A DNA stretch of 61,802 nucleotides, from NCBI GenBank assembly GCA_029561955.1, contig JAKQWO010000037.1:1-61802 (forward strand), read 5' to 3'. Source of the DNA: Candidatus Cloacimonadota bacterium. Its GTDB lineage: Bacteria; Cloacimonadota; Cloacimonadia; Cloacimonadales; Cloacimonadaceae. Each line of letters opens with the position of its first letter. Position 1 is the first letter of the stretch. Positions 1-61,802 of this stretch are shown piece after piece. The notes below the pieces were generated by a model. The model was not told the DNA's origin, searched no databases, and was given only the letters and a program-made list of their open reading frames with translations. The position numbers and the translations under genes were made by a program.

Positions 1-762
1 CTCGTTGGCTATAAGGTCTACAGGCTGATGGCAGGATACGAGCAAATCGAATCTACCTGGACTCTGGTAAACCCTGAAACAATCACCGGGTTGAGCATCA
101 CCGACCCCGCCTGGCAGACCCTTCCCAACGGAAACTATCGCTGGGCAGTCAAAGCTGTTTACACCAATGACGTCCTCTCAGCTCCCAGCCTTTCCAACGT
201 CCTCAATAAGTTTGTGCAAACTGGAATGATCATCGGAACGGTGAGAAACAAAGATAACATCCCTATCGTTGGTGCTACAGTCACAACCGGTGAGTATAGC
301 GCCACCACAAACATAATTGGCGCATACAGCATCGCACTTCCCGTGGGGACTTATGATGTGACTGCCTCGGCGGAAGGCTACTCATCCCTCACCATCGAGA
401 ACAAGACCGTGTATCCAAACAGTAACACCACGGTAAACTTCATCCTGAGCCCCGTGGGCAACGACGAGAACACCCAGCCCGTTGTCGCTACTACCCTCAA
501 CGGCAACTACCCCAATCCCTTCAACCCTGAAACCACCATCAGCTACAGCGTGAAGGAAGCAGGTAGAGTGAAGCTCGAAGTCTACAACGTCAAGGGGCAG
601 TTGGTGAAGACGCTGGTAAACGAAGATCAGGCAACCGGCCACTATAAACTGGTCTTCAATGCAAAAGATGGGCGTGGACGCAGCATTTCCAGCGGTGTTT
701 ATCTGCTGAAGATGACCGCTCCTGGTTACCAGAAGACCTCCAAAATGATCCTAATGCAATAG
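1..762 (+). CDS. Secreted protein with T9SS sorting domain, 5' end outside window
   Basis: The reading frame is open from base 1, so this is the C-terminal part of a larger gene; the first ATG at 28 is internal. The visible part starts inside a fibronectin-III-like module (residues 1-75 of the visible frame). Then comes a carboxypeptidase-regulatory-like beta-sandwich (about 77-140, with a GTVRNKDNIP start and repeated Thr/Gly turns) and a C-terminal Por-secretion (T9SS type A) sorting domain containing NYPNPFNPETTISYSV and ending in KMILMQ. Such tails direct export by type IX secretion and cell-surface attachment in the FCB superphylum (family knowledge). The tail is nearly the same as that of the next gene, so the two are tandem paralogues. 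It is followed by an intrinsic terminator. The function of the missing N-terminal part cannot be told. Confidence 0.85.
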   Translation, partial: LVGYKVYRLMAGYEQIESTWTLVNPETITGLSITDPAWQTLPNGNYRWAVKAVYTNDVLSAPSLSNVLNKFVQTGMIIGTVRNKDNIPIVGATVTTGEYSATTNIIGAYSIALPVGTYDVTASAEGYSSLTIENKTVYPNSNTTVNFILSPVGNDENTQPVVATTLNGNYPNPFNPETTISYSVKEAGRVKLEVYNVKGQLVKTLVNEDQATGHYKLVFNAKDGRGRSISSGVYLLKMTAPGYQKTSKMILMQ

Positions 763-802
763 ATATCTGCTTTCCGAAAGCAGACTATCTCCAAATAAAT
801 AG

Positions 803-831
803 AGCCGGCTCGTGAAAGGGCCGGCTTTTTT
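803..831 (+). terminator. Rho-independent terminator
   Basis: A 7-bp GC stem AGCCGGC/GCCGGCT (803-809 with 820-826) and a 10-nt loop are followed by a T-run. It ends the secreted-protein gene upstream. Confidence 0.85.
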
Positions 832-921
832 GTCAGGTGTGAGAATTCGTGAATCATGGGCTTATGGTAGCTACGGCTAAGGGTTCCTGATTTTGGTCGC
901 TTCGGCTAACGACAGTACAAC

Positions 922-939
922 GGCGGTTCAGCGACCGCC
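922..939. repeat. REP-like palindrome, GGCGGT stem
   Basis: GGCGGT-TCAGCG-ACCGCC: perfect 6-bp arms around a 6-nt centre. The centre is the reverse complement of CGCTGA found in the copies at 41968 and 47420. Confidence 0.75.
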
Positions 940-963
940 CGTACGCGACCGACCCTGCCTCTT

Positions 964-1048
964 CCTTGCTTAGCCGCCCGGTGATTACTCGGAGCCACTC
1001 GGGAAAAACCCGAGTATCACCACGGCATCTCCCTGCGGGTAAGTAAGG
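964..1048. repeat. 85-bp structured repeat, copy 1
   Basis: This copy runs from CCTTGCTTA to TAAGTAAGG, imperfectly complementary ends that enclose a second inverted pair (CGGTGATTAC with a GAGTATCACC-like arm). The other copies are at 41879-41963 and 47652-47736 and all three are 85 nt. This copy is the most diverged. Confidence 0.8.
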
Positions 1049-1137
1049 GCGAAGTGGGTGACGGGTAGAAAAGCTCAACGCGGGGAAAGGGTCGATTGCA
1101 TTATCTGGGCTCAAAATTAACAATTCATTTTTGTGAT

Positions 1138-1153
1138 TGGCATGAAACTTGCA
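1138..1153 (+). promoter_or_regulatory. Sigma-54-type -24/-12 promoter
   Basis: TGGCATG-AAAC-TTGCA has GG and GC elements exactly 10 nt apart and matches the TGGCACG-N4-TTGCA consensus closely. It predicts transcription of the large secreted-protein gene at 1393 with a ~230-nt leader. An activator binding site was not identified. Confidence 0.6.
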
Positions 1154-1392
1154 CAGATATGCCAGCAGACTGTTACAGACGCTGCCAAAGCGCCTTGACT
1201 GTAGATCTTTGAAGTACCGACGTCAACAAAGCTTGAGTTTTTTACCTCAAGTTTTAGCGCAGGGAGGCTGTTTTGTTCTCCGTGTGAAACCTCCCTTGGC
1301 TTGTAGTATTCATTGTCAGGATTAACAAACCGGATCATTCCGGAAATCGATCAGATACCGGAATCCAAACCAACCAGATAGGGAGAGATGTT

Positions 1393-4300
1393 ATGAAAAC
1401 TACACTTCGCATCATGCTGCTGGCCCTTCTCTTGGCCACGCTTGGCTTTGTCCATGCTATTACCGTGCAAGTGGGCGAAAATGCAGGTCGGACATACGGT
1501 TTGCCCACTACCAGCTATTACAAATACAACTATTCTCAGCAGATCTATACCCAGGCTGAGATTGGCGCTGTGGGAGCCATCAGCAAAATCCGCTTCTTTT
1601 ACATGACAGGCACGGTTTCCAACAATACGATCTGGACTGTCTACCTGGGTCACACGCAGAGGTCTGCATTTGCCAACAGCAATGCCTGGGAACCTATAGC
1701 CAACCTCACGCAGGTCTTTGAGGGAGATGTGGCAGACATGTTCCCCGTCACAGTAAACAACTGGATCGAGATCGCCTTTGATACACCGTTCAACTACAAC
1801 AACACCGACAATTTGATCGTCGCAGTCTATCAGTATATACCTGAAGTGGCTCCATATAACAGCACCGAATGGGGAAAACACAGCTCTGGAGCGCGCAGGG
1901 GCCTGTATTGCCACAACGATAACTTTATCTCGCCCCATTACGAAAATCCACCTCTTGCAGGCTATTGGGCTGAAGATATCAGCAGCATTCAGTTTGTCTT
2001 TCCAGACTTACAAGCGCCGCTGGCACCCCAGCTCACAGCACCGGCGACTCATGCCAATGTGGTGAATGGACAGTCGCTCAGGTGGGCTATGCCCGCCGGA
2101 AGCGCAGACACCAGCGGTTATGATCTCTACATCAATGGCAATCTTGTGGGCGACAACCTCAGAGTGCCCTATTACCGGCTAAACGACCTTGAGCCAGGCA
2201 CATACAACTGGTATGTGGTGGCCCATAACAATGCCGGGATCTCAGTCCCATCTGATACCAAAACATTCACCATGAACACCGGAACTACTGTGGGTGATGG
2301 TAAAGCCATTCACAATTATCCCTTCGTAATTGCTGCGAATAATAATACATGTTGCCTGAGTCTCTACACTTTAGGTGAAATAGGTCATTTTGGCAATATC
2401 ACCCATCTGGGCTGGAATATCCACACTCCCAGCACCAGAGCCGTCACTTACCAGGTCTATGCCAAACATACCTACGATACATCTCAGACCTTGAGAAAGT
2501 GGTATGACTTTGAATCTACTGCCACCCTGATAGCCCAGGGCACCAAAATTTTCAGTACTCCTGGCTGGTATCAGATTTCCTTGAATACTCCCATTAGCTA
2601 TACTCAGGGAAATCTGCTCATCGGCGTGAAGGTCTTTCCAGGAACTGCTGGGCATGACGTTCCTTTTTTCTTCCAATCTCCCTGCACTGCAGGTTTGAAT
2701 CAAGTTTGGCATAGATATAGTGGGCCTCCGGGATCAACCGGATACATGAATGAAGTGAGGCCAAATATCATGATGAGGATTGTGCCTCTTTCGCCCGATC
2801 CCATGCTTGTTATTGATCCTCCCGCGTGGAATATTGGCTCCACGGTGATCAATACCACCCAGACCCAAACCTTCAATATCGTCAACGCTGGATGTGGGAC
2901 TTACACCCTCACAGGTATCAGCCCCAGGGTGGATGGCTTCTTTAGCGTAATCGACGCTCCTTCCCTGCCGGTGAATCTGAATCCGGGTCATCCCAGCTCT
3001 TTCACCGTCCGATACGCACCCACCGCTGCCGGCCAGCATACCGCCACTTTCACCCTCACGGATGGAAGCAGTACCACAGATTTGGTTGTGAGTGCAGACT
3101 GTGCCGATCACACCATCTCCAGCTTCCCACATCTGGAAAACTTTGATGGAGAGTGGACGGGCACGCCTGCCGCACCTGAAGGCTGGACGGTGATCAATGC
3201 CGATAACGACTCATTTGCCTGGAGACAGGGTAGCCACAATGTCCAGCCCGCTTATTCAGCTCCTTTTTATGCCTATGGAACCGGATGTGAAGACGACTGG
3301 CTGATCTCGCCTCCTATAGACCTCAGCGGTGTTAATGTGAGAGTGAAATGGTGGGATGCACTGCATAGATATGATTGGCAATACTCCTACAAAGTATTGT
3401 TGTCCACCACTTCACCCTATATAGAAAGCTTCACCACAGAATTGGCAGACATCTCCTGCAACAACATATTATGGACAGAACACGCACTCAGCCTGCATGA
3501 ATACACCGGACAGACCATCTACCTGGCCTTCCATATATATAATTGCCTGTCCGAATCCACCGTTTTTGGCATAGACAACTTCCTGCTGGAAGAGTTGCCA
3601 CCGGCTCCGGTTTTCACTCACTCGCCCAACAGCCTTATCTTCGGTGCCTGCTTCGTCGACTCTATGACAGATTATCAGGATGTAACCATCACCAACACCG
3701 GTTTTGGCAATCTGGTCTTGCCCCTAACAAACGTGAGCTTGATTGGTGCTGATGCCAGCATGTTTTTACTTGATCCCAGCAACTTTCCCCTGATCATCGC
3801 CCCCTACCAGAGCAGCACTATCCCGATTTGCTACTATCCCAGCTCAGAGGGTGTGCATAGTGCTACCTTGCGCATGGTTTACAACGGCGAAAATCATGAT
3901 GTGGAGCTGAGCGGTATCGGCCTTGGCCCCTATGCCCTCTTTGAGAGCTTTGAAGATACACTCTTCCCACCGGCGGGATGGGCTATGCACGATGGCGGAA
4001 GCAGAACTTACTGGCACAGATCCCTTTCCAAGCCCAAAACCGGAATCGCACACGCCATGATCAGATACGATTACACCGCTCATGATGACTGGCTGATCAG
4101 CCCCAGGCTCCTTCCCACAGCTTCAAACCACAGATTCAACTTCTATGCAACCAATTGGCATAGAGCCGGCGATGATAGATTCAATATCCTCGTCTCCACC
4201 ACAGATGCTGAACTCGCCTCCTTTACCGACACCTTGGCTGCAAACGTGAGTACGAGCAAATTGGAATATATGTTCCACAGCTTTGATCTCTCAGAGTTTA

Positions 4301-5748
4301 TAGGCCAGCCGATCCATGTGGCGATCCAGGCAATTTCCACCATGAAGCAGCAGCTGTTGATTGACGATATTTCCGGGCCGGACATCGTGTCTGATCCTCC
4401 CTCAACACCTACATTGAGTTATCCTGCAAATGCCGCTTCCATGCTGCCCTTGCATCCTTTTTTGGTTTGGAATCCCACTTCAGGTTCCGTCCCTACCGGC
4501 TATAAGCTCTATTGTGATACCTACAATCCACCCACCACAGAAGTGGCTGATTTGACCACAAACAGCTACAGCTTCCCCGCTCCACTCGAGCCCGGAACAA
4601 CCTATTACTGGACGGTAAAAGCCTATAATGACTGGGGTGCGAGCGATGCGTCTCCAGCCTTCAGCTTCACCATCTCGCCCGCCGGTATAGTGACTATCGG
4701 CACCGGAATCAACTCTTACTTATATCCATTCTGCATGCACCGCGGCTACATGCAGTCTGCATCTTTATACACGGCGGATCAGATCAACCAAGTCCCCGGA
4801 ACGATCAACTTCATCGGCTGGGATTGCACCTCCACCGCCGTAATTTCTGTCCCCTACAAAATATACCTCAAAAACACCACGCTCACCGAGATCCCGGAAG
4901 AGACCTGGGGCAATTTCAGTACGGGCTTGTTCCTGGTCAAGGAAGGCTCATATTTCTTTGGATCCCCGGGGTGGCACACACTCACCTTCGATACTCCCTT
5001 CCAGTATACCGGCGGCAACCTGATCGTTGTCGTGGCAACCACTTATGGATATGAAGGTCATCCCAACATGAAGCAATTCAGATATACCTCAGCTCCTGGA
5101 ATGCACGGAAGCTGGGGTTCCAACTACGGGGTAAGTGACCAGCAGGTCTGTACCGTGAGCGCATACCGTCCCAATGTCATGCTGGGCTTTTTGGACGATA
5201 TTGGCATCATTACTGGAACCGTAACCGATGCCGACAATCAACCTCTGTCTGGAGTGTGGGTAACCCTTGAAGAGATTCAGCTTACGACAAGCACCAATGC
5301 AGGCGGATACTATCAGATGCGCAATATCCCCGCCGGTAACTATACCCTGTCCTTCAGCAAACGGAACTACCAAACCCAATCCCAACCCGTGACTATGGTG
5401 GCGGGTGGTAAGCTGCTGATAGACGTAAATATGGGGAATGTGAGCAACGACGAGCACACCCAGCCCGTGATCGCTACTGCTCTCAATGGCAATTACCCCA
5501 ATCCCTTCAACCCCGAAACCACCATCAGCTACAGCGTCAATAAACCCGGAAGAGTGAAACTGGAAGTGTATAACATCAAGGGTCAATTGGTGCGAACCTT
5601 GATCGACGCAGACCACATATCCGGCCAATACAAACAGGTCTTCAATGCCAGAGACAACCGTGGAAATGCTGTTGCCAGCGGTGTTTATCTGCTGAGGATG
5701 GTTGCTCCCGGATATCAGAAGACCTCCAAAATGATCCTGATGCAATAA
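1393..5748 (+). CDS. Giant secreted adhesin-like protein with T9SS sorting domain
   Basis: A 1451-aa protein with a clear signal peptide (residues 1-23). The order of modules seen is: a beta-rich domain (25-200), fibronectin III (about 206-295), a beta-rich domain (300-470), and an ASPM/SPD-2/Hydin-like Ig module (about 473-570). There follow a cleaved-adhesin/choice-of-anchor-J domain (577-735), a second Ig module (740-845), a second choice-of-anchor-J domain (849-1000), fibronectin III (1005-1095), a second copy of the 300-470 domain (1098-1270), a carboxypeptidase-regulatory-like module (1272-1345) and the T9SS sorting domain (1350-1451). The DDWLISP motif marks both anchor-J domains. No enzyme active site was seen. 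The likely role is surface adhesion or substrate binding outside the cell (inference). The start has a GGGAGAG ribosome-binding site. It is a tandem paralogue of the preceding gene. Confidence 0.9.
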   Translation: MKTTLRIMLLALLLATLGFVHAITVQVGENAGRTYGLPTTSYYKYNYSQQIYTQAEIGAVGAISKIRFFYMTGTVSNNTIWTVYLGHTQRSAFANSNAWEPIANLTQVFEGDVADMFPVTVNNWIEIAFDTPFNYNNTDNLIVAVYQYIPEVAPYNSTEWGKHSSGARRGLYCHNDNFISPHYENPPLAGYWAEDISSIQFVFPDLQAPLAPQLTAPATHANVVNGQSLRWAMPAGSADTSGYDLYINGNLVGDNLRVPYYRLNDLEPGTYNWYVVAHNNAGISVPSDTKTFTMNTGTTVGDGKAIHNYPFVIAANNNTCCLSLYTLGEIGHFGNITHLGWNIHTPSTRAVTYQVYAKHTYDTSQTLRKWYDFESTATLIAQGTKIFSTPGWYQISLNTPISYTQGNLLIGVKVFPGTAGHDVPFFFQSPCTAGLNQVWHRYSGPPGSTGYMNEVRPNIMMRIVPLSPDPMLVIDPPAWNIGSTVINTTQTQTFNIVNAGCGTYTLTGISPRVDGFFSVIDAPSLPVNLNPGHPSSFTVRYAPTAAGQHTATFTLTDGSSTTDLVVSADCADHTISSFPHLENFDGEWTGTPAAPEGWTVINADNDSFAWRQGSHNVQPAYSAPFYAYGTGCEDDWLISPPIDLSGVNVRVKWWDALHRYDWQYSYKVLLSTTSPYIESFTTELADISCNNILWTEHALSLHEYTGQTIYLAFHIYNCLSESTVFGIDNFLLEELPPAPVFTHSPNSLIFGACFVDSMTDYQDVTITNTGFGNLVLPLTNVSLIGADASMFLLDPSNFPLIIAPYQSSTIPICYYPSSEGVHSATLRMVYNGENHDVELSGIGLGPYALFESFEDTLFPPAGWAMHDGGSRTYWHRSLSKPKTGIAHAMIRYDYTAHDDWLISPRLLPTASNHRFNFYATNWHRAGDDRFNILVSTTDAELASFTDTLAANVSTSKLEYMFHSFDLSEFIGQPIHVAIQAISTMKQQLLIDDISGPDIVSDPPSTPTLSYPANAASMLPLHPFLVWNPTSGSVPTGYKLYCDTYNPPTTEVADLTTNSYSFPAPLEPGTTYYWTVKAYNDWGASDASPAFSFTISPAGIVTIGTGINSYLYPFCMHRGYMQSASLYTADQINQVPGTINFIGWDCTSTAVISVPYKIYLKNTTLTEIPEETWGNFSTGLFLVKEGSYFFGSPGWHTLTFDTPFQYTGGNLIVVVATTYGYEGHPNMKQFRYTSAPGMHGSWGSNYGVSDQQVCTVSAYRPNVMLGFLDDIGIITGTVTDADNQPLSGVWVTLEEIQLTTSTNAGGYYQMRNIPAGNYTLSFSKRNYQTQSQPVTMVAGGKLLIDVNMGNVSNDEHTQPVIATALNGNYPNPFNPETTISYSVNKPGRVKLEVYNIKGQLVRTLIDADHISGQYKQVFNARDNRGNAVASGVYLLRMVAPGYQKTSKMILMQ

Positions 5749-5791
5749 AGATAAAGGTCTAATCCTGAAAGTAGACTACCTCCTAGAGCTG

Positions 5792-5818
5792 GCCGGCTCC
5801 CTCATGGAGCCGGCTTTT
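5792..5818 (+). terminator. Rho-independent terminator
   Basis: A perfect 9-bp stem GCCGGCTCC/GGAGCCGGC with a 5-nt loop and TTTT follows the giant secreted-protein gene. Confidence 0.88.
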
Positions 5819-5916
5819 ACTTGCTGATAAGGCTACATTTCGGAAAAGCCTTGACGAAAGCAGCCCCTCATTTTCGTGTGGCATCAAATACATTTTTACA
5901 AGCAAGGAGAACAAGC

Positions 5917-6699
5917 ATGAGAGATATCATTATTGCAGGCAACTGGAAGATGAATAAAGATGCTCTTCAAACGGCAGAGTTTTGCCGTGAGTTGAAGAGC
6001 AGGTTGTCAGATGTGAAGGCTGAGCATTTGAGGGTGATTGTAGCGCCGGCTTTTGTCCTGCTACCGGTGGCAAAAGGAGCCTTGGAAGGCAGCAGGATCG
6101 AAGTGAGTGCTCAGGATGTGAGCAGTCAGGCTCAGGGTGCGTTCACCGGTGAGGTGAGCGCCCAGATGTTGGCTTCTTTACAGGTTGCTTATGCGATCGT
6201 GGGCCACTCGGAGCGGCGTCAATATCATGCCGAGAGCAATGAGCTGGTGCGAGACAAGGTGCAGATGTTGCTTCAGCATCAGATCACGCCTATTATGTGT
6301 ATCGGCGAGACTTTGGCAGAGCGTGAAGCGGGTGAGACGGAAGCTGTGTTGGAGAGCCAGCTTGCAGGATGTTTTGACGGGATTGAGCTACAGACAGGCA
6401 AAGAGTTAGTGATCGCCTATGAACCTGTTTGGGCGATTGGCACAGGCAAAACCGCTACATCCGATCAAGCTCAGCAGGCGCATGCCTTCATTCGCAATTG
6501 GCTCAGAGGCCGCTTCGGCGCTGAGATTGCGGCCAATATGTCCATCCTCTATGGCGGCAGCATGAAGCCCGAAAACTGTGAAGAGCTTATCTCTCAGGCA
6601 GATATAGATGGCGGGTTGATCGGTGGTGCTTCGCTGAAAGCTGACGACTTCGTCGCTATGGTTCATACCGGTATCTCCGCGTTAAGTAAAGGGAAATAA
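5917..6699 (+). CDS. tpiA: Triosephosphate isomerase
   Basis: Interconverts dihydroxyacetone phosphate and glyceraldehyde 3-phosphate in glycolysis and gluconeogenesis, in the cytoplasm. The 260-aa product carries the family motifs: GNWKMN near the N-terminus (catalytic Lys and Asn), GHSERR (electrophilic His), AYEPVWAIGTG (catalytic Glu and loop 6), and YGGSMKPEN with GGASL in the phosphate-binding region. An upstream in-frame extension to 5821 exists, but the AAGGAGA ribosome-binding site at 5904-5910 and the family N-terminus both select the ATG at 5917. It is the first gene of a tight cluster: serS starts 2 nt after its stop codon. Confidence 0.97.
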   Translation: MRDIIIAGNWKMNKDALQTAEFCRELKSRLSDVKAEHLRVIVAPAFVLLPVAKGALEGSRIEVSAQDVSSQAQGAFTGEVSAQMLASLQVAYAIVGHSERRQYHAESNELVRDKVQMLLQHQITPIMCIGETLAEREAGETEAVLESQLAGCFDGIELQTGKELVIAYEPVWAIGTGKTATSDQAQQAHAFIRNWLRGRFGAEIAANMSILYGGSMKPENCEELISQADIDGGLIGGASLKADDFVAMVHTGISALSKGK

Positions 6700-6701
6700 A
6701 G

Positions 6702-7958
6702 ATGTTAGATATCAGATTTATCAGAGCTAATCTGGATTTGGTCAAGGCTGCCGTGACCAACAAAAACGAGAAGGCAGATATCAATGCTCTCGTCGCGCTG
6801 GATGATTCGAGGCGTGAGATGCAGTTTGCCTTTGAGAACCTGCGGGCGCATCAGAACAAGGTTTCGGGTGATATTGCGCTCAGGAAAAGAAACAAAGAGG
6901 ATGCCAGCGAGCTGCTGGAAGAAATGGGCAAAGTGGCTGCCGAGATCAAGGAGATCAACAGCCAATTGGTAGAGCTCAATAAGCAGATGGATGCGCTGCT
7001 GCTCACCGTTCCCAACATTCCGGATGCTCAGGTGCCGGTGGGTAAAGACGAAAGCGCAAATAGAGTGGTGAAGACCTGGGGCGAGCCACCCAGCTTCGAT
7101 TTTGAGCCGGCGGATCACATTGCGCTGATGGAAGCAAATAAGATGTTAGATTTGCAGAGAGGAGCCAAGATCAGCGGTTCCGGCTTCCCAGTCTACACCG
7201 GTGTGGGCGCCATGTTAGAGCGCAGTGTGATCAACTTCATGCTGAGCAAACACATCTTTGAGCACGATTACACCGAGCTACAGGTGCCGCTTTTGGTGAG
7301 TCGAGCCACGATGACAGGAACAGGGCAACTGCCCAAGCTGGAAGAAGATATGTATCACGTGGATCTGGATGACCTGTTTTTGATCCCCACGGCAGAAGTT
7401 CCCGTCACCAACATCCACAGTGGCGAGATCATGGATCTGGACAGATTGCCCTTGAAGTATGTGGCCTACACGCCCTGCTTCAGGAGAGAGGCTGGATCTT
7501 ACGGTAAGGATACCAAGGGCTTACAGCGCCTGCATCAGTTTAATAAAGTGGAGATGGTGCGCTTCGTGGAGCCTGAGCAGTCAGAGCAGGCTCTGGAAGA
7601 GATGTTGGCTGATGCAGAGAGTATTTTACAGCATTTTGGGCTGCATTATAGAGTGATAGAGCTCTGCACGGGCGACTTGAGCTTTGCCTCAGCGCGCACC
7701 TATGATATCGAGGTGTGGTCGGCTGCGACGCAGAGGTATCTGGAAGTGTCGTCCGTGAGCAACTTTAGGGATTTCCAGGCACGCCGCGCCAATATCCGCT
7801 ATCGCACCAAAGAGGGTAAACCGGCCTTTGTGCACACGCTTAACGGCTCAGGTGTGGCTACGCCCAGATTGATGATTGCCCTGATCGAGCACTTCCAGGC
7901 TGCGGATTTGCAACTGAGATGGGAAGAAATCTTCAAGCTGCTTGCCGAGCTGAAGTAA
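6702..7958 (+). CDS. serS: Seryl-tRNA synthetase
   Basis: Charges tRNA-Ser (and tRNA-Sec where present) with serine; cytoplasmic class II synthetase. The 418-aa product has the N-terminal long coiled-coil arm that holds tRNA (about residues 25-105). The catalytic core contains motif 2 (FRREAGSYGKDTKGLQR, then HQFNKVEM) and motif 3 (LNGSGVATPR). The motif 3 form GVATPR differs somewhat from the more common GLAVGR but keeps the essential Arg. The length is usual for the family. It sits 2 nt after tpiA and 7 nt before the flippase gene, so it is probably cotranscribed with both. Confidence 0.97.
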   Translation: MLDIRFIRANLDLVKAAVTNKNEKADINALVALDDSRREMQFAFENLRAHQNKVSGDIALRKRNKEDASELLEEMGKVAAEIKEINSQLVELNKQMDALLLTVPNIPDAQVPVGKDESANRVVKTWGEPPSFDFEPADHIALMEANKMLDLQRGAKISGSGFPVYTGVGAMLERSVINFMLSKHIFEHDYTELQVPLLVSRATMTGTGQLPKLEEDMYHVDLDDLFLIPTAEVPVTNIHSGEIMDLDRLPLKYVAYTPCFRREAGSYGKDTKGLQRLHQFNKVEMVRFVEPEQSEQALEEMLADAESILQHFGLHYRVIELCTGDLSFASARTYDIEVWSAATQRYLEVSSVSNFRDFQARRANIRYRTKEGKPAFVHTLNGSGVATPRLMIALIEHFQAADLQLRWEEIFKLLAELK

Positions 7959-7965
7959 GGGGCTT

Positions 7966-9306
7966 GTGGCTGGGATAAACCTCAAGAAAAACATCCTCAT
8001 CAGCTCTTTCTATAGAGTTTTGGGGATGTTTTTGGCCTTTTTAACCGGGTGGATTTCCACCCGTTTTTTGGGTGTAGAGCTCAAAGGGCAATATGGCTAT
8101 CTGATTACCATGAGTAGCTTTGCCTGGCTGATCATAGATTTGGGAATACATCAAACCTATCCCTACCTCTTGCGCAAAGAACCCGAGAAGGGCAATATCC
8201 TCTTCGCTTGGTCGCTGCTGCAGTTTTGCGGTGAGATATTGTTCTTCAGTGCGGTGGGGCTGGCATTGATGCCCTTCCTTTCGAGGCTGCTCAAGTTTGA
8301 TTTTACGCCTACCATCATCATCTTAGTGAGCGGTGCAATCTCGCTCACCAAGCTCAATATGCACATGCAGATGCATTATCTGGGACAGGATAAGGTGAGG
8401 TATGGCAATATCTGCCAGACGCTTAACAGCCTGATGATGTTGGTGGTTGTGGTGTTGGGCTACCTGTTTTTCACCTCAGTAGACAGGCTCGTCTATGTGC
8501 TGATCGCTTACAATCTGGCGATGTTGACCAGCATCATCGGCCTCGTTTTTCCCAAGCTGTTTACGCGCTTTTGGCGGGGATTTGACCTTTCCTACATCTT
8601 CAAGAGCTACAACCTTGGGTGGAGGGTGTTCCTCTCCTCGCTCTTTATCAGCCTGCTCATCCGCTTTGATATGATGCTGATCCGCAGGTTTTTGTCCTTT
8701 GATGCTCTGGGTATCTATGCCGTAGCCTCCAACATCGTGGAAATGCTGCAGATGGCATCAAATATGGTGGGTTCTCTGCTCTTGGTCAAACTCTCGGATC
8801 TGGATGACCAACAAGAGAGTTGGAACACACTCAAGAAGGTGTTTATCTTCTTTTTCGGGCTGCTCACTGTGGCGAATCTGGGCTTTGTAATCTTGGGTAA
8901 ACCGCTGCTTAGCATCATGTATGGCAAGGACTTCACGCCTGTCTACAACGTGTATCTCTGGCTGATTCCAGCGAGCTTTGGCCTCTCCTTTGGTTCGCTT
9001 TTCAATACCTATCTGTGGAGCAAGGGATTTCCTTGGATCAGCGTGCTCTTGCCGGCCATAGCCCTTACTCTGAATATTGTGTTGGATATAATCCTCATCC
9101 CCATTATGGGCATCAATGGAGCCGCTTTGGCCACCAGTATCGGCTATCTGAGCTGGTTTATCGCCATCCTGCTCTATGAAAACCATAAAACTGAGGGACG
9201 TTTTCTCAGATATATGAAACCCAGCCGCACCGATCTTGAGGAAATGAGCTCAAGCGTGAAAGACTGGGCAGACCAGCTCAAAAACTCAAAACAAGGAGTG
9301 AAATAA
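7966..9306 (+). CDS. Polysaccharide/lipid-linked oligosaccharide flippase (MOP superfamily)
   Basis: A 446-aa polytopic membrane protein, with hydrophobic segments along the whole length consistent with about 12-14 helices. The N-terminal part has the Wzx/MATE-like pattern (SSFYRVLGMFLAFLTGWIS then TRFLGVELKGQYGY) typical of O-antigen or exopolysaccharide repeat-unit flippases, which move lipid-linked sugars across the inner membrane (family knowledge). The start is GTG at 7966, with an AGGGG ribosome-binding site just upstream overlapping the serS stop region. The stop overlaps the next start by one base (TAATG), implying translational coupling with the asparagine-synthetase-like gene. No glycosyltransferases lie nearby, so the substrate is unknown. 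Confidence 0.82.
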   Translation: MAGINLKKNILISSFYRVLGMFLAFLTGWISTRFLGVELKGQYGYLITMSSFAWLIIDLGIHQTYPYLLRKEPEKGNILFAWSLLQFCGEILFFSAVGLALMPFLSRLLKFDFTPTIIILVSGAISLTKLNMHMQMHYLGQDKVRYGNICQTLNSLMMLVVVVLGYLFFTSVDRLVYVLIAYNLAMLTSIIGLVFPKLFTRFWRGFDLSYIFKSYNLGWRVFLSSLFISLLIRFDMMLIRRFLSFDALGIYAVASNIVEMLQMASNMVGSLLLVKLSDLDDQQESWNTLKKVFIFFFGLLTVANLGFVILGKPLLSIMYGKDFTPVYNVYLWLIPASFGLSFGSLFNTYLWSKGFPWISVLLPAIALTLNIVLDIILIPIMGINGAALATSIGYLSWFIAILLYENHKTEGRFLRYMKPSRTDLEEMSSSVKDWADQLKNSKQGVK

Positions 9307-11045
9307 TGTTCACTTTTATCAAAGGCTTAGCCCCGCTGCAGGGGCTCAAAGAGAGGCAGTTGACTCTATCGAGCATAGAGGCTGCCGATTGTCATCTAAT
9401 CACAAACAAGGCAGCACACAGCGGCAATGACTCATATCTTTATCAGTCTCAGGATTTGCTTGCCTGTTTTGACGGTATCTTGGCAAATGCCGACATGTTG
9501 GTAGATACCCATGCTACTCAAGGGATTAAGGGTTTGCTGGACAAAGTGTTGGTGGAGCAGGATACCAGTCTGCCGGCGCAGTTTTATGGTCAATTTACCT
9601 GCATGAGCTACCGGGCTCAAGGGCAAGGGAAGGGGATATTCTTTGGCAACCAGATTGGCAGCGCCAAGCTGTATTACTGGCATCAGGAGCAAAAGCTGGT
9701 AGTTTCCAGTTCTTTGGCCATGGTGGTGGCTGTTTTGAGGCACAATGGCATCAAGTGCAGCTTGGACGAAGTGGGCGTGAGGATGATGATGGCGCATGGT
9801 TTTACCTCTGTAGATTACACCACCATCGCCGGGATCAAGCACTTGGAAGCGGGCAAATTCCTGTTTTGGGATCAGGGCGTGGTCAGAGAGGAAGAATACA
9901 ACACTTTCTTTACGGAGATAAGCACCGTTGGCCTCCACAAAGCTGTCTACATCATGAATGAACTGTTCGGAGAAGCGCTGCAGCATATCCATCAATGCGA
10001 TCTGCGCCACCGAAGGAGGCACTTTTCTTTCCTGAGCGGTGGTCTTGATTCGAGGATGACGGTGTATACAGCGCTTGATCTGGGCTTTAAAGACCTCAGC
10101 GTGCTCACCTATTCACAGAGCGACTATAGAGATCACAGTATAGCGGAAAAGATCGCCAAAATAAAGGGCTTAAACTACAACTTTTACCCTCTGGACGGAG
10201 GCAGGTATCTGCTGGATGTTCATGACGCTATCTACTACAATGACGGTCAGATTGCCTACCACGGTGCTGCGCAGATGCATGCCGCAATCAAAGACATGGA
10301 TTTGAGCGAGTATGGCATAATCATGAGCGGGCAGTTTGGAGATTTTAGCTTGGGATACTTCCTGGTGAAGCCCGAGCATGAGAAGCCAGGTGTAAGGTGC
10401 ATCGGCACGCTGCCACATGATGACCCTGAGCTGGACGGGGTGATGACAGAAATCGCTTCAAGATACCCAAATCAGGAATTCTATACCATCCACAACCATA
10501 GCTTAAATGCAGGAATCAACGGAGATTTGGTCTGCCATCAAAAGAGTCACAGCATCTCGCCCTTCGAATATGCGCCATTTTTAACCTTTTGCCTCACCGT
10601 GGATCCCAAGCTGAAATATAGTCACCAACTGTATTTCAAGTGGATGGACACCTATCAAAAACAAGCAGCCAGACTGCCCTGGGATAAGACGGGGCTGCCT
10701 CCCTGCCTGGGGTACAAACTGATCAGCAAGGCGATGTTTGTGCGCAGAGTGAGAGAAAAGCTAAGCCTGATGGGCATACTGAGGCAGAAACATATGCACC
10801 CCTTCAACCAGTGGCTCAAAGATGATTCGGATTTGGCGCAAAGCTTGGATACTTTGCTTAAGAATAGCGATAAACACGGGGTGATCGCAGCATCCAATCC
10901 CGATCTGGCAAAACTATTTGAAAAGAACATCGCTTCGCCTGATTTTGGCATCCGGATGGCCGCTTACACGGCTTCGCATTCCCTGAACAAGATGTTGGGT
11001 GGCGATGATCACTGGATTCCTGAGCGGTTTACGGGTGGGTTTTAG
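9306..11045 (+). CDS. Asparagine-synthetase-like protein lacking glutaminase cysteine
   Basis: A 579-aa protein with the fold order of class II asparagine synthetases: an N-terminal Ntn-glutaminase-like region (about 1-200) and a C-terminal ATP-pyrophosphatase domain with the PP-loop SGGLDS at residues 244-249. The catalytic Cys expected at position 2 is absent (the protein starts Met-Phe-Thr), so glutamine-dependent amide transfer is unlikely. Adenylation of a carboxylate followed by attack of another amine remains possible, as in lasso-peptide or beta-lactam synthetases (family knowledge). It is translationally coupled to the flippase upstream and lies 2 nt before mutM. Modification of a surface glycan with an amino group is a reasonable guess from this context, but it is only a guess. 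Confidence 0.8.
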   Translation: MFTFIKGLAPLQGLKERQLTLSSIEAADCHLITNKAAHSGNDSYLYQSQDLLACFDGILANADMLVDTHATQGIKGLLDKVLVEQDTSLPAQFYGQFTCMSYRAQGQGKGIFFGNQIGSAKLYYWHQEQKLVVSSSLAMVVAVLRHNGIKCSLDEVGVRMMMAHGFTSVDYTTIAGIKHLEAGKFLFWDQGVVREEEYNTFFTEISTVGLHKAVYIMNELFGEALQHIHQCDLRHRRRHFSFLSGGLDSRMTVYTALDLGFKDLSVLTYSQSDYRDHSIAEKIAKIKGLNYNFYPLDGGRYLLDVHDAIYYNDGQIAYHGAAQMHAAIKDMDLSEYGIIMSGQFGDFSLGYFLVKPEHEKPGVRCIGTLPHDDPELDGVMTEIASRYPNQEFYTIHNHSLNAGINGDLVCHQKSHSISPFEYAPFLTFCLTVDPKLKYSHQLYFKWMDTYQKQAARLPWDKTGLPPCLGYKLISKAMFVRRVREKLSLMGILRQKHMHPFNQWLKDDSDLAQSLDTLLKNSDKHGVIAASNPDLAKLFEKNIASPDFGIRMAAYTASHSLNKMLGGDDHWIPERFTGGF

Positions 11046-11047
11046 CC

Positions 11048-11851
11048 ATGCCAGAATTACCAGAAGTTCAAACTGTCCTTAGTGGTGTGATCCCAAAGCT
11101 GGGCTCCAAGGAGATATTGGGCTTGGAGTGTTATTACCCGGGCACCGTGATCGACAAGCTCTCCCCGCAGGATCAGGCTTTCCCGGCGAGGCTGCGTCAG
11201 GGTTACAGGCGCGGGAAGTATATGATCCTTGAAATGACCAGCGGTTTTGCGCTCATCATTCACCTGAGGATGACAGGTAAGCTGGTGTGGGACAAGGATG
11301 ACGGCGAGCCTAAAGCCCATGAAAGGGCGGCGATCCTGGTCTCCGGCGGCCATCGCCTGAGGTTTATCGACATCCGCACCTTTGGCAAGATCACGCTTTT
11401 ACCGAGTGCACGAGTGCATGAAGCTCTGCCCAAGTTGGGTGCTGAGCCTCTCTTGCAAGGTTTTGGTGCTGCTTACTTGAGCGAACAATTAGCCAAGAGC
11501 AAGCGCCCTATCAAGACCGCTCTTTTGGATCAAAGAGTGGTGGCCGGTTTGGGCAATATCTACGTCTGCGAAATCCTCTACGAAGCGGGTGTCAATCCTT
11601 TCAGACCTTGCAACGAGCTGGATAGTGAGGAGTTTGCCAGAATAGCGGCGGCTACCAAGCTGATTTTGGCACAGGCGTTGATGCACAACGGTACCTCGAT
11701 CTCCGACTTCAGGAGGGTGGACGATAAGGCGGGCGAGTTTCAAAACTTCCTCAAGGTTTACCAGCAGGAGAGCTGTCCGCAAGGTCATGAGGTGAAGAAA
11801 GTTAAACAGTCAGGGCGCAGCACTTACCTCTGTCCTGTGTGTCAGAAGTAG
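11048..11851 (+). CDS. mutM: Formamidopyrimidine-DNA glycosylase (Fpg/MutM)
   Basis: Removes oxidised purines such as 8-oxoguanine and cleaves the abasic strand. The 267-aa product starts PELPEV, with catalytic Pro after Met removal and Glu3. It has the conserved Lys in MTGKL, the helix-two-turn-helix (DQRVVAGLGNIYVCEIL), the FRRVDDKAGEFQNFLKVY segment and a C-terminal zinc-finger region. The finger is unusual: the last pair is CPVC, but the first pair reads C-P-Q-G-H, so the second cysteine is missing and the next residue is His. It is the last gene of the tpiA operon, 2 nt after its neighbour. Confidence 0.94.
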   Translation: MPELPEVQTVLSGVIPKLGSKEILGLECYYPGTVIDKLSPQDQAFPARLRQGYRRGKYMILEMTSGFALIIHLRMTGKLVWDKDDGEPKAHERAAILVSGGHRLRFIDIRTFGKITLLPSARVHEALPKLGAEPLLQGFGAAYLSEQLAKSKRPIKTALLDQRVVAGLGNIYVCEILYEAGVNPFRPCNELDSEEFARIAAATKLILAQALMHNGTSISDFRRVDDKAGEFQNFLKVYQQESCPQGHEVKKVKQSGRSTYLCPVCQK

Positions 11852-11890
11852 GTGAAAAAAGTGTTTGGCTGTTCTCAAATTTACGCTACC

Positions 11891-11909
11891 TTATCATCTG
11901 ATTTGATAA
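11891..11909. promoter_or_regulatory. Inverted repeat TTATCA-N7-TGATAA, candidate operator
   Basis: A perfect 6-bp inverted repeat with a 7-nt spacer, 26 nt before the ferritin start. The same arms and spacing recur at 45262-45280 before the DUF4384-type gene. The regulator is unknown; an iron- or redox-responsive factor would fit ferritin. Confidence 0.45.
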
Positions 11910-11934
11910 AACAAAACAAAGGAGAATCACAATC

Positions 11935-12447
11935 ATGATCAGTAACAAACTCGAAAAAGCAATAAATGAACAGATCAACCACGAGCTATATAGCGAATAT
12001 CTCTACATCGCCATGCAGGCCTGGTTCGCGGGTGAGAATCTGGATGGTATGGCCGCTTGGATGGAAGCGCAGAGCCAGGAAGAGCGTTTCCACGCCATGA
12101 AGTTTTTCCGTTATCTCTTAGACCGCGGCGGCAAGGTGGAGCTTATGGCCATCGACAAGCCTCCGGTGGATTTCAAAAACCCGCTCAACGCTTTCAGGGA
12201 AGCCTACAAGCACGAGCAGTTTGTCACCGGTAAGATCAATGAACTGATGGATCTGGCCTGCGCAGAGAACGATCATGCCTCCAAAAGCTTCATCCAGTGG
12301 TTTGTGGATGAGCAGGTGGAAGAAGAAGCCACCGCCGAAGGCATTGTGCGCCAATTGGAGATGATCAAAGACAACACCGCCGGCATCTTTATGATCAATG
12401 CCGAGCTGGGCAAACGCACCTTTACACCACCAACTACAGAAGAATAA
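11935..12447 (+). CDS. ftnA: Bacterial ferritin (non-heme)
   Basis: Iron-storage protein that oxidises Fe(II) and deposits the mineral in a 24-subunit shell. The 170-aa product is a four-helix bundle with ferroxidase-centre residues in order: Glu in NHELYSEYLYI, the EERFH motif (Glu and His), Glu in the YKHEQFV helix, and the FVDEQVEEE helix. There is no heme-ligand evidence for bacterioferritin. A GGAGAA ribosome-binding site precedes the ATG. It is monocistronic: it has its own intergenic region with an inverted repeat upstream and a strong terminator downstream. It forms a functional pair with the fur-feoB-feoA operon later in the window. Confidence 0.95.
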   Translation: MISNKLEKAINEQINHELYSEYLYIAMQAWFAGENLDGMAAWMEAQSQEERFHAMKFFRYLLDRGGKVELMAIDKPPVDFKNPLNAFREAYKHEQFVTGKINELMDLACAENDHASKSFIQWFVDEQVEEEATAEGIVRQLEMIKDNTAGIFMINAELGKRTFTPPTTEE

Positions 12448-12469
12448 GATCAGATCCCTTTGAGTAATA

Positions 12470-12504
12470 GGCGCCAAAGAGTTTCTTGCTTTTTGGCGCC
12501 TTTT
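12470..12504 (+). terminator. Rho-independent terminator
   Basis: A perfect 9-bp stem GGCGCCAAA/TTTGGCGCC (12470-12478 with 12492-12500) is followed by TTTT, after ferritin. Confidence 0.88.
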
Positions 12505-12567
12505 CACTATAATCTACACTTTACCGCCTTGAAAAAGGCAAAATAACCCGATCAATGGAGGAATCTC

Positions 12568-13479
12568 ATGCCGGAATTGGCAATATCTCGTATCTATAGC
12601 AAGGTGTTCCAAAGCTCCATAGTGGCCATTGGGATCACCGATCTGACGGGAAACTATATCATGGTCAACCCCGCTTGGTGTGCTTTTATGGGCTATAGTG
12701 AAGAAGAGGCGCTCAAGCTGAATGTCAGGGATGTGACCGTAGCGGCGGACCGTAACCGCAGCGATAGGTCTATGAAAAAGCTGACCGACGGCAGTGTATC
12801 CAGCATCCGTATTAAAAGGCAGTACAAGCGCAAAGATGGCAAAGTGTTTTGGGCTGAACTGCATGTGGCACCTCTCTTGGATGATGATGGTCAGATCGAC
12901 GGCGTGATCGGGATGTTGGTCAATATCGACAGGCAGGTCAGGGCAGAAAAAAAGCAGAAAGAGCTAAACAAGAAGTTGGATATCATGGCCCGGCACGATT
13001 CGCTCACAGGATTATATAACCGCAGATCAATGGAAAGGATACTGGATAGAGAGCAAAAAAGAGCCAAACGCTATTGCCGGGGTTTAGCCGTCGCCATCGC
13101 CGATATAGATGATTTTAAAAAGATAAACGATACCTACGGCCATCAATGTGGGGATATGGTGCTCAAGCACTTGGCAGAATTCTTTAGAAAGTGGATTCGC
13201 GATACCGATAGCGTGGGGAGATGGGGTGGAGAGGAATTTCTCTTCGTATTTGCAGAAACGGATTGTAAAGGTGCTCAAACCGTGGCAGAACGTGTGCGCA
13301 AGAGTTTGAGCAAGGAACTTTTCAAGTGTTGCGGATATAGCTTTCAGCTCAGCATTACCATTGGCATCAGCTATAGAGCCCAACAAGCCACCCTCGAAGA
13401 AATGATAGAGGAAGCGGACAAGGCTTTGTATCAAGGAAAGACTAGCGGCAAAAACCAAGTGGTATGCTTTGGGGATTGA
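12568..13479 (+). CDS. PAS-GGDEF diguanylate cyclase
   Basis: Synthesises cyclic di-GMP from two GTP. The 303-aa soluble protein has an N-terminal PAS sensor domain (about 8-125, with NPAWCAFMGYSEEEA and a PAC-like KDGKVFWAELHV segment). A short helical linker leads into a GGDEF domain (about 140-300). The active-site motif is GGEEF at residues 220-224. An RDTD sequence five residues upstream forms the RxxD inhibitory I-site, so product inhibition is expected (family knowledge). GGAGG precedes the ATG. A perfect TATAAT lies at 12508-12513, with a weak -35 inside the preceding terminator. Cyclic di-GMP often controls type IV pili, and a pilus cluster lies 3 kb away; the link is inference. Confidence 0.93.
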   Translation: MPELAISRIYSKVFQSSIVAIGITDLTGNYIMVNPAWCAFMGYSEEEALKLNVRDVTVAADRNRSDRSMKKLTDGSVSSIRIKRQYKRKDGKVFWAELHVAPLLDDDGQIDGVIGMLVNIDRQVRAEKKQKELNKKLDIMARHDSLTGLYNRRSMERILDREQKRAKRYCRGLAVAIADIDDFKKINDTYGHQCGDMVLKHLAEFFRKWIRDTDSVGRWGGEEFLFVFAETDCKGAQTVAERVRKSLSKELFKCCGYSFQLSITIGISYRAQQATLEEMIEEADKALYQGKTSGKNQVVCFGD

Positions 13480-13668
13480 ACCGGCGTTCAGACTCCAGAT
13501 AGAGATAATAAGAATCAGCCAATCAGATGGGTGTAAACCACACCTCGCAGCGGTGTAAACAAAATAGACATAGTTATTCTCTGGTGAACTAAGGCATTGG
13601 CGAAACGTGGGATAAAGGTGTAGCGGCGCCAGCTATTTCTTGGTCGTAATGGCAAGCGATCCTGTACG

Positions 13669-13686
13669 GGCGGTATCTGAACCGCC
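13669..13686. repeat. REP-like palindrome, GGCGGT stem
   Basis: GGCGGT-ATCTGA-ACCGCC: perfect arms and a 6-nt centre. Confidence 0.7.
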
Positions 13687-13810
13687 GCTTCCCGAGTTGT
13701 CAGTGGTCAGCAGTCAGTCGCTGACGCACGTTTCGGGGTGCCCATGTATCAGGCACGGTTGCCATACAGCTGTTGTACAGAGGAAAAGATACGAATGAAA
13801 GCTGAAAACC

Positions 13811-13828
13811 GGCGCTTCAGCGAGCGCC
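13811..13828. repeat. REP-like palindrome, GGCGCT stem
   Basis: GGCGCT-TCAGCG-AGCGCC: the same 6-nt centre as the copy at 922 but a different, fully compensated stem. Confidence 0.7.
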
Positions 13829-13900
13829 CATGCACGCAGCGAGCGCCCGTACAAGGTGCCATTTTGTGCCTTAATTACCCCTGAAAAACCGAGAATATAT

Positions 13901-14172
13901 CGAAACATTTGACTTTTTGAAAAGGTTCACCTCCTTTCTTGGCCCTTCCCCGCTCAAACGTGTAACCTATTGCAATCCTACTTGGTTCCTGCTCGATGGA
14001 GGAGGAGCCGAGCAGGGACGGGGCAGGGACGCCGCATAAACAGCGGCTTTGAGGATGGTCAAAAATGGCCGTTTCCTGTTACCTTTTCCCGTTCGACAGT
14101 CAAATTTTTCAAAGAAGACCTGCTTTTCCCGACGCCCGTGCTCAGAAATGAACTCCTACTAAAATAGTAGGT
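13901..14172. repeat. 272-bp dispersed repeat, copy 1
   Basis: It aligns over its length with 47809-48080. Conserved inside it are CGAAACATTT at the start, a CCTGCTC/GAGCAGG hairpin (13989-14015 region), a GCCGC/GCGGC hairpin around ataaaca, and a terminal palindrome CCTACTA-AAA-TAGTAGG. Both copies lie just beyond the 3' end of a minus-strand gene. There is no protein-coding signature. It could be a MITE-like element or a structured RNA. Confidence 0.75.
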
Positions 14173-14226
14173 GTTTGAAAACTGCTTGTGTCTTTGCTTC
14201 AATCCAACCTGAGTGAACTTGGTCCC

Positions 14227-14254
14227 AAAAAAGCCCCCGCAGGATGCGAGGGCT
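14227..14254 (-). terminator. Rho-independent terminator (minus strand)
   Basis: Read on the minus strand, a 10-bp stem AGCCCTCGCA/TGCGGGGGCT with a 3-nt loop is followed by a T-run. It ends the SurA-like gene. Confidence 0.85.
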
Positions 14255-14288
14255 GTCCTCCAATGTGAGGTATGCAATTAGTTAGGGT

Positions 14289-16349
14289 TTATTCTTCAGG
14301 TTCCGCTTGGGTCTCAGGGGCCTTCTCCATATCGATATCCAGCTCGACATTCCCTTCCAGGGTATCGATCATAAACTGGGCGGATTCGTTGAGGTCTCCG
14401 CTGGGGTATTTTTGCAGGAATGATCTGAAGAGGTCGATTGCCAGATCGGTGTTTTTCATCTCTTCGGCTATCAGGAAGGCTTTCATAAAGCTGGCTTTAT
14501 AATCGTCCGTGCCGTTGGGATAGTGTTCGATGATCTGGTTGTAGTAGTTGATTGCATCTTTAAATCTGCGCATTCTGGCGCTGTCATCAGCCATGTTGAA
14601 GAGCTCTTCCACACTCAGTTTCAATCTGATCCTGTCCGTGTGCTTTTGCAGGTTGTATTCTTCAAAGAGTTCGTTTGTCACCTTGGTCTGTTGGGTGCTT
14701 TCTTTTTCCTTTCTGAGGATGCCAAATATGCGGGGTTCCATCTCGGTGAGGCTTTTTACGATGGGAGGATTTTCTTTGGTGGTGCGGAAGAAGAGGATGT
14801 CACCTCGGGCGTTGGTAAACACGGGACTGAGGTATCCGACGGGATTTTCCCAGATCATCTTGGAAAATTCTTCATCGGGGCCGAGGCCGGTGATGATGCC
14901 GTTGTCATATTGGTTGTCCAGAATGCTCTGGCTTGGGTTTTTGGAATCTTTGTCGATGATCTTTTGCATTCTGGTCTCGTCGCCCAGCTTGAGCATGCGG
15001 GCAAACTTCTTGCGGGCAGATTTGGCTTTTTTCTCGCTTTCTCCCCAAAAAACCTGGATGCAGCGTGAGGCTGGGGTGGAGTAATCGGCGATATTGGCCT
15101 CGTAATAGGCTTCTATCTCATCTTGAGGCACTTCAATGGTGTCTACGATTAGTTTTCTGTAGATGTTGTTGAGGACGTAATAGCGCTTCATCTGGATGTA
15201 CTCTTCTTTTTCCTCAATGATCTGCTCATAGTTTTCTGCGATTGCATCCTGGAGCATGAGAGCACGGATCAGCTCTTGTTCCACCACTTGTCCGGCACCT
15301 TCTCCCTTTATGTAGAAGATCTGTTCTTGGGGAGAGAGTTTGTTAAAGGATTCCATTATCCTGCCCACGGTGAAGGTTAGTTCCGGTATTGGAGCTTCAA
15401 TGGCGATTGCGGAAAGGACTTCTTCATCTTTCTCGATGATGTTGAGGTCTATCTGCTTGATTACCTCATCGTGGATGGTTACTCCATATTTGAGGAGCAG
15501 TCTTTCGCGCATCTCGTCCAGTATTCTCCTCTCTACAACGGGGCGGAGGCGTTGCTCAATCTCAGGCATGACTTCGTTGTAGGTTTTGTCGTATCTGGGT
15601 CTATAATCGGTGATCATAAAGATGTGCCAGCCCGTGGGGGTCTGCACCGGACCGATTATCTGGTTGAGATTGTCTACGTTGGCTTCGATGATCTGTTCCA
15701 GCTCTGTGTCGGTTCCGATGCCGGGGATGTTGCCGTTGAGACGGATATTGTTGATCACGCCCTTGAGTCCTTTGACATAGTTGTTCATGCTGAAAGCGTT
15801 GGAGACGTTTTCCCAACTGACACCATCTTTCAGCTCGGCCAAAGCTTCTCTGGCCTGCTCTTCGTTGCTTGGGTTGATGTAGTTGATATTGATCACAGGC
15901 AGCATCACAAAGAGTTCCGGGTTTTCTTCAAAAAAGGCTTGTTTATCAGCTTCGGTGAGCTCTACCTTGTCGCTCACATTTACCTTGTAATACTCTTGGA
16001 TGAGGAACTGGCGGCGTCCCGCATCGATGCGCTGGTCAACTTCTTCATCATTATCAATGCCCATTTCTATAGCTTTTTTCATCAAAACATCTTCCAAAGC
16101 CATTAGATCCAAAACTTGGATTTGGCCTTCAATGGTGCGAAAACGGCCTTGCTGGTTTGGAGGAATTTTGGAAATACGATGGTCTAAATCCTTGCGGGTG
16201 ATGGTGCCACCATCATACTCTACCAATACGACGTCTTCGCCCATTTGGTTTTGATCACGAACGGTCACAACTGCCTCTTCTGCTACGAGCAAACTGATGC
16301 TCAGGCAGATAAGAAGCAGAATGTTCAACAGGTTAGAATATGGCTTCAT
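14289..16349 (-). CDS. SurA/PrsA-like peptidyl-prolyl isomerase with TPR tail
   Basis: A 686-aa exported folding factor. The signal sequence is at residues 1-24 (MKPYSNLLNILLLICLSISL). A SurA_N-like helical region follows, then a parvulin-type isomerase domain (about 148-253) with the TPTGWHIFMITDYRP end. A second, more divergent parvulin-like domain lies at about 423-533. The C-terminal tetratricopeptide-like helices (about 600-675) contain INYYNQIIEHYPNG. The expected place is the periplasm, where it would help outer-membrane and secreted proteins fold, fitting the many secreted proteins here. The frame is open 16 codons further upstream, but the ATG at 16349 has AAGGAG 11 nt before it and starts the signal peptide directly. 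The TPR tail is not usual in SurA. Confidence 0.85.
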   Translation of the reverse strand: MKPYSNLLNILLLICLSISLLVAEEAVVTVRDQNQMGEDVVLVEYDGGTITRKDLDHRISKIPPNQQGRFRTIEGQIQVLDLMALEDVLMKKAIEMGIDNDEEVDQRIDAGRRQFLIQEYYKVNVSDKVELTEADKQAFFEENPELFVMLPVININYINPSNEEQAREALAELKDGVSWENVSNAFSMNNYVKGLKGVINNIRLNGNIPGIGTDTELEQIIEANVDNLNQIIGPVQTPTGWHIFMITDYRPRYDKTYNEVMPEIEQRLRPVVERRILDEMRERLLLKYGVTIHDEVIKQIDLNIIEKDEEVLSAIAIEAPIPELTFTVGRIMESFNKLSPQEQIFYIKGEGAGQVVEQELIRALMLQDAIAENYEQIIEEKEEYIQMKRYYVLNNIYRKLIVDTIEVPQDEIEAYYEANIADYSTPASRCIQVFWGESEKKAKSARKKFARMLKLGDETRMQKIIDKDSKNPSQSILDNQYDNGIITGLGPDEEFSKMIWENPVGYLSPVFTNARGDILFFRTTKENPPIVKSLTEMEPRIFGILRKEKESTQQTKVTNELFEEYNLQKHTDRIRLKLSVEELFNMADDSARMRRFKDAINYYNQIIEHYPNGTDDYKASFMKAFLIAEEMKNTDLAIDLFRSFLQKYPSGDLNESAQFMIDTLEGNVELDIDMEKAPETQAEPEE

Positions 16350-16468
16350 AATTGAATTTACTCCTTGCTTGAGTCTAATAATAATCACGAAACCCAAAAA
16401 AAGGATGGACAGGAAACCGTCAAGTATTTTATTGTACCCGTAACGTAATGAGAACTTTTTTTTACAAT

Positions 16469-16484
16469 TGGCTCGTTCCGTGCA
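16469..16484 (+). promoter_or_regulatory. Sigma-54-type promoter of the pilus cluster
   Basis: TGGCTCG-TTCC-GTGCA has GG and GC exactly 10 nt apart. It gives a ~37-nt leader to the pilin start. Sigma-54 control of major pilin genes is well known in several bacteria. Confidence 0.65.
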
Positions 16485-16531
16485 TCGTGTAATCAGAACA
16501 CAAAAAACATTTCCCAGGAGGAAAAGCGAAA

Positions 16532-16969
16532 ATGCTGAGTAAACTCAAGAACCAAAAGGGTTTCACCCTTATCGAAATCTTGGTGGTTGTGATTATCGTA
16601 GCCATCTTGGCGGCCTTGGCCGTGCCTCGTTATCTAAGGTATGTGGAAAAATCACGTTCCACTGAAGCCCAAACAGCTATTAGCACCCTACGTAAAGTCT
16701 ATGACGTCCAATTGCAGACAGCCGGAACCACTGAAGGTTTCACCAAAGAACAAGCCCTCAAAGAAGCTCGCCTTGGTGAAAGCACAATCCGCAACTGGCA
16801 ATTTGAAGTCACCGGTAACCCCCCTACCAAATATATTGCTACTTCCACTGCTGATTTCCCCGGCGGCGAAGGCAAGCAAGTTTGGTATGATGTTAAAGAA
16901 GCCAAATTCCATGGTTATGGTATCGATACTTGGACAAACCCGGAATCCGGAGGAACCGAAACCGACTGA
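16532..16969 (+). CDS. Type IV major pilin / GspG-like pseudopilin
   Basis: A 145-aa prepilin with a short charged leader and the prepilin-peptidase site G10-F11 followed by TLIE (Glu at +5 of the mature protein). A ~20-residue hydrophobic N-terminal helix and a compact, soluble C-terminal domain ending in acidic residues follow. It lacks a cysteine pair. It is the first gene of the pilus cluster, directly after a sigma-54-type promoter and an AGGAGG ribosome-binding site, the usual place for the abundant major subunit. A GspG-type pseudopilin is the alternative, but pilT next door favours a retractile pilus. Confidence 0.88.
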   Translation: MLSKLKNQKGFTLIEILVVVIIVAILAALAVPRYLRYVEKSRSTEAQTAISTLRKVYDVQLQTAGTTEGFTKEQALKEARLGESTIRNWQFEVTGNPPTKYIATSTADFPGGEGKQVWYDVKEAKFHGYGIDTWTNPESGGTETD

Positions 16970-16984
16970 TCTGGAGGATTTAAG

Positions 16985-18043
16985 TTGACTAATATCAACG
17001 AACTACTACGGTTCACAGCCGAAGCAGGCGCCTCGGACTTCCACGTGGCTACCGGCGCTCAACCTATGGTGAGAGTCAACGGTCAGATGAAGAAGCTGAA
17101 TCTACCCGTCCAGACCTTGGAAGAAGTAGAAAGCCTCGTGTATGGAGTGATGAACGAAAGTCAGAAGGTGCTTTTTAAGAAGAACCTTGAGATAGACTTT
17201 TCGCACAAGCTCTCAAACGACGTCCGCTTCCGTGTGAACGCCTTTCATCAAATTAACGGCATCTCTGCGGCCTTCCGTGTGATCCCAAATGAGATCAAGC
17301 CCTATGAAGAGCTGCACTTGCCTGAGGTGATCAAAAAACTAACCCAAAAGGAAAAGGGATTGATCTTGGTGACCGGCCCCACAGGTAGCGGTAAATCTAC
17401 CACGCTTGCAACCATGATTGACACCATCAATGACACACGTTTTTGCCATGTGATCACGGTGGAAGACCCCATCGAGTTTGTGCACCGTAGCAAAAACTCG
17501 TTGATCAACCAACGTGAGCTGGGGCATGATACCTGGAGCTTTACCGCTGCACTCAGAAGTGCTCTGCGCGAAGACCCGGACGTGATCCTTGTCGGTGAAA
17601 TGCGTGACCTTGAGACGGTATCTTTGGCGCTGACGGCTGCAGAGACAGGGCACCTTGTTTTTGCCACTTTGCACACTGGAAGCTGTACCAAGTCCATCGA
17701 CCGTGTGATTGACATGTTTCCCAAAGAGCAGCAACAACAAGTCCGTTCCATGCTATCCGAATCTTTGGAAGCGGTGATTTCTCAGACGCTTATCCAAACC
17801 AAGGACGGCAAGGGACGTGTGCCTGCAGTGGAGATCATGATTGCCAACGCTGCGGTGAGAAACTTGATCCGTGAGGAAAAGACCTATCAGATTCCTTCCG
17901 TGATCCAGTCCAGCACCAAAGAGGGAATGCAGACGCGTGATCAATCTCTGTACAACCTTGTAATGAACAATCTAATTGAACGCGCAGTAGCAGAAGAACT
18001 GGCGGACAACCCCAAACTCTTTGCTACCGGTGCAGGATTTTAA
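16985..18043 (+). CDS. pilT: Type IV pilus retraction ATPase PilT
   Basis: Hexameric inner-membrane-associated ATPase that powers pilus retraction (twitching, DNA uptake). The 352-aa product has a PAS-like N-terminal domain and Walker A GPTGSGKS at residues 131-138. An Asp box (TVEDPIEF), Walker B (DPDVILVGEMRD), a His box (GHLVFATLHT) and the PilT-specific AVRNLIRE motif near the C-terminus follow. The start codon is TTG at 16985, placed after a GGAGG ribosome-binding site; no ATG fits. It lies 15 nt after the pilin gene, which is an unusually close pairing of major pilin with retraction motor. Confidence 0.96.
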   Translation: MTNINELLRFTAEAGASDFHVATGAQPMVRVNGQMKKLNLPVQTLEEVESLVYGVMNESQKVLFKKNLEIDFSHKLSNDVRFRVNAFHQINGISAAFRVIPNEIKPYEELHLPEVIKKLTQKEKGLILVTGPTGSGKSTTLATMIDTINDTRFCHVITVEDPIEFVHRSKNSLINQRELGHDTWSFTAALRSALREDPDVILVGEMRDLETVSLALTAAETGHLVFATLHTGSCTKSIDRVIDMFPKEQQQQVRSMLSESLEAVISQTLIQTKDGKGRVPAVEIMIANAAVRNLIREEKTYQIPSVIQSSTKEGMQTRDQSLYNLVMNNLIERAVAEELADNPKLFATGAGF

Positions 18044-18060
18044 ATAGGAAGCTTCCGATC

Positions 18061-18519
18061 ATGGGCGAAAAAACATACTCTAAAAATGAGATAGCAAACC
18101 CCATGACCATACTTCGCCAAGCCAGGGGCTTCACTCTGATTGAAGCCCTGGTTTTGGTGGTGGTGTTGGTCATTCTCATCACCAGCCTGTATATAGGTAT
18201 CATCTACGCCGAGAAAACCTTGGCGAATAACTATCGTGACAGGGTGGTCATGCAGCTCCTGGCAGGGCAATTGGAGTTGGAATACTATCGCCACCAAAAT
18301 AGCATACCCTTCCAATTGCAAAACAACAAAGAATATGTGATCCAAGTGCCGGAAAAAGGCAGACCTATTACTGGGAAGATGACTATTACCGCTCAGGTCG
18401 GAAGGGATGAGTCAAACGAAAGGTCGATTAAATTTACCGCCCTTATAGCTACAATGGTCTGGAAAGACCCCTACACCCACCAAAATCGATCCCTGAGTAT
18501 GCGTGAGGATTTCTTCTAA
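18061..18519 (+). CDS. Prepilin-like minor pilin
   Basis: A 152-aa protein with a prepilin-peptidase site at G23-F24 (ARGFTLIEALVLVVV) and a single N-terminal hydrophobic helix. The leader is long (22 residues) from the chosen ATG, which has TAGGAAG upstream. A second ATG at 18103 would give an 8-residue leader but has no good ribosome-binding site. It is probably a minor subunit that primes pilus assembly (PilV/FimT-like by position). The stop overlaps the next start codon by one base. Confidence 0.8.
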   Translation: MGEKTYSKNEIANPMTILRQARGFTLIEALVLVVVLVILITSLYIGIIYAEKTLANNYRDRVVMQLLAGQLELEYYRHQNSIPFQLQNNKEYVIQVPEKGRPITGKMTITAQVGRDESNERSIKFTALIATMVWKDPYTHQNRSLSMREDFF

Positions 18520-19184
18520 TGAGACGTAACCGCCTTAGACTCTCAAGCATTGTATCCAACCAAAGAGGCGTCAGCTTGGTAGAGCTGATCGTAGTGATGA
18601 CCATCACCACAATCTTGATCGTGATATCGGGTACCGGCGTGTCTGTTTTCTTCAGAAAGTTTGAAGAACTGAAGAAATATGCCGAATTGCAAAACGATGC
18701 CATTGAGTTGCTAAACTACATCAAATTTGGTGTTCCCGTAGGGGATGAGGGAGCTGCCGTTACGCAGACTGGTCTCGGTGACTACCAGTTTAGAAAACCG
18801 AAAGAGTATTATGGTGTAAACAACGCTGTCACTATCCAATTTTTGAATGTGCCTATGGGAGCCAGACAATCAAACTCCATTAGAGTGATACCCACAGCGT
18901 CCTATGAGCAGGGGGTTGTTCCCACTGATTATGCAGATTTTTACTACACCAATGGTAGTGTGCGCTGCCGCCGACTCTATAAAGGCTCAGGGTCTTCGAC
19001 GGCCCTGGTACTGTTTCCCAAAACCGGTAAAAGGAGCTATATCAGTTTAGACGAAATCATGTTTAAGCAGATAAACAATGGCAGTAGTGTCAAGATACTT
19101 GATGTGACCCTCAGAGCCAAGGTTGAGCTCGCACCCAAAAAGTTCAAACATGTACACTTTCGCACCCAAATGGGGAGGAAATAA
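18519..19184 (+). CDS. Prepilin-like minor pilin (PilW-like)
   Basis: A 221-aa protein with a class III signal: basic leader, cleavage site G17-V18, then SLVELIVVMTITTIL with Glu at mature position 5. The C-terminal domain is beta-rich and has no recognisable catalytic motif. Its start overlaps the previous stop (TAATG), so the two minor pilins are translationally coupled. By position and size it resembles PilW/PilJ minor pilins that form the pilus tip complex. The assignment to one class is not certain. Confidence 0.78.
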   Translation: MRRNRLRLSSIVSNQRGVSLVELIVVMTITTILIVISGTGVSVFFRKFEELKKYAELQNDAIELLNYIKFGVPVGDEGAAVTQTGLGDYQFRKPKEYYGVNNAVTIQFLNVPMGARQSNSIRVIPTASYEQGVVPTDYADFYYTNGSVRCRRLYKGSGSSTALVLFPKTGKRSYISLDEIMFKQINNGSSVKILDVTLRAKVELAPKKFKHVHFRTQMGRK

Positions 19185-19216
19185 CAGCACATTGGTGTGT
19201 TGTTGAGGAGAATACG

Positions 19217-21121
19217 ATGAAAGCTATTTTAAGAAACCCAAGCGGAAACGTCAGCATAGCCATGCTCTTGATGGTGATTTCCGTGATGTCCGGTTTTACC
19301 ATGGCGGGACTTGCCTACCGGGATATTTTGAGTTTTCATTATGACTACGAAAACGTTCAATCTTTATTGCTGTTGAGAAGTGAAGCGCATAGAGGTCAGG
19401 CCATTATGGATGCTCTGGGCGCGATTATGGTGCCCCTCGTCACCAGTGAGCGCACTGTGGAAGTTGTCTCATCTGAGGCGAAAAAGACCTTTAAGATCAA
19501 GTCCTTGCTCGTTCCCGGCGGCTCAGCACTTGTAGATGAAAACATCACACAGGGAGACACAAGGCAGATCACCCACGTCCATAGCCGTGTATATACGCAC
19601 AAGGGTGTCAGGTTTGCGGCCGCCAACAGCCCCAGGTCCATCGTGAAAAAGTATGGCGTTTATACCCTGGAATATGAGACCTTTGCCAAGTTTATGTATT
19701 TTACGGATTTTGATAAAGACCCCAACGGCCTTCCGATTCGTCACTATGGCCCAGATGTTTTTTACGGCAGAGTTCACAGCAATGAGGATATCTGGATCCG
19801 TCAGGCAGGTGGTGGAAACAACGGTGGCTGGCCTACCTTCAACGGCTGGGTGACTACTGCAGGGGAAATCAGAGTATATCCCGGTGGTGGGCATGATTTT
19901 CCCGAGGATAATATCTTCCTGGGAGGGCTCACCGAACACTATGCCTATACCAATTTTCCTGAAGAAGCTACCACCATAAGAAATAGAGGAATTCCATTTG
20001 GCCCTTCCGGCTATGATCCAAAGTACATCATTTATCTGGATGTTGACGGGTCTTCTGCAGAAGCCCATTTAGGTATAGTAGTACGCCGAGTGCACAGAGA
20101 TTCCATTGATGTCTACCCACCCAATAAATATCCACCAGGGAATCCGGCAGATTTCCAATATGCAAACCGTTACGCTGCGTATGATACCACCTGGTCATCA
20201 ATGGGTGGTGGCGGCCTCGCAAATAAATCGCATTATTGCACTAATAAACTCTGGCTCAAGGGATCTTTTGAAGGCTACCAGACCTTTGGCTGTAGAGATA
20301 CCATCTTCATCATTGGGGATATTCTGCTCAAAGGCACTCCCAGGGGTCAATCTCCGGAAACCAATAAACGAGATGTGGTGGGCTTGGTGGCCGAGAAATC
20401 CATAGTGGTCAAATATGGCTATCGTAGCCCTGTTGACTCCCTGCGCTACCATGAGACCTGTGGCTCCGGCACTTCTGATCCCAAAGGGGGGGTGTGGATC
20501 TATGCGGCAATGGCCGCTTTGGGGGATGGTGGAGATAATGCCAGAAAAGATGGGGTGTTTACCTTTGAATATCAGCACCCGCATCCATCGGTGCCAGATG
20601 TGGTGATAAACAACACCATATATACCTGGATTGATTTGCATCGCAGGAGATTCCCTCAACAGGGTCGCACCGGTTGGTTCAATTCCACCGAGCAGATAGA
20701 TTACCCTTGGTACAATCCACTTTGGCCCGAAAGAGCACCCTATTTGGAGCGGGGATATATCAACGTCCATGGCTCAATCTCGCAGCGCCGACGTGGATTT
20801 GTGCATCGCAACTATGAAGATCAGGATTATCCAAACCCTACGGGCATTTGGGATCAGACAATTGACCAGTGCGGAGGAACCAGTGCGCCTGGAGCGGTAA
20901 CACACCAAGACCCGGTCATGGGATTTACCCTTACAACGAGAGACTTTCCCGGTTCTTCCGGAGGCGGTATTGGCTACAAGAAGAACTATCACTACGACAA
21001 TCGCTTTTATTACACCTCACCCCTGGACTTCCCCGAAGTCACGCGAGAAGAATCCAAAACCTTCACCGGCGTGAAATGGGAAGTCAAGAACCCTCTTAAT
21101 ATCCCACATGCTATACAATAA
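19217..21121 (+). CDS. PilX/DUF4900-like pilus-associated protein
   Basis: A 634-aa protein with one N-terminal hydrophobic segment (about 11-33) resembling a PilX-type N-terminus but without the Glu+5 of true pilins. A long extracytoplasmic part contains the phrase YGRVHSNEDIWI and many Gly/Trp/Tyr-rich turns, as in DUF4900-type proteins found with type IV pilus genes in other phyla (recalled family knowledge, not searched). It sits between the minor pilins and pilM and is much larger than a standard PilX (~200 aa). The likely role is as a pilus-tip or assembly-platform component. Confidence 0.6.
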   Translation: MKAILRNPSGNVSIAMLLMVISVMSGFTMAGLAYRDILSFHYDYENVQSLLLLRSEAHRGQAIMDALGAIMVPLVTSERTVEVVSSEAKKTFKIKSLLVPGGSALVDENITQGDTRQITHVHSRVYTHKGVRFAAANSPRSIVKKYGVYTLEYETFAKFMYFTDFDKDPNGLPIRHYGPDVFYGRVHSNEDIWIRQAGGGNNGGWPTFNGWVTTAGEIRVYPGGGHDFPEDNIFLGGLTEHYAYTNFPEEATTIRNRGIPFGPSGYDPKYIIYLDVDGSSAEAHLGIVVRRVHRDSIDVYPPNKYPPGNPADFQYANRYAAYDTTWSSMGGGGLANKSHYCTNKLWLKGSFEGYQTFGCRDTIFIIGDILLKGTPRGQSPETNKRDVVGLVAEKSIVVKYGYRSPVDSLRYHETCGSGTSDPKGGVWIYAAMAALGDGGDNARKDGVFTFEYQHPHPSVPDVVINNTIYTWIDLHRRRFPQQGRTGWFNSTEQIDYPWYNPLWPERAPYLERGYINVHGSISQRRRGFVHRNYEDQDYPNPTGIWDQTIDQCGGTSAPGAVTHQDPVMGFTLTTRDFPGSSGGGIGYKKNYHYDNRFYYTSPLDFPEVTREESKTFTGVKWEVKNPLNIPHAIQ

Positions 21122-21146
21122 TAAGGTCCATACATAAAGAGGAACT

Positions 21147-22217
21147 ATGAAGAAACAAAAATCGCTCAAGTTCAAGGAATCGGTTGGAATTGATCTTGGC
21201 AGCCACAGCGTTAAGGTCGTGCATCTTAAACGGCTGAACGAAGGCTTTAAGCTGCTCAATTATGAAATCCGACCCACGGTTGCTCATGGAGTGGAATACA
21301 TTCCAGGCGACCTACGTCCTGAACGCTACGGTCCCGTGCTGGTGGACATCTTCAAAACCCTGCGTATCAATCCCAAAAGAGTGCAACACTTAGTCACTTC
21401 TGTGGGCGGAGACAACACCAGCATCAAACAGATCAAAACCATCTTTCTTCCAGACGAAGAGCTGGAATCGGCCCTCTTCTTTGAAGCCAAGAAACACATC
21501 GCCATTTCTGGATCAGATATGGTGTTGGATTATCAGGTGCTCAGCGTTGAAGAGAAGACAAACAACATGAACATCCTCTTGGGTGCTACCTCCAAAGAGC
21601 TGATCAATGAACACACCAACATCCTGCAAACTGCCGGTCTGGCACCGAACTTGGTGGATATTGATTCTCTGGCTGTAGCCAATAGCTTCATGCTCAATGC
21701 CTACGTTGAAGAGGGCGTTTATGTCTTATTGAACTTGGGAGCTCACCGCACCAATATGGTGATCTGGGGCCCCGAAGCGAGATTCTTTTCCCGTGATATT
21801 CCTTTTGGTGGCTACAATTTCACCAGAGACATCATGCGCAAACGCTCAATGGAGTGGGAACAAGCAGAAAACTACAAGCTGGAATTTGGCCTTTTGGACG
21901 ATCCCAACAATCCTGAAGTTCGCACTCTAAGCATGCTGGATATCACCGAGAAGCCCACCGAAGAGGCTATCGTTGAAGAGATACGTCGTTCGCTACGTTT
22001 CTACGTCAAAGAAGCTGGCAACAGCGATTTTCGCAAAGTGTACTTGATGGGCGGAACTGCCAAATTGAAAGGCCTGACAGAGTTTATCGCGGAGAAGGTA
22101 AATCTTCCCACCGAGGTATTCCTGCCTTTCATCAATGTAGAGATGCCCGAAAAGTTTATCGATAAAAAAGACCCTCAATTGGCTCTGGCAGTTGGCCTGG
22201 CCATGCGGGCGGAATAG
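21147..22217 (+). CDS. pilM: Type IV pilus assembly protein PilM
   Basis: Actin-like cytoplasmic ATPase that binds PilN and links the inner-membrane platform to the motors. The 356-aa product has the phosphate-1 loop GIDLGSHSVKVV near residue 14, the second phosphate/adenosine motifs LLNLGAHRTNMVI and VYLMGGTAKLKG, and a C-terminal ALAVGLAMR helix. It is followed at 9 nt by the pilN-like gene, the standard PilMNOPQ order. Confidence 0.94.
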   Translation: MKKQKSLKFKESVGIDLGSHSVKVVHLKRLNEGFKLLNYEIRPTVAHGVEYIPGDLRPERYGPVLVDIFKTLRINPKRVQHLVTSVGGDNTSIKQIKTIFLPDEELESALFFEAKKHIAISGSDMVLDYQVLSVEEKTNNMNILLGATSKELINEHTNILQTAGLAPNLVDIDSLAVANSFMLNAYVEEGVYVLLNLGAHRTNMVIWGPEARFFSRDIPFGGYNFTRDIMRKRSMEWEQAENYKLEFGLLDDPNNPEVRTLSMLDITEKPTEEAIVEEIRRSLRFYVKEAGNSDFRKVYLMGGTAKLKGLTEFIAEKVNLPTEVFLPFINVEMPEKFIDKKDPQLALAVGLAMRAE

Positions 22218-22226
22218 GAAGCTGGT

Positions 22227-22826
22227 ATGAATCAATTTTATTTCAAAATCAACCTCAACAAATACGGCGATCTGAAGATACAGGCTGAGCGAGAAAGCAA
22301 GCAGTTTGTCCAGGCTGTCATCGTATTTGTTGTAGGAATCGTGATCCTTTTGGCCGCCCACTTCTACATCAGCTCACAGTTGAACAGAAAGGTAGCCAAC
22401 AGGCAGAAGTTCCTAAAAGAAACGCAGGCTCAGATCGATCAGTTTAAGACCAGTGGAGAATATCTTTCCAGCCAAGACTTGGATCGCTTGGGAAGAACCT
22501 TCAACGACCGTATCTTCTGGGCAAACAAGCTGGTGTCTCTTTCTCAGGAGATCGACCACAAGTTAGCAGTGCGCAAGTTTACCTTTGCCAATGGTGTGCT
22601 GACACTCAATGGTATCACACCCGTGGATAACAATGTGCGGGAGATAGATTTGATCAACGAGTTTATCCTGCGGTTAAAATCCAACCCGGAGATCAGCAAC
22701 GATTTCCCCTACATCAAATCTGGATCGATTAACAAGCAGATAGTCAAGGACACCGCAATCATGGAATTTGTGATCGAGTGCTACAGCAAAGAGCCCTCAA
22801 GAGTTCCAGGAGGTGAGATACAATGA
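22227..22826 (+). CDS. pilN: Type IV pilus inner-membrane platform protein, PilN-like
   Basis: A 199-aa bitopic protein with a cytoplasmic N-terminus (FYFKINLNKYGDLK, in the place of the PilM-binding INLLPWR motif) and one transmembrane helix (about 29-50). A periplasmic coiled coil (55-100) and a small ferredoxin-like domain follow. Sequence identity to classical PilN looks low; the call rests on topology and on the position between pilM and the pilO-like gene. The stop overlaps the next start by 4 nt (ATGA). Confidence 0.8.
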   Translation: MNQFYFKINLNKYGDLKIQAERESKQFVQAVIVFVVGIVILLAAHFYISSQLNRKVANRQKFLKETQAQIDQFKTSGEYLSSQDLDRLGRTFNDRIFWANKLVSLSQEIDHKLAVRKFTFANGVLTLNGITPVDNNVREIDLINEFILRLKSNPEISNDFPYIKSGSINKQIVKDTAIMEFVIECYSKEPSRVPGGEIQ

Positions 22827-23371
22827 GAGAAAAATACCTCGTATTCATCGTGTTGATGATCCTGATCACCGTGCTGATCTTTACCGCCAGCGCCAACAGC
22901 CTTAAAAACGGCCTGAGGAAGGTGAGAGATTATGACGATAAGATCAAGACTGCCCAGGAAAGACTTAATAGCGCCCGCATCATGGATGAAAAACTATCTC
23001 AGTTTTCCCTGATCATCGACAACAGCTTGTCCAAATCCGGTAAGTTTACCTTTGAAGAGATCAACGACTTCAAAAAGCGTATCGGTGAATTGGCACACGA
23101 TCGCAAGATCTCTATCAACAAGCTTTCAGACTCCAATAAGTTCTCACTGCCGGGGCTGATTGAAACCACCTACAACCTGGAACTGGAAGGAACCTTCGTG
23201 CAGATGGGACAATTCCTTTCAGATTTGGAAGCGCTCGACAATATCATTAAAATACACTACATAGATGTCACCCCTTCTTCCGAAGGCGATAAGAAGACAG
23301 AAGATTATGCGGTGTCCAAGTATAAAATAATGCTCGAACTTTCCATATTCAAAGTGAAGAAGGAGGCGTAA
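22823..23371 (+). CDS. pilO: Type IV pilus inner-membrane platform protein, PilO-like
   Basis: A 182-aa bitopic protein with a transmembrane segment at about 6-24, a coiled coil (30-60) and a C-terminal alpha/beta domain typical of PilO (LELEGTFVQMGQFLSDLEAL). It is expected to pair with the PilN-like product in the periplasm. Its start overlaps the pilN-like stop and its stop codon directly abuts the next ATG, showing tight coupling. Confidence 0.82.
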   Translation: MREKYLVFIVLMILITVLIFTASANSLKNGLRKVRDYDDKIKTAQERLNSARIMDEKLSQFSLIIDNSLSKSGKFTFEEINDFKKRIGELAHDRKISINKLSDSNKFSLPGLIETTYNLELEGTFVQMGQFLSDLEALDNIIKIHYIDVTPSSEGDKKTEDYAVSKYKIMLELSIFKVKKEA

Positions 23372-23914
23372 ATGCAACTGAGATACCTAAAAGACCTTGC
23401 CGTCACTTTGATCGTGATCATCTTCCTGGTGTTGGGTGTTCGCCTTTACACAAACTACTTCAAGATGAAGAGCGTCCCAGATCAATCCGTTCACTCCAAG
23501 GAATCCGTATCAGATTCCCTGCTCACAAAGATCAAGGCGATCGAAAACTCCATCCAAGACCGTAAGGAATTTGTCTTCACCATCACCCGTGACCCGCTAC
23601 GTCAGGGCAATATCATCAAAGACAAGCTTGATTTGGAGCGTGAGTTCTTGGATAGTGTGAGAAATACCTTCAGGCTTTCCTCCACTTCTATCTTGGAAAA
23701 TGGACAGAAATATGCAACCATCGAATATCGTGACCAAAACTACTATGCTACAGTTGGCGAAACCGTGGAAGGACGCAGGATCGTTGACATTGGTCACAAT
23801 TGGATCAAGTATTATTATGGTGGCAACACGGTAACCGCCTACTTGGCACCCCGTCCACCCATGCCAGATTTTGACAAATTGAACGTCAAGACTGACACCT
23901 CAGGAAATTGGTAA
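23372..23914 (+). CDS. PilP-position pilus protein
   Basis: A 180-aa protein with one N-terminal membrane helix (about 8-25), a linker, and a small C-terminal beta-domain (about 110-165). The phrases RDPLRQG and TVGETVEGRRIVDIGHNWIKYYY resemble the FVFNGRDP-type linker and HP/GspC-like domain of PilP/GspC proteins, which connect the platform to the secretin. It is not lipidated (no lipobox), unlike classical PilP, so it may work like GspC. It begins directly after the pilO-like stop. Confidence 0.7.
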   Translation: MQLRYLKDLAVTLIVIIFLVLGVRLYTNYFKMKSVPDQSVHSKESVSDSLLTKIKAIENSIQDRKEFVFTITRDPLRQGNIIKDKLDLEREFLDSVRNTFRLSSTSILENGQKYATIEYRDQNYYATVGETVEGRRIVDIGHNWIKYYYGGNTVTAYLAPRPPMPDFDKLNVKTDTSGNW

Positions 23915-23947
23915 ATAAATATAAATGTAAATAATGGGAGAACCTAA

Positions 23948-25369
23948 ATGACACTTAGCCCAAACTCAAAATCATTTTTGCGAATCATCCTCTTGTTGGC
24001 CATGGCATGGCTGGCTCTTGGGCTGATGGCGCAATCCAGCAAACTTACTACTAAAGTTAGCTACAATGCCGATGATGCAACCCTATCCTCGGTATTGAAT
24101 GCCTTGTCACGCCAAAGCGGCTGCAACGTCGTGTTGGCTGCCGATCCCGGTGCGGGCGACAAGGAAGAACGTAGAGTGACCCTGAATATCAAAGACGTGC
24201 CCATCGAAACAGCAGTGTCTTTGGTGGCCAGAGTTGCTGGGCTTGCCTACAGAGTAGAAGGTGAAAACACCTTTGTCGTGGGTACCAAGCAAAACATTTC
24301 TGAAGAATCTGGAGAACGTAGCAAGATCATCTACCTCAAGAATCTCGATGCTGCCAAAGTAGCCAAATCCTTGGAAAACACCTCCGGCAAGGTGGTTCCC
24401 TTGGAAGGCCAAAACGCAGTGATGGTCTATGCAAACCCTGAAACTTTCAAAAACATTGAAGACTTGATTACCGGCATTGATGTGGATCAAAATCAGATTG
24501 AGATTAGAGTGCGCCTCATTGAGGTACATCTCAATCATGCCAGAAAGATGGGCATCGACTGGAGCCGCCTCAACCATCTTACCACCATCTTGGCCGAAGA
24601 CCCCGTAAATGCCAGAGGCACAGGTCTTCCCTTCAACTACTCTGATGTAGAGGGATACCTGCCGCATGGAGACCCTACAGACTTCGAGCAGCTTCCCAGA
24701 GAGCAACACTTCCAACGCATCAATGGGTTCAAAGACATCGGCCACTTCAGCCGTCAACTCACCGCGTTTGACATCACTGTAGATTGGCTTTTGGAAAACA
24801 ACGCTGCCCAGTTGCTCACAGACACCCGCGTCACCACCATGAACGGTTCTGAGGCCACGATCCATATGGGTGAAGTGGTTCCCTTCGTGGTGACAGACAA
24901 CGAAAAGCAGGTTCAGGTCGAGCGCGAAGAGGTTGGTATCATCCTTACCGTCACACCCACTGTCAATTCAGACGGCATGATCACCGCTTCAATCGCTCCT
25001 GAAGTGAGCTCTGTGACTGACCTCGTGGGTGGCTATGTGCCCCGCACCAAGGTGCGCAAAGTTACCTCTACCGTGACTGTTCCCAACGAACAAAAGATCG
25101 TTATTGGTGGCCTGCTAAATAGCAGCATCAGTAAGAAAACCAACAAAGTGCCTTTCTTGGGCGACCTGCCTTTCATCGGCAAGCTTTTCCAACACCATTA
25201 TGAAGTGGTGGAAAATACAGACCTCATCATGGAGATCACCCCTCGTTTGGTGTCGGTCTTCGAGACAGCTCCCGAGATCAAACTGGATGAAAGACTTACA
25301 CGTCAGTTGATCGAATATGAAGAGGAAGAAGTAGAAGGCGAGGAAACCAAAGGACAAGGGGGAGAATAA
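23948..25369 (+). CDS. pilQ: Type IV pilus secretin PilQ
   Basis: Outer-membrane ring through which the pilus passes. The 473-aa product has a signal peptide (1-28), an STN-like N0 domain (about 32-112), an N1 ring domain (about 125-190) and a secretin core (about 277-435). The core includes NEQKIVIGGL, VPFLGDLPFIGKLFQ and DLIMEITPRLV. No AMIN peptidoglycan-binding domain is present, so it is shorter than proteobacterial PilQ (~700 aa). It ends in a highly acidic tail (EYEEEEVEGEE). The stop overlaps the start of the Big-1 lipoprotein gene by one base. Confidence 0.93.
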   Translation: MTLSPNSKSFLRIILLLAMAWLALGLMAQSSKLTTKVSYNADDATLSSVLNALSRQSGCNVVLAADPGAGDKEERRVTLNIKDVPIETAVSLVARVAGLAYRVEGENTFVVGTKQNISEESGERSKIIYLKNLDAAKVAKSLENTSGKVVPLEGQNAVMVYANPETFKNIEDLITGIDVDQNQIEIRVRLIEVHLNHARKMGIDWSRLNHLTTILAEDPVNARGTGLPFNYSDVEGYLPHGDPTDFEQLPREQHFQRINGFKDIGHFSRQLTAFDITVDWLLENNAAQLLTDTRVTTMNGSEATIHMGEVVPFVVTDNEKQVQVEREEVGIILTVTPTVNSDGMITASIAPEVSSVTDLVGGYVPRTKVRKVTSTVTVPNEQKIVIGGLLNSSISKKTNKVPFLGDLPFIGKLFQHHYEVVENTDLIMEITPRLVSVFETAPEIKLDERLTRQLIEYEEEEVEGEETKGQGGE

Positions 25370-27675
25370 TGAGACTTAAAACCAGACCCTTAATGCTGTC
25401 TATCATGGTGCTGATGCTCGTGATTTTGGCCACGTCCTGCGATAAACGCAACATCCCCGTGGCCTTGGAACAGAACGTCTCGGCACAGCGGTTTATCACC
25501 TCTATAACAGCTTCGCCGGATACCATTTATGCCGATAACAATATCACCATTTCCGAAATACAGGTACAGGTGAAAGACGGCGAAGGCTTTGGTGTCCCAG
25601 GCCAAATTGTAAACTTCAGAACTGACATCGGCAACGTGCTCGCCAACGTGCCTACAGATAGCACAGGCGTAGCTACTACCACCTTCTGGGATAATGGAGC
25701 AGTGGGCGAAGCCACCATCACTGCGGTGGTTCGTAGTTATTCAGAGGGAAGCTATCAATCCCTGGTCTCTGAAGATACCAAAACCATCAAAGTGACGATC
25801 CTGGAAGTCCCTGGTATAGAGTCAATCAACCTGAAGGCTCCTACAAACTCAAAGGTGACCCAAATCCACTCCGTTACCGCTACAGTGAAAAACGAGCTGG
25901 GACAAAACGTACCCAACAACACTCTGGTAACCTTCGACTGTGTCATGGGTTCTTTCTGGACGGGTGCGGGAGAAGCAGGTGAAGCCGGAGCAGAATTGGG
26001 CAATTCAGCCGTTGCACGCACGGTAAATGGTATTGCCAAAATCACTTATAAAGCATCCAACCTCATCACGGACGCTGAACATGTCGAAACCATTACTGCT
26101 TCTATCGGAGCGGTCAGCAAGAGCCAGAATGTGACAATCACCGCTGGCGATCCCGCTTCGCTGAGCTTGCAAACATTTGTGATTGATGATGGAGAAGCCA
26201 TCGAAACAGATACCTCACCTTTGGAATCTGACAACGAAATCCGCCTCTCCGCCAGGCTTACAGATCAATTTGGCAACGTTTGCGGTGGGAAGAGAGTAAA
26301 GTTTGGCACTGATCTGGGAACCTTTATCAATACCTCCCAGCAGATCAACATCAACACCCAGCCTAACGGTATTGCTCAGACCCGTCTGATCCCCGGCTTG
26401 CAGGCTGGTGCAGCCACGATTACCGCCTCTGCCAATGGAGACACTCTCCAAGCCGAAACTGTGTTCACCATCACTTCCAGCCAGATCCACTCAATTGGTT
26501 TTACCCAAGAGAGTGTCTTGAAACTGAATGTGAGGAACACCGGTGGAACAGAATCTGCGATCTTGAGAGTGAAGCTGAAAGACATCAACGGTAACTTGGT
26601 AGACACCCAGCAACCAGTAATTTTCCAACTGGTGGGCACAATTCCCGCTGGTGCAAACCTGAACAATCAACCTCCCAACCAGCCTGTAATGGTGATGAGT
26701 ACAGGAGGTGAAGCCCAAGTATCGGTCATTGCCGGAACTGAATCCGGAGTTTTGGCAGTCAAAGCCTCACACACCAGAGATTCTGATGGAGTAGAGATTT
26801 ACGCCACCAAAGCCAATATCGTCATTTCTGGTGGCCCTGCTGCCAACATTACGCCCTTTATTGGTCGTATCAATACCGGACAGGCTATGGGTGGTGGAAT
26901 GTGGAGAGTCGTGGCAGGTGCAAACGTCACTGACGTCTATGGAAACCCCGTAGCAGACGGCAACTTGGTTTTCTTTGATCTGGTCAACAACACTGCCAAC
27001 TGTCACGTTGATGGCGTCGGAGAGGTGGGTAACGTGAGCGTGGATGACGATTCTTTGGCCGGCACGGCTTATACCTTCATCACCTATCATGGTGAATTCA
27101 CCAATGAACTAATCTACTTGCAAGCTTCCACAACTTCCGAAGGGAATCCCACTATCTCTAATACAGCAGAGCTTAAATTGCCGCTCAATGAGCCGACTCT
27201 GGGGTTATTGGCCGACCCCTCGAATCTTAATTTTGGGCCACAGGGACCACCTGTATGGAACTATTCCAGCGTCTTGTGCAATGTCGTTGACGGACAAGGC
27301 TCGCTGATAGGAAGACAGGAAATCATACTCACGTCTTCATTGGGCTCATTTGTGTATGTCAATTCGACGCAGCCAAACCTGACGCCACAACAACCGGAAG
27401 ACAGCTACTACGGTACGCTTAACGATCCCGTTACGCCATCGGTTATCTGCACATTGACCAAGTTCTATCCACACATACTCTCGCCGGACCCTGCCTATGA
27501 ACCATACCATGGAAAGGCTAAAGGCAGGATCAAGTTTCATATAACTCAAGTTCCACCAGCAGAAGGTGAGGGTTTGCCCGGACAAGCTACGGCCACGATC
27601 ACCGCTACTCTGTTTGAACATGACGTTTCCAAAACCACTAACATCCAGCTCTACCGCTGGTTTAATAACTTCTAA
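25369..27675 (+). CDS. Big-1/invasin-like repeat lipoprotein in pilus operon
   Basis: A 768-aa lipoprotein with a signal sequence and lipobox LATSC (Cys24). At least five Ig-like units of about 100-115 residues follow, each with the bacterial Ig-like group 1 (invasin/intimin) pattern: a D-x-G-N/x-P-x-x-V-F segment followed by a TDSTGVA- or NGIAKIT-type strand. The approximate limits are 42-150, 155-270, 271-376, 377-490 and 492-605. A less clear C-terminal part follows. It starts on the last base of the secretin stop, so it is translationally coupled to pilQ. I know of no standard pilus component with this make-up. An outer-membrane pilotin, a stabilising collar around the secretin or a surface adhesin are possible roles (inference). 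Confidence 0.8.
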   Translation: MRLKTRPLMLSIMVLMLVILATSCDKRNIPVALEQNVSAQRFITSITASPDTIYADNNITISEIQVQVKDGEGFGVPGQIVNFRTDIGNVLANVPTDSTGVATTTFWDNGAVGEATITAVVRSYSEGSYQSLVSEDTKTIKVTILEVPGIESINLKAPTNSKVTQIHSVTATVKNELGQNVPNNTLVTFDCVMGSFWTGAGEAGEAGAELGNSAVARTVNGIAKITYKASNLITDAEHVETITASIGAVSKSQNVTITAGDPASLSLQTFVIDDGEAIETDTSPLESDNEIRLSARLTDQFGNVCGGKRVKFGTDLGTFINTSQQININTQPNGIAQTRLIPGLQAGAATITASANGDTLQAETVFTITSSQIHSIGFTQESVLKLNVRNTGGTESAILRVKLKDINGNLVDTQQPVIFQLVGTIPAGANLNNQPPNQPVMVMSTGGEAQVSVIAGTESGVLAVKASHTRDSDGVEIYATKANIVISGGPAANITPFIGRINTGQAMGGGMWRVVAGANVTDVYGNPVADGNLVFFDLVNNTANCHVDGVGEVGNVSVDDDSLAGTAYTFITYHGEFTNELIYLQASTTSEGNPTISNTAELKLPLNEPTLGLLADPSNLNFGPQGPPVWNYSSVLCNVVDGQGSLIGRQEIILTSSLGSFVYVNSTQPNLTPQQPEDSYYGTLNDPVTPSVICTLTKFYPHILSPDPAYEPYHGKAKGRIKFHITQVPPAEGEGLPGQATATITATLFEHDVSKTTNIQLYRWFNNF

Positions 27676-27697
27676 TAAGACAATAACCATATCATGG

Positions 27698-27725
27698 GCA
27701 CCGGAAGGCTCCGGTCTTCCGGTGC
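27698..27725 (+). terminator. Strong hairpin without U-tract between lipoprotein and pilB
   Basis: A perfect 10-bp stem GCACCGGAAG/CTTCCGGTGC with an 8-nt loop. The expected T-run is missing, so it may be an RNA-processing or mRNA-stabilising hairpin rather than a full terminator. Confidence 0.5.
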
Positions 27726-27812
27726 TCGATAATAAACGATGAAAGGAATTCTATCGACACAAGCGGCTCTCAAAGCCTACACTTTTATAAAATATCATTT
27801 AAGGAAGAGCCA

Positions 27813-29525
27813 ATGAGCTATAACCCACAATTTGCCCGTATCGGCGAGGTGCTGATAAATGAGGGCTCTGTAACCGAAGAAATGGTCAAAGAAGCCATGA
27901 TCAAGCAGAGCAATTTCGGCCTGAAAATAGGAGAAACTCTGATCAAACTTGGCTATTTGAACGAAAAACAACTACTAACTGCATTGCATCTTCAACTGGG
28001 ACACGAGATAGTGGACCCCAGCGAGCTGATGGACTTGGATCAGGATGTGGTATCCATGATTCCGGAACCCTATGCTCAGCAAAACCGTGTCATCGCTCTA
28101 CGTGAAGAAGCCGATGGGACAGTGGTGGTGGCCTTTGCTGACCCCGATAACCTCACAGTTTTGGATGGTGTGAAAAGGCTGATCGGCAAACCTATCAGGC
28201 AAGAACTGATCGGCGATACCACGCTTACCGATACCATCGAAAAATACTACAAAAGCATCCGTACCACCAGTCAAGTCGAAGACGCAGTGGGAGACTTTGA
28301 TTTTGTTGCCGTAGACGAAGATGAAAACGAGATCACCATTTCTGCCTCCTCCTCAGATGCGGATGCGCCCGTAGTAAAGCTCTTAAACCTCATCATCAAC
28401 GAGGCTATCAAAGCAGGTGCAACTGACATTCACATTGAACCATTGACCAAGACCTCACGCATTCGCTATCGTATTGACGGCGCCCTTCGTGAGGTTATGA
28501 CGCCTCCCATCGGTATGCACGCCGGCTTAATTTCGCTCACCAAGGTGATGTCCAAGCTCAATATCGCCGAACGCCGCTTGCCCCAAGACGGTCACATCTC
28601 ACTCAAGACGGCCATGAAAAGTGTGGACGTCCGTGTGTCCATCACCCCTACGGTTTTGGGCGAAAAGGTCGTGATGCGCCTGCTCGACAAGGGAGAATTT
28701 GGTTTCAAGCTTTCCACCTTGGGTTTTGAAGCAGAGGACATGGCGATCTTTGACAAGATCATTCGCAGACCCTATGGAATCATCATCGTTTCCGGTCCCA
28801 CCGGTAGCGGTAAGTCCACCTCGTTGCACGCTGCACTCAAAGAGATTCAGGATATCGAAACCAACATCATCACTGTGGAAGACCCTGTGGAATATCGTCT
28901 GGATGGCATCACACAGATTGAGACGAAGGAGCAGATTGGCCTCACCTTCGGCGCTGCCTTGCGTTCCGTGTTGCGTCAAGACCCTGACGTCGTGCTCATC
29001 GGTGAAATTCGTGACGAAGAGACCGCTGACATCGCCATCAAGTTCTCACTCACCGGTCACCTGGTGTTTAGCACGCTTCACGCCAACGACGCCCCGTCCA
29101 CGATCACACGTCTGATAGATATCGGAATCAAACCCTATCTCGTAGGTTCATCCCTGTCCCTGGTGATGGCCCAGCGCTTGGTGAGAAAGATATGTCCCTA
29201 TTGCATAGATGATTACAAGCCCACAGTGCAGGAAATCAGCGATGCAGGACTCACCGAAGAGGAAGCTGCTACGGTCAATTTCAAGCTGGGCAGAGGCTGT
29301 GTACACTGTGACAACACCGGCTTCGCTGGCAGAACTGGTATCTTTGAATGCCTTACCGTGAATCCCGAAATCAGGGGTATAATCTATGACGGTGGCAACC
29401 AGGATATGATTCGAGATGCTGCACTGAGAGCCGGTATGCGCACTCTGCACGATGCAGCTATCATTAAAATGAAACGTGGCATCACGACTATTCGTGAAGT
29501 CATCAAAATGACAATCGTCGAATAA
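27813..29525 (+). CDS. pilB: Type IV pilus extension ATPase PilB
   Basis: Hexameric motor for pilus assembly. The 570-aa product has an N-terminal MshE/GspE-N domain (about 5-150) and the ATPase core with Walker A GPTGSGKS at 328-335. An Asp box (TVEDPVEYRL), Walker B (DPDVVLIGEIRD), a His box (GHLVFSTLHAND) and a zinc-binding four-cysteine motif (C461, C464, C496, C499) follow, the last being typical of extension ATPases and absent from PilT. The MshE-type N-domain in other species binds cyclic di-GMP, which would tie in with the GGDEF protein at 12568 (inference). The ribosome-binding site is AAGGAAG. The gene lies 137 nt after the lipoprotein gene and 24 nt before pilC. Confidence 0.96.
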   Translation: MSYNPQFARIGEVLINEGSVTEEMVKEAMIKQSNFGLKIGETLIKLGYLNEKQLLTALHLQLGHEIVDPSELMDLDQDVVSMIPEPYAQQNRVIALREEADGTVVVAFADPDNLTVLDGVKRLIGKPIRQELIGDTTLTDTIEKYYKSIRTTSQVEDAVGDFDFVAVDEDENEITISASSSDADAPVVKLLNLIINEAIKAGATDIHIEPLTKTSRIRYRIDGALREVMTPPIGMHAGLISLTKVMSKLNIAERRLPQDGHISLKTAMKSVDVRVSITPTVLGEKVVMRLLDKGEFGFKLSTLGFEAEDMAIFDKIIRRPYGIIIVSGPTGSGKSTSLHAALKEIQDIETNIITVEDPVEYRLDGITQIETKEQIGLTFGAALRSVLRQDPDVVLIGEIRDEETADIAIKFSLTGHLVFSTLHANDAPSTITRLIDIGIKPYLVGSSLSLVMAQRLVRKICPYCIDDYKPTVQEISDAGLTEEEAATVNFKLGRGCVHCDNTGFAGRTGIFECLTVNPEIRGIIYDGGNQDMIRDAALRAGMRTLHDAAIIKMKRGITTIREVIKMTIVE

Positions 29526-29549
29526 TAAACACTAAATAAAGGTAATACC

Positions 29550-30803
29550 ATGCCAAATTTCGCTTATATCGTAAAAGATGCTAAAGGTGCTCGCGTTGAA
29601 GGGGTTATCAAGGCGGATACCTTGGATATAGCAGTGGATAAACTGGCCAAAGAAGGCAGCACCATCATCAGTGTCAAAGCTGCGTCTGAAGGAGCCTTCA
29701 AAGGGAAGCTCTCGCTCTTTGACAAACTGATGTTCACTTTCTACAAGTGGCGCACAGGCGTCTCCTTGCGTACCTTGGTGTTCTTCACACGTCAGCTTTC
29801 CACTATGTTTAGTGCGGGTCTCACCATCGAAAAAGCCATTACGGACTTGGAAAAGGAAGAGAAAAACAAACGATTCAGCCGTGTGCTGCGTAAGCTCTCA
29901 GACGACATCCGCAAGGGATACTCGCTCTCGGAAGCAATGCAGCAACACCCTGGCGTGTTCAATCCCCTCTATGTGGCACTGGTTACAGCGGGCGAAGTTT
30001 CGGGTACTTTGCACACCGTCTTGGACGAATTGGCAGAATACTTGGAAAAGATTGAGGATACCCGCCGCAAGGTGGTATCAGCAATGGCTTACCCCGTATT
30101 TATCTTGGTTTTCCTGGCCGGAGTTACCTGGGCTCTCTTCTACTATATCATCCCGATGTTTGCCGGTGTGTATGGTGACTTTGGAGCTGACCTGCCCGGT
30201 CCCACCTTAGCCGCAATCGCCATTTCTGACTTTATTGTAAACAACGTGTTCGGCACGATTCTCATCGTGATTGCTGTGGTGATTGGCCTGTTTTTGATCT
30301 ATCTCACAGATAGAGGCCGTTATGTAATCGATGGTTTAAAGCTCAAAATCCCTGTGATTGGCGGAGTGCTGTCAAACTCCATCATGAGCAAGTTTGCCCG
30401 CACTTTCTCCATCCTGATGGCAGCCGGTGTGCCGATTATGGATACCATGGAGCTCACTGAGAACGTGGTTCAAAACGCCGTCGTGGAAGGTGGTGTGCGC
30501 AAGGCAAGAGTGCTGGTCAAAGAAGGTTATGGAGTGGCTAACGCCTTCCGCAGAACCGGTCTTTTCCCACCCACCTTGCTGCAGATGATTGCCACCGGTG
30601 AAGAAACAGGGGATATGGACAAGCTCTTGGGTAAAGCAGCCGAGTTTTATGAGAAACTTGTGGACGCTGTGATTGACAGGCTCACATCGCTGATCGAACC
30701 CCTCTTGATCGTGATCATGGCCGCCATCGTGGGCAGCATCATCGTCGTGATCTACCTGCCCATCTTCGATCTCGGTGATGCCATCAGCCAAGGATTTAAC
30801 TAA
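29550..30803 (+). CDS. pilC: Type IV pilus inner-membrane platform protein PilC
   Basis: Polytopic platform protein turned by PilB and PilT. The 417-aa product has two GspF domains, with the FFTRQLSTMFSAGLTIEKAI motif in the first (about 75-200) and the corresponding FARTFSILMAAGVPIMDTME in the second (about 280-400). Three or four membrane helices lie at about 175-200, 225-250 and 380-405. It is the last gene of the pilus cluster and is closed by a terminator shared with polA. A prepilin peptidase gene (pilD) is not in the window. Confidence 0.95.
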   Translation: MPNFAYIVKDAKGARVEGVIKADTLDIAVDKLAKEGSTIISVKAASEGAFKGKLSLFDKLMFTFYKWRTGVSLRTLVFFTRQLSTMFSAGLTIEKAITDLEKEEKNKRFSRVLRKLSDDIRKGYSLSEAMQQHPGVFNPLYVALVTAGEVSGTLHTVLDELAEYLEKIEDTRRKVVSAMAYPVFILVFLAGVTWALFYYIIPMFAGVYGDFGADLPGPTLAAIAISDFIVNNVFGTILIVIAVVIGLFLIYLTDRGRYVIDGLKLKIPVIGGVLSNSIMSKFARTFSILMAAGVPIMDTMELTENVVQNAVVEGGVRKARVLVKEGYGVANAFRRTGLFPPTLLQMIATGEETGDMDKLLGKAAEFYEKLVDAVIDRLTSLIEPLLIVIMAAIVGSIIVVIYLPIFDLGDAISQGFN

Positions 30804-30832
30804 TAACACATACTACTTACTCCTTAACTCTG

Positions 30833-30869
30833 AAAAAAAGGGGCGAAGTTCAAACGACTTCGCCCCTTT
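30833..30869. terminator. Bidirectional terminator between pilC and polA
   Basis: A perfect 10-bp stem GGGGCGAAGT/ACTTCGCCCC (30840-30849 with 30857-30866) is flanked by an A-run on the left and T's on the right. It can therefore serve both convergent genes. Confidence 0.88.
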
Positions 30870-30923
30870 CATATTTGGATCATTCACAAAGGTTATCAGC
30901 CTTCAGCCGGCTACACCATTGCG

Positions 30924-33656
30924 TTAATGTGCCTCAAACCAATTCTTGCCTATGCCTATATCTGTCTTGAGCTGGATAACTTCTCGATATTGAGCCGGCA
31001 GCGCATCTTCCATAGCCTTGCGGATCAGTGCACTCGCTTGCTCGACCACATTCTCCTCCACATCAAAGACCAGCTCGTCATGCACCTGCAGGATCATCTT
31101 GATCTGCGGGTTATCCTTGATCTGTCTGTCTATCTCAAGCATGGCGATCTTGATCAGGTCGGCGGCTGAGCCTTGAATGGGCATGTTTACCGCCACGCGT
31201 TCCGCCTCACTTTTGAGTCCCGGATTGGCGCTGGTGATGTTGGGCAGATACAGCTTGCGGCCAAAGAGTGTGCTGCAAAATTGCTGTTGTCTGGCGCTAT
31301 CCACGCTGCTGTTGATGTAGGATTTGATGGTGGGAAAGCGTTCAAAGTAGTTTTCTATCATCTCCTTGGCTTCATTACGGGTGATGCTGAGCTCTCGGGA
31401 AAGCTTGATCTGTCCCATGCCGTAGAGGATGCCGAAGTTGATGGTTTTGGCTTCACGTCTCTGATCTGCGCTCACATTATCCACGGGCGTATTGTAGATA
31501 ATGGCTGCAGTTTGTCTGTGGATGTCCAGATTCTGGGCGAAGGCCTTAAGCAAAGTATCATCTTGGGAAAACAGTGCCAAAAGCCTCAGCTCTATCTGTG
31601 AATAATCTGCCGCCAGAATCACTCTACCCGGTGCAGAGGGCACAAAAGCCTTGCGTATCTCACGTCCCAGCTCCGTCCTGATGGGGATGTTTTGCAGATT
31701 TGGGTTGGAGCTGGACAGCCTGCCTGTGGAGGCCACGGTTTGGTTGAAATTAGAGTGAATCTTGTTTGTCTCGGTGTTTACCAGTGCGGGTAGAGCGGCC
31801 ACATAGGTGGAATCCAGCTTGTTCAGCATCCGATACTCCAGCAGCTCTTTGGCGATCTCGTGATCCACAGCCAGCTCTTCCAACACGCTGCTATCCGTGG
31901 AAAAGCCGCTCTTGGTCTTCTTCTTGGTCGGCAGAGCTTTTTCTTCAAAGAGCAGTTTGGCCAGTTGCTGAGTGGAATTGATATTGAACTGATACCCCGC
32001 ATAGTCGTAGATGCGCTCGGTGAGCTCGCTCAGGCGGTTGTTGATCGTCCTCGATAGCTCTCTCAGCATTGCCGTATCCAGGCAGACGCCGTTCATCTCC
32101 ATGTGTGCCAAGGTCTTGATCAGCGGTAGCTCAATCTTGTCGTAGAGCTTATCAAGCGAAGAAAACTGCAACCTGCGCCGGTAGATGGGAGCGAGTTTGA
32201 GCGTAGCCCAAGCATCTTCTGCCGCATAGATATAGGCCTTATTGATGTCAGCCTGATCAAAGGTGATAGCGCTTTTGCCGCTGCCGATGATCTCTTTGAT
32301 CTCGATCATCTGGTGATTCAGCTCTTTTTGCGCACATTTATCCAGGGAAAAGCTTGCACTTCCCGCATCCAAGACATAGGCAGCCAACATGGTGTCAAAG
32401 ATGGGGTTATCCACCGTCCAGCCATGCCGTTTGAGCACGATGAGGTCATATTTGAGGTTGTGCCCGATGATCAGCTTGCCAGCCAGCGCTGCTCTGAGGC
32501 TCTCCAGCGTCTCTTTGAGGGGCAGGTTGTCGTGAAACTGATGTGCCAACGGCAGATACCAAGCCTCATTTTGCCGGTAAGCCAAGGAGATACCCACCAG
32601 GTTGGCCTGCATGGAATCCACGCTGTCCGTCTCGGTATCCAAGGCCACTTCAGCGTAAGTACGGATTTCTGCAAGTATGCGCTTCAGATCATCTTTGGTA
32701 GCCATTTTGGCTATAAAGTCAGGCGCATCCGGCTCTTGCTCCTGAATCGGCTCATCGGCAAAGATGTCGCTCTGGATGGTTGCCTCCGGTTCTTGGGCAG
32801 CAGCCATGCGCGTCAGAATCCTGCGCTTGAGCGTAAAGAGCTCATATTGATCCATAAAAGCCAGCGCCTTCTTTAAGTCCTGCACCTCAAAGCTCTGCGG
32901 TGGCTCTGATTCTATGGGCACATCCCGCACAATGGTCGCCAATTGATAGGAGAGGAGAGCGGTTTCTTGCTGCCCTTCCAGCCTTTTGCGATACTTGGGC
33001 GGCACCGCTTCCAGGTTTTTGTAGATGGCTTCCACACTTTCAAAGCTGTTCAATAGCTCCACCGCACTCTTAGGCCCAATGCCTCTCACGCCGGGGATGT
33101 TGTCCGAAGCGTCTCCCGTCAAAGCCAGATAGTCGATAAATTGATCCGCTCTGACGCCATACTTTTCTTTGATGCCAGCCTCGTTATAGCTCTGGTCTTT
33201 GGCGGGATCCCAGATGCTCACATCCTCATCCACCAATTGCGAATAGTCCTTATCCGCCGTAACCATCACCACCTGATAGTCTTGCTTGTATTTCTCAGCC
33301 AAAGTGGCCAAAACGTCATCCGCTTCATAGCCATCCAAGGAGATGTCTTTGAGTCCGATGAGCTTGAAGAACTCCTTAACCGGCTCCACCTGAGTGACCA
33401 GTTCCTCCGGCATAGGCGGACGCGTTGCCTTGTAATCCGCGCTCAATTCATGCCTGAAGGTCGGCGCCTTCCTATCAAAGCTGATCATGATATACTCAGC
33501 CTCTTTGAGCTCCAACAGCCGGAGGAAGCTATTGATCACACCAAAGATGGCGCTGGTGTGCTGCCCCTTGGAATTCACCAAAGGCTTGGCAATGAAGGCA
33601 TAATAGGAACGGTACAGCAGCGCTGTCCCATCGATCAAATAAAGCGTGGGTTTCAT
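30924..33656 (-). CDS. polA: DNA polymerase I
   Basis: Repair and Okazaki-fragment-processing polymerase. The 910-aa product has all three activities by motif. The 5'-3' exonuclease is at about 1-290 (YLIDGTALLYRSYYAF, DGYEADDVLATLA, TGDASDNIPGVRGIGPKSA). The 3'-5' proofreading domain is at about 315-500 with DTET, HNLKYDL and YAAEDAW, so the acidic residues are intact. The polymerase domain is at about 510-910 (DYSQIELRLLA, RREAKTINFGILYG and QVHDELVFDVEE). A GGGAGAG ribosome-binding site precedes the start. The gene begins 24 nt after the stop codon of the C25 protease, with no promoter or terminator evident between them. Confidence 0.97.
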   Translation of the reverse strand: MKPTLYLIDGTALLYRSYYAFIAKPLVNSKGQHTSAIFGVINSFLRLLELKEAEYIMISFDRKAPTFRHELSADYKATRPPMPEELVTQVEPVKEFFKLIGLKDISLDGYEADDVLATLAEKYKQDYQVVMVTADKDYSQLVDEDVSIWDPAKDQSYNEAGIKEKYGVRADQFIDYLALTGDASDNIPGVRGIGPKSAVELLNSFESVEAIYKNLEAVPPKYRKRLEGQQETALLSYQLATIVRDVPIESEPPQSFEVQDLKKALAFMDQYELFTLKRRILTRMAAAQEPEATIQSDIFADEPIQEQEPDAPDFIAKMATKDDLKRILAEIRTYAEVALDTETDSVDSMQANLVGISLAYRQNEAWYLPLAHQFHDNLPLKETLESLRAALAGKLIIGHNLKYDLIVLKRHGWTVDNPIFDTMLAAYVLDAGSASFSLDKCAQKELNHQMIEIKEIIGSGKSAITFDQADINKAYIYAAEDAWATLKLAPIYRRRLQFSSLDKLYDKIELPLIKTLAHMEMNGVCLDTAMLRELSRTINNRLSELTERIYDYAGYQFNINSTQQLAKLLFEEKALPTKKKTKSGFSTDSSVLEELAVDHEIAKELLEYRMLNKLDSTYVAALPALVNTETNKIHSNFNQTVASTGRLSSSNPNLQNIPIRTELGREIRKAFVPSAPGRVILAADYSQIELRLLALFSQDDTLLKAFAQNLDIHRQTAAIIYNTPVDNVSADQRREAKTINFGILYGMGQIKLSRELSITRNEAKEMIENYFERFPTIKSYINSSVDSARQQQFCSTLFGRKLYLPNITSANPGLKSEAERVAVNMPIQGSAADLIKIAMLEIDRQIKDNPQIKMILQVHDELVFDVEENVVEQASALIRKAMEDALPAQYREVIQLKTDIGIGKNWFEAH

Positions 33657-33680
33657 CTTCTCTCCCTTAAAAGGTCTTCT

Positions 33681-36600
33681 CTATTTTATCAGTAACATGC
33701 GCTTGGTGAGGCTGCCTTCTGAGGTCTGCAAGCGGTAAAAATACATGCCGGAAGCCAAAGAGCGGCCAGCGCTATCTTTCCCATCGAAGACCAGGGAATG
33801 CTCGCCCGCATCCAGTTCCTGAGCCAGCAGCTTGTTCACCAATTGGCCTTTCAGGTTGTAGATGCTCAAAGCTACCCTCTCCCGCTTGGCCAAGCTGAAG
33901 CTGATCGTGGTGCTGGGATTGAAGGGATTGGGATAGTTTTGCTGCAGAATGGTCTTTGCAGGCGGGATGGTGTCTTCACTATTGGATACATAGCCGGTGG
34001 AGGCCACACTACCCTGACGCAGCAAGCTGCCTCTATACACCTTCCAAGGCATTTTGTCACGCATGGGTAGCCTCAGGTTGATCACCACCACCCCAGTGGA
34101 ATAACCACACACCAGCTTCATCCAGCCATCACCATCAAGGTCTACCAAAGTGCCGGGTGTATTGCCGTTATACAGAGTTTGGAAGGGGAATCCGGGCAAC
34201 ACGCTGCCTTGCCTGTCAAAGGCATAAACGCTGCTCATATAGTTTTGGAGCAGGATGTCTGGATAGTTGTCTCCGCTTAAGTCTGCGATCAGCGGTGGTG
34301 AGGTAAAGCTGGCGCCCACGTCCACGGGGAAGCCGCTGAAGTCATTGCCTTGTTGGTCGATGAGATAGAGCATGCCGTTGATGGTGGTAAATACCAGATC
34401 ATTGATCCCGTCGAGGTTAAAATCTCCCGCCACAGCTCCGATGTTGCAGACTCCGCTCAGGTTTTTGCTAAAGACGATCTCACCATTGGGCTCGATCAAA
34501 ACCAGCTTATTTCCGGCTCCCACGGCGATGCGATTGTTTTCCAAGACCAGGGGTGCGCCTTTGATGGGTTCTCCCAGATTGACCGGGAAGCCTGCCCGGG
34601 CATTGCCCTGATGGTTTAGCACGTGCAGCTTTCCGCCAATGGTGCCAACGATGATCTTAAAGTAGCCATCTGAGTCCAGATCCGCAGCGGCAATTTCGCT
34701 TGCGTTAGCTGAATCCAATTGCACCGGGAAGCCCGGCAGCAGGTTGCCGTCACCATCGAGTGCATGAACCTTGCCATCGAAAGAGACATTGATGATCTCG
34801 AGACTGCCATCTGCATCCAGATCGGCCAAAACAGGCGTGTAGAGGAAGGGAGCCCCGCTACTGTAATTGAAAATGATGCCACCCTCGATGGTGCTGGCTA
34901 TTATCTCTCCGGCGCGCCCGGCAAATACCAGATCCGGAGTCCCATCGCCATTCACATCTCCAAAAGCACCGCTACGCATCAGGTTGTGATTACCGTCAAA
35001 ATCAAATCCCCCAAATTGCTGGGCATCATTCTGCAGCAGGTACACCTCACCAAAGACGTCTTGATAGAGTATGTCCAGTTGGTCGTCAGAATCAAAATCA
35101 TAGACTATCGGCGAGCTGTTGCTACTATGCAGACAATCCCAGGGGAAGCGGTTGTCTATCAAAGTCAATTCAAAACTGGCAGGGAAGGTGCGCAAACCTA
35201 TGCTCTGTTGTGTTTGAGGATGCTGAGCGTCGATCAACACTGTGATATTAAATTTGCCATAGGGCATGGATTGAGGCAATTGAAAGCTGAGATACAGGTT
35301 TTCATCGGAGCTGTTACCCGAAGGCAGGGATGGGATCACCAAGCTATCGCTCACCATCTCAGTCCCTTCAGGCAGCCCGCTCAGCGTCACCGTCACATTT
35401 TCCGCTCCGCCCCAGCCTACTGCGTTTTTGATGGTTGGATAAAAGCGCAGGATTTCGCCGGGGTTGATGCTACCGTCATTGTCACCGTCGATATCTGAAA
35501 AGTGATAGCTTTCCAGGCTGAGCAGCGGCATGTAATGATCTGCTCGTTTGGCTGCGATGGAGGGGTCGCCAAACAGTACCACTTCATAGTAGCACCAGCG
35601 CATTACATCCCATTGTAAAGCGGCATTGAGGTTTTGGATTCTGCTGTAGGTGAGCGCTTCTCCCAAGCTGGTGTCTGTATCTTGGTAAAGCCCGATGAAA
35701 TACTCACGATCATAATACTGAGATGCACCGTCCGTGCTGCCCGGCATATACCAGCCATAACGTGAATTGCCGATGAAGCAAAATACGCCACCAGCGGCGG
35801 TTACAAAGTGTTCGCCCACGCTTTCACCATCAGAATTGGCACCGCTTGTCCTCTGGTCAAAGGCGGCGGGATAGCAGCCCTGCGTGTAGAGAAATCCATA
35901 TTCGGTGTTTTCAAGACGTCCGATGCTGCCGCTACCTTGACCCATCAGGATGTTTTCGTTGGCGTGTCCCATGTGGTTCATTGCATTTGCACCGTTGTTG
36001 ATCGCATGCCACACTTCGTTGCTGCCGTAGGTACCATCTCTCTGATACAGGGTGTAAAATTCATAATCACTTGGCATGCACTGCATTACTTCATCTTTGT
36101 AATCTCCACCCCAGGTAAGCGGGTTGTTGTTGAGGTTTTCGCCGAACATGATGCTGATGTTGTTGCTATAGGTATCGTTTTCCACGTAAGCCATGGTTTT
36201 GCGAAACATATTGGCAAATTCAGCCGCAGTTTCTGCAGGAAAGCGGCCGATATGCACTTCCGGAAGCATGTCCACCTGATCATTTGATTCACCGTAGATT
36301 TGGTTTTGGTTGGCGTTCCAGTTGCCGTCCAGATTGCCGAAGTACATGTCTGTAGGCATGCGCGTATCCACCGTGTTGCCCACGCGTCCGTAAGCGCCTC
36401 GCTCCGGAACCAGCTCGTCATCTCCACCCAAGATCACATATTCCAAAGGCGTAGCGGTGTTGCTCCAGCTTTGATATGCGTCTTGGATAAAGGCTCTGAC
36501 CTTGGCGGCATTGTCTTCACCCGAATAGGCGGCATAGATCTCATTGGTGGTGTAGACGGCTGTGCTGACGCCTTTTGCATTTCTCCAAGCCACATATTCA

Positions 36601-37301
36601 GCCCACCATTCTGTCGCATGACTGGTGGTGATCACAATCATGCTTTTGGGCTGAGACAAATCTATCAGCCTGCTCTGGGGGTTGTGAGTGCGCCAGAGCG
36701 AGCTTTGACTGTAGCTGCTGATGTTTTCCGGGTTTACGATGATCTGCTTAAGCTCACCGATAGCCTTGGCATCGCTGCGCAACATATTGGCCTGCTGGCT
36801 CTTAAGCTGGTCGTTGCGGCTGCCCTCTATGGTGATGGAGATATCTGTATAGGTGAAAAGCTCTTTGCTGATGGGATTGTATTTGTAGGGATAGACGTTG
36901 AGGATGGCGATGTTGTAGCCACGCTGCATCTGAGTGCCCAAATAGTCATAATCCTTGCTCGGCCAGAAGCTATCGCTTTCGTAGACCTCCGGGTTGGGGA
37001 TTGTTTTATCCACACTGGGAAAAGAGACCGGCTGCTGATTCTTGGCCATCGGCAGCTCCATCCGGCTATGCTTGAGCACGGGATTAGCGAGCTGCACCTG
37101 CACCTCTGCTACATCCATGCCAAAAGGCAGCAGGATATTTACGGGATAATAGGCCAACATCGGCTCACCGGCTTGGATGAGCACGTTTTTATTCTGCTGC
37201 TGCAGGGTGTAATCTGGAGCTTGGAGATCAATCTGGTAAGCGGCCAAAAAAGACCCCGTCAACAGCATCAAAGCGATGAGACAGAATGTGTTAAGTTTCA
37301 T
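33681..37301 (-). CDS. Secreted gingipain-like C25 cysteine protease with T9SS tail
   Basis: A 1206-aa protein with a signal peptide (1-20), an N-terminal propeptide-like region (about 20-215) and a peptidase C25 catalytic domain (about 221-590). The putative catalytic His446 is in GHANEN and Cys476 is in TQGCYPA. An Ig-like region (about 595-700), FG-GAP/VCBS-type repeats (about 720-1090, with D-x-D/N-x-D-G-x-x-D calcium-binding-like motifs) and a T9SS type A sorting domain (NYPNPFNPSTTISFSL, ending KRMLLIK) complete it. Its likely job is extracellular protein breakdown, in keeping with amino-acid fermentation by this phylum (inference). The frame extends 14 codons further upstream, but the ATG at 37301 has AGGAAG before it and starts the signal peptide. 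A sigma-54-like site lies 38-53 nt upstream. Confidence 0.9.
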   Translation of the reverse strand: MKLNTFCLIALMLLTGSFLAAYQIDLQAPDYTLQQQNKNVLIQAGEPMLAYYPVNILLPFGMDVAEVQVQLANPVLKHSRMELPMAKNQQPVSFPSVDKTIPNPEVYESDSFWPSKDYDYLGTQMQRGYNIAILNVYPYKYNPISKELFTYTDISITIEGSRNDQLKSQQANMLRSDAKAIGELKQIIVNPENISSYSQSSLWRTHNPQSRLIDLSQPKSMIVITTSHATEWWAEYVAWRNAKGVSTAVYTTNEIYAAYSGEDNAAKVRAFIQDAYQSWSNTATPLEYVILGGDDELVPERGAYGRVGNTVDTRMPTDMYFGNLDGNWNANQNQIYGESNDQVDMLPEVHIGRFPAETAAEFANMFRKTMAYVENDTYSNNISIMFGENLNNNPLTWGGDYKDEVMQCMPSDYEFYTLYQRDGTYGSNEVWHAINNGANAMNHMGHANENILMGQGSGSIGRLENTEYGFLYTQGCYPAAFDQRTSGANSDGESVGEHFVTAAGGVFCFIGNSRYGWYMPGSTDGASQYYDREYFIGLYQDTDTSLGEALTYSRIQNLNAALQWDVMRWCYYEVVLFGDPSIAAKRADHYMPLLSLESYHFSDIDGDNDGSINPGEILRFYPTIKNAVGWGGAENVTVTLSGLPEGTEMVSDSLVIPSLPSGNSSDENLYLSFQLPQSMPYGKFNITVLIDAQHPQTQQSIGLRTFPASFELTLIDNRFPWDCLHSSNSSPIVYDFDSDDQLDILYQDVFGEVYLLQNDAQQFGGFDFDGNHNLMRSGAFGDVNGDGTPDLVFAGRAGEIIASTIEGGIIFNYSSGAPFLYTPVLADLDADGSLEIINVSFDGKVHALDGDGNLLPGFPVQLDSANASEIAAADLDSDGYFKIIVGTIGGKLHVLNHQGNARAGFPVNLGEPIKGAPLVLENNRIAVGAGNKLVLIEPNGEIVFSKNLSGVCNIGAVAGDFNLDGINDLVFTTINGMLYLIDQQGNDFSGFPVDVGASFTSPPLIADLSGDNYPDILLQNYMSSVYAFDRQGSVLPGFPFQTLYNGNTPGTLVDLDGDGWMKLVCGYSTGVVVINLRLPMRDKMPWKVYRGSLLRQGSVASTGYVSNSEDTIPPAKTILQQNYPNPFNPSTTISFSLAKRERVALSIYNLKGQLVNKLLAQELDAGEHSLVFDGKDSAGRSLASGMYFYRLQTSEGSLTKRMLLIK

Positions 37302-37843
37302 TGAATCTTCCTGTATTAGATGACTGTGCACTTTAACATGCAAGAAGGATACCTATCTGCTGAGAAAGTGCTGGCGTCAAGAGAAATTTTGAAAAACTCA
37401 CCTGTCGGCCAACACTCCCTCTATAATATACTCTGACGATGTCGTCGTGATGACGAAAAAAGCAGTTTCGCACCTCTCATAACTCTCGCCACATCAAGAG
37501 CTTGAGAAAAGCTGCAAATATCGTCTCTTTCTTTGCAGAAGTGAAATACCTGGAGAGGCTGACTGCGTCAGCTTTTTCCAGTTGTTAGTTGTTAGCGGCT
37601 TCGCTCAATCCGAAGACAAATGCTACTCATGTTCATTTGCAGACTTTCCTATTCACTCATCCGTGAACATCCGTGTGCATCTGTGGAAGAAGAAGGCCAG
37701 CGGTAGCTGGCCCCATAATTCGTGTAATTCGTGGGCAAAAGAAAAAGCTCCAAGCCTGTGTGTACCCCCACCGCAAGTACCCGTATCTCCGGCACTTGCG
37801 CAGCGACTGACTACTGACTACTGACGACTGGCAGACGAAACCG
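37302..37843. other. Intergenic region with small repeats
   Basis: This 542-nt stretch has no credible gene. It carries the sigma-54-like promoter at 37339-37354, tandem GTTGTTAG words (37580-37607), the CCGTGAACATCCGTG / TTCGTGTAATTCGTG phrase (about 37661-37735) and an inverted copy of the GTCAGTAGTCAG motif (37795-37832). Confidence 0.6.
37339..37354 (-). promoter_or_regulatory. Sigma-54-like promoter of C25 protease gene
   Basis: The minus strand reads AGGTATC-CTTC-TTGCA. The -12 TTGCA is perfect and GG lies exactly 10 nt from GC, but the -24 box is only partly conserved. It predicts a ~27-nt leader. Confidence 0.42.
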
Positions 37844-39427
37844 CTACTGCGTGACGATAAACTTGAAGGGTTGCAAGTCTTTACGATTGCGGGCTCTGGC
37901 CAAGTATACACCTGCGGGTAGCTTTTCGCCTTTGAAGCTGCGCAGATCCCAATTGATGCTGCCATCCGCTGTGAAGCTTAGCGTGTTCACCTTTTGACCC
38001 CTGATGTTGTAGATATCCAGCTCCACCGGCTCCCGTAAGGTGTGTTTAAAGCAGATCGTATCCTGAACGCTGACCGGGTTGGGGAATACGCTGAATGTAT
38101 GCACCGTTGGCACCGCCACCTCATCATCGCTGGAGACGGTATAGGTGACATCGAAGTCAAAGAGATTATTCTTGCTCACGAAGAGCATCCTGTTCTCGCG
38201 TGAGAATATCTTGCTGTATTCGTTGCGCAGATTGCCATCAAAAGGGCTGTCAAAGGTGTAGAGATGTGTTGTGGGGCTGTCCAGCGGGCAATAAACACCG
38301 ATTTCGATGTGATCGGGTCTGCGGGTAGATACCGCCACCAAACCATTTCCCACGGCGTTGATGTGAGTTATATTGGGCCCAGAGTCAGTCTGAATGAGCA
38401 CTTCTGAATTGTCTGCATAAAGGCCGTTTACCAATTCATAGCCCGAGATTTCTTCCCAGTTGTCATAGTGCCAATAGGCTCTGAAAATCATGTCGTCTGC
38501 AAATTTGACAATGTGATAGCTGGGCCCCGTAGGCAAGCTGCTCTGAGGCTGATCCGGGCGGATATAGATACTCAGAGAGTCCGGCGTGGGGAAGTGGCAT
38601 TCGAGGATCAATTCATCATACAAAACGCCGGGCATGGTTAGATAAAACCTGTCGTTGATGAGGTTGAAATCTTTCTCCCAAGAGGCGTCAAAGCTGGTGA
38701 AACTCTCGAATCTCGGATCCGTGAGCGAGGTGGTGCACACCTGGTTTCCAGATTGATCAAACACGATGAAGGTATGAGTTATATCTGCATAACCAGAGAA
38801 ATAGGTGAGCAAAAAGCGCCCATCCGGGATGGCAATGGTCTTTTTAAAGCCTGCCTCACTTGGATAGCTGGGCCCATCAAGGATGTTCCACTGGCTCCCA
38901 TCGCTCAAATTGTAGCCAATCAACTGCGTTCCCAAGGCAATGGCCAAGGTGTTTTCAGCTACGACATCCACGTGATGTTGAGGATCAAAACCTATCCCCC
39001 AGGGTAAGTCGTTAATCACTTGGTAATCCATGCCTTCAGCGCCAAAACTGATGACCACCATTCCCTTTATTGCCCCGGTCCTGGGGTATTTATACGCGGT
39101 ATAGAGCTTGCCAAACCGATCTGCTGTAATCGACCTTCTGGGCATGCCATCGAGCCCGGAAATCACTCCCAGCTCGGTGACTTCCGTAAAGGTATTGCTC
39201 TGAGCCAGATACTTGAAATCTGAGACACTCAGACCTGTCCTGTTGACGGTGAAGTTCAAAAAGCGCAAATCACCGTTGGGAAGCATGAGCACATCATTAT
39301 AGCTATCAGGGATGGTCAAATTCCTGGTCATGTTGACCGAAATGACCGGCGTCTGGGCAAAGAGCCCCAAGCTGAGCAACAAGAGTGCCAATGCGAAAGC
39401 GACATGTGTTAAAACTGACTTTTTCAT
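37844..39427 (-). CDS. Secreted protein of unknown function with T9SS-type tail
   Basis: A 527-aa protein with a signal peptide (1-24, ending LGLFAQ). The long middle region of beta strands has an irregular repeat spacing that could be a beta-propeller, but no confident motif. The C-terminal sorting domain is a divergent T9SS form (FSVFPNPVSVQDTI, IYNIRGQKVNTL and LPAGVYLARARN). No catalytic residues can be recognised. AAGGAATAGGAG precedes the ATG. A weaker GG-N10-GC element exists at 39471-39486 upstream. It is encoded separately from its neighbours (542 nt and 248 nt gaps). Confidence 0.75.
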   Translation of the reverse strand: MKKSVLTHVAFALALLLLSLGLFAQTPVISVNMTRNLTIPDSYNDVLMLPNGDLRFLNFTVNRTGLSVSDFKYLAQSNTFTEVTELGVISGLDGMPRRSITADRFGKLYTAYKYPRTGAIKGMVVISFGAEGMDYQVINDLPWGIGFDPQHHVDVVAENTLAIALGTQLIGYNLSDGSQWNILDGPSYPSEAGFKKTIAIPDGRFLLTYFSGYADITHTFIVFDQSGNQVCTTSLTDPRFESFTSFDASWEKDFNLINDRFYLTMPGVLYDELILECHFPTPDSLSIYIRPDQPQSSLPTGPSYHIVKFADDMIFRAYWHYDNWEEISGYELVNGLYADNSEVLIQTDSGPNITHINAVGNGLVAVSTRRPDHIEIGVYCPLDSPTTHLYTFDSPFDGNLRNEYSKIFSRENRMLFVSKNNLFDFDVTYTVSSDDEVAVPTVHTFSVFPNPVSVQDTICFKHTLREPVELDIYNIRGQKVNTLSFTADGSINWDLRSFKGEKLPAGVYLARARNRKDLQPFKFIVTQ

Positions 39428-39675
39428 CTCCTATTCCTTATCTATTTAGATGAGTTAGATATTATGTATTAGCTGATCTGAAGCCACTGTATGCCCCAAA
39501 TCCCGATTGAATCCGTGTTGTTATCTACCTCCACAGTCATATGGCCGATAGACAACTCAGGACATGCTTTATAGCTTGAGCTATTTGTCAAATACTATTT
39601 TCAGCATCCGAGGCAGACAGCGCTTTCAAAGGGCAATCTACATCTAATACCAGTTCGCTGCCCAATTCCTTCAAC

Positions 39676-41433
39676 TTATTGCGAGGTAGTGATGCAGCTT
39701 TCTGCATCTTCAGAGCTCTGTTTTTGCCATAAAGCAGCGTAAGCTCCCCCGTTTTTCAGCAGTTCATGATGCTTGCCCACCTCGATGATAGAGCCATTTT
39801 GCATCACGAAGATAGCATCTGCTGAGGTAATAGTGGCCAATCTGTGAGCGATAATGATGGCTGTTTTGCCTTTGACGGCAGAAAAAACAGCATCCATCAC
39901 ACTCGCTTCGGTTTTAAAATCCAGATTTCCAGACATCTCGTCTGCGATGATGCACTCAGCATCGGACAGAATGGCTCTGGCTATCGCCAGTCTCTGTTTT
40001 TCGCCGCCGGAAAGATTCGTCCCCAGTTCATTGATCGAGGTCTCAAGGCCGCTGGGTAAGGAGTCGATAAACCTCTCCAACTTCAATGAGCTCAACACCT
40101 TGCCTATCCGTTCGTCGTCCGCAGTATCGGTCCCATAGATCAGGTTTTCGTAGATCGTCCCCGGCAGCAGGTAGCTGTCTTGAGGGATGTAGCCAAATAG
40201 CCGTCTGAGTGAGTCCTGCTCAACTTCATTGATGGGGTAACCGTTGATCAGAACTTCACCGGATTCCGCCTCAAAGAAGCCCAAGATCAGCTTGGCCAGC
40301 GTAGATTTACCTGCACCGGAATCTCCCACAAAGGCGTAAATCTTGCCCCTCTCAATCGTAAACGAGAGGTCTTTGAGAATACTCCGCTGCTGGGTTGCAT
40401 CATATCTGAAACCCACATCCCTGAATTCCAGGCTTTGAAAGTCAGGCAGCATCTGCTCGCTACCTCTTTTCGATGAGGTGCCGCTCGTAAGGATGTTGCT
40501 CACCCGCTCCAGAGACTGCTTGAACCTTTTCACTTCGGATGCGATGCTCGCCACCGTCTGAACCGGATCCAACAGCCTGCCCATGTAGGAATAAAAGGCT
40601 ATCGCTGTCCCCAGAGTGGTTTGTCCCTGCACGATCATGATGATGGCATAGCCAAAGATCCCTATGGACAGCATAGAGCTGAACAAAAAGGAAGCCGAAC
40701 TGGCTTTCACCTCTATCATGGTCATCTTCATGTCGGTGTCGTAATATGAGGACGAAGCCTCGCAATACTTCTCTTCTTCGTATCGCTCCTTTCTGTAGGC
40801 TTTGATCACCTCAAAACTCTTGAGTACCCGGTGCATGGCTGAAGTCAGCCCGTCGTGCAAACGATAAAAGTCTGGAACCAGCCTCTCCAGCTTCTTGCCC
40901 GCCACCGTGTAGATCACGTAGTACAAGGGGATAAAACACAGTGCTATCAGCGTGAGCTTGACGTTCAGGCTGAAAATCACGATCAGAACAGAGATGAACA
41001 CCGCCAGTTGCGAAGCAATCGGGAATATCTTTCTATTCAAAAAGGATGCGATTATATAGGTATCCTTCTCGATGATGTTCTGGAGGGTGCTTTGGCTATG
41101 CGTAAGATAAAACCTGTGATCTTGCGCCAACACCCTCTGCACCAAGCGGTTCTTGATCCCGATATCTATGCTTTTTACGACCCTGGAACTCAATATCTGG
41201 CTCAGATAGTAAACCACCGTTTGGACAACAATCAGGATTAGCAGCAGGAGAAAAGCTTTTGCTACCACCGCTATCTGCATGGTGGGCAGAGCCTTATCCA
41301 CCAAATAGCGCATCATGAGCGGGTTGACCGTTACCAGAGCTGCCTGAAAGAGCGAGCAGATGATAAACAGTAGGATCTGTGGCCAAACGCTCTTGACTAC
41401 CTGGGCCAAGTCACTCCGTTTCACTGGAACCAC
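39676..41433 (-). CDS. ABC exporter, fused membrane and ATPase domains
   Basis: A 585-aa half-transporter of the MsbA/LmrA type. The type 1 exporter membrane domain has about six helices (about 15-310). The ATPase has Walker A GDSGAGKST, a Q-loop (YIPQDSY), signature LSGGEKQR, Walker B (CIIADEMSGNLD) and an H-loop (IIAHRLAT). In the Walker B extension the Glu is followed by Met-Ser rather than the usual Pro-Thr. The start is GTG at 41433 with a GGGGG ribosome-binding-like stretch 10 nt upstream; an ATG slightly upstream runs into a stop. It stands alone, so the substrate (lipid, peptide or drug) is unknown. It borders the repeat-flanked FGE island. Confidence 0.88.
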   Translation of the reverse strand: MVPVKRSDLAQVVKSVWPQILLFIICSLFQAALVTVNPLMMRYLVDKALPTMQIAVVAKAFLLLLILIVVQTVVYYLSQILSSRVVKSIDIGIKNRLVQRVLAQDHRFYLTHSQSTLQNIIEKDTYIIASFLNRKIFPIASQLAVFISVLIVIFSLNVKLTLIALCFIPLYYVIYTVAGKKLERLVPDFYRLHDGLTSAMHRVLKSFEVIKAYRKERYEEEKYCEASSSYYDTDMKMTMIEVKASSASFLFSSMLSIGIFGYAIIMIVQGQTTLGTAIAFYSYMGRLLDPVQTVASIASEVKRFKQSLERVSNILTSGTSSKRGSEQMLPDFQSLEFRDVGFRYDATQQRSILKDLSFTIERGKIYAFVGDSGAGKSTLAKLILGFFEAESGEVLINGYPINEVEQDSLRRLFGYIPQDSYLLPGTIYENLIYGTDTADDERIGKVLSSLKLERFIDSLPSGLETSINELGTNLSGGEKQRLAIARAILSDAECIIADEMSGNLDFKTEASVMDAVFSAVKGKTAIIIAHRLATITSADAIFVMQNGSIIEVGKHHELLKNGGAYAALWQKQSSEDAESCITTSQ

Positions 41434-41611
41434 CGGATTTGTCCCCCTACGGAATCCTCATGACAGGTCCCGATAATATGGATCGTATTTTGCATAGCTC
41501 GTCACTCCTTTGATTGAGTCTACCATGTTGATTATAGCCACTCTTTCTATCTGGATAAATTAGTCAAGCACTTTCGAGCAGTTAAGACCAGATAATACAG
41601 TAGTGTGGTAT

Positions 41612-41631
41612 GGTCGCTTGCCAAAGCGACC
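41612..41631. repeat. REP-like palindrome, GGTCGCT stem
   Basis: GGTCGCT-TGCCAA-AGCGACC: perfect 7-bp arms around a 6-nt centre. Confidence 0.75.
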
Positions 41632-41643
41632 AACTCTGTAGCC

Positions 41644-41661
41644 GGCGGTCGCCGAACCGCC
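41644..41661. repeat. REP-like palindrome, GGCGGT stem
   Basis: GGCGGT-CGCCGA-ACCGCC: perfect arms around a 6-nt centre. Confidence 0.75.
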
Positions 41662-41820
41662 GCAATCAAGCGCAGCTTGATACTTACATCGGCGTGGCGA
41701 GTTTTACTCTCAGTGGTGAGTTGTGAGCCGCTGTGCTGGGTGATGAGGATAGGAGAGATTTGTGGTTTAGCTGGCTGTGTTTATGGGGTTGGGTTGTGGA
41801 AGCAGGCGGGGCCTGCTGGC

Positions 41821-41838
41821 GGCGCTACGGCGAGCGCC
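41821..41838. repeat. REP-like palindrome, GGCGCT stem
   Basis: GGCGCT-ACGGCG-AGCGCC: perfect arms around a 6-nt centre. Confidence 0.75.
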
Positions 41839-41848
41839 GGCTACCTTT

Positions 41849-41870
41849 GGGTCGCTACGGCGAGCGACCC
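41849..41870. repeat. REP-like palindrome, GGGTCGCT stem
   Basis: GGGTCGCT-ACGGCG-AGCGACCC: perfect 8-bp arms with the same centre as the palindrome 11 nt to its left. Confidence 0.75.
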
Positions 41871-41878
41871 TACTTCTT

Positions 41879-41963
41879 CCTTGCTTAGCCGCCCGGTGAT
41901 TACCCGGCGCCTCCCGGGAAAATCCCGAGTATCGCCGAGGCATCGCCCTGCGGGTAAGTAAGG
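41879..41963. repeat. 85-bp structured repeat, copy 2
   Basis: It differs from the copy at 47652 at very few bases. Nested inverted repeats run from CCTTGCTTA to TAAGTAAGG. Confidence 0.85.
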
Positions 41964-41967
41964 TAGA

Positions 41968-41985
41968 GGCGGTCGCTGAACCGCC
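41968..41985. repeat. REP-like palindrome, GGCGGT stem
   Basis: GGCGGT-CGCTGA-ACCGCC: perfect arms around a 6-nt centre. Confidence 0.75.
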
Positions 41986-42140
41986 GCAGTACGGTCGCTC
42001 GCTGCGCACCGAAGGTACCGGCGTAAGCCGTACCGACCAGGTAATTGTAAGTGAAGGGCAAAAGCTCAACTTCAGAGAAAGAGCCTCTTGATTTATTCAG
42101 GTTACAAACCTTAGCTCTCTGGCTGGCATGAAAATAGAGC

Positions 42141-42169
42141 TTGACTTTTTTTGCCCCAAAAAAGACAAT
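42141..42169 (+). promoter_or_regulatory. Sigma-70 promoter of FGE lipoprotein gene
   Basis: TTGACT, a 17-nt spacer, then GACAAT. The surrounding AGCTTGACTTTTTT and ACAATGC words recur at the promoter of the caspase-FGE gene (43520-43548), so the two genes share a promoter type or origin. Confidence 0.6.
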
Positions 42170-42312
42170 GCCTCAAGCCGTCGGAACATCAATATCAAGG
42201 ATAGCGAGGTATGCCAAAAGCGTCCCAGCATCCGAAAAGACAGCGGTTTAGTTTTTGCACCCACGCTTGAGGTGCATCCACACAAAGTCAATTTAACTCC
42301 AAGGAGTACAAC

Positions 42313-43415
42313 GTGAAAAAGCTACTCTTACTTTTGATCTTAGTGGTCATCTTCAGTTGTTCCGTAAATATTGCTGAAGAAAGTCGGGGTGTCAGTCATG
42401 GCATCTCAAACACGGTTGAATTTAGTACCGGTGACGCTCCCGCAGTCACCAATGTTCGTGCTGTCCAGCGGGCAGATGGGTCTGGGAAGGTGGATATTTT
42501 CTACAGCTTGTCAAACTTAACCGGTGATCCAATGACTGTTAAGCTGGTGGCTTCCAACGACGATGGTAAGACATGGGGCATCCATTGCAACACCGTTTCC
42601 CAAGACGTGGGCATGGGTGTCAACCCCGGAGCTGAAAAACACATTATTTGGGATGCGGCAGCCGATTATCCAAACATCTCCCGTGCCAGTCTCAAGTTCA
42701 AGGTAATCGCCCATGAAGGCAACATCCAGCCTATTCTGGAAGAATTTGTCTATGTCAGTGGCGGGAGATTATGGGTTCCATCCCTTATACAGATTATGGA
42801 CTGGGTAGCAATTACCCCGTTTACCAGGTTTCCTGGTATGCCATCTTGAAATACTGCAACCTGCGCAGCTTGGCGGAGGGACTTACTCCGGTATACACGA
42901 TCGGTGGTAGCACCAATCCTGACAAGTGGGGCCCCATCCCTGCCTCCAGCGATACTTCTTGGGATGCAGTGACCTGCAACTGGGAGGCTGACGGCTACAG
43001 GTTGCCCACCGAAGCAGAATGGGAATTCGCAGCTCGGGGAGGAAATATGAGCAAAGGTTACCTGTATTCCGGCTCCAACGATTGGGACTCCGTAGCCTGG
43101 AACAATGCCAATCGCAACCAAGGCGTGCACAAAGTAGGCTCCAAAGCTGCCAACGAACTGGGCATTTACGACATGAGCGGCAACGTCTGGGAATGGTGCT
43201 GGGATTGGAGTGATCACTTATATTATGGCAACAGCCCGCAGGATAATCCTACTGGTCCGGAGAGCGGTTCCTACCGTGTGAATCGTGGCGGTGGCTGGCA
43301 CCACGATTCAAATAACTGCTGCAGTGTAGCTAACCGTGGTAACTACGTTCCGTACCTCATCCCGTACATCAGTCCCGTCAACCTCGGGTTTCGCCTCTGC
43401 AGGACTGCGAAATGA
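42313..43415 (+). pseudogene. Broken FGE-domain lipoprotein gene (frameshift and deletion)
   Basis: The first frame (42313-42849) encodes a lipoprotein signal (lipobox FSCS, Cys16) and an Ig-like domain often found before FGE domains, up to EEFVYVSGG. The FGE/SUMF1-like domain then continues in another frame (42771-43415). Compared with the intact paralogue at 43582, the GGSFMMGS segment has lost one or two bases, and about 35-40 codons (the part with QVTVSSFWIGKYEVTQAEF) are missing. The rest of the FGE domain is intact up to GFRLCR. The gene is probably inactive, unless the second frame is translated from its own ATG at 42771. It carries a variable-looking block at 43299-43385. It is 166 nt upstream of the caspase-FGE gene. 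Confidence 0.8.
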
Positions 43416-43519
43416 GTGGCTCTTAGCTGGCGCAGCAGGGATCGCCTACCATTTTTGCTATGCGTGGCAGGTTCCGAAATGAGAAGACATTGGCATTATC
43501 AAGCGAAGGAAAATAAAGC

Positions 43520-43548
43520 TTGACTTTTTTCACCAGTTCAAAAACAAT
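43520..43548 (+). promoter_or_regulatory. Sigma-70 promoter of caspase-FGE gene
   Basis: TTGACT, a 17-nt spacer, then AACAAT. It closely resembles the promoter at 42141-42169 in sequence around both boxes. Confidence 0.6.
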
Positions 43549-43581
43549 GCGGCAAGATCAATCACAAGAACAGGTTAACGG

Positions 43582-45180
43582 ATGAAGAAACACACTATCG
43601 CTATTCTTTTGCTTTTCTTGATAGTCGCAGCCTATGGGGCGCGCAAAGCCTTGGTGATCGGCAATGCCGATTACACCGTTGCGGCTTTGAGCAATCCCGT
43701 AAATGATGTCATGGCGGTGGAAAAGCTGCTGAAAGGGCTGGGATTTGAGACCACTCTGCGAGTGAATCTGAATAGACGCGACATGGAGCAGGCTATTGAC
43801 AGTTTTGCCGCTTTCCTGCATCCGGTTGATGAGGTCGTGTTCTACTACAGCGGTCACGGAGCTCAGGTGGAGGGCTCAAATTATCTCATTCCTGTGGGCG
43901 AGGTGATGAATAGTGAGGAGGATATAAAGTATGACAGTGTGAATGCCAACAAAGTCACGGACAAGCTTTCTCGGGCTTCAGTTTCAATCGTAGTGCTGGA
44001 CGCCTGTCGTAACAATCCTTTCAGCGATGCGAGAAGCGGTAGCAGGGGTTTGGCCTTGATGCGCAGCAAAGGTAGCCAGTTCATCATTTACAGCACAGCC
44101 GATGGCGAAATCGCAGAAGATGGCGGCCCCTCCGGACTCAGTCCCTTTACCGAGGCTTTTGTCCGACATGCCGGAACACCTGAGCTGTCCATTGATGATG
44201 TGATGTATTTGGTCAAAGAAGATTTAAAACGCTCCACAAACAACAAACAAAAGCCCTACACCTACAACGGCATGGAGCAGCGATATTATCTGGCTCGGGC
44301 GGATGGCTCGACCCCCAAATATACCTCACCCAGACCCTCTACTTACACTCCCCCGCCAGCTACGCAGGTTTATACTCCGCCACCAGCTCCCAATGGCATG
44401 GTTTACGTCGGCGGCGGCAGCTTTATGATGGGCTCAAATGACGGAGACGAAGACGAGCAACCGGTGCATCAGGTGACGGTATCGTCTTTCTGGATCGGTA
44501 AATACGAAGTTACCCAAGCGGAGTTTTCTCAGTATATGCAACCAGGGAAGGCTTGGGCAGAAGATTATGGCATTGGGGATAACTATCCCGCCTATCATGT
44601 CTCTTGGTACGCCATCATCAAATACTGCAACTTGCGCAGCTTGACAGAGGGGCTGACTCCCGTCTACAGCATCGCTGGCTCTACCAATCCCGCCCTTTGG
44701 GGTTCTGTTCCAACCTCCGATGATGAAACTTGGAATGCGGTTATCTGCAACTGGGACGCCAATGGTTACAGACTGCCAACTGAGGCAGAATGGGAATTTG
44801 CCGCTCGGGGAGGAACCAACAACCCGAATTATCTTTACAGCGGCTCGGACGATATAAATGCTGTGGCGTGGCATGATAATAATTCCTCAGGCAGCAGCCA
44901 ACCAGTCGGTGCCAAAGCAACCAACGGCATTGGAATTTTCGATATGAGTGGTAACCTCTGGGAATGGTGCTGGGACTGGTATTCAGACGCCTACTACAGC
45001 AGCAGCACCCCGAATAACCCTGCCGGCCCGAACGTCGGCAACTATCGTGTATTGCGTGGCGGAAGCTGGTCTTATGATGCTACAGGGTGCCGTGTGTCCT
45101 GCCGCAACTACGACCGCGCATCCAGCGTCGACGTCTACTTCAGCGACTTTGGCTTCCGGCTCTGCAGGGCTATCAAGTGA
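43582..45180 (+). CDS. Secreted caspase-like (C14) peptidase fused to FGE/C-type-lectin domain
   Basis: A 532-aa exported protein. It has a signal peptide (1-20) and a caspase/metacaspase p20-like domain (about 21-235) with His92 in YYSGHGA and Cys142 in LDACRNN, the expected catalytic pair. A proline-rich linker (about 250-270, TPPPA-type repeats) is followed by an FGE/SUMF1-like domain (about 272-532) with the motifs MVYVGGGSFMMGS, RLPTEAEWEFAARGG, GNLWEWCWDW, RVLRGGSW and GFRLCRA. In true formylglycine-generating enzymes the fold oxidises a sulfatase Cys; in many bacterial fusions it serves only as a C-type-lectin-like binding module (family knowledge). The C-terminal block 45070-45150 is variable between paralogues. 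A protease triggered by ligand binding through the lectin-like domain is the likely logic (inference). Confidence 0.9.
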   Translation: MKKHTIAILLLFLIVAAYGARKALVIGNADYTVAALSNPVNDVMAVEKLLKGLGFETTLRVNLNRRDMEQAIDSFAAFLHPVDEVVFYYSGHGAQVEGSNYLIPVGEVMNSEEDIKYDSVNANKVTDKLSRASVSIVVLDACRNNPFSDARSGSRGLALMRSKGSQFIIYSTADGEIAEDGGPSGLSPFTEAFVRHAGTPELSIDDVMYLVKEDLKRSTNNKQKPYTYNGMEQRYYLARADGSTPKYTSPRPSTYTPPPATQVYTPPPAPNGMVYVGGGSFMMGSNDGDEDEQPVHQVTVSSFWIGKYEVTQAEFSQYMQPGKAWAEDYGIGDNYPAYHVSWYAIIKYCNLRSLTEGLTPVYSIAGSTNPALWGSVPTSDDETWNAVICNWDANGYRLPTEAEWEFAARGGTNNPNYLYSGSDDINAVAWHDNNSSGSSQPVGAKATNGIGIFDMSGNLWEWCWDWYSDAYYSSSTPNNPAGPNVGNYRVLRGGSWSYDATGCRVSCRNYDRASSVDVYFSDFGFRLCRAIK

Positions 45181-45261
45181 TTGATCCTTTACCTTTGAGA
45201 CTGCCGACGTAGTCGCAAATTGGGTTTAAGCCGGTTTATGCCATCCAAAAGCAACCGGTTA

Positions 45262-45280
45262 TTATCAATTCACATGATAA
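45262..45280. promoter_or_regulatory. Inverted repeat TTATCA-N7-TGATAA, candidate operator
   Basis: It has the same arms and spacing as the site before ferritin (11891-11909). It lies 31 nt before the start of the DUF4384-type gene. Confidence 0.4.
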
Positions 45281-45311
45281 AGTCAATAGAACACTTTCTA
45301 AGGAGTGAATT

Positions 45312-46691
45312 ATGAAGAAGATAGCGTGGCTCTTATTGATGCTTTGCCTGTCGGGAGTGCTACTCGCCTCCCCATTGAAGGCCATAGGTTATGGCGACAC
45401 CGCAGAAAGTGCCCGCAGTGATGCTCTGGCCAACTTGTCCATCCAGTTGTATGTGCGGGTTGATGCCAAGGTATCAGACCTGCTTATGGAGGAGAATTAC
45501 GAGGTCTTCCAAAGGACGGTCAAGGAAGTGACCACCTCCAGCAATCTGCCCATCCTGGGTGTGGATTACCATGAGGAGAAGCATACCAAAAAGGAGTATC
45601 GGGCTACCGCGATGTTGGAACCCCAGCGGGCTCTGCCTCTGTACAGTCAAAAACTGAGTGCTCTGCACGACCGCTTGGTGGAAGCGAGCGTATATCTGGA
45701 AGCCTCCGGAGATGAGTCCTTACGCTTTCAAAAGCTGCTGCTGGCCAGGCAGGACTTGGAGGAATTTGACATCTACCGCTTTATCTACCTCGCCTTGGGT
45801 GGGAAGGCTAATATCTCTGCTCCCATCACGGTACAAGCACTGGATGAGGCTCTGCACGAGCTGACCTCGGTGTTTTCTGATCTGGATTTGGGGCTGAGAC
45901 TGAACGTGAAGGAATTTGCAGCATACGAGAATATCCATGTGTTCTACCCTTCTGTCTATCCCTCAGATGAGACCACAGAGTTTGCCCGTGCGGTGCACTA
46001 TCGCCTGCAGGGGCTGGTATCGAGCTGTGAGAGTCCGCAAAATGCCTCCTGGTTTCTCCGCTCATCTTATGAAATCCAAGCCGACAGGATAGACCTGCAT
46101 CTGCGGCTTGTCGACAAACAAGGTTCCGCAGTCAAATCCGCCCAGATCAGCTTTAGCCCTCAGGCTTACCAAAGCTATGAATACGAGCCACGCACCATGG
46201 ATTTGGCCAAGCTGATGGACATGGGTGAACTGGTCTCCAACAAGTTGAACATCAAGCTGCGGGGTTCCAACGGCACAAGCCAGCTTTACTTTACCGAAGG
46301 CCAAACAGTGCAACTGGAGATCAAGGCCAACCTCCCCTGCGAATACTACATCGTCGTTCACACCAATACTGCTTGGGGTGTCTATTCCTATGTAATGGAA
46401 ATGAGTAGAGGAAATCCGGTTGGCAGGATCAGTGCTGATCAATGCAATCGCTGGGTGCAGTTGCCGGAACTTGAAGTTAAAGCACCCTTTGGCGTGGAAA
46501 CCCTGCATGTGATCGCTTCCACCGGCAGCCTGCAAGGGTCAATTCCTCCTCACCGAAGGGATGATTACGATCTACTGCGCATCTCAGACAATCCCCTTGA
46601 TGCTGTAGCCCTTACCCGTGGCCTGGCTCTGGCACAGAAGGAAGTAGAGACCACCGAGGCAAACCTGACGCTTACAACCTCCAAGCGGTAA
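45312..46691 (+). CDS. LPP20/DUF4384-like exported protein next to caspase-FGE
   Basis: A 459-aa exported protein with a signal peptide (1-19). The N-terminal part (about 20-115) resembles LPP20-type domains (AIGYGDTAESARSDALANLS, then repeated EYRATAMLE). The C-terminal part (about 317-425) fits the DUF4384 pattern (YFTEGQTVQLEIKANLPCEYYIVVH, with a late VETLHVIAS segment). DUF4384 proteins are frequent partners of caspase-domain proteins in bacteria (recalled family knowledge). It follows the caspase-FGE gene by 131 nt with its own AAGGAG and an inverted repeat upstream, so it is probably in the same functional unit. No enzymatic motif was seen. Confidence 0.75.
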   Translation: MKKIAWLLLMLCLSGVLLASPLKAIGYGDTAESARSDALANLSIQLYVRVDAKVSDLLMEENYEVFQRTVKEVTTSSNLPILGVDYHEEKHTKKEYRATAMLEPQRALPLYSQKLSALHDRLVEASVYLEASGDESLRFQKLLLARQDLEEFDIYRFIYLALGGKANISAPITVQALDEALHELTSVFSDLDLGLRLNVKEFAAYENIHVFYPSVYPSDETTEFARAVHYRLQGLVSSCESPQNASWFLRSSYEIQADRIDLHLRLVDKQGSAVKSAQISFSPQAYQSYEYEPRTMDLAKLMDMGELVSNKLNIKLRGSNGTSQLYFTEGQTVQLEIKANLPCEYYIVVHTNTAWGVYSYVMEMSRGNPVGRISADQCNRWVQLPELEVKAPFGVETLHVIASTGSLQGSIPPHRRDDYDLLRISDNPLDAVALTRGLALAQKEVETTEANLTLTTSKR

Positions 46692-46754
46692 CTGCTAATC
46701 TCACACCGGGCTGAAAGAGAGATTCATGCTCATTGTTATGGGGAAACAGTCAGG

Positions 46755-47276
46755 ATGTTTACAGAGGACCTCAGTGATCTGGATGGCGGCAGCACCAATC
46801 CAGAGAGTTGGGGTGCCGTTCCTACTTCTGCTAACGCTACTTGGAACGCCGTCACCTGCAATTGGAGTGCCAACGGCTACCAACTGCCCATCGAAGCGGA
46901 ATGGGAGTTTGCTGCCCGGGGTGGAAAAATGAGCCAGGGCTATAAGTATTCCGGTTCCAACGACCTCGGCTCTGTGGCTTGGTACGGTGACAATTCCGGC
47001 AACAAGACTCACGTAGTAGGGACCAAATCCGCCAACGAGCTGGGCGTCTACGACATGACCGGCAACGTCTCGGAATGGTGCTGGGACTGGTATTCCGAAT
47101 ACAGCAGCAGCCCACAGGATAATCCTACCTGGCCTAACAAAGGTAGTTATCGTCTGCTGCGTGGCGGTAGCTGGTACGACGGTGCTACTTACTGCCGTGT
47201 GTCTGTCCGTTACGTCGTCAATCCGTACTACAGCTACTCCGACTACGGTTTTCGCCTTTGCAGGGCTATAAACTGA
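46755..47276 (+). pseudogene. 5'-truncated FGE-domain remnant
   Basis: This encodes only the last ~170 residues of an FGE domain. The first recognisable homology is DLDGGSTNPESWGAVP, matching the middle of the domain in the genes at 42313 and 43582. IEAEWEFAARGG, GNVSEWCWDW, RLLRGGSW and GFRLCRAIN follow. There is no signal peptide, no N-terminal half and no convincing ribosome-binding site before the ATG at 46755. It starts 63 nt after the DUF4384-type gene. It is likely a duplication remnant. A variable-looking block lies at 47175-47246 with 22 of 24 codons ending in C or T, so it could also serve as a sequence donor. Confidence 0.8.
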
Positions 47277-47334
47277 TTGATTCTTGGTTTTTGGTATTTG
47301 GCCTTTGGTACGGTCGCTGAACCGCCGCATGTAG

Positions 47335-47354
47335 GGTCGGTCGCCGGACCGACC
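47335..47354. repeat. REP-like palindrome, GGTCGGT stem
   Basis: GGTCGGT-CGCCGG-ACCGACC: perfect 7-bp arms around a 6-nt centre. Confidence 0.75.
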
Positions 47355-47387
47355 ATCTACAAAACTATCTCACAGCCCCGCATGTAT

Positions 47388-47407
47388 GGTCGCTCGCCGA
47401 AGCGACC
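47388..47407. repeat. REP-like palindrome, GGTCGCT stem
   Basis: GGTCGCT-CGCCGA-AGCGACC: perfect arms. The counterpart of 41612, with a changed centre. Confidence 0.75.
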
Positions 47408-47419
47408 AACTCTGTAGCC

Positions 47420-47437
47420 GGCGGTCGCTGAACCGCC
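47420..47437. repeat. REP-like palindrome, GGCGGT stem
   Basis: GGCGGT-CGCTGA-ACCGCC: the counterpart of 41644. Confidence 0.75.
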
Positions 47438-47596
47438 GCAATCAAGCGCAGCTTGATGCCTACAGCGGCGTGGCGAGTTTTGCTCGCAGTTGTGAGTTGT
47501 GAGCCGCTGCGCTGTGGGATGAGGATGGGAGAGATTTGTGGTGTAGCTGACTGTGTTTATGGGGTTGGGTTGTGGAAGCAGGCGGGGCCTGCTGGC

Positions 47597-47614
47597 GGCG
47601 CTACGGCGAGCGCC
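47597..47614. repeat. REP-like palindrome, GGCGCT stem
   Basis: GGCGCT-ACGGCG-AGCGCC: the counterpart of 41821. Confidence 0.75.
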
Positions 47615-47651
47615 GGCTACCTTCGGTGCGCAGCGAGCAACCCTGCCTCTT

Positions 47652-47736
47652 CCTTGCTTCGCCGCCCGGTGATTACCCGGCGCCTCCCGGGAAAATCCCG
47701 AGTATCGCCGAGGCATCGCCCTGCGGGTAAGTAAGG
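47652..47736. repeat. 85-bp structured repeat, copy 3
   Basis: Nearly the same as copy 2 (41879-41963). Confidence 0.85.
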
Positions 47737-47808
47737 GTGGAGTGGGTGACAGGGCAAAGAGCCTATTGCATTATCTGAGTAAATTCCACCGGAAAGCCGA
47801 TAAATTAT

Positions 47809-48080
47809 CGAAACATTTGCCTTTTTGAAAAGGTTCACTTCTTTTCTTGGCTCCCCTTCGCCCGAACGTGTAACCTGCTGCTATTCTACGTGGTTCCTGC
47901 TCAATGGAGGAGGAGCCGAGCAGGGGCGGGGCAGGGAAGCCGCATAAACAGCGGCTTTAAAGGGTGTCAAAAACGGCTGTTTCCTGTTACTTTTTCTCGA
48001 TCGGCAGTCAAATATTTCAAAAAGGCCTGCTTTTTCCGGTGGCGGTCGTCACTTGGGAACGCCTACTATTTTAGTAGGTG
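47809..48080. repeat. 272-bp dispersed repeat, copy 2
   Basis: The partner of 13901-14172. The terminal palindrome reads CCTACTA-TTT-TAGTAGG, i.e. the same arms with the inverted centre. The internal CCTGCTC/GAGCAGG and GCCGC/GCGGC hairpins are kept. Confidence 0.75.
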
Positions 48081-48145
48081 ATTGGCCTGCTGGTGGCGAC
48101 CGCCCGTAACATGGTCGCTTAGTCGAGCGCCCGTACAAGCCTATC

Positions 48146-50653
48146 TTATTGTGAGGCGAGTATTTCTTTCAAGATAGCGATGGCGTGGGCTTTTGCTCCG
48201 GAGCCGTTCTCAGCCACAGGGCCCACGCAGGAGGGGCAGCCCTCGTCACAGGGGCATCTTTCCACCAGATTGAGGGCGTCTTTGAGGATGGTATCCTGCA
48301 GGTCGTAGAGGCGGCGAGCCAGGCCAATGCCGCCGGGGGTGGTATCGTAGATGGCGATCATGGGGTTGAGGTCGGTGTGTGAGGAGCGTTCCTGGAAGAT
48401 GACGTCGAGGTCGCGGCGGTCGCACATCACATAAAAGGGGGCGAGGTTCACGATCAGAAAGGCCAGGCCGGCGAGACCGCTTTGGATCTTCACCTGCTGT
48501 TCGGCAAGTCTATGGCAGCGAGGGCAGAGGGTGATCAGATTGTCCGGCTGGTTTGCCTCTTGGGCACTTGCGAAGGTTCTGAAAGGTTTGATGTGATGCA
48601 CGGCGAAGCTCTCCTGATCCTGGCTGGCACCGCAGTGTTGACACCGGAATTTATCGCGCTCTTTGATCTGCTGTGATAGCTTGGGCCAAGCTGGGCCGTA
48701 GTCGTTGATCTCGTTGCGCCAGAGCCCCATTTCTTGCACCTTGTGCACCACCTGGGCGGAGATACTGAACCACCAGGCTTGGGTGTGCAAGATGGAGGGC
48801 GGCAGGTTCAAATCTTCGCAGCCCAAAAGCTCCATAGTGATGTATCTCAGTCTTTTATAGGCAGTTACGATGCTGGTGACCTTGACGTTGCCAAAGTATT
48901 TCTTGGTCTTTTCCGTGCTGCTGGCGCGTAGAACGCTCAGGATGTCCATGTCCGATGACTGGATGGCTTGGGTGTAATAGTTTGCATCCGTTGGGCTTAC
49001 CCTCACGACTCCTGCCTCAAGATCGAGGCTGTTTACCAGGTAGCTATCGCCCTGATCGAGGTAGATGGCACCGGGGTGGGTCATCCAGTTTGCGCTGGCG
49101 ACGTCCACCGTGCCGATCATCTCCTCAGCGTGCATGATGCTGAGATTGTGGCCGATATTGCGCAAAGAGACCTCGCCGGCGGGATAGGCGTCCAGTTTAC
49201 CGATCCAGCGGTCTTGATACTTGCGGATGTGGTCATCTTGCTCAAGGAGAATGAGATGGGGGAGGATGTGTTCGGGGCCAAGGCTGCCAAAGCCTTCGTC
49301 TTCATGCAGGGAGAGCTCATGAACGGCGCACAGGAGCTGCGCTTTGAGGATTTCCGAGTGGTCGGGATCGATGAGAGCTTCCTCAGGATTGTTGTCAAAA
49401 AGATAGTCGGGATGCTGGCAGATGTATTGATCCAAAGGGTTGGAGGAAGCCACCAGGATGCCCAAGGATTTTTTGCCCTTGCGTCCCGCTCTGCCTGCTT
49501 GCTGACGTGTGGCGGAAATGGTGCCCGGATATGAGTTTATAAACACAGCATCGAGGCCACCGATGTCTATGCCCAGCTCCAAGGCGTTGGTGCTGATCAC
49601 TAAGGACAGTTTGCCCTCGCGCAAGTCCTGTTCTATCTTTCTGCGCTCTGCGGGCAGATAACCGCTGCGGTAGCTGCTGGCCTTGTCTTTGAAGGCCGGA
49701 TTATCGGTCAGATAGCGGTAGAGCATCTCCACGCTGCGGCGGCTGGAGCTGAAGAGTAAGGCCTGTCCGCCGGTATTGATCCACTTTTTGGCGATTCTGA
49801 TGCTTTCCACCATGCTGCTGCGGCGGATGCCCAAAGCTGTATTGACCACGGGCGGGTTAAAGATGCAAAAGAGCTGCTCACCGCGGGGTGAAGCGTCTTT
49901 ATCTATCAGTTTGACAGGCTCTTCCACGAGATTTGAAGCGAGGCTGAGGGCATTGGCCACCGTGGCTGAGGTGCAGATGAATTGCGGCTTGGAGCCGTAG
50001 AGGGCGCAGATGCGCTTGAGCCTGCGGATCACATTGGCAAAATGGGAGCCGAAAACGCCGCGGTAGATGTGAACTTCGTCGATCACCACGTGCGTAAGAC
50101 CGGCAAAGAAGCTGCTCCAGAGGCTGTGATTGGTCAAAATGCCGGCGTGCAGCATATCGGGATTGGAAAAGATACTGCGGGCTTTGGCTCTGATCTGGCT
50201 GCGTGCCGAGGAAGGCGTGTCTCCATCGTAGGTGGCGCAGCTCAGTTTGGTAAATTCACGCGCATCCCGGCTGAGTTCAAAGAGGAAGTTGTGAAGTTTA
50301 TGCTGTTGGTCACGGGCTAAAGCCTTGGTGGGGAAGAGGAGCAGGGCGCGGGCTTTGGGGTTGGTGATCTGGCTTTGGATGATGGGAACCTGATAGCAGA
50401 GGCTTTTGCCGCTGGCTACCTGAGTGCTGATCACTAAATGCCGGCCTGCCAAACTGGCCTGGATGGCCTCAGCCTGATGTTCGTAAGGCTGGTCAATGCC
50501 CAAAGAGCGCAGGCTCTGGATCAAGGCGGGAGCCAAGCCCTCCGGCCAAGCGGCAAAGCTGGCTTCACGAGCCTCAAGCTGCTGCTGCGCTACGATGTTT
50601 TGGGAGAGCTGCTCATCGCTATAGAGCTGCTGGATAAAGCGGTCTACGGCCAT
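48146..50653 (-). CDS. MrfA/Hrq1-type DEAH-family DNA helicase with embedded HNH domain
   Basis: An 835-aa superfamily 2 helicase. Motif I is VASGKS at 79-84, motif II DEVH at 192-195, motif III CTSAT, and motif VI QQAGRAGRKG. The C-terminal DUF1998/MZB region ends with the four-cysteine cluster CPCDEGCPSC. Helicases of this type (YprA/MrfA, Hrq1) unwind 3'-5' and act in repair of cross-linked or bulky DNA damage (family knowledge). Inside the MZB region sits an HNH-endonuclease-like module (about 663-720) with C671xxC674, H686-H687 and a later CPRCH. The ATG lies 6 nt after the upstream secreted-protein gene, so it is probably cotranscribed with it and the ComEA-like gene. Confidence 0.88.
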   Translation of the reverse strand: MAVDRFIQQLYSDEQLSQNIVAQQQLEAREASFAAWPEGLAPALIQSLRSLGIDQPYEHQAEAIQASLAGRHLVISTQVASGKSLCYQVPIIQSQITNPKARALLLFPTKALARDQQHKLHNFLFELSRDAREFTKLSCATYDGDTPSSARSQIRAKARSIFSNPDMLHAGILTNHSLWSSFFAGLTHVVIDEVHIYRGVFGSHFANVIRRLKRICALYGSKPQFICTSATVANALSLASNLVEEPVKLIDKDASPRGEQLFCIFNPPVVNTALGIRRSSMVESIRIAKKWINTGGQALLFSSSRRSVEMLYRYLTDNPAFKDKASSYRSGYLPAERRKIEQDLREGKLSLVISTNALELGIDIGGLDAVFINSYPGTISATRQQAGRAGRKGKKSLGILVASSNPLDQYICQHPDYLFDNNPEEALIDPDHSEILKAQLLCAVHELSLHEDEGFGSLGPEHILPHLILLEQDDHIRKYQDRWIGKLDAYPAGEVSLRNIGHNLSIMHAEEMIGTVDVASANWMTHPGAIYLDQGDSYLVNSLDLEAGVVRVSPTDANYYTQAIQSSDMDILSVLRASSTEKTKKYFGNVKVTSIVTAYKRLRYITMELLGCEDLNLPPSILHTQAWWFSISAQVVHKVQEMGLWRNEINDYGPAWPKLSQQIKERDKFRCQHCGASQDQESFAVHHIKPFRTFASAQEANQPDNLITLCPRCHRLAEQQVKIQSGLAGLAFLIVNLAPFYVMCDRRDLDVIFQERSSHTDLNPMIAIYDTTPGGIGLARRLYDLQDTILKDALNLVERCPCDEGCPSCVGPVAENGSGAKAHAIAILKEILASQ

Positions 50654-50659
50654 GGGAGC

Positions 50660-52636
50660 CTATTTGCAGATCACCAAACGAGCTGTGTGACGGATGCCCG
50701 CCTGCTCGACCTGCACGATGTAGATGCCGTTGGCCAGCTTCAGATGCTGGTGTTTGCTGCCCTCGTGTTGGATACTTTGATGGACTTTGCGGCCTTTGAT
50801 GTCGTAAATCTTCAGCTCATACTTTCCTTTGATGCCCTGCAGGGTAAATTCACCACGGTTGGGATTGGGTGAGATACAGAGCTTGGCCACGGGTGCAAGT
50901 TCATCATCATTGCCCACATAGCCACCGGTGCCCCTGATCTCGATGTCGTCCAAAAAGAGAGCCATGGCATCGTTGGAAACCGCCTGCCAAGCCAGTCTCA
51001 CGCTTTGGTTCTGATAGGCGGCCAGGTCGTATTCATAGCAAGTCCATGTGGCAGGGATGTTTAGCCAAGGTGAACCATGCAGAGGGGTGAAGCTGTTTGG
51101 CTCAGCGCCGTTAGTGGAGATCAGCACCTTAAGCCGCTCTAAGCCATAGTTATCCGTAAGTGAGCGCGCCCAGAACTTGACGGATGGATTCACACCCAAA
51201 AAGAGGGCGGGTGAGATCAGCCAGTTGTTGTCCGGTGGGTTGGTTGCATCGGGCGACATCAGCATCTTTATGCCGCTGTAAGTCTGTAAAAACTCATGGG
51301 GCGGCGTGGTGAAAGCGGGCGAAAACACCATCCAGCCGCAAGGTTCGCCACTGTGCGGGAAGTCGTATTGCTCCCACTGCCAGGTGGGACTGCCGTCCAG
51401 ATCAAGGACAGTCCAGCCGGGGATGTAGGAGTTCCAGAGCGGCAGAGCTTCAAAATCTTGAAAGACGATGCAGTTGGGGTCACTAAAGGGAATCGTCACC
51501 TGCAGGGTGGGCGTGGGCTCTGAGAGCTGGTTCTGATTGTTGCGGGCTTTGAGGTAGTAACTGTAGGTGTTGCCGGGGCTTACATCGTTGTCTACATAGG
51601 AGAGCTGAGCGGTGTTGGCCAGCAGCAGGTCGTTTTTGTAAATGATGTATTCGATTGCGTTGCCGATCAGAGGCGGGTTCCAGCTCAGGTGAACGCTGCC
51701 ATTTTGATGCCAGGCCTGGAAGTTTTGGGGTGGATCAATCTGCTCACCACGGGTGAAAAAGCTCCAGACTTCGCTTGGATAGGTGTTGCCTTCCTTGTGT
51801 GCAATTACCTGCCAATAGTAGCGTTGTAGCATCTGCAGAGGCTCTGGTAAACTGAAGGCGGGCTGGCTGAGATTGCTCTGGATGAGCTGCAGTTGATTTG
51901 GCTGACTGCCAAAGTAAAAGTCGAAGCTGTTTGCCGTGCTAACCCAGGCGAAACCGGTATCCAGCGGGACATTTGTGGCATTGTGAGCGGGAGAAGGCAT
52001 GATCGGCGTCACTTGAGTGCTGATCAGATCAAGGCGTAGGTTGGCGTGGGCTTGGCGCACGTGGGTGTTGGCGGTGGGGAAATCTCCGATGTCAAAATCT
52101 TCTGTATGGGCACAACTGATGCCACGGCTGAGCGGATAGGTGGTGCAGAAAAAGTCGTCCTGCGTGTGGCCTCTACCGGGGCTATCTTCCTTCACGGCAA
52201 TGAGTAAGTTGGCTTGCTGCGTGTATTCGAAAGGTGTGTCCAGCTCGATGTGCATCCATCCCGTGCCGGGCAGACCTGCAGAATAGGCGGATTGGGGGAG
52301 CTGGCCTTGGAAAACCAGGCTGAGGCTGTCAGGATCCACCCAGTCAGTCAGCTCAGTGAGCGGGCTGCAAGCCATCCAGACCCGAATCTGGCAGTTGGTT
52401 TGGTAGTAGGCGGTGCTGTGGACGTTGTATTGAAAGGAAAGTCCGGTGATCAACCCCGGACTGCCGATCTCGGAGGCGTAATAGAGCTGTTGGGAGTAAC
52501 TGTAGTGGAGGTATGGCTTTAGTGGCAATCCTTGCCGCAGAAGGCTGCCGCTGCCAATCTGGATAGTCTGGCCAAAAGTAAGGCTCAACCAAGTGGTGAG
52601 GATGATAGCGATGAAAAGGACTTTGCGGCTCTGCAT
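50660..52636 (-). CDS. Secreted adhesin-like protein with choice-of-anchor-J and T9SS-type tail
   Basis: A 658-aa protein with a signal peptide (1-22). An N-terminal beta-rich domain (about 25-200) is related to those in the giant protein at 1393 (IQIGSGSLLRQGLPL, PYLHYSYSQQLYYASEIG). Two fibronectin-III-like modules (about 205-295 and 300-385) and a cleaved-adhesin/choice-of-anchor-J domain (about 390-565, NNWLISPALFLG) follow. A divergent sorting domain (LCISPNPNRGEFTL, LANGIYIVQVE) ends the protein. No catalytic motif is present. It lies 18 nt after the ComEA-like gene and 6 nt before the helicase gene, an odd genomic setting for a surface protein. Confidence 0.85.
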   Translation of the reverse strand: MQSRKVLFIAIILTTWLSLTFGQTIQIGSGSLLRQGLPLKPYLHYSYSQQLYYASEIGSPGLITGLSFQYNVHSTAYYQTNCQIRVWMACSPLTELTDWVDPDSLSLVFQGQLPQSAYSAGLPGTGWMHIELDTPFEYTQQANLLIAVKEDSPGRGHTQDDFFCTTYPLSRGISCAHTEDFDIGDFPTANTHVRQAHANLRLDLISTQVTPIMPSPAHNATNVPLDTGFAWVSTANSFDFYFGSQPNQLQLIQSNLSQPAFSLPEPLQMLQRYYWQVIAHKEGNTYPSEVWSFFTRGEQIDPPQNFQAWHQNGSVHLSWNPPLIGNAIEYIIYKNDLLLANTAQLSYVDNDVSPGNTYSYYLKARNNQNQLSEPTPTLQVTIPFSDPNCIVFQDFEALPLWNSYIPGWTVLDLDGSPTWQWEQYDFPHSGEPCGWMVFSPAFTTPPHEFLQTYSGIKMLMSPDATNPPDNNWLISPALFLGVNPSVKFWARSLTDNYGLERLKVLISTNGAEPNSFTPLHGSPWLNIPATWTCYEYDLAAYQNQSVRLAWQAVSNDAMALFLDDIEIRGTGGYVGNDDELAPVAKLCISPNPNRGEFTLQGIKGKYELKIYDIKGRKVHQSIQHEGSKHQHLKLANGIYIVQVEQAGIRHTARLVICK

Positions 52637-52654
52637 GGCGTTAAAGGGCTTTGG

Positions 52655-53344
52655 TTAGATCTCCAGCCTGTCCTTGTTTTTGGCGAAGGTGGCGGGGCCG
52701 ATCCCTTTCACCTTCATGATGTCTTCAATGGCGGTAAAATCGCCATGCTCAGCGCGGTAATCGAGGATGGCCTGAGCTTTGGCGGGGCCTATACCTACGA
52801 GCGTGCAGAGCTGCTCCAAGGTGGCAGTATTGAGGTTGACCATGGTGGTGAGGTCTGCCTTTTTGACGCTTTCCTTGCTGCTTTCGCTTTCTTTTTTACT
52901 TGATGTGCTGGCTGAGGTGCTATTCTTGTCTATGAGTGCATCGCTGCCAAAGACCAGCAGCAGAGGCCGCATCTTTTCATAGGTTTTGAGCCCGATGCCC
53001 TTGATCAGCATGATCTCATTCACGTTTTGGAAAGGGGAGTGCCGGCGGTGTTCGATGATTTGCTGGGCTCGCTTTTCGCCGATGCCGGGCAAAAGGATGA
53101 GCTCTTCCAGGGTGGCGGTGCGGATGTCTATGATGGGGATCACATCGGTTTGCAGGGAGTCCTCAAAGCTTTCCAAATCAGTGGAATGCGCATCCTTATT
53201 GGCAGCCAGGGGAGAGATGGCGGGAAACCCCAGCCGATTGAGCAAGCTGCCTGCAAAGAAGCAGATCAGCAGGAACAGCAAGGCTTTCTGTTCAGAAGGC
53301 GTCAAAATCGAAGAAAGAGGATTGCGCATTTGTGGCTCCATCAA
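52655..53344 (-). CDS. ComEA-like helix-hairpin-helix protein
   Basis: A 229-aa protein with an N-terminal membrane anchor (about 21-38), an acidic/Ser linker, and two ComEA-type helix-hairpin-helix modules. The first (about 73-135) contains LLPGIGEKRAQQIIEHR and a GIGLKTYEKM turn; the second (about 165-229) contains LNTATLEQLCTLVGIGPAKA and VKGIGPATF. ComEA proteins bind incoming double-stranded DNA in the periplasm during natural transformation (family knowledge). A complete type IV pilus with PilT elsewhere in the window makes DNA uptake plausible, but no comEC or dprA is seen here. A sigma-70 promoter lies directly upstream. Confidence 0.88.
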   Translation of the reverse strand: MMEPQMRNPLSSILTPSEQKALLFLLICFFAGSLLNRLGFPAISPLAANKDAHSTDLESFEDSLQTDVIPIIDIRTATLEELILLPGIGEKRAQQIIEHRRHSPFQNVNEIMLIKGIGLKTYEKMRPLLLVFGSDALIDKNSTSASTSSKKESESSKESVKKADLTTMVNLNTATLEQLCTLVGIGPAKAQAILDYRAEHGDFTAIEDIMKVKGIGPATFAKNKDRLEI

Positions 53345-53361
53345 GAATATGTGTTGATCGC

Positions 53362-53390
53362 ATCCTAAATAAAGGCTCGGATTCTGTCAA
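53362..53390 (-). promoter_or_regulatory. Sigma-70 promoter of the comEA-like operon
   Basis: On the minus strand, TTGACA, a 17-nt spacer, then TAGGAT. The predicted start is about 10 nt before the ATG. Confidence 0.6.
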
Positions 53391-53394
53391 TAGC

Positions 53395-53430
53395 AAAAAA
53401 AAGGAAAGAGCCAGCTGGCCCTCTCCCTTT
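53395..53430 (-). terminator. Rho-independent terminator of the carboxypeptidase gene
   Basis: The minus strand forms a 12-bp stem (with three G-U pairs) around AGCT, followed by eight or more T's. Confidence 0.8.
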
Positions 53431-53521
53431 GGTCTGTATATACTTGCCCTCTTTATCCCTCTCCTCCGAGGCATGAGGTAACTCTCTCTATCTTAGATAG
53501 ATAGCTGCTGGAGAATCCGTT

Positions 53522-55819
53522 TTACTTGAGCAGCATCATCTTGCGTGTTTTGATAAAGTCGGGTGCGCTGAGGCGATACATGTAGAGGCCGCTGGAAACG
53601 CTCTGGCCTTGAGCGTCACGCCCATCCCAAACCACTCTATGCGTACCTGCACTCAAGGTTTCATCGACCAGAGTGCGCACTTTCTGCCCTTTGATGTTGA
53701 AGATTTCCAGCTTGATCTTTGCGGGTTTGTCGTTGGCAAAGCTAATGGTGGTGCTGGGGTTGAAGGGATTGGGCATATTGGGATACAAGGCAAAGGAGCC
53801 GATCTGCGGGCTGAGGTGGTCTTCGTTGCTCACTGCCGAGCCGCTGAAGACGCGGATGTTGTCGATAGTCCAGCCGGGGTCGGTGAGTTCTACGTGCGTG
53901 GATTGATCGGTGAGCCGGAAGCGCAGGTAATAGTCGCCGGTGTATTCTGACAGATCAACGTAGATGCGTTGCCACCAGTCTTGGCGTCCGGAGTCCGTCC
54001 AAAGGGTAGTCCACTCCTCACCATCGGCAGAGATTTGCACTCTCACGGGGTCGTATTCATGCTCTGTGTAGAGGTGAGAATCAAAGCTGAGCAGGCTGTT
54101 TCCGCCGCTGGGGAGGTGGATGGGGTTTTGGGTCTGGATCCAGACATCGCAATTTTGAGCGTAAAAGCCGTTGCCGCCCCAGCTATCGGTAATCGCTTTA
54201 CCGGAGACGCTTTGCTCTTCTTGCAGCATCCATGGGCCGTTGATGTCCCAGCCGGCGAGACCGTCTTCCCAATCTTCTTCAAAGACGAGGTTGATGGGGC
54301 TGAGCTGGAAGCTGAGATTGTTTGTCCCGGGAGCCAAAACCACCGTGCCGATATATGGATAATAGCCTTCGGCGTGGATGGTGACGGGATATTCTCCCTC
54401 AAAGCTCTCATAAACGTAGCTGCCATTGACGCTGAGGCTATCCACGTAGACGTCACCGATCACGATCAAAGCGGGGATGTCCTGCTCGCCGCTGTACACT
54501 CTACCACTCATGGTAGCGGGCTGTCTGGGTGTGAGCTGCACATTCCATTCAGACCAGGAGCTGTTGTTTACACCCACGGTCATCACTTGGTCAAAATAGC
54601 CTTGCTTGCGCACTCTCAGCGTGTATCTTCCCGTAGCCAAGGGGCGGTAATAGCGTCCGTTTTCGTAGGAAAGTCTGGGTCTGAACCACGGGGCATGATG
54701 CTCTTCGATGATGATCTCGGCTTGCAAGCCCTCACCCGTAATGGCGTCAGTTACCATGCCCGTCAGCATTGAGTTGCTGGGTAGATTGGATCCGTTCATG
54801 GCACGGTTGAGCAGCCAGCGTGTGGCATTGCTGCAGCGTTGCACGGTGTTCACCATCAGGGTGCTGTCCGGCTGTAGGTCTGAAGTGCCACATTCGATCA
54901 GGGTTTGGAAGGTGCCAAATTGCTGATACATCCAGTCATGTGTAGCGCCTTTGCGGCTGAGATTGGGCGAAGGTTCATAGGTGGTGCTGCCGGTTTGTTT
55001 GACGATGGTGGCGGCCAAACCTTCACCTATGGAGGCGGAAAAGCTCAGGTCTGGAGAAGGGCGCACCTGTTTCCAATTGAAGGGATAAAAACACTTTTCG
55101 CTCAGTGTTCCTTGGCGTGAGGAGTGCCAGACGATGGAGTAGATAAAGCGGCGTTCTTCACAGAGCCTGTCCAAGGCTTGGACTTCGCTTTCACTCATGG
55201 GAGCAGGGCCGCGATAGTAGTCCCAAAGCTCAGGTGTTGCAGTGGTGGTTGGTGCGAAAAGCGTGTCACCATGCACCCAGTTGAAGCTAAAATTGCGGTT
55301 GATGTCCACACCGTCTATATCATAACCTGGGCGGATGTCATAGTCAAAGATGCCATTGTTGTTGTTGTCCCGCTTGTTTTTGCGGAAAGATGTATCCATT
55401 CTCGGATTGGCGGTTACCACGTTGTGCCCTTCGGGATTGAGAGTGGGGATAAACCAGATGTCCAAGTAGTAGAGCCACGGACCATAGGGGAGCTGCTGAT
55501 TGTTGGTCAAGATTTCGGCGATGTTGCTCATGGTGATCTGCACGCCTAATACCTCTTCAGCATGCACTTGACCAATGAAAAGGAGCGCAGGCTTATATTG
55601 TTCCTGACCCACATTTTGCGTGAGACGAATGGCATAGATCGGCAGATTATCCTGTTGAGAATGTCCGATCAGCACCCTTTTGGCGATATTTGGATACTGA
55701 GCCTCATAATCAGCTAACATATCCGAAATCTGGTCGTAATTATAGTAATAGGAAGGCAGAGGTGTAGCTGCAAGAGCTAACACACTCATTAGCAGGGCTA
55801 TAATGGCGATGAAACGCAT
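53522..55819 (-). CDS. Secreted M14 zinc carboxypeptidase with T9SS tail
   Basis: A 765-aa extracellular peptidase with a signal peptide (1-18) and an M14 catalytic domain (about 25-340). The zinc ligands are H86xxE89 and H232, the substrate-binding Asn174-Arg175 are in DINRNFS, and the general-base Glu309 is in TLIECG. A carboxypeptidase-regulatory-like module (about 350-425), a second beta module, a choice-of-anchor-J/MAM-like domain (about 505-660, with EDWEDGLAGWDINGPW) and a T9SS type A sorting domain (NMPNPFNPSTTISF, ending RKMMLLK) follow. It probably removes C-terminal residues from peptides outside the cell, working together with the C25 protease (inference). A sigma-54-like site lies 39-54 nt upstream. 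Confidence 0.93.
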   Translation of the reverse strand: MRFIAIIALLMSVLALAATPLPSYYYNYDQISDMLADYEAQYPNIAKRVLIGHSQQDNLPIYAIRLTQNVGQEQYKPALLFIGQVHAEEVLGVQITMSNIAEILTNNQQLPYGPWLYYLDIWFIPTLNPEGHNVVTANPRMDTSFRKNKRDNNNNGIFDYDIRPGYDIDGVDINRNFSFNWVHGDTLFAPTTTATPELWDYYRGPAPMSESEVQALDRLCEERRFIYSIVWHSSRQGTLSEKCFYPFNWKQVRPSPDLSFSASIGEGLAATIVKQTGSTTYEPSPNLSRKGATHDWMYQQFGTFQTLIECGTSDLQPDSTLMVNTVQRCSNATRWLLNRAMNGSNLPSNSMLTGMVTDAITGEGLQAEIIIEEHHAPWFRPRLSYENGRYYRPLATGRYTLRVRKQGYFDQVMTVGVNNSSWSEWNVQLTPRQPATMSGRVYSGEQDIPALIVIGDVYVDSLSVNGSYVYESFEGEYPVTIHAEGYYPYIGTVVLAPGTNNLSFQLSPINLVFEEDWEDGLAGWDINGPWMLQEEQSVSGKAITDSWGGNGFYAQNCDVWIQTQNPIHLPSGGNSLLSFDSHLYTEHEYDPVRVQISADGEEWTTLWTDSGRQDWWQRIYVDLSEYTGDYYLRFRLTDQSTHVELTDPGWTIDNIRVFSGSAVSNEDHLSPQIGSFALYPNMPNPFNPSTTISFANDKPAKIKLEIFNIKGQKVRTLVDETLSAGTHRVVWDGRDAQGQSVSSGLYMYRLSAPDFIKTRKMMLLK

Positions 55820-55857
55820 TGATTCTCCTAAAGTATGCGGTATTTAATCGGATGGAA

Positions 55858-55873
55858 TGCAAGAATCGATCCA
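55858..55873 (-). promoter_or_regulatory. Sigma-54-like promoter of carboxypeptidase gene
   Basis: The minus strand reads TGGATCG-ATTC-TTGCA. The -12 box is perfect, TGG and the last G of the -24 box match, and GG-N10-GC spacing is exact. It predicts a ~28-nt leader. Confidence 0.5.
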
Positions 55874-55958
55874 GAACGGGGAAAGATTTTTGCAATCTGG
55901 ACCTAAAATGCCCTGAAGTCAGGAAGGGTTTCCTGCCTCCCGAGTTTTATCCATTTAG

Positions 55959-56261
55959 TTACAGCACTCTTACCATGATCATCGCAGCTAATCTTCTATC
56001 CAGCACGTATCTGGCATCACCGACGGCGATGACGAGGTTCGGCTCGTTTGGTTCGTTGCGAAACATGGTGATCCTCATGCCTTGATTGAGGCCGCGCTCA
56101 AGGGTGGCTAAGTTGCTGTTTCGTGTGATGATAGCGCTTTGATCTTCCTGCAGTTGTTTGAGCGGGATACATTCGCCTTTCTCGCAGGGGCAGGGACGTG
56201 GAGTGAAGAAAAGCCTTGATCCAAAGCGACGTAGACGGTTTCTATTTCTGTTGGAAAGCAT
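55959..56261 (-). CDS. feoA: FeoA-like protein with Cys-rich N-terminal extension
   Basis: A 100-aa protein whose residues about 30-100 form an SH3-like FeoA domain (IPLKQLQEDQSAIITRNSN, LNQGMRITMFR, IAVGDARYVLDRRLAAMIMV). FeoA supports the ferrous-iron transporter FeoB. A basic N-terminal extension of ~30 residues contains a CPCEKGEC cysteine cluster, which ordinary FeoA lacks. The start overlaps the end of feoB by 20 nt and has a GGGGAGAAG ribosome-binding site inside feoB. It is the third gene of the fur-feoB-feoA operon; the usual order places feoA before feoB. Confidence 0.85.
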   Translation of the reverse strand: MLSNRNRNRLRRFGSRLFFTPRPCPCEKGECIPLKQLQEDQSAIITRNSNLATLERGLNQGMRITMFRNEPNEPNLVIAVGDARYVLDRRLAAMIMVRVL

Positions 56262-58350
56262 TGTGTTTACTTCTCCCCATGAGTTTCATTGAATAGTAAA
56301 ATGCCGCTACCAAGAGGATGACAATGCCGATCCAGATCATGGATGTAGCGGTAAAACAGATGATTTGATACACCAAAACGGCCATGATCCAGGCCAGGAT
56401 GGTGAGGTAGACAAAGGAAAAGGCCATCCACTTGAAGCCGTGTTCTTTGAAGAGGACGGCCAAAGCGGCGGCGCAAGGTGCATAGAGCAACACGAAGACC
56501 ATGTAGGCCAAGGCGGCTGCACTGGAGCCAAAGCCCTGCATGATGTTTACGGAAGCGGCTTCCAGACTGCCTCCTCTTTGGTAGAGGCTTTGCAGCGTGC
56601 CTACGATGGCTTCCTTGGCAAAGAGTCCGCTCACCAAAGACACTCCCGCTTCCCAATTGTGGGTAGCGATGCCCATGGGGGCCAAAGTCGGAGCCATCGC
56701 TCTGCCGGCAAGCTCCAAAAGACTGGCTTTGCCTTCCTCGTTGCCAGCGAAAGGCACGGTGATGAGCTGCAGGAGGTTCATCAGGATGATGGCGATCAGG
56801 ATAGTCTTTCCCGCTCTGAGGATGAAGTCCTTGAGCCGGAACCAAGTGTGCCCCATAATGCCTCTGAAAGTGGGCAGATGGTAAGCCGGAAGCTCCATCA
56901 CGAAGCTGCCGGGAGGGCTTTTGAAGATGGTTTTCTTGAGCATCAGGCCAAAGAGCATGGCCATCACCACGCCGAACATATAGAGGCCAAAGATCACAAG
57001 ATCCGCCTTTTTGGGGAAGAAGATCATGGCCAAAAAGGTGTAAACGGGCAGCTTGGCACCGCAGCTCATGAAAGGCGTAAGCAGCGAGGCAAAGATGCGG
57101 TCTCGCTTGCTTTCCAAGGTGCGTGTGGCCATGATGGCGGGAACAGTGCAGCCAAAACCCACCAAAAGCGGGATAAAGGCACGGCCGGGTAAGCCTATGC
57201 GCGTGAGAAACTTATCGGCGACAAAGGCCGCTCTGGCCATATAGCCGCTGTCTTCCAGCAGAGCCAAGCTCAGGAAGATAAAGAAGATGGGTGGGATGAA
57301 GGAGGCGATGGTGGTGAGGCCGCCTCCCAAGGCATCGGAAAGGATGTAGATCAGCCAATCAGGCAGGTTCCAATAGCTCAAGAGTGCACCCCATTGCTCG
57401 ATGAAGAGCCATTCAAAACCTGTTTCGATGAGGCCGATGATGGGGTCGCTGAGCTTGACGGCTACCAAAAAGACCAGATACATCACCACAAAGAACATTG
57501 GCAGCCCAAAGATGCCGCTAAGCGCAACTTTGTCGATCCGATCCGAATAGGTGAGCTTCTTCGCCTTGCTGCGGTTGATCACGTCCCTGGCCAAACCACG
57601 GATGTAGGCAAAGCGGTCATCGGCAATCACGTTGGCTATCTTCTGCCTTCGGTGCTTTTCGATGCCGTCTATCTCTTTGGTGATCAGTTCCTTAAGCTCT
57701 GGTGCCACATCGGGGCTAAGCTTCTGCTCCAGATAGTTCAAAGCCTGCTTTCTGGCTAAGGAGGTGTCTTCTGTTTGCAGCGAAGCCTGGATCTTCGTCA
57801 GAGCATTTTCCACCACCTCGTCATAGTGAGGGGAGATGGGAGCGGAGGGATTCTGCACCGCCTGCGCAATTTCCTGCATCACAGCATCCACTTCCAAGCC
57901 CTTGGTCAGCGTGGCAGAAATCACTTTCACTCCCAGATGTGACTGCAGGTGCTCTATGTCGATAGCGATGCCGTTGCGCTCGGTGATGTCACACATGGAA
58001 AGCAGCATCAGCATGGGGATACCGTATTCCATCAACTGCAGGCTGAGATAGAGGTTACGTTCCAGATTGGAGCTGTCTACGATGTTGACTACCAAATCCG
58101 GCTTTTCATTGAAGATGTAATCACGGGCGACCTGCTCGTCCGGACTGCCACCCAAAAAGGAGTAGATGCCCGGTAAATCCACGACATCGTAGCGCTGGCC
58201 TTGATATTGGTAATAACCCTTTTTCTGTTCCACGGTCACACCAGGCCAATTGCCCACCACTTGACGGCTGCCCGTCAACGCATTGAACAACGTGGTTTTA
58301 CCCACATTGGGGTTACCGGCCAGGGCGATGGTTATCTTCTGCTCACTCAC
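56242..58350 (-). CDS. feoB: Ferrous iron transporter FeoB
   Basis: Inner-membrane Fe(II) uptake protein of 702 aa. The N-terminal G-domain has G1 GNPNVGKTT (12-20), the G2 Thr region (WPGVTVEQ) and G3 (DLPGIYSF). The helical GDI-like domain (about 170-275) contains ADDRFAYIRG. The membrane part has Gate motifs including GFGCTVPAIMATRT and SCGAKLPVYTF. The G4 site reads SMCD where N-x-x-D is normal, so the guanine-specifying Asn is replaced by Ser. It starts 3 nt after the fur stop and overlaps feoA, so the three are one operon under the Fur box at 58813. Confidence 0.95.
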   Translation of the reverse strand: MSEQKITIALAGNPNVGKTTLFNALTGSRQVVGNWPGVTVEQKKGYYQYQGQRYDVVDLPGIYSFLGGSPDEQVARDYIFNEKPDLVVNIVDSSNLERNLYLSLQLMEYGIPMLMLLSMCDITERNGIAIDIEHLQSHLGVKVISATLTKGLEVDAVMQEIAQAVQNPSAPISPHYDEVVENALTKIQASLQTEDTSLARKQALNYLEQKLSPDVAPELKELITKEIDGIEKHRRQKIANVIADDRFAYIRGLARDVINRSKAKKLTYSDRIDKVALSGIFGLPMFFVVMYLVFLVAVKLSDPIIGLIETGFEWLFIEQWGALLSYWNLPDWLIYILSDALGGGLTTIASFIPPIFFIFLSLALLEDSGYMARAAFVADKFLTRIGLPGRAFIPLLVGFGCTVPAIMATRTLESKRDRIFASLLTPFMSCGAKLPVYTFLAMIFFPKKADLVIFGLYMFGVVMAMLFGLMLKKTIFKSPPGSFVMELPAYHLPTFRGIMGHTWFRLKDFILRAGKTILIAIILMNLLQLITVPFAGNEEGKASLLELAGRAMAPTLAPMGIATHNWEAGVSLVSGLFAKEAIVGTLQSLYQRGGSLEAASVNIMQGFGSSAAALAYMVFVLLYAPCAAALAVLFKEHGFKWMAFSFVYLTILAWIMAVLVYQIICFTATSMIWIGIVILLVAAFYYSMKLMGRSKHNAFQQK

Positions 58351-58353
58351 TGC

Positions 58354-58797
58354 TTATTGATTCCTATTCTCATTTTTGCATCTCCAACAAAGACCCATCA
58401 GATTCAAGCTGAAATCTTCCAGTTCAAAATGCTGTTCCTGCGCCGCACGCTCCAAAAAAGGCATGATGTTGTCCAAAGAAGTTTCAGACACAGAGCCACA
58501 TTGGCGGCAAATCCAATGTAAATGACGCGGATGCCCAAAGATATGCTCATAGATATCCCTGGATTCCTGACGCATGGAATGCTGGATCAGACCTGACTCC
58601 AACAGCAAAGGCAGGGTTCTGTAGACAGTGGCCAGCGATACTTCCGCATTCCGGATGCGCAATACATCAAAGAGCTGCTCAGCATCAAAGTGGCTATGCA
58701 GCGAGAATACCGCATCGAGTATCTGTTTACGGGGCAGGGTCAAGCGCAAGCCTTTCTTGGCTAAGAACCTGCTGAAGATTTGTTCATGGTCTTGCAT
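58354..58797 (-). CDS. fur: Fur-family ferric uptake regulator
   Basis: A 147-aa metal-dependent repressor. The N-terminal winged helix (about 1-85) contains LRLTLPRKQILDAVF and the recognition segment VSLATVYRTLPLLLESGLI. The dimerisation domain has HPRHLHWICRQCGSV (metal His and first CxxC) and a C-terminal CWRC, so the structural zinc site is complete. It is the first gene of the operon with feoB and feoA. A Fur-box-like inverted repeat overlaps its own promoter, implying autoregulation by iron. Zur or PerR would be alternatives, but the feo genes favour an iron sensor. Confidence 0.93.
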   Translation of the reverse strand: MQDHEQIFSRFLAKKGLRLTLPRKQILDAVFSLHSHFDAEQLFDVLRIRNAEVSLATVYRTLPLLLESGLIQHSMRQESRDIYEHIFGHPRHLHWICRQCGSVSETSLDNIMPFLERAAQEQHFELEDFSLNLMGLCWRCKNENRNQ

Positions 58798-58812
58798 ATA
58801 AGTAGTCCTTGT

Positions 58813-58827
58813 TGAGAATGAATCTCA
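58813..58827. promoter_or_regulatory. Fur-box-like operator
   Basis: TGAGAAT-G-AATCTCA is a 7-1-7 inverted repeat close to the Fur consensus TGATAAT-N-ATTATCA. It lies 16 nt before fur and overlaps the -10 box of its promoter. Confidence 0.65.
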
Positions 58828-58854
58828 TATATTTAGACCCGCCTTTTCTGTCAA
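58826..58854 (-). promoter_or_regulatory. Sigma-70 promoter of fur-feoB-feoA
   Basis: On the minus strand, TTGACA, a 17-nt spacer, then TATATG, with the Fur box directly over and after the -10 element. Confidence 0.6.
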
Positions 58855-58960
58855 GATATATCTGAAAAAACTTGACAACATCAAGCTTCACAGCACGATG
58901 GATCACGGCCTCCGGATATGTCAATGATCCGAAAGAGCCATTACCAAACAGGAGAGTTTG

Positions 58961-60103
58961 ATGAAAAGGTTACCTTTGCTTTTGCTTATTGTGCTGTTGC
59001 TGCTGTTCGCTTGTGAACGCGGCACCAAGCCTGAAGTTTATGGAGAAATGCCGGTGCGGATCAATCTGGAGCCGGCGCTGGCGCAGGGCGTGAACGTCAC
59101 CTTGGTGCGAGTGGCTATTACCAAGGGCAGTTTCTCGCAGCAAATGGACTTGCCCATCGTAGGCAGCATGGCCGAAGGAACGTTTAGCGAGCTCGAGATG
59201 GGCACCTACGCCATCGATGTCAGCGTTTACAATGGTTCCCTGCTGATCGCCACCGGAAGCGGAACGGGGATTGTCAAACCAGGCGAAACCACGACCGTCC
59301 ATATCACGCTGCACTTCGTCCCCGGCGGGCTGGAAGTCACGGTAAGCTGGGGCTTGCCCTACGAAGAGAGCCGGCGGGTTCTGTTAGTGGGAAACAGCCA
59401 CACCTATTGCAACGGAGGAGTGGACGCCCATTTACAGTATCTGGTCAACGCGGCGCATCCGGAATGGCGCGTCGTGGTGGAAGCCCAGACCGCAGGTGGA
59501 TTCACCTTGGAAAACCATTGCAACGATCCGAACACGCTGACTGCCATCGCCACAGGGGATTGGGATTTGGTGATCCTGCAGGAGCAAAGCAGCAGGCCCC
59601 AAACCGATCCCGCCCTCTTCTACCAATACGCCGCCCAACTCAACACCGCCATCAACCAAGCCGGCGCCCTGACGGGGTTTTACATGACCTGGGCCTGGCG
59701 CAACAATCCTGAGATGTATGTGCCCATCCGGGATGCGTATTACTATATCGGCGCTTATTTGGATGCGCTGGTCTTGCCGGCCGGAGTGGCTTTCCACAAC
59801 GCCAATCAGGACACACTTTCCTTCAGCCTGTATGCCCCGGACAACTACCATCCCAGCATCTACGGAACCTATCTGGTGGCCTGCACGATGTTAGCCGGAA
59901 TCTGGAACATCAATCCCATCGGCAACAGCTACCGCCCTCCGGAAATCAGCCCCGCGCAGGCTCTGCTGCTTCAAACAATAGCTTGGGAAACCGTGCAGAG
60001 CGAACGCCATAAAGTGGCGCAAAGACATCCAGCGCCACCTCTGCCGCAACCGATAGAGGCCTTGCCGTCTCTGATAATACCAAAAGACGAAGTGGCGGCC
60101 TGA
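58961..60103 (+). CDS. Lipoprotein SGNH/GDSL-type hydrolase (DUF4886-like)
   Basis: A 380-aa lipoprotein with lipobox LLFAC in a strong N-terminal hydrophobic segment. A small beta-sandwich domain (about 28-130) is followed by an SGNH-hydrolase-like domain (about 138-325). The domain has LLVGNSHTYCNG as block I (Ser nucleophile in GNSH), an ILQEQSSRP block and YAPDNYHPSIYGTYL as block V (Asp-x-x-His). It is probably an esterase or deacetylase anchored to the outer membrane; the substrate is unknown. The ATG at 58961 with GGAG upstream is preferred over the TTG one codon earlier. It is transcribed away from fur and no Fur site faces it. Confidence 0.8.
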   Translation: MKRLPLLLLIVLLLLFACERGTKPEVYGEMPVRINLEPALAQGVNVTLVRVAITKGSFSQQMDLPIVGSMAEGTFSELEMGTYAIDVSVYNGSLLIATGSGTGIVKPGETTTVHITLHFVPGGLEVTVSWGLPYEESRRVLLVGNSHTYCNGGVDAHLQYLVNAAHPEWRVVVEAQTAGGFTLENHCNDPNTLTAIATGDWDLVILQEQSSRPQTDPALFYQYAAQLNTAINQAGALTGFYMTWAWRNNPEMYVPIRDAYYYIGAYLDALVLPAGVAFHNANQDTLSFSLYAPDNYHPSIYGTYLVACTMLAGIWNINPIGNSYRPPEISPAQALLLQTIAWETVQSERHKVAQRHPAPPLPQPIEALPSLIIPKDEVAA

Positions 60104-60227
60104 TCGGGTTTTCGGACTAACGTAACACCACACCGGAGACCAGCGAAGAACGAGCATCGACCACTGAGGCGTTTTAATCCTCTGCCTCGGTCATTCCCTG
60201 CTCCGCGGATCAACCCCGCTCATGGGC

Positions 60228-61784
60228 TTAGTTTTTGTAGGCCCTCACACGGTAGAACATCCTGGGCTGAGTCGCTCCCACCATGGAGTGGGTGTATGTA
60301 GTGCTGTTGTAGGAGGTGCTGCCTTGCAATGTGAACCCTCCCAAGGGGTCTGAGGATTTGTAAATGCGGTAACCATCCGGCGTGATGGGCTGGCCGTGGG
60401 TATTCTCCGTCACCGCGTCCCAAGTGATCACAGCGTTTTGCCCGTTCATCGTTACATGCACATTCTCCGGTGCTTTGGGCAGAACATACGATAACTTGGC
60501 GATAAAGATATCGTAATCTCCAATTGACGTCAGGGTATGGTTGCCGAAAGTGGCTGTGCCTTCAAAATACCCGGTTACAAAGACCTTGCCCGCGGCATCC
60601 ACGGCAATGCCAGCTCCATAGTCATTGTCATGCCCTCCCGCTTTGACACCCCAGAGCCAGTTTCCCGAGGTAGTAATCTTGGCGACAAACACATCACAAT
60701 TTCCACTTGATGTCAGGGCACTGCTGCTGAAAGTTATTATGCCAGAAAAAAACCCGGTCACATAGGCTTTGCCCGCGCCATCCACGGCGATGCTATAACC
60801 CAGGGCTGAAGATGCTCCCCCAGATTTGACAGCCCAAAGCCAGTTGCCGGAGGGGTCCAGCTTGGCGACAAACAGGTCAGCGTCACTTGTTGACAGGGTT
60901 TGGCTGCCGAAAGTGGCTGCGCCCTGAAAATGTCCGGTCACATAGGCGTTACCCGCCCCATCTAAGGCTATGCCACGTCCCTCGTCAACATTCGATCCCC
61001 CCGCTTTGACAGCCCAGAGCCAATTGCCGAAGGGATCCAGCTTGGCGGCAAACATGTCATGGTTACTTGCCGTCAGAGTTTGGCCGCCGAAAATGACTGT
61101 GCCAGTAAAATATCCGGTCACATAGATGTTGCCCGCGCCATCCAGAGTGATGCCAGTTCCATTGCCCGCGCCTGTCCCTTCCGTATTGATGGCCCAGACC
61201 CAGGTTCCGTCTGGATTCAGTTTGGCGACAAAAGGTCCACCTCTCGTTAGGGTAAAGTAGCCGAAAGTGGCTGCGCCGTTAAAAAACCCGGTCACATAGG
61301 TATTACCCGCACCATCCACGGCGATGCCATGTCCTTCGTCATCGTGTGTCCCTCCCGCTTTGACAGCCCAGAGCCAATTGCCATTTGGACTCAGTTTGGC
61401 GACAAAGATATCTTTTCCGCTTGCCGTCAGGGTCTGGCTGCCGAAAGTGGCTGCGCCCTGAAAATATCCGGTCACATAGGCGTTGCCCGCGCCATCCACG
61501 GCGATGCCACGTCCCGCATCGGTGGATGGCCCTCCCGCTTGGACACCCCCGAGCCAGTTGCCACTTGGTCCCCGCCTGGCGATATAGATATTCATGTTTC
61601 CGCTGTAAGTAATAGCCCCAGCCACATACTGATTGCCCTGGCTGTCTATCGCTATGGAACGGCAATAATCCGTGCCACTCCCTCCCGATCTGCGAGCAGA
61701 TTCCCATTCGGGCACCTGCGCCATCAAAACCGCCGCTCCGCAGAGCAGCACACAACACAAAAACAAGTTTTTCATCTCTTTCAT
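60228..61784 (-). CDS. Secreted SBBP-repeat beta-propeller protein with C-terminal fibronectin III
   Basis: A 518-aa protein with a signal peptide (1-22, ending LMAQ). Seven repeats of about 55-60 residues follow the SBBP pattern G-x-G-I-A-V-D-G-A-G-N-x-Y-V-T-G, with W-L-W-A-V-K-A-G-G at the blade edge. Such repeats form a seven-blade propeller. A fibronectin-III-like domain (about 425-515) ends the protein. It has no T9SS sorting tail, in contrast to the other secreted proteins here, so it may stay periplasmic or leave by another route. The ribosome-binding site is AGGAGG, 8 nt before the ATG. The DNA of the blades is repetitive, suggesting recent blade duplication. Confidence 0.88.
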   Translation of the reverse strand: MKEMKNLFLCCVLLCGAAVLMAQVPEWESARRSGGSGTDYCRSIAIDSQGNQYVAGAITYSGNMNIYIARRGPSGNWLGGVQAGGPSTDAGRGIAVDGAGNAYVTGYFQGAATFGSQTLTASGKDIFVAKLSPNGNWLWAVKAGGTHDDEGHGIAVDGAGNTYVTGFFNGAATFGYFTLTRGGPFVAKLNPDGTWVWAINTEGTGAGNGTGITLDGAGNIYVTGYFTGTVIFGGQTLTASNHDMFAAKLDPFGNWLWAVKAGGSNVDEGRGIALDGAGNAYVTGHFQGAATFGSQTLSTSDADLFVAKLDPSGNWLWAVKSGGASSALGYSIAVDGAGKAYVTGFFSGIITFSSSALTSSGNCDVFVAKITTSGNWLWGVKAGGHDNDYGAGIAVDAAGKVFVTGYFEGTATFGNHTLTSIGDYDIFIAKLSYVLPKAPENVHVTMNGQNAVITWDAVTENTHGQPITPDGYRIYKSSDPLGGFTLQGSTSYNSTTYTHSMVGATQPRMFYRVRAYKN

Positions 61785-61802
61785 TTTTTTAACCTCCTAA
61801 AG

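Follow-up and report, generated by a model that had tools for sequence, protein, structure and literature searches.

An exported caspase-FGE protein and its conserved LPP20/DUF4384-like partner in Cloacimonadota, a candidate recognition-and-cleavage module of the cell envelope

What would a caspase, exported from the cytoplasm together with a lectin-like domain, recognize, and what would it cleave? This question is raised by two adjacent genes in a 61,802-nucleotide stretch of DNA (the window) from a Candidatus Cloacimonadota bacterium. A first-pass annotation had read the first gene as a fusion of a signal peptide, a caspase-like domain, a proline-rich spacer and a lectin-fold FGE domain with a variable-looking tip, followed by an exported LPP20/DUF4384-type protein, and had suggested a conflict or self-recognition module acting outside the cytoplasm.

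ORF and Pfam analyses agree with this gene architecture, the signal peptide and the spacer being assigned by eye. The caspase-FGE protein (532 aa; 43582..45180, forward strand, as are the partner gene and the two broken FGE genes beside the pair; PF00656 and PF03781) starts with a putative signal peptide without a lipobox (aa 1-20; 43582..43641), followed by a caspase (C14, p20) domain (43642..44274), a Pro-rich linker which is poorly conserved in the homolog alignment (aa about 237-268; 44290..44385) and an FGE-type C-type-lectin domain identified by Pfam and by comparison with PDB sequences (44392..45165). The partner gene (459 aa; 45312..46691) is transcribed in the same direction after a gap of 131 bp, and both ORFs are intact. 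An FGE lipoprotein gene with a broken reading frame is located upstream (42313..43415; ORFs 42313-42849 and 42771-43415) and a 5'-truncated FGE remnant downstream (46755..47276). In the neighbourhood Pfam further identified an ABC transporter, an MrfA-like helicase and a protein with a T9SS tail; no vWA, MoxR, STAND or EAD gene was found among the neighbours of the pair. A cytoplasmic ternary conflict system was ruled out, since no signature genes are located near the pair. The MrfA/HRQ1-like DEAD helicase (48146-50653) carries an HNH nuclease domain (aa 671-716) before the MrfA zinc-binding domain, a combination that looks unusual.

The Peptidase_C14 match covers aa 21-231 (PF00656, E 4e-34). 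Alignment of 12 homologs showed that the proposed catalytic residues, H92 and C142, form an invariant dyad in the p20 domain, which places the protein among the orthocaspases (C14 proteins with p20 but no p10); C142 is the only cysteine of the caspase domain. The caspase site is thus complete, and the idea of a ligand-triggered protease system survives on this point. Residues D42 and D140 are also invariant in the 12 homologs and align with the acidic residues D365 and D462 of MALT1. Since these acidic S1-type residues match those of MALT1, cleavage after Arg or Lys is predicted for the window caspase. The predicted structure of the caspase-FGE protein was good for the caspase half only (overall pLDDT 62, tip below 50). 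A PADLOC match named 'caspase' (37 bits) spans only the generic caspase domain and was discarded as a sign of a defence system.

The FGE-sulfatase match extends from aa 271 to 528 (PF03781, E 4e-53). Alignment to true FGEs showed that the first active-site cysteine is replaced by tyrosine while the second is retained; formylglycine-generating catalysis was ruled out, the first cysteine being missing. DGR proteins of this C-type-lectin/FGE-type fold are thought unlikely to work as FGE enzymes (PMC6328139). The best PDB match of the domain, ahead of all true FGEs, was the DGR variable protein TvpA (2y3c, E 2e-39).

The variable-looking tip corresponds by homology to the regions that vary under DGR control in genes of the sister species. 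When aligned to the template of G033, a genome of the same genus, the tip (45050..45172) differs at 22 of 38 adenines and at 20 of 79 other positions (25%; p=7e-4) and contains a 6-nt insertion. The tip is thus adenine-biased but older than the footprints described below. This frequency of non-adenine mismatches, together with the insertion, indicates that the tip is not currently rewritten by a G033-like template. The tip ends in CTCTGCAGGGCTAT, as do the variable regions of G033, and the end of the template, CTCTGCAATGCTAA, is different. IMH and IMH* differ likewise in known DGRs. The end of the window tip is IMH-like and appears to have been retained. Clear footprints of the same template were found in the downstream FGE remnant (mismatches at 25/42 adenines and 8/79 other positions, p=1e-8) and in an FGE gene on contig C1 of the window genome (18/37 and 7/77, p=5e-6), and the upstream broken gene has a variable-region-like end (p=0.015). 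The footprint on contig C1 implies that DGR influence in this genome was wider than the window. Contig C1 also encodes a second exported caspase (caspase-PEGA, 784 aa; L082:5536-7890, G000:C1), which adjoins a separate FGE gene (4382-5608) with a clear footprint at its end.

Neither a DGR reverse transcriptase (RT) nor a template was found in the window-genome assembly by RT and template searches. The only RT of the genome is part of a Cas6-RT-Cas1-like fusion of 834 aa, whose domains were named by eye (L018, G000:C34:14015-16979). An active DGR was ruled out for the present assembly, in which several FGE genes are located near contig ends and a gap is possible. To judge from its sequence, the tip resembles a variable region which was once diversified and has since degraded; we read it as frozen, and its former DGR as either lost or unassembled. 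The two broken FGE genes flanking the pair and the lack of a DGR could also be taken as signs of a decaying relic, in which a DGR-less caspase-FGE protein persists without current function. We consider this very improbable: both genes are intact, the catalytic residues are conserved and, in the comparison with G033, dN fell far short of dS for both domains of the caspase-FGE protein and for the partner.

In G033 an RT is located in the same cluster as a homologous caspase-FGE/partner pair. A scan for repeats differing at template adenines placed the template at L065:2763-2895 and revealed three caspase-FGE genes with a variable region at the 3' end; one of these genes adjoins a partner 86% identical to that of the window. 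Avd was confirmed by NCBIfam and Pfam, and the DGR is complete (RT, Avd and template repeat, TR). The scan itself limits non-adenine mismatches, so the targets were re-tested with unconstrained local alignments. These gave mismatches at 16/43 adenines and 2/82 other positions, 18/41 and 6/81, and 21/44 and 3/85 (p between 4e-6 and 3e-9), and an FGE segment lying beyond the variable region showed no adenine bias (p=0.48). The core of the template, RGGSWNNNATNCRVANRNNNNPYKGNNNNVGFRLC, contains 13 AAY codons. A second genome of the genus, G032, has all three DGR components (RT, Avd and TR), and here too a caspase-FGE gene is a target (mismatches at 16/34 adenines and 2/83 other positions, p=1e-8). 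In the G033 target at L065:4370-6214 a 1-nt gap inside the variable region alters the C-terminus, through a DGR error, a mutation or an assembly fault. The recognition part of the suggested conflict or self-recognition module gains support from these same-genus DGRs. The FGE-bearing conflict proteins known from the literature belong to systems with vWA, MoxR or STAND components, which are absent from the window locus.

RT, Avd, TR and target were found together on the same fetched contig in eleven genomes of the family; in two more, RT and Avd were present and no target was found on the fetched contig. Most DGR targets of the family are caspase-free FGE proteins, which indicates that diversification does not require the caspase. 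Complete DGRs are present in nine further genomes of this family (L171, L172, L174-L180) (Avd, RT and template) with exported, caspase-free FGE targets, and several of them share a 146-aa ORF beside Avd (MYRLxLVRFDRD...). The prevalence of exported caspase-free targets in these genomes speaks for a diversified adhesin or receptor with a housekeeping protease, in which the tip would bind surfaces or other cells and the caspase would only mature or shed its own protein or the partner, with no triggered response. For the exported FGE-type DGR proteins of Treponema, a role in contacts with other organisms has been suggested (PMC4891356). We regard this explanation as rather unlikely for the window pair, in view of the association of the partner with proteases described below.

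The partner did not reach the curated cut-off for DUF4384 (E 0.1; 13.2 bits against 27), and a relative of the partner also scored under the cut-offs for both DUF4384 (1e-3; 19.3 of 27 bits) and LPP20 (3e-3; 18.5 of 25.9 bits). Its predicted model (pLDDT 73) matched the secreted Helicobacter pylori protein HP1454 (E 1.7e-7) and, weakly, LpoB; because of the fold match to HP1454 the protein is still called LPP20-like. Of the label given in the first-pass annotation, export agrees with a putative signal peptide recognized by eye, which has no lipobox cysteine, and the DUF4384 assignment is weak. No T9SS tail was found by Pfam on either protein and, as neither has a lipobox, the periplasm is the default location of the pair. 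The by-eye signal peptides agree with action outside the cytoplasm, though not necessarily outside the cell.

A profile search for the partner in 125 genomes of the phylum found it in about 20, either at full length or at the edge of a contig. In 15 of the 18 loci with enough context, a caspase or CHAT protease was encoded within two genes of the partner, as tallied by eye from inspection of the neighbourhoods, with the copies of G119 and G076 counted once each across two contigs. The linked loci are those of the window, G033, G018, G049, G089, G114 (C161), G071, G076, G101 (two loci), G120, G119, G108, G094 and G091. The protease directly adjoins the partner in 11 of them, and small ORFs lie in between in G089, G114, G119 and G108. 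No such protease was found within two genes in G116, G011 and G008; four partner loci cut by contig ends (G114:C181, G095, G122 and G010) are outside the 18. Since the whole 2.1-Mb window genome contains three caspase domains, chance linkage is not realistic, and the association of the two genes holds across Cloacimonadota, as the idea of a functional pair called for. A scan of contigs with a single peptide pattern returned nine Cloacimonadota/Cloacimonetes records and one titled Armatimonadota.

The architectures encoded at the partner loci are caspase-FGE, caspase-PEGA with a separate FGE gene, WD40-caspase, Big_7-caspase and TPR-CHAT. What recurs is the pairing of the partner with a clan-CD protease, not a pairing with FGE. 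That the partner pairs with proteases of differing architecture, some of them FGE-free, suggests that the protease is central, which speaks against a mere adhesin. The same variety of WD40-, PEGA-, Big_7- and TPR-linked caspase or CHAT proteases implies that FGE is exchangeable, as in an envelope quality-control or stress protease that would sense a conserved envelope signal through its LPP20/LpoB-like partner and use FGE as an exchangeable protein-binding module. The resemblance of the partner model to HP1454, and weakly to LpoB, is in line with such a function. This explanation is unlikely in our judgement, as it accounts neither for the DGR rewriting of caspase-FGE tips in G033 and G032 nor for the threefold faster divergence of caspase-FGE compared with the partner.

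We favour, with a probability of about one half, a reading of the pair as a protease module which is exported to the cell envelope and has an LPP20/DUF4384-like protein as partner. The FGE-type C-type-lectin domain would be the recognition part of the orthocaspase; in this lineage a DGR would retune its tip, now or formerly, the variable region of the window genome being frozen. Ligand binding by the tip would bring tethered caspases together or release them via the Pro-rich linker, and the activated caspase would cleave after Arg or Lys, with the LPP20/DUF4384-like protein acting as a constant partner, be it regulator, anchor or substrate. The computed support consists of the domain make-up, the intact dyad, the MALT1-like acidic S1-type residues, the linkage in 15 of 18 loci, the likeness to TvpA, the DGR targeting of sister genes in G033 and G032 and the IMH-like end. 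From these we infer ligand-triggered proteolysis by the pair, and with it ligand binding, activation, substrate, location and a purpose in envelope defence or in the recognition of neighbours. Against the module stand the missing RT and template of a DGR in this genome, the degraded tip, the mostly caspase-free targets of the family and the poor model of the FGE half.

Both domain pairings have precedents, and caspase-FGE proteins are common. FGE occurs in 33 of 671 prokaryotic metacaspases (PMC3501461), and 39 cyanobacterial orthocaspases carry FGE and 23 carry DUF4384 (PMC8283722). In these metacaspase-FGE and orthocaspase-DUF4384 proteins the domains are fused, whereas here the DUF4384-like protein and the caspase are encoded by separate adjoining genes, and the sister genes are targets of a DGR. 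The DGR variable proteins of cyanobacteria (Vallota-Eastman 2020, PMC7517822) likewise combine an orthocaspase with a diversified C-terminal C-type-lectin domain; as far as the available part of that report goes, they are mostly predicted to be cytosolic, with secretion also reported, and an LPP20/DUF4384-like partner is not mentioned, whereas the Cloacimonadota pair is exported and has this partner, and the DGR of the window genome is lost or absent. TvpA of Treponema denticola and its kin (PMC4891356; PDB 2y3c) share the exported FGE-type domain, TvpA being the closest solved relative in sequence, and in Treponema too target genes are left in strains without a core DGR. The solved TvpA is a single-domain protein without a protease, and the Treponema proteins are lipoproteins, unlike either member of the window pair. 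FGE/CLec sensors and caspase effectors also occur in VMAP/iSTAND ternary and STAND conflict systems (PMC7159879, PMC10907252), which share this sensor-effector logic and are sometimes DGR-diversified; the window locus differs in having no vWA, MoxR, STAND or EAD gene nearby and in the export of the whole unit.

Orthocaspases diversified by DGRs were already known from cyanobacteria, and so were exported DGR proteins of the FGE type from Treponema. What appears to be new is the combination of export, a DGR-targeted caspase-FGE protein and an LPP20/DUF4384 partner that is conserved. It was not found described in the freely available main texts searched; the one DGR paper among them that names Cloacimonadota pools the phylum with others, and its main text makes no mention of caspases. 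Such a combination suggests that the cell envelope holds a tunable device for recognition and cleavage. It links a hypermutation engine with exported caspases and bears on the roles both of DGR-diversified proteins in free-living bacteria and of bacterial caspases. As a unit of two exported proteins, one of them a constant partner, it is open to direct purification and testing, and it gives the uncharacterised LPP20/DUF4384-like family its first consistent gene context, with clan-CD proteases of several architectures as neighbours.

Between the window genome and G033, dS was 0.50 for the neighbouring helicase and 0.41 for a 376-aa gene. The partner gave a similar value (0.43), and caspase-FGE, at 1.32, is three times more diverged than the partner. 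With dS at the genomic baseline, the partner looks vertically inherited; the caspase-FGE gene beside it was probably exchanged, or is a deep paralog. The two flanks of the window block are close neighbours on G033:C15; the block itself is not there, and the ABC transporter is truncated. The cluster of G033 is located on C7, the corresponding site of the window genome (C29) being without it. The module occupies different sites in the two species, which may stem from transposition, repeat-mediated recombination or differential loss. A more far-reaching version of the module reading, which we hold tentatively and with well under even confidence, is a retunable exported receptor-protease system, in which a DGR rewrites the tips of several caspase-FGE proteins, the partner is their common regulator or substrate, and changing foreign or self envelope ligands trigger proteolysis; caspase-FGE genes would be exchanged beside a vertically inherited partner while the module relocates.

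Copies of a dispersed repeat lie at the edges of the block in both species, one of them next to the DGR cluster of G033. In the window the two flanking copies (41608..41963 and 47384..47736) are 93% identical. Repeat search gave 66 matches of this family in the window genome, with a core of about 100 nt which is partly self-complementary and occurs on both strands. The number of matches argues against the flanking 350-nt repeats being the ends of a specific mobile element; the repeat is possibly a MITE- or REP-like element. Small ORFs located between the caspase and partner genes in several relatives (L070, L071 and L129) have N-termini resembling those of REP-type transposases.
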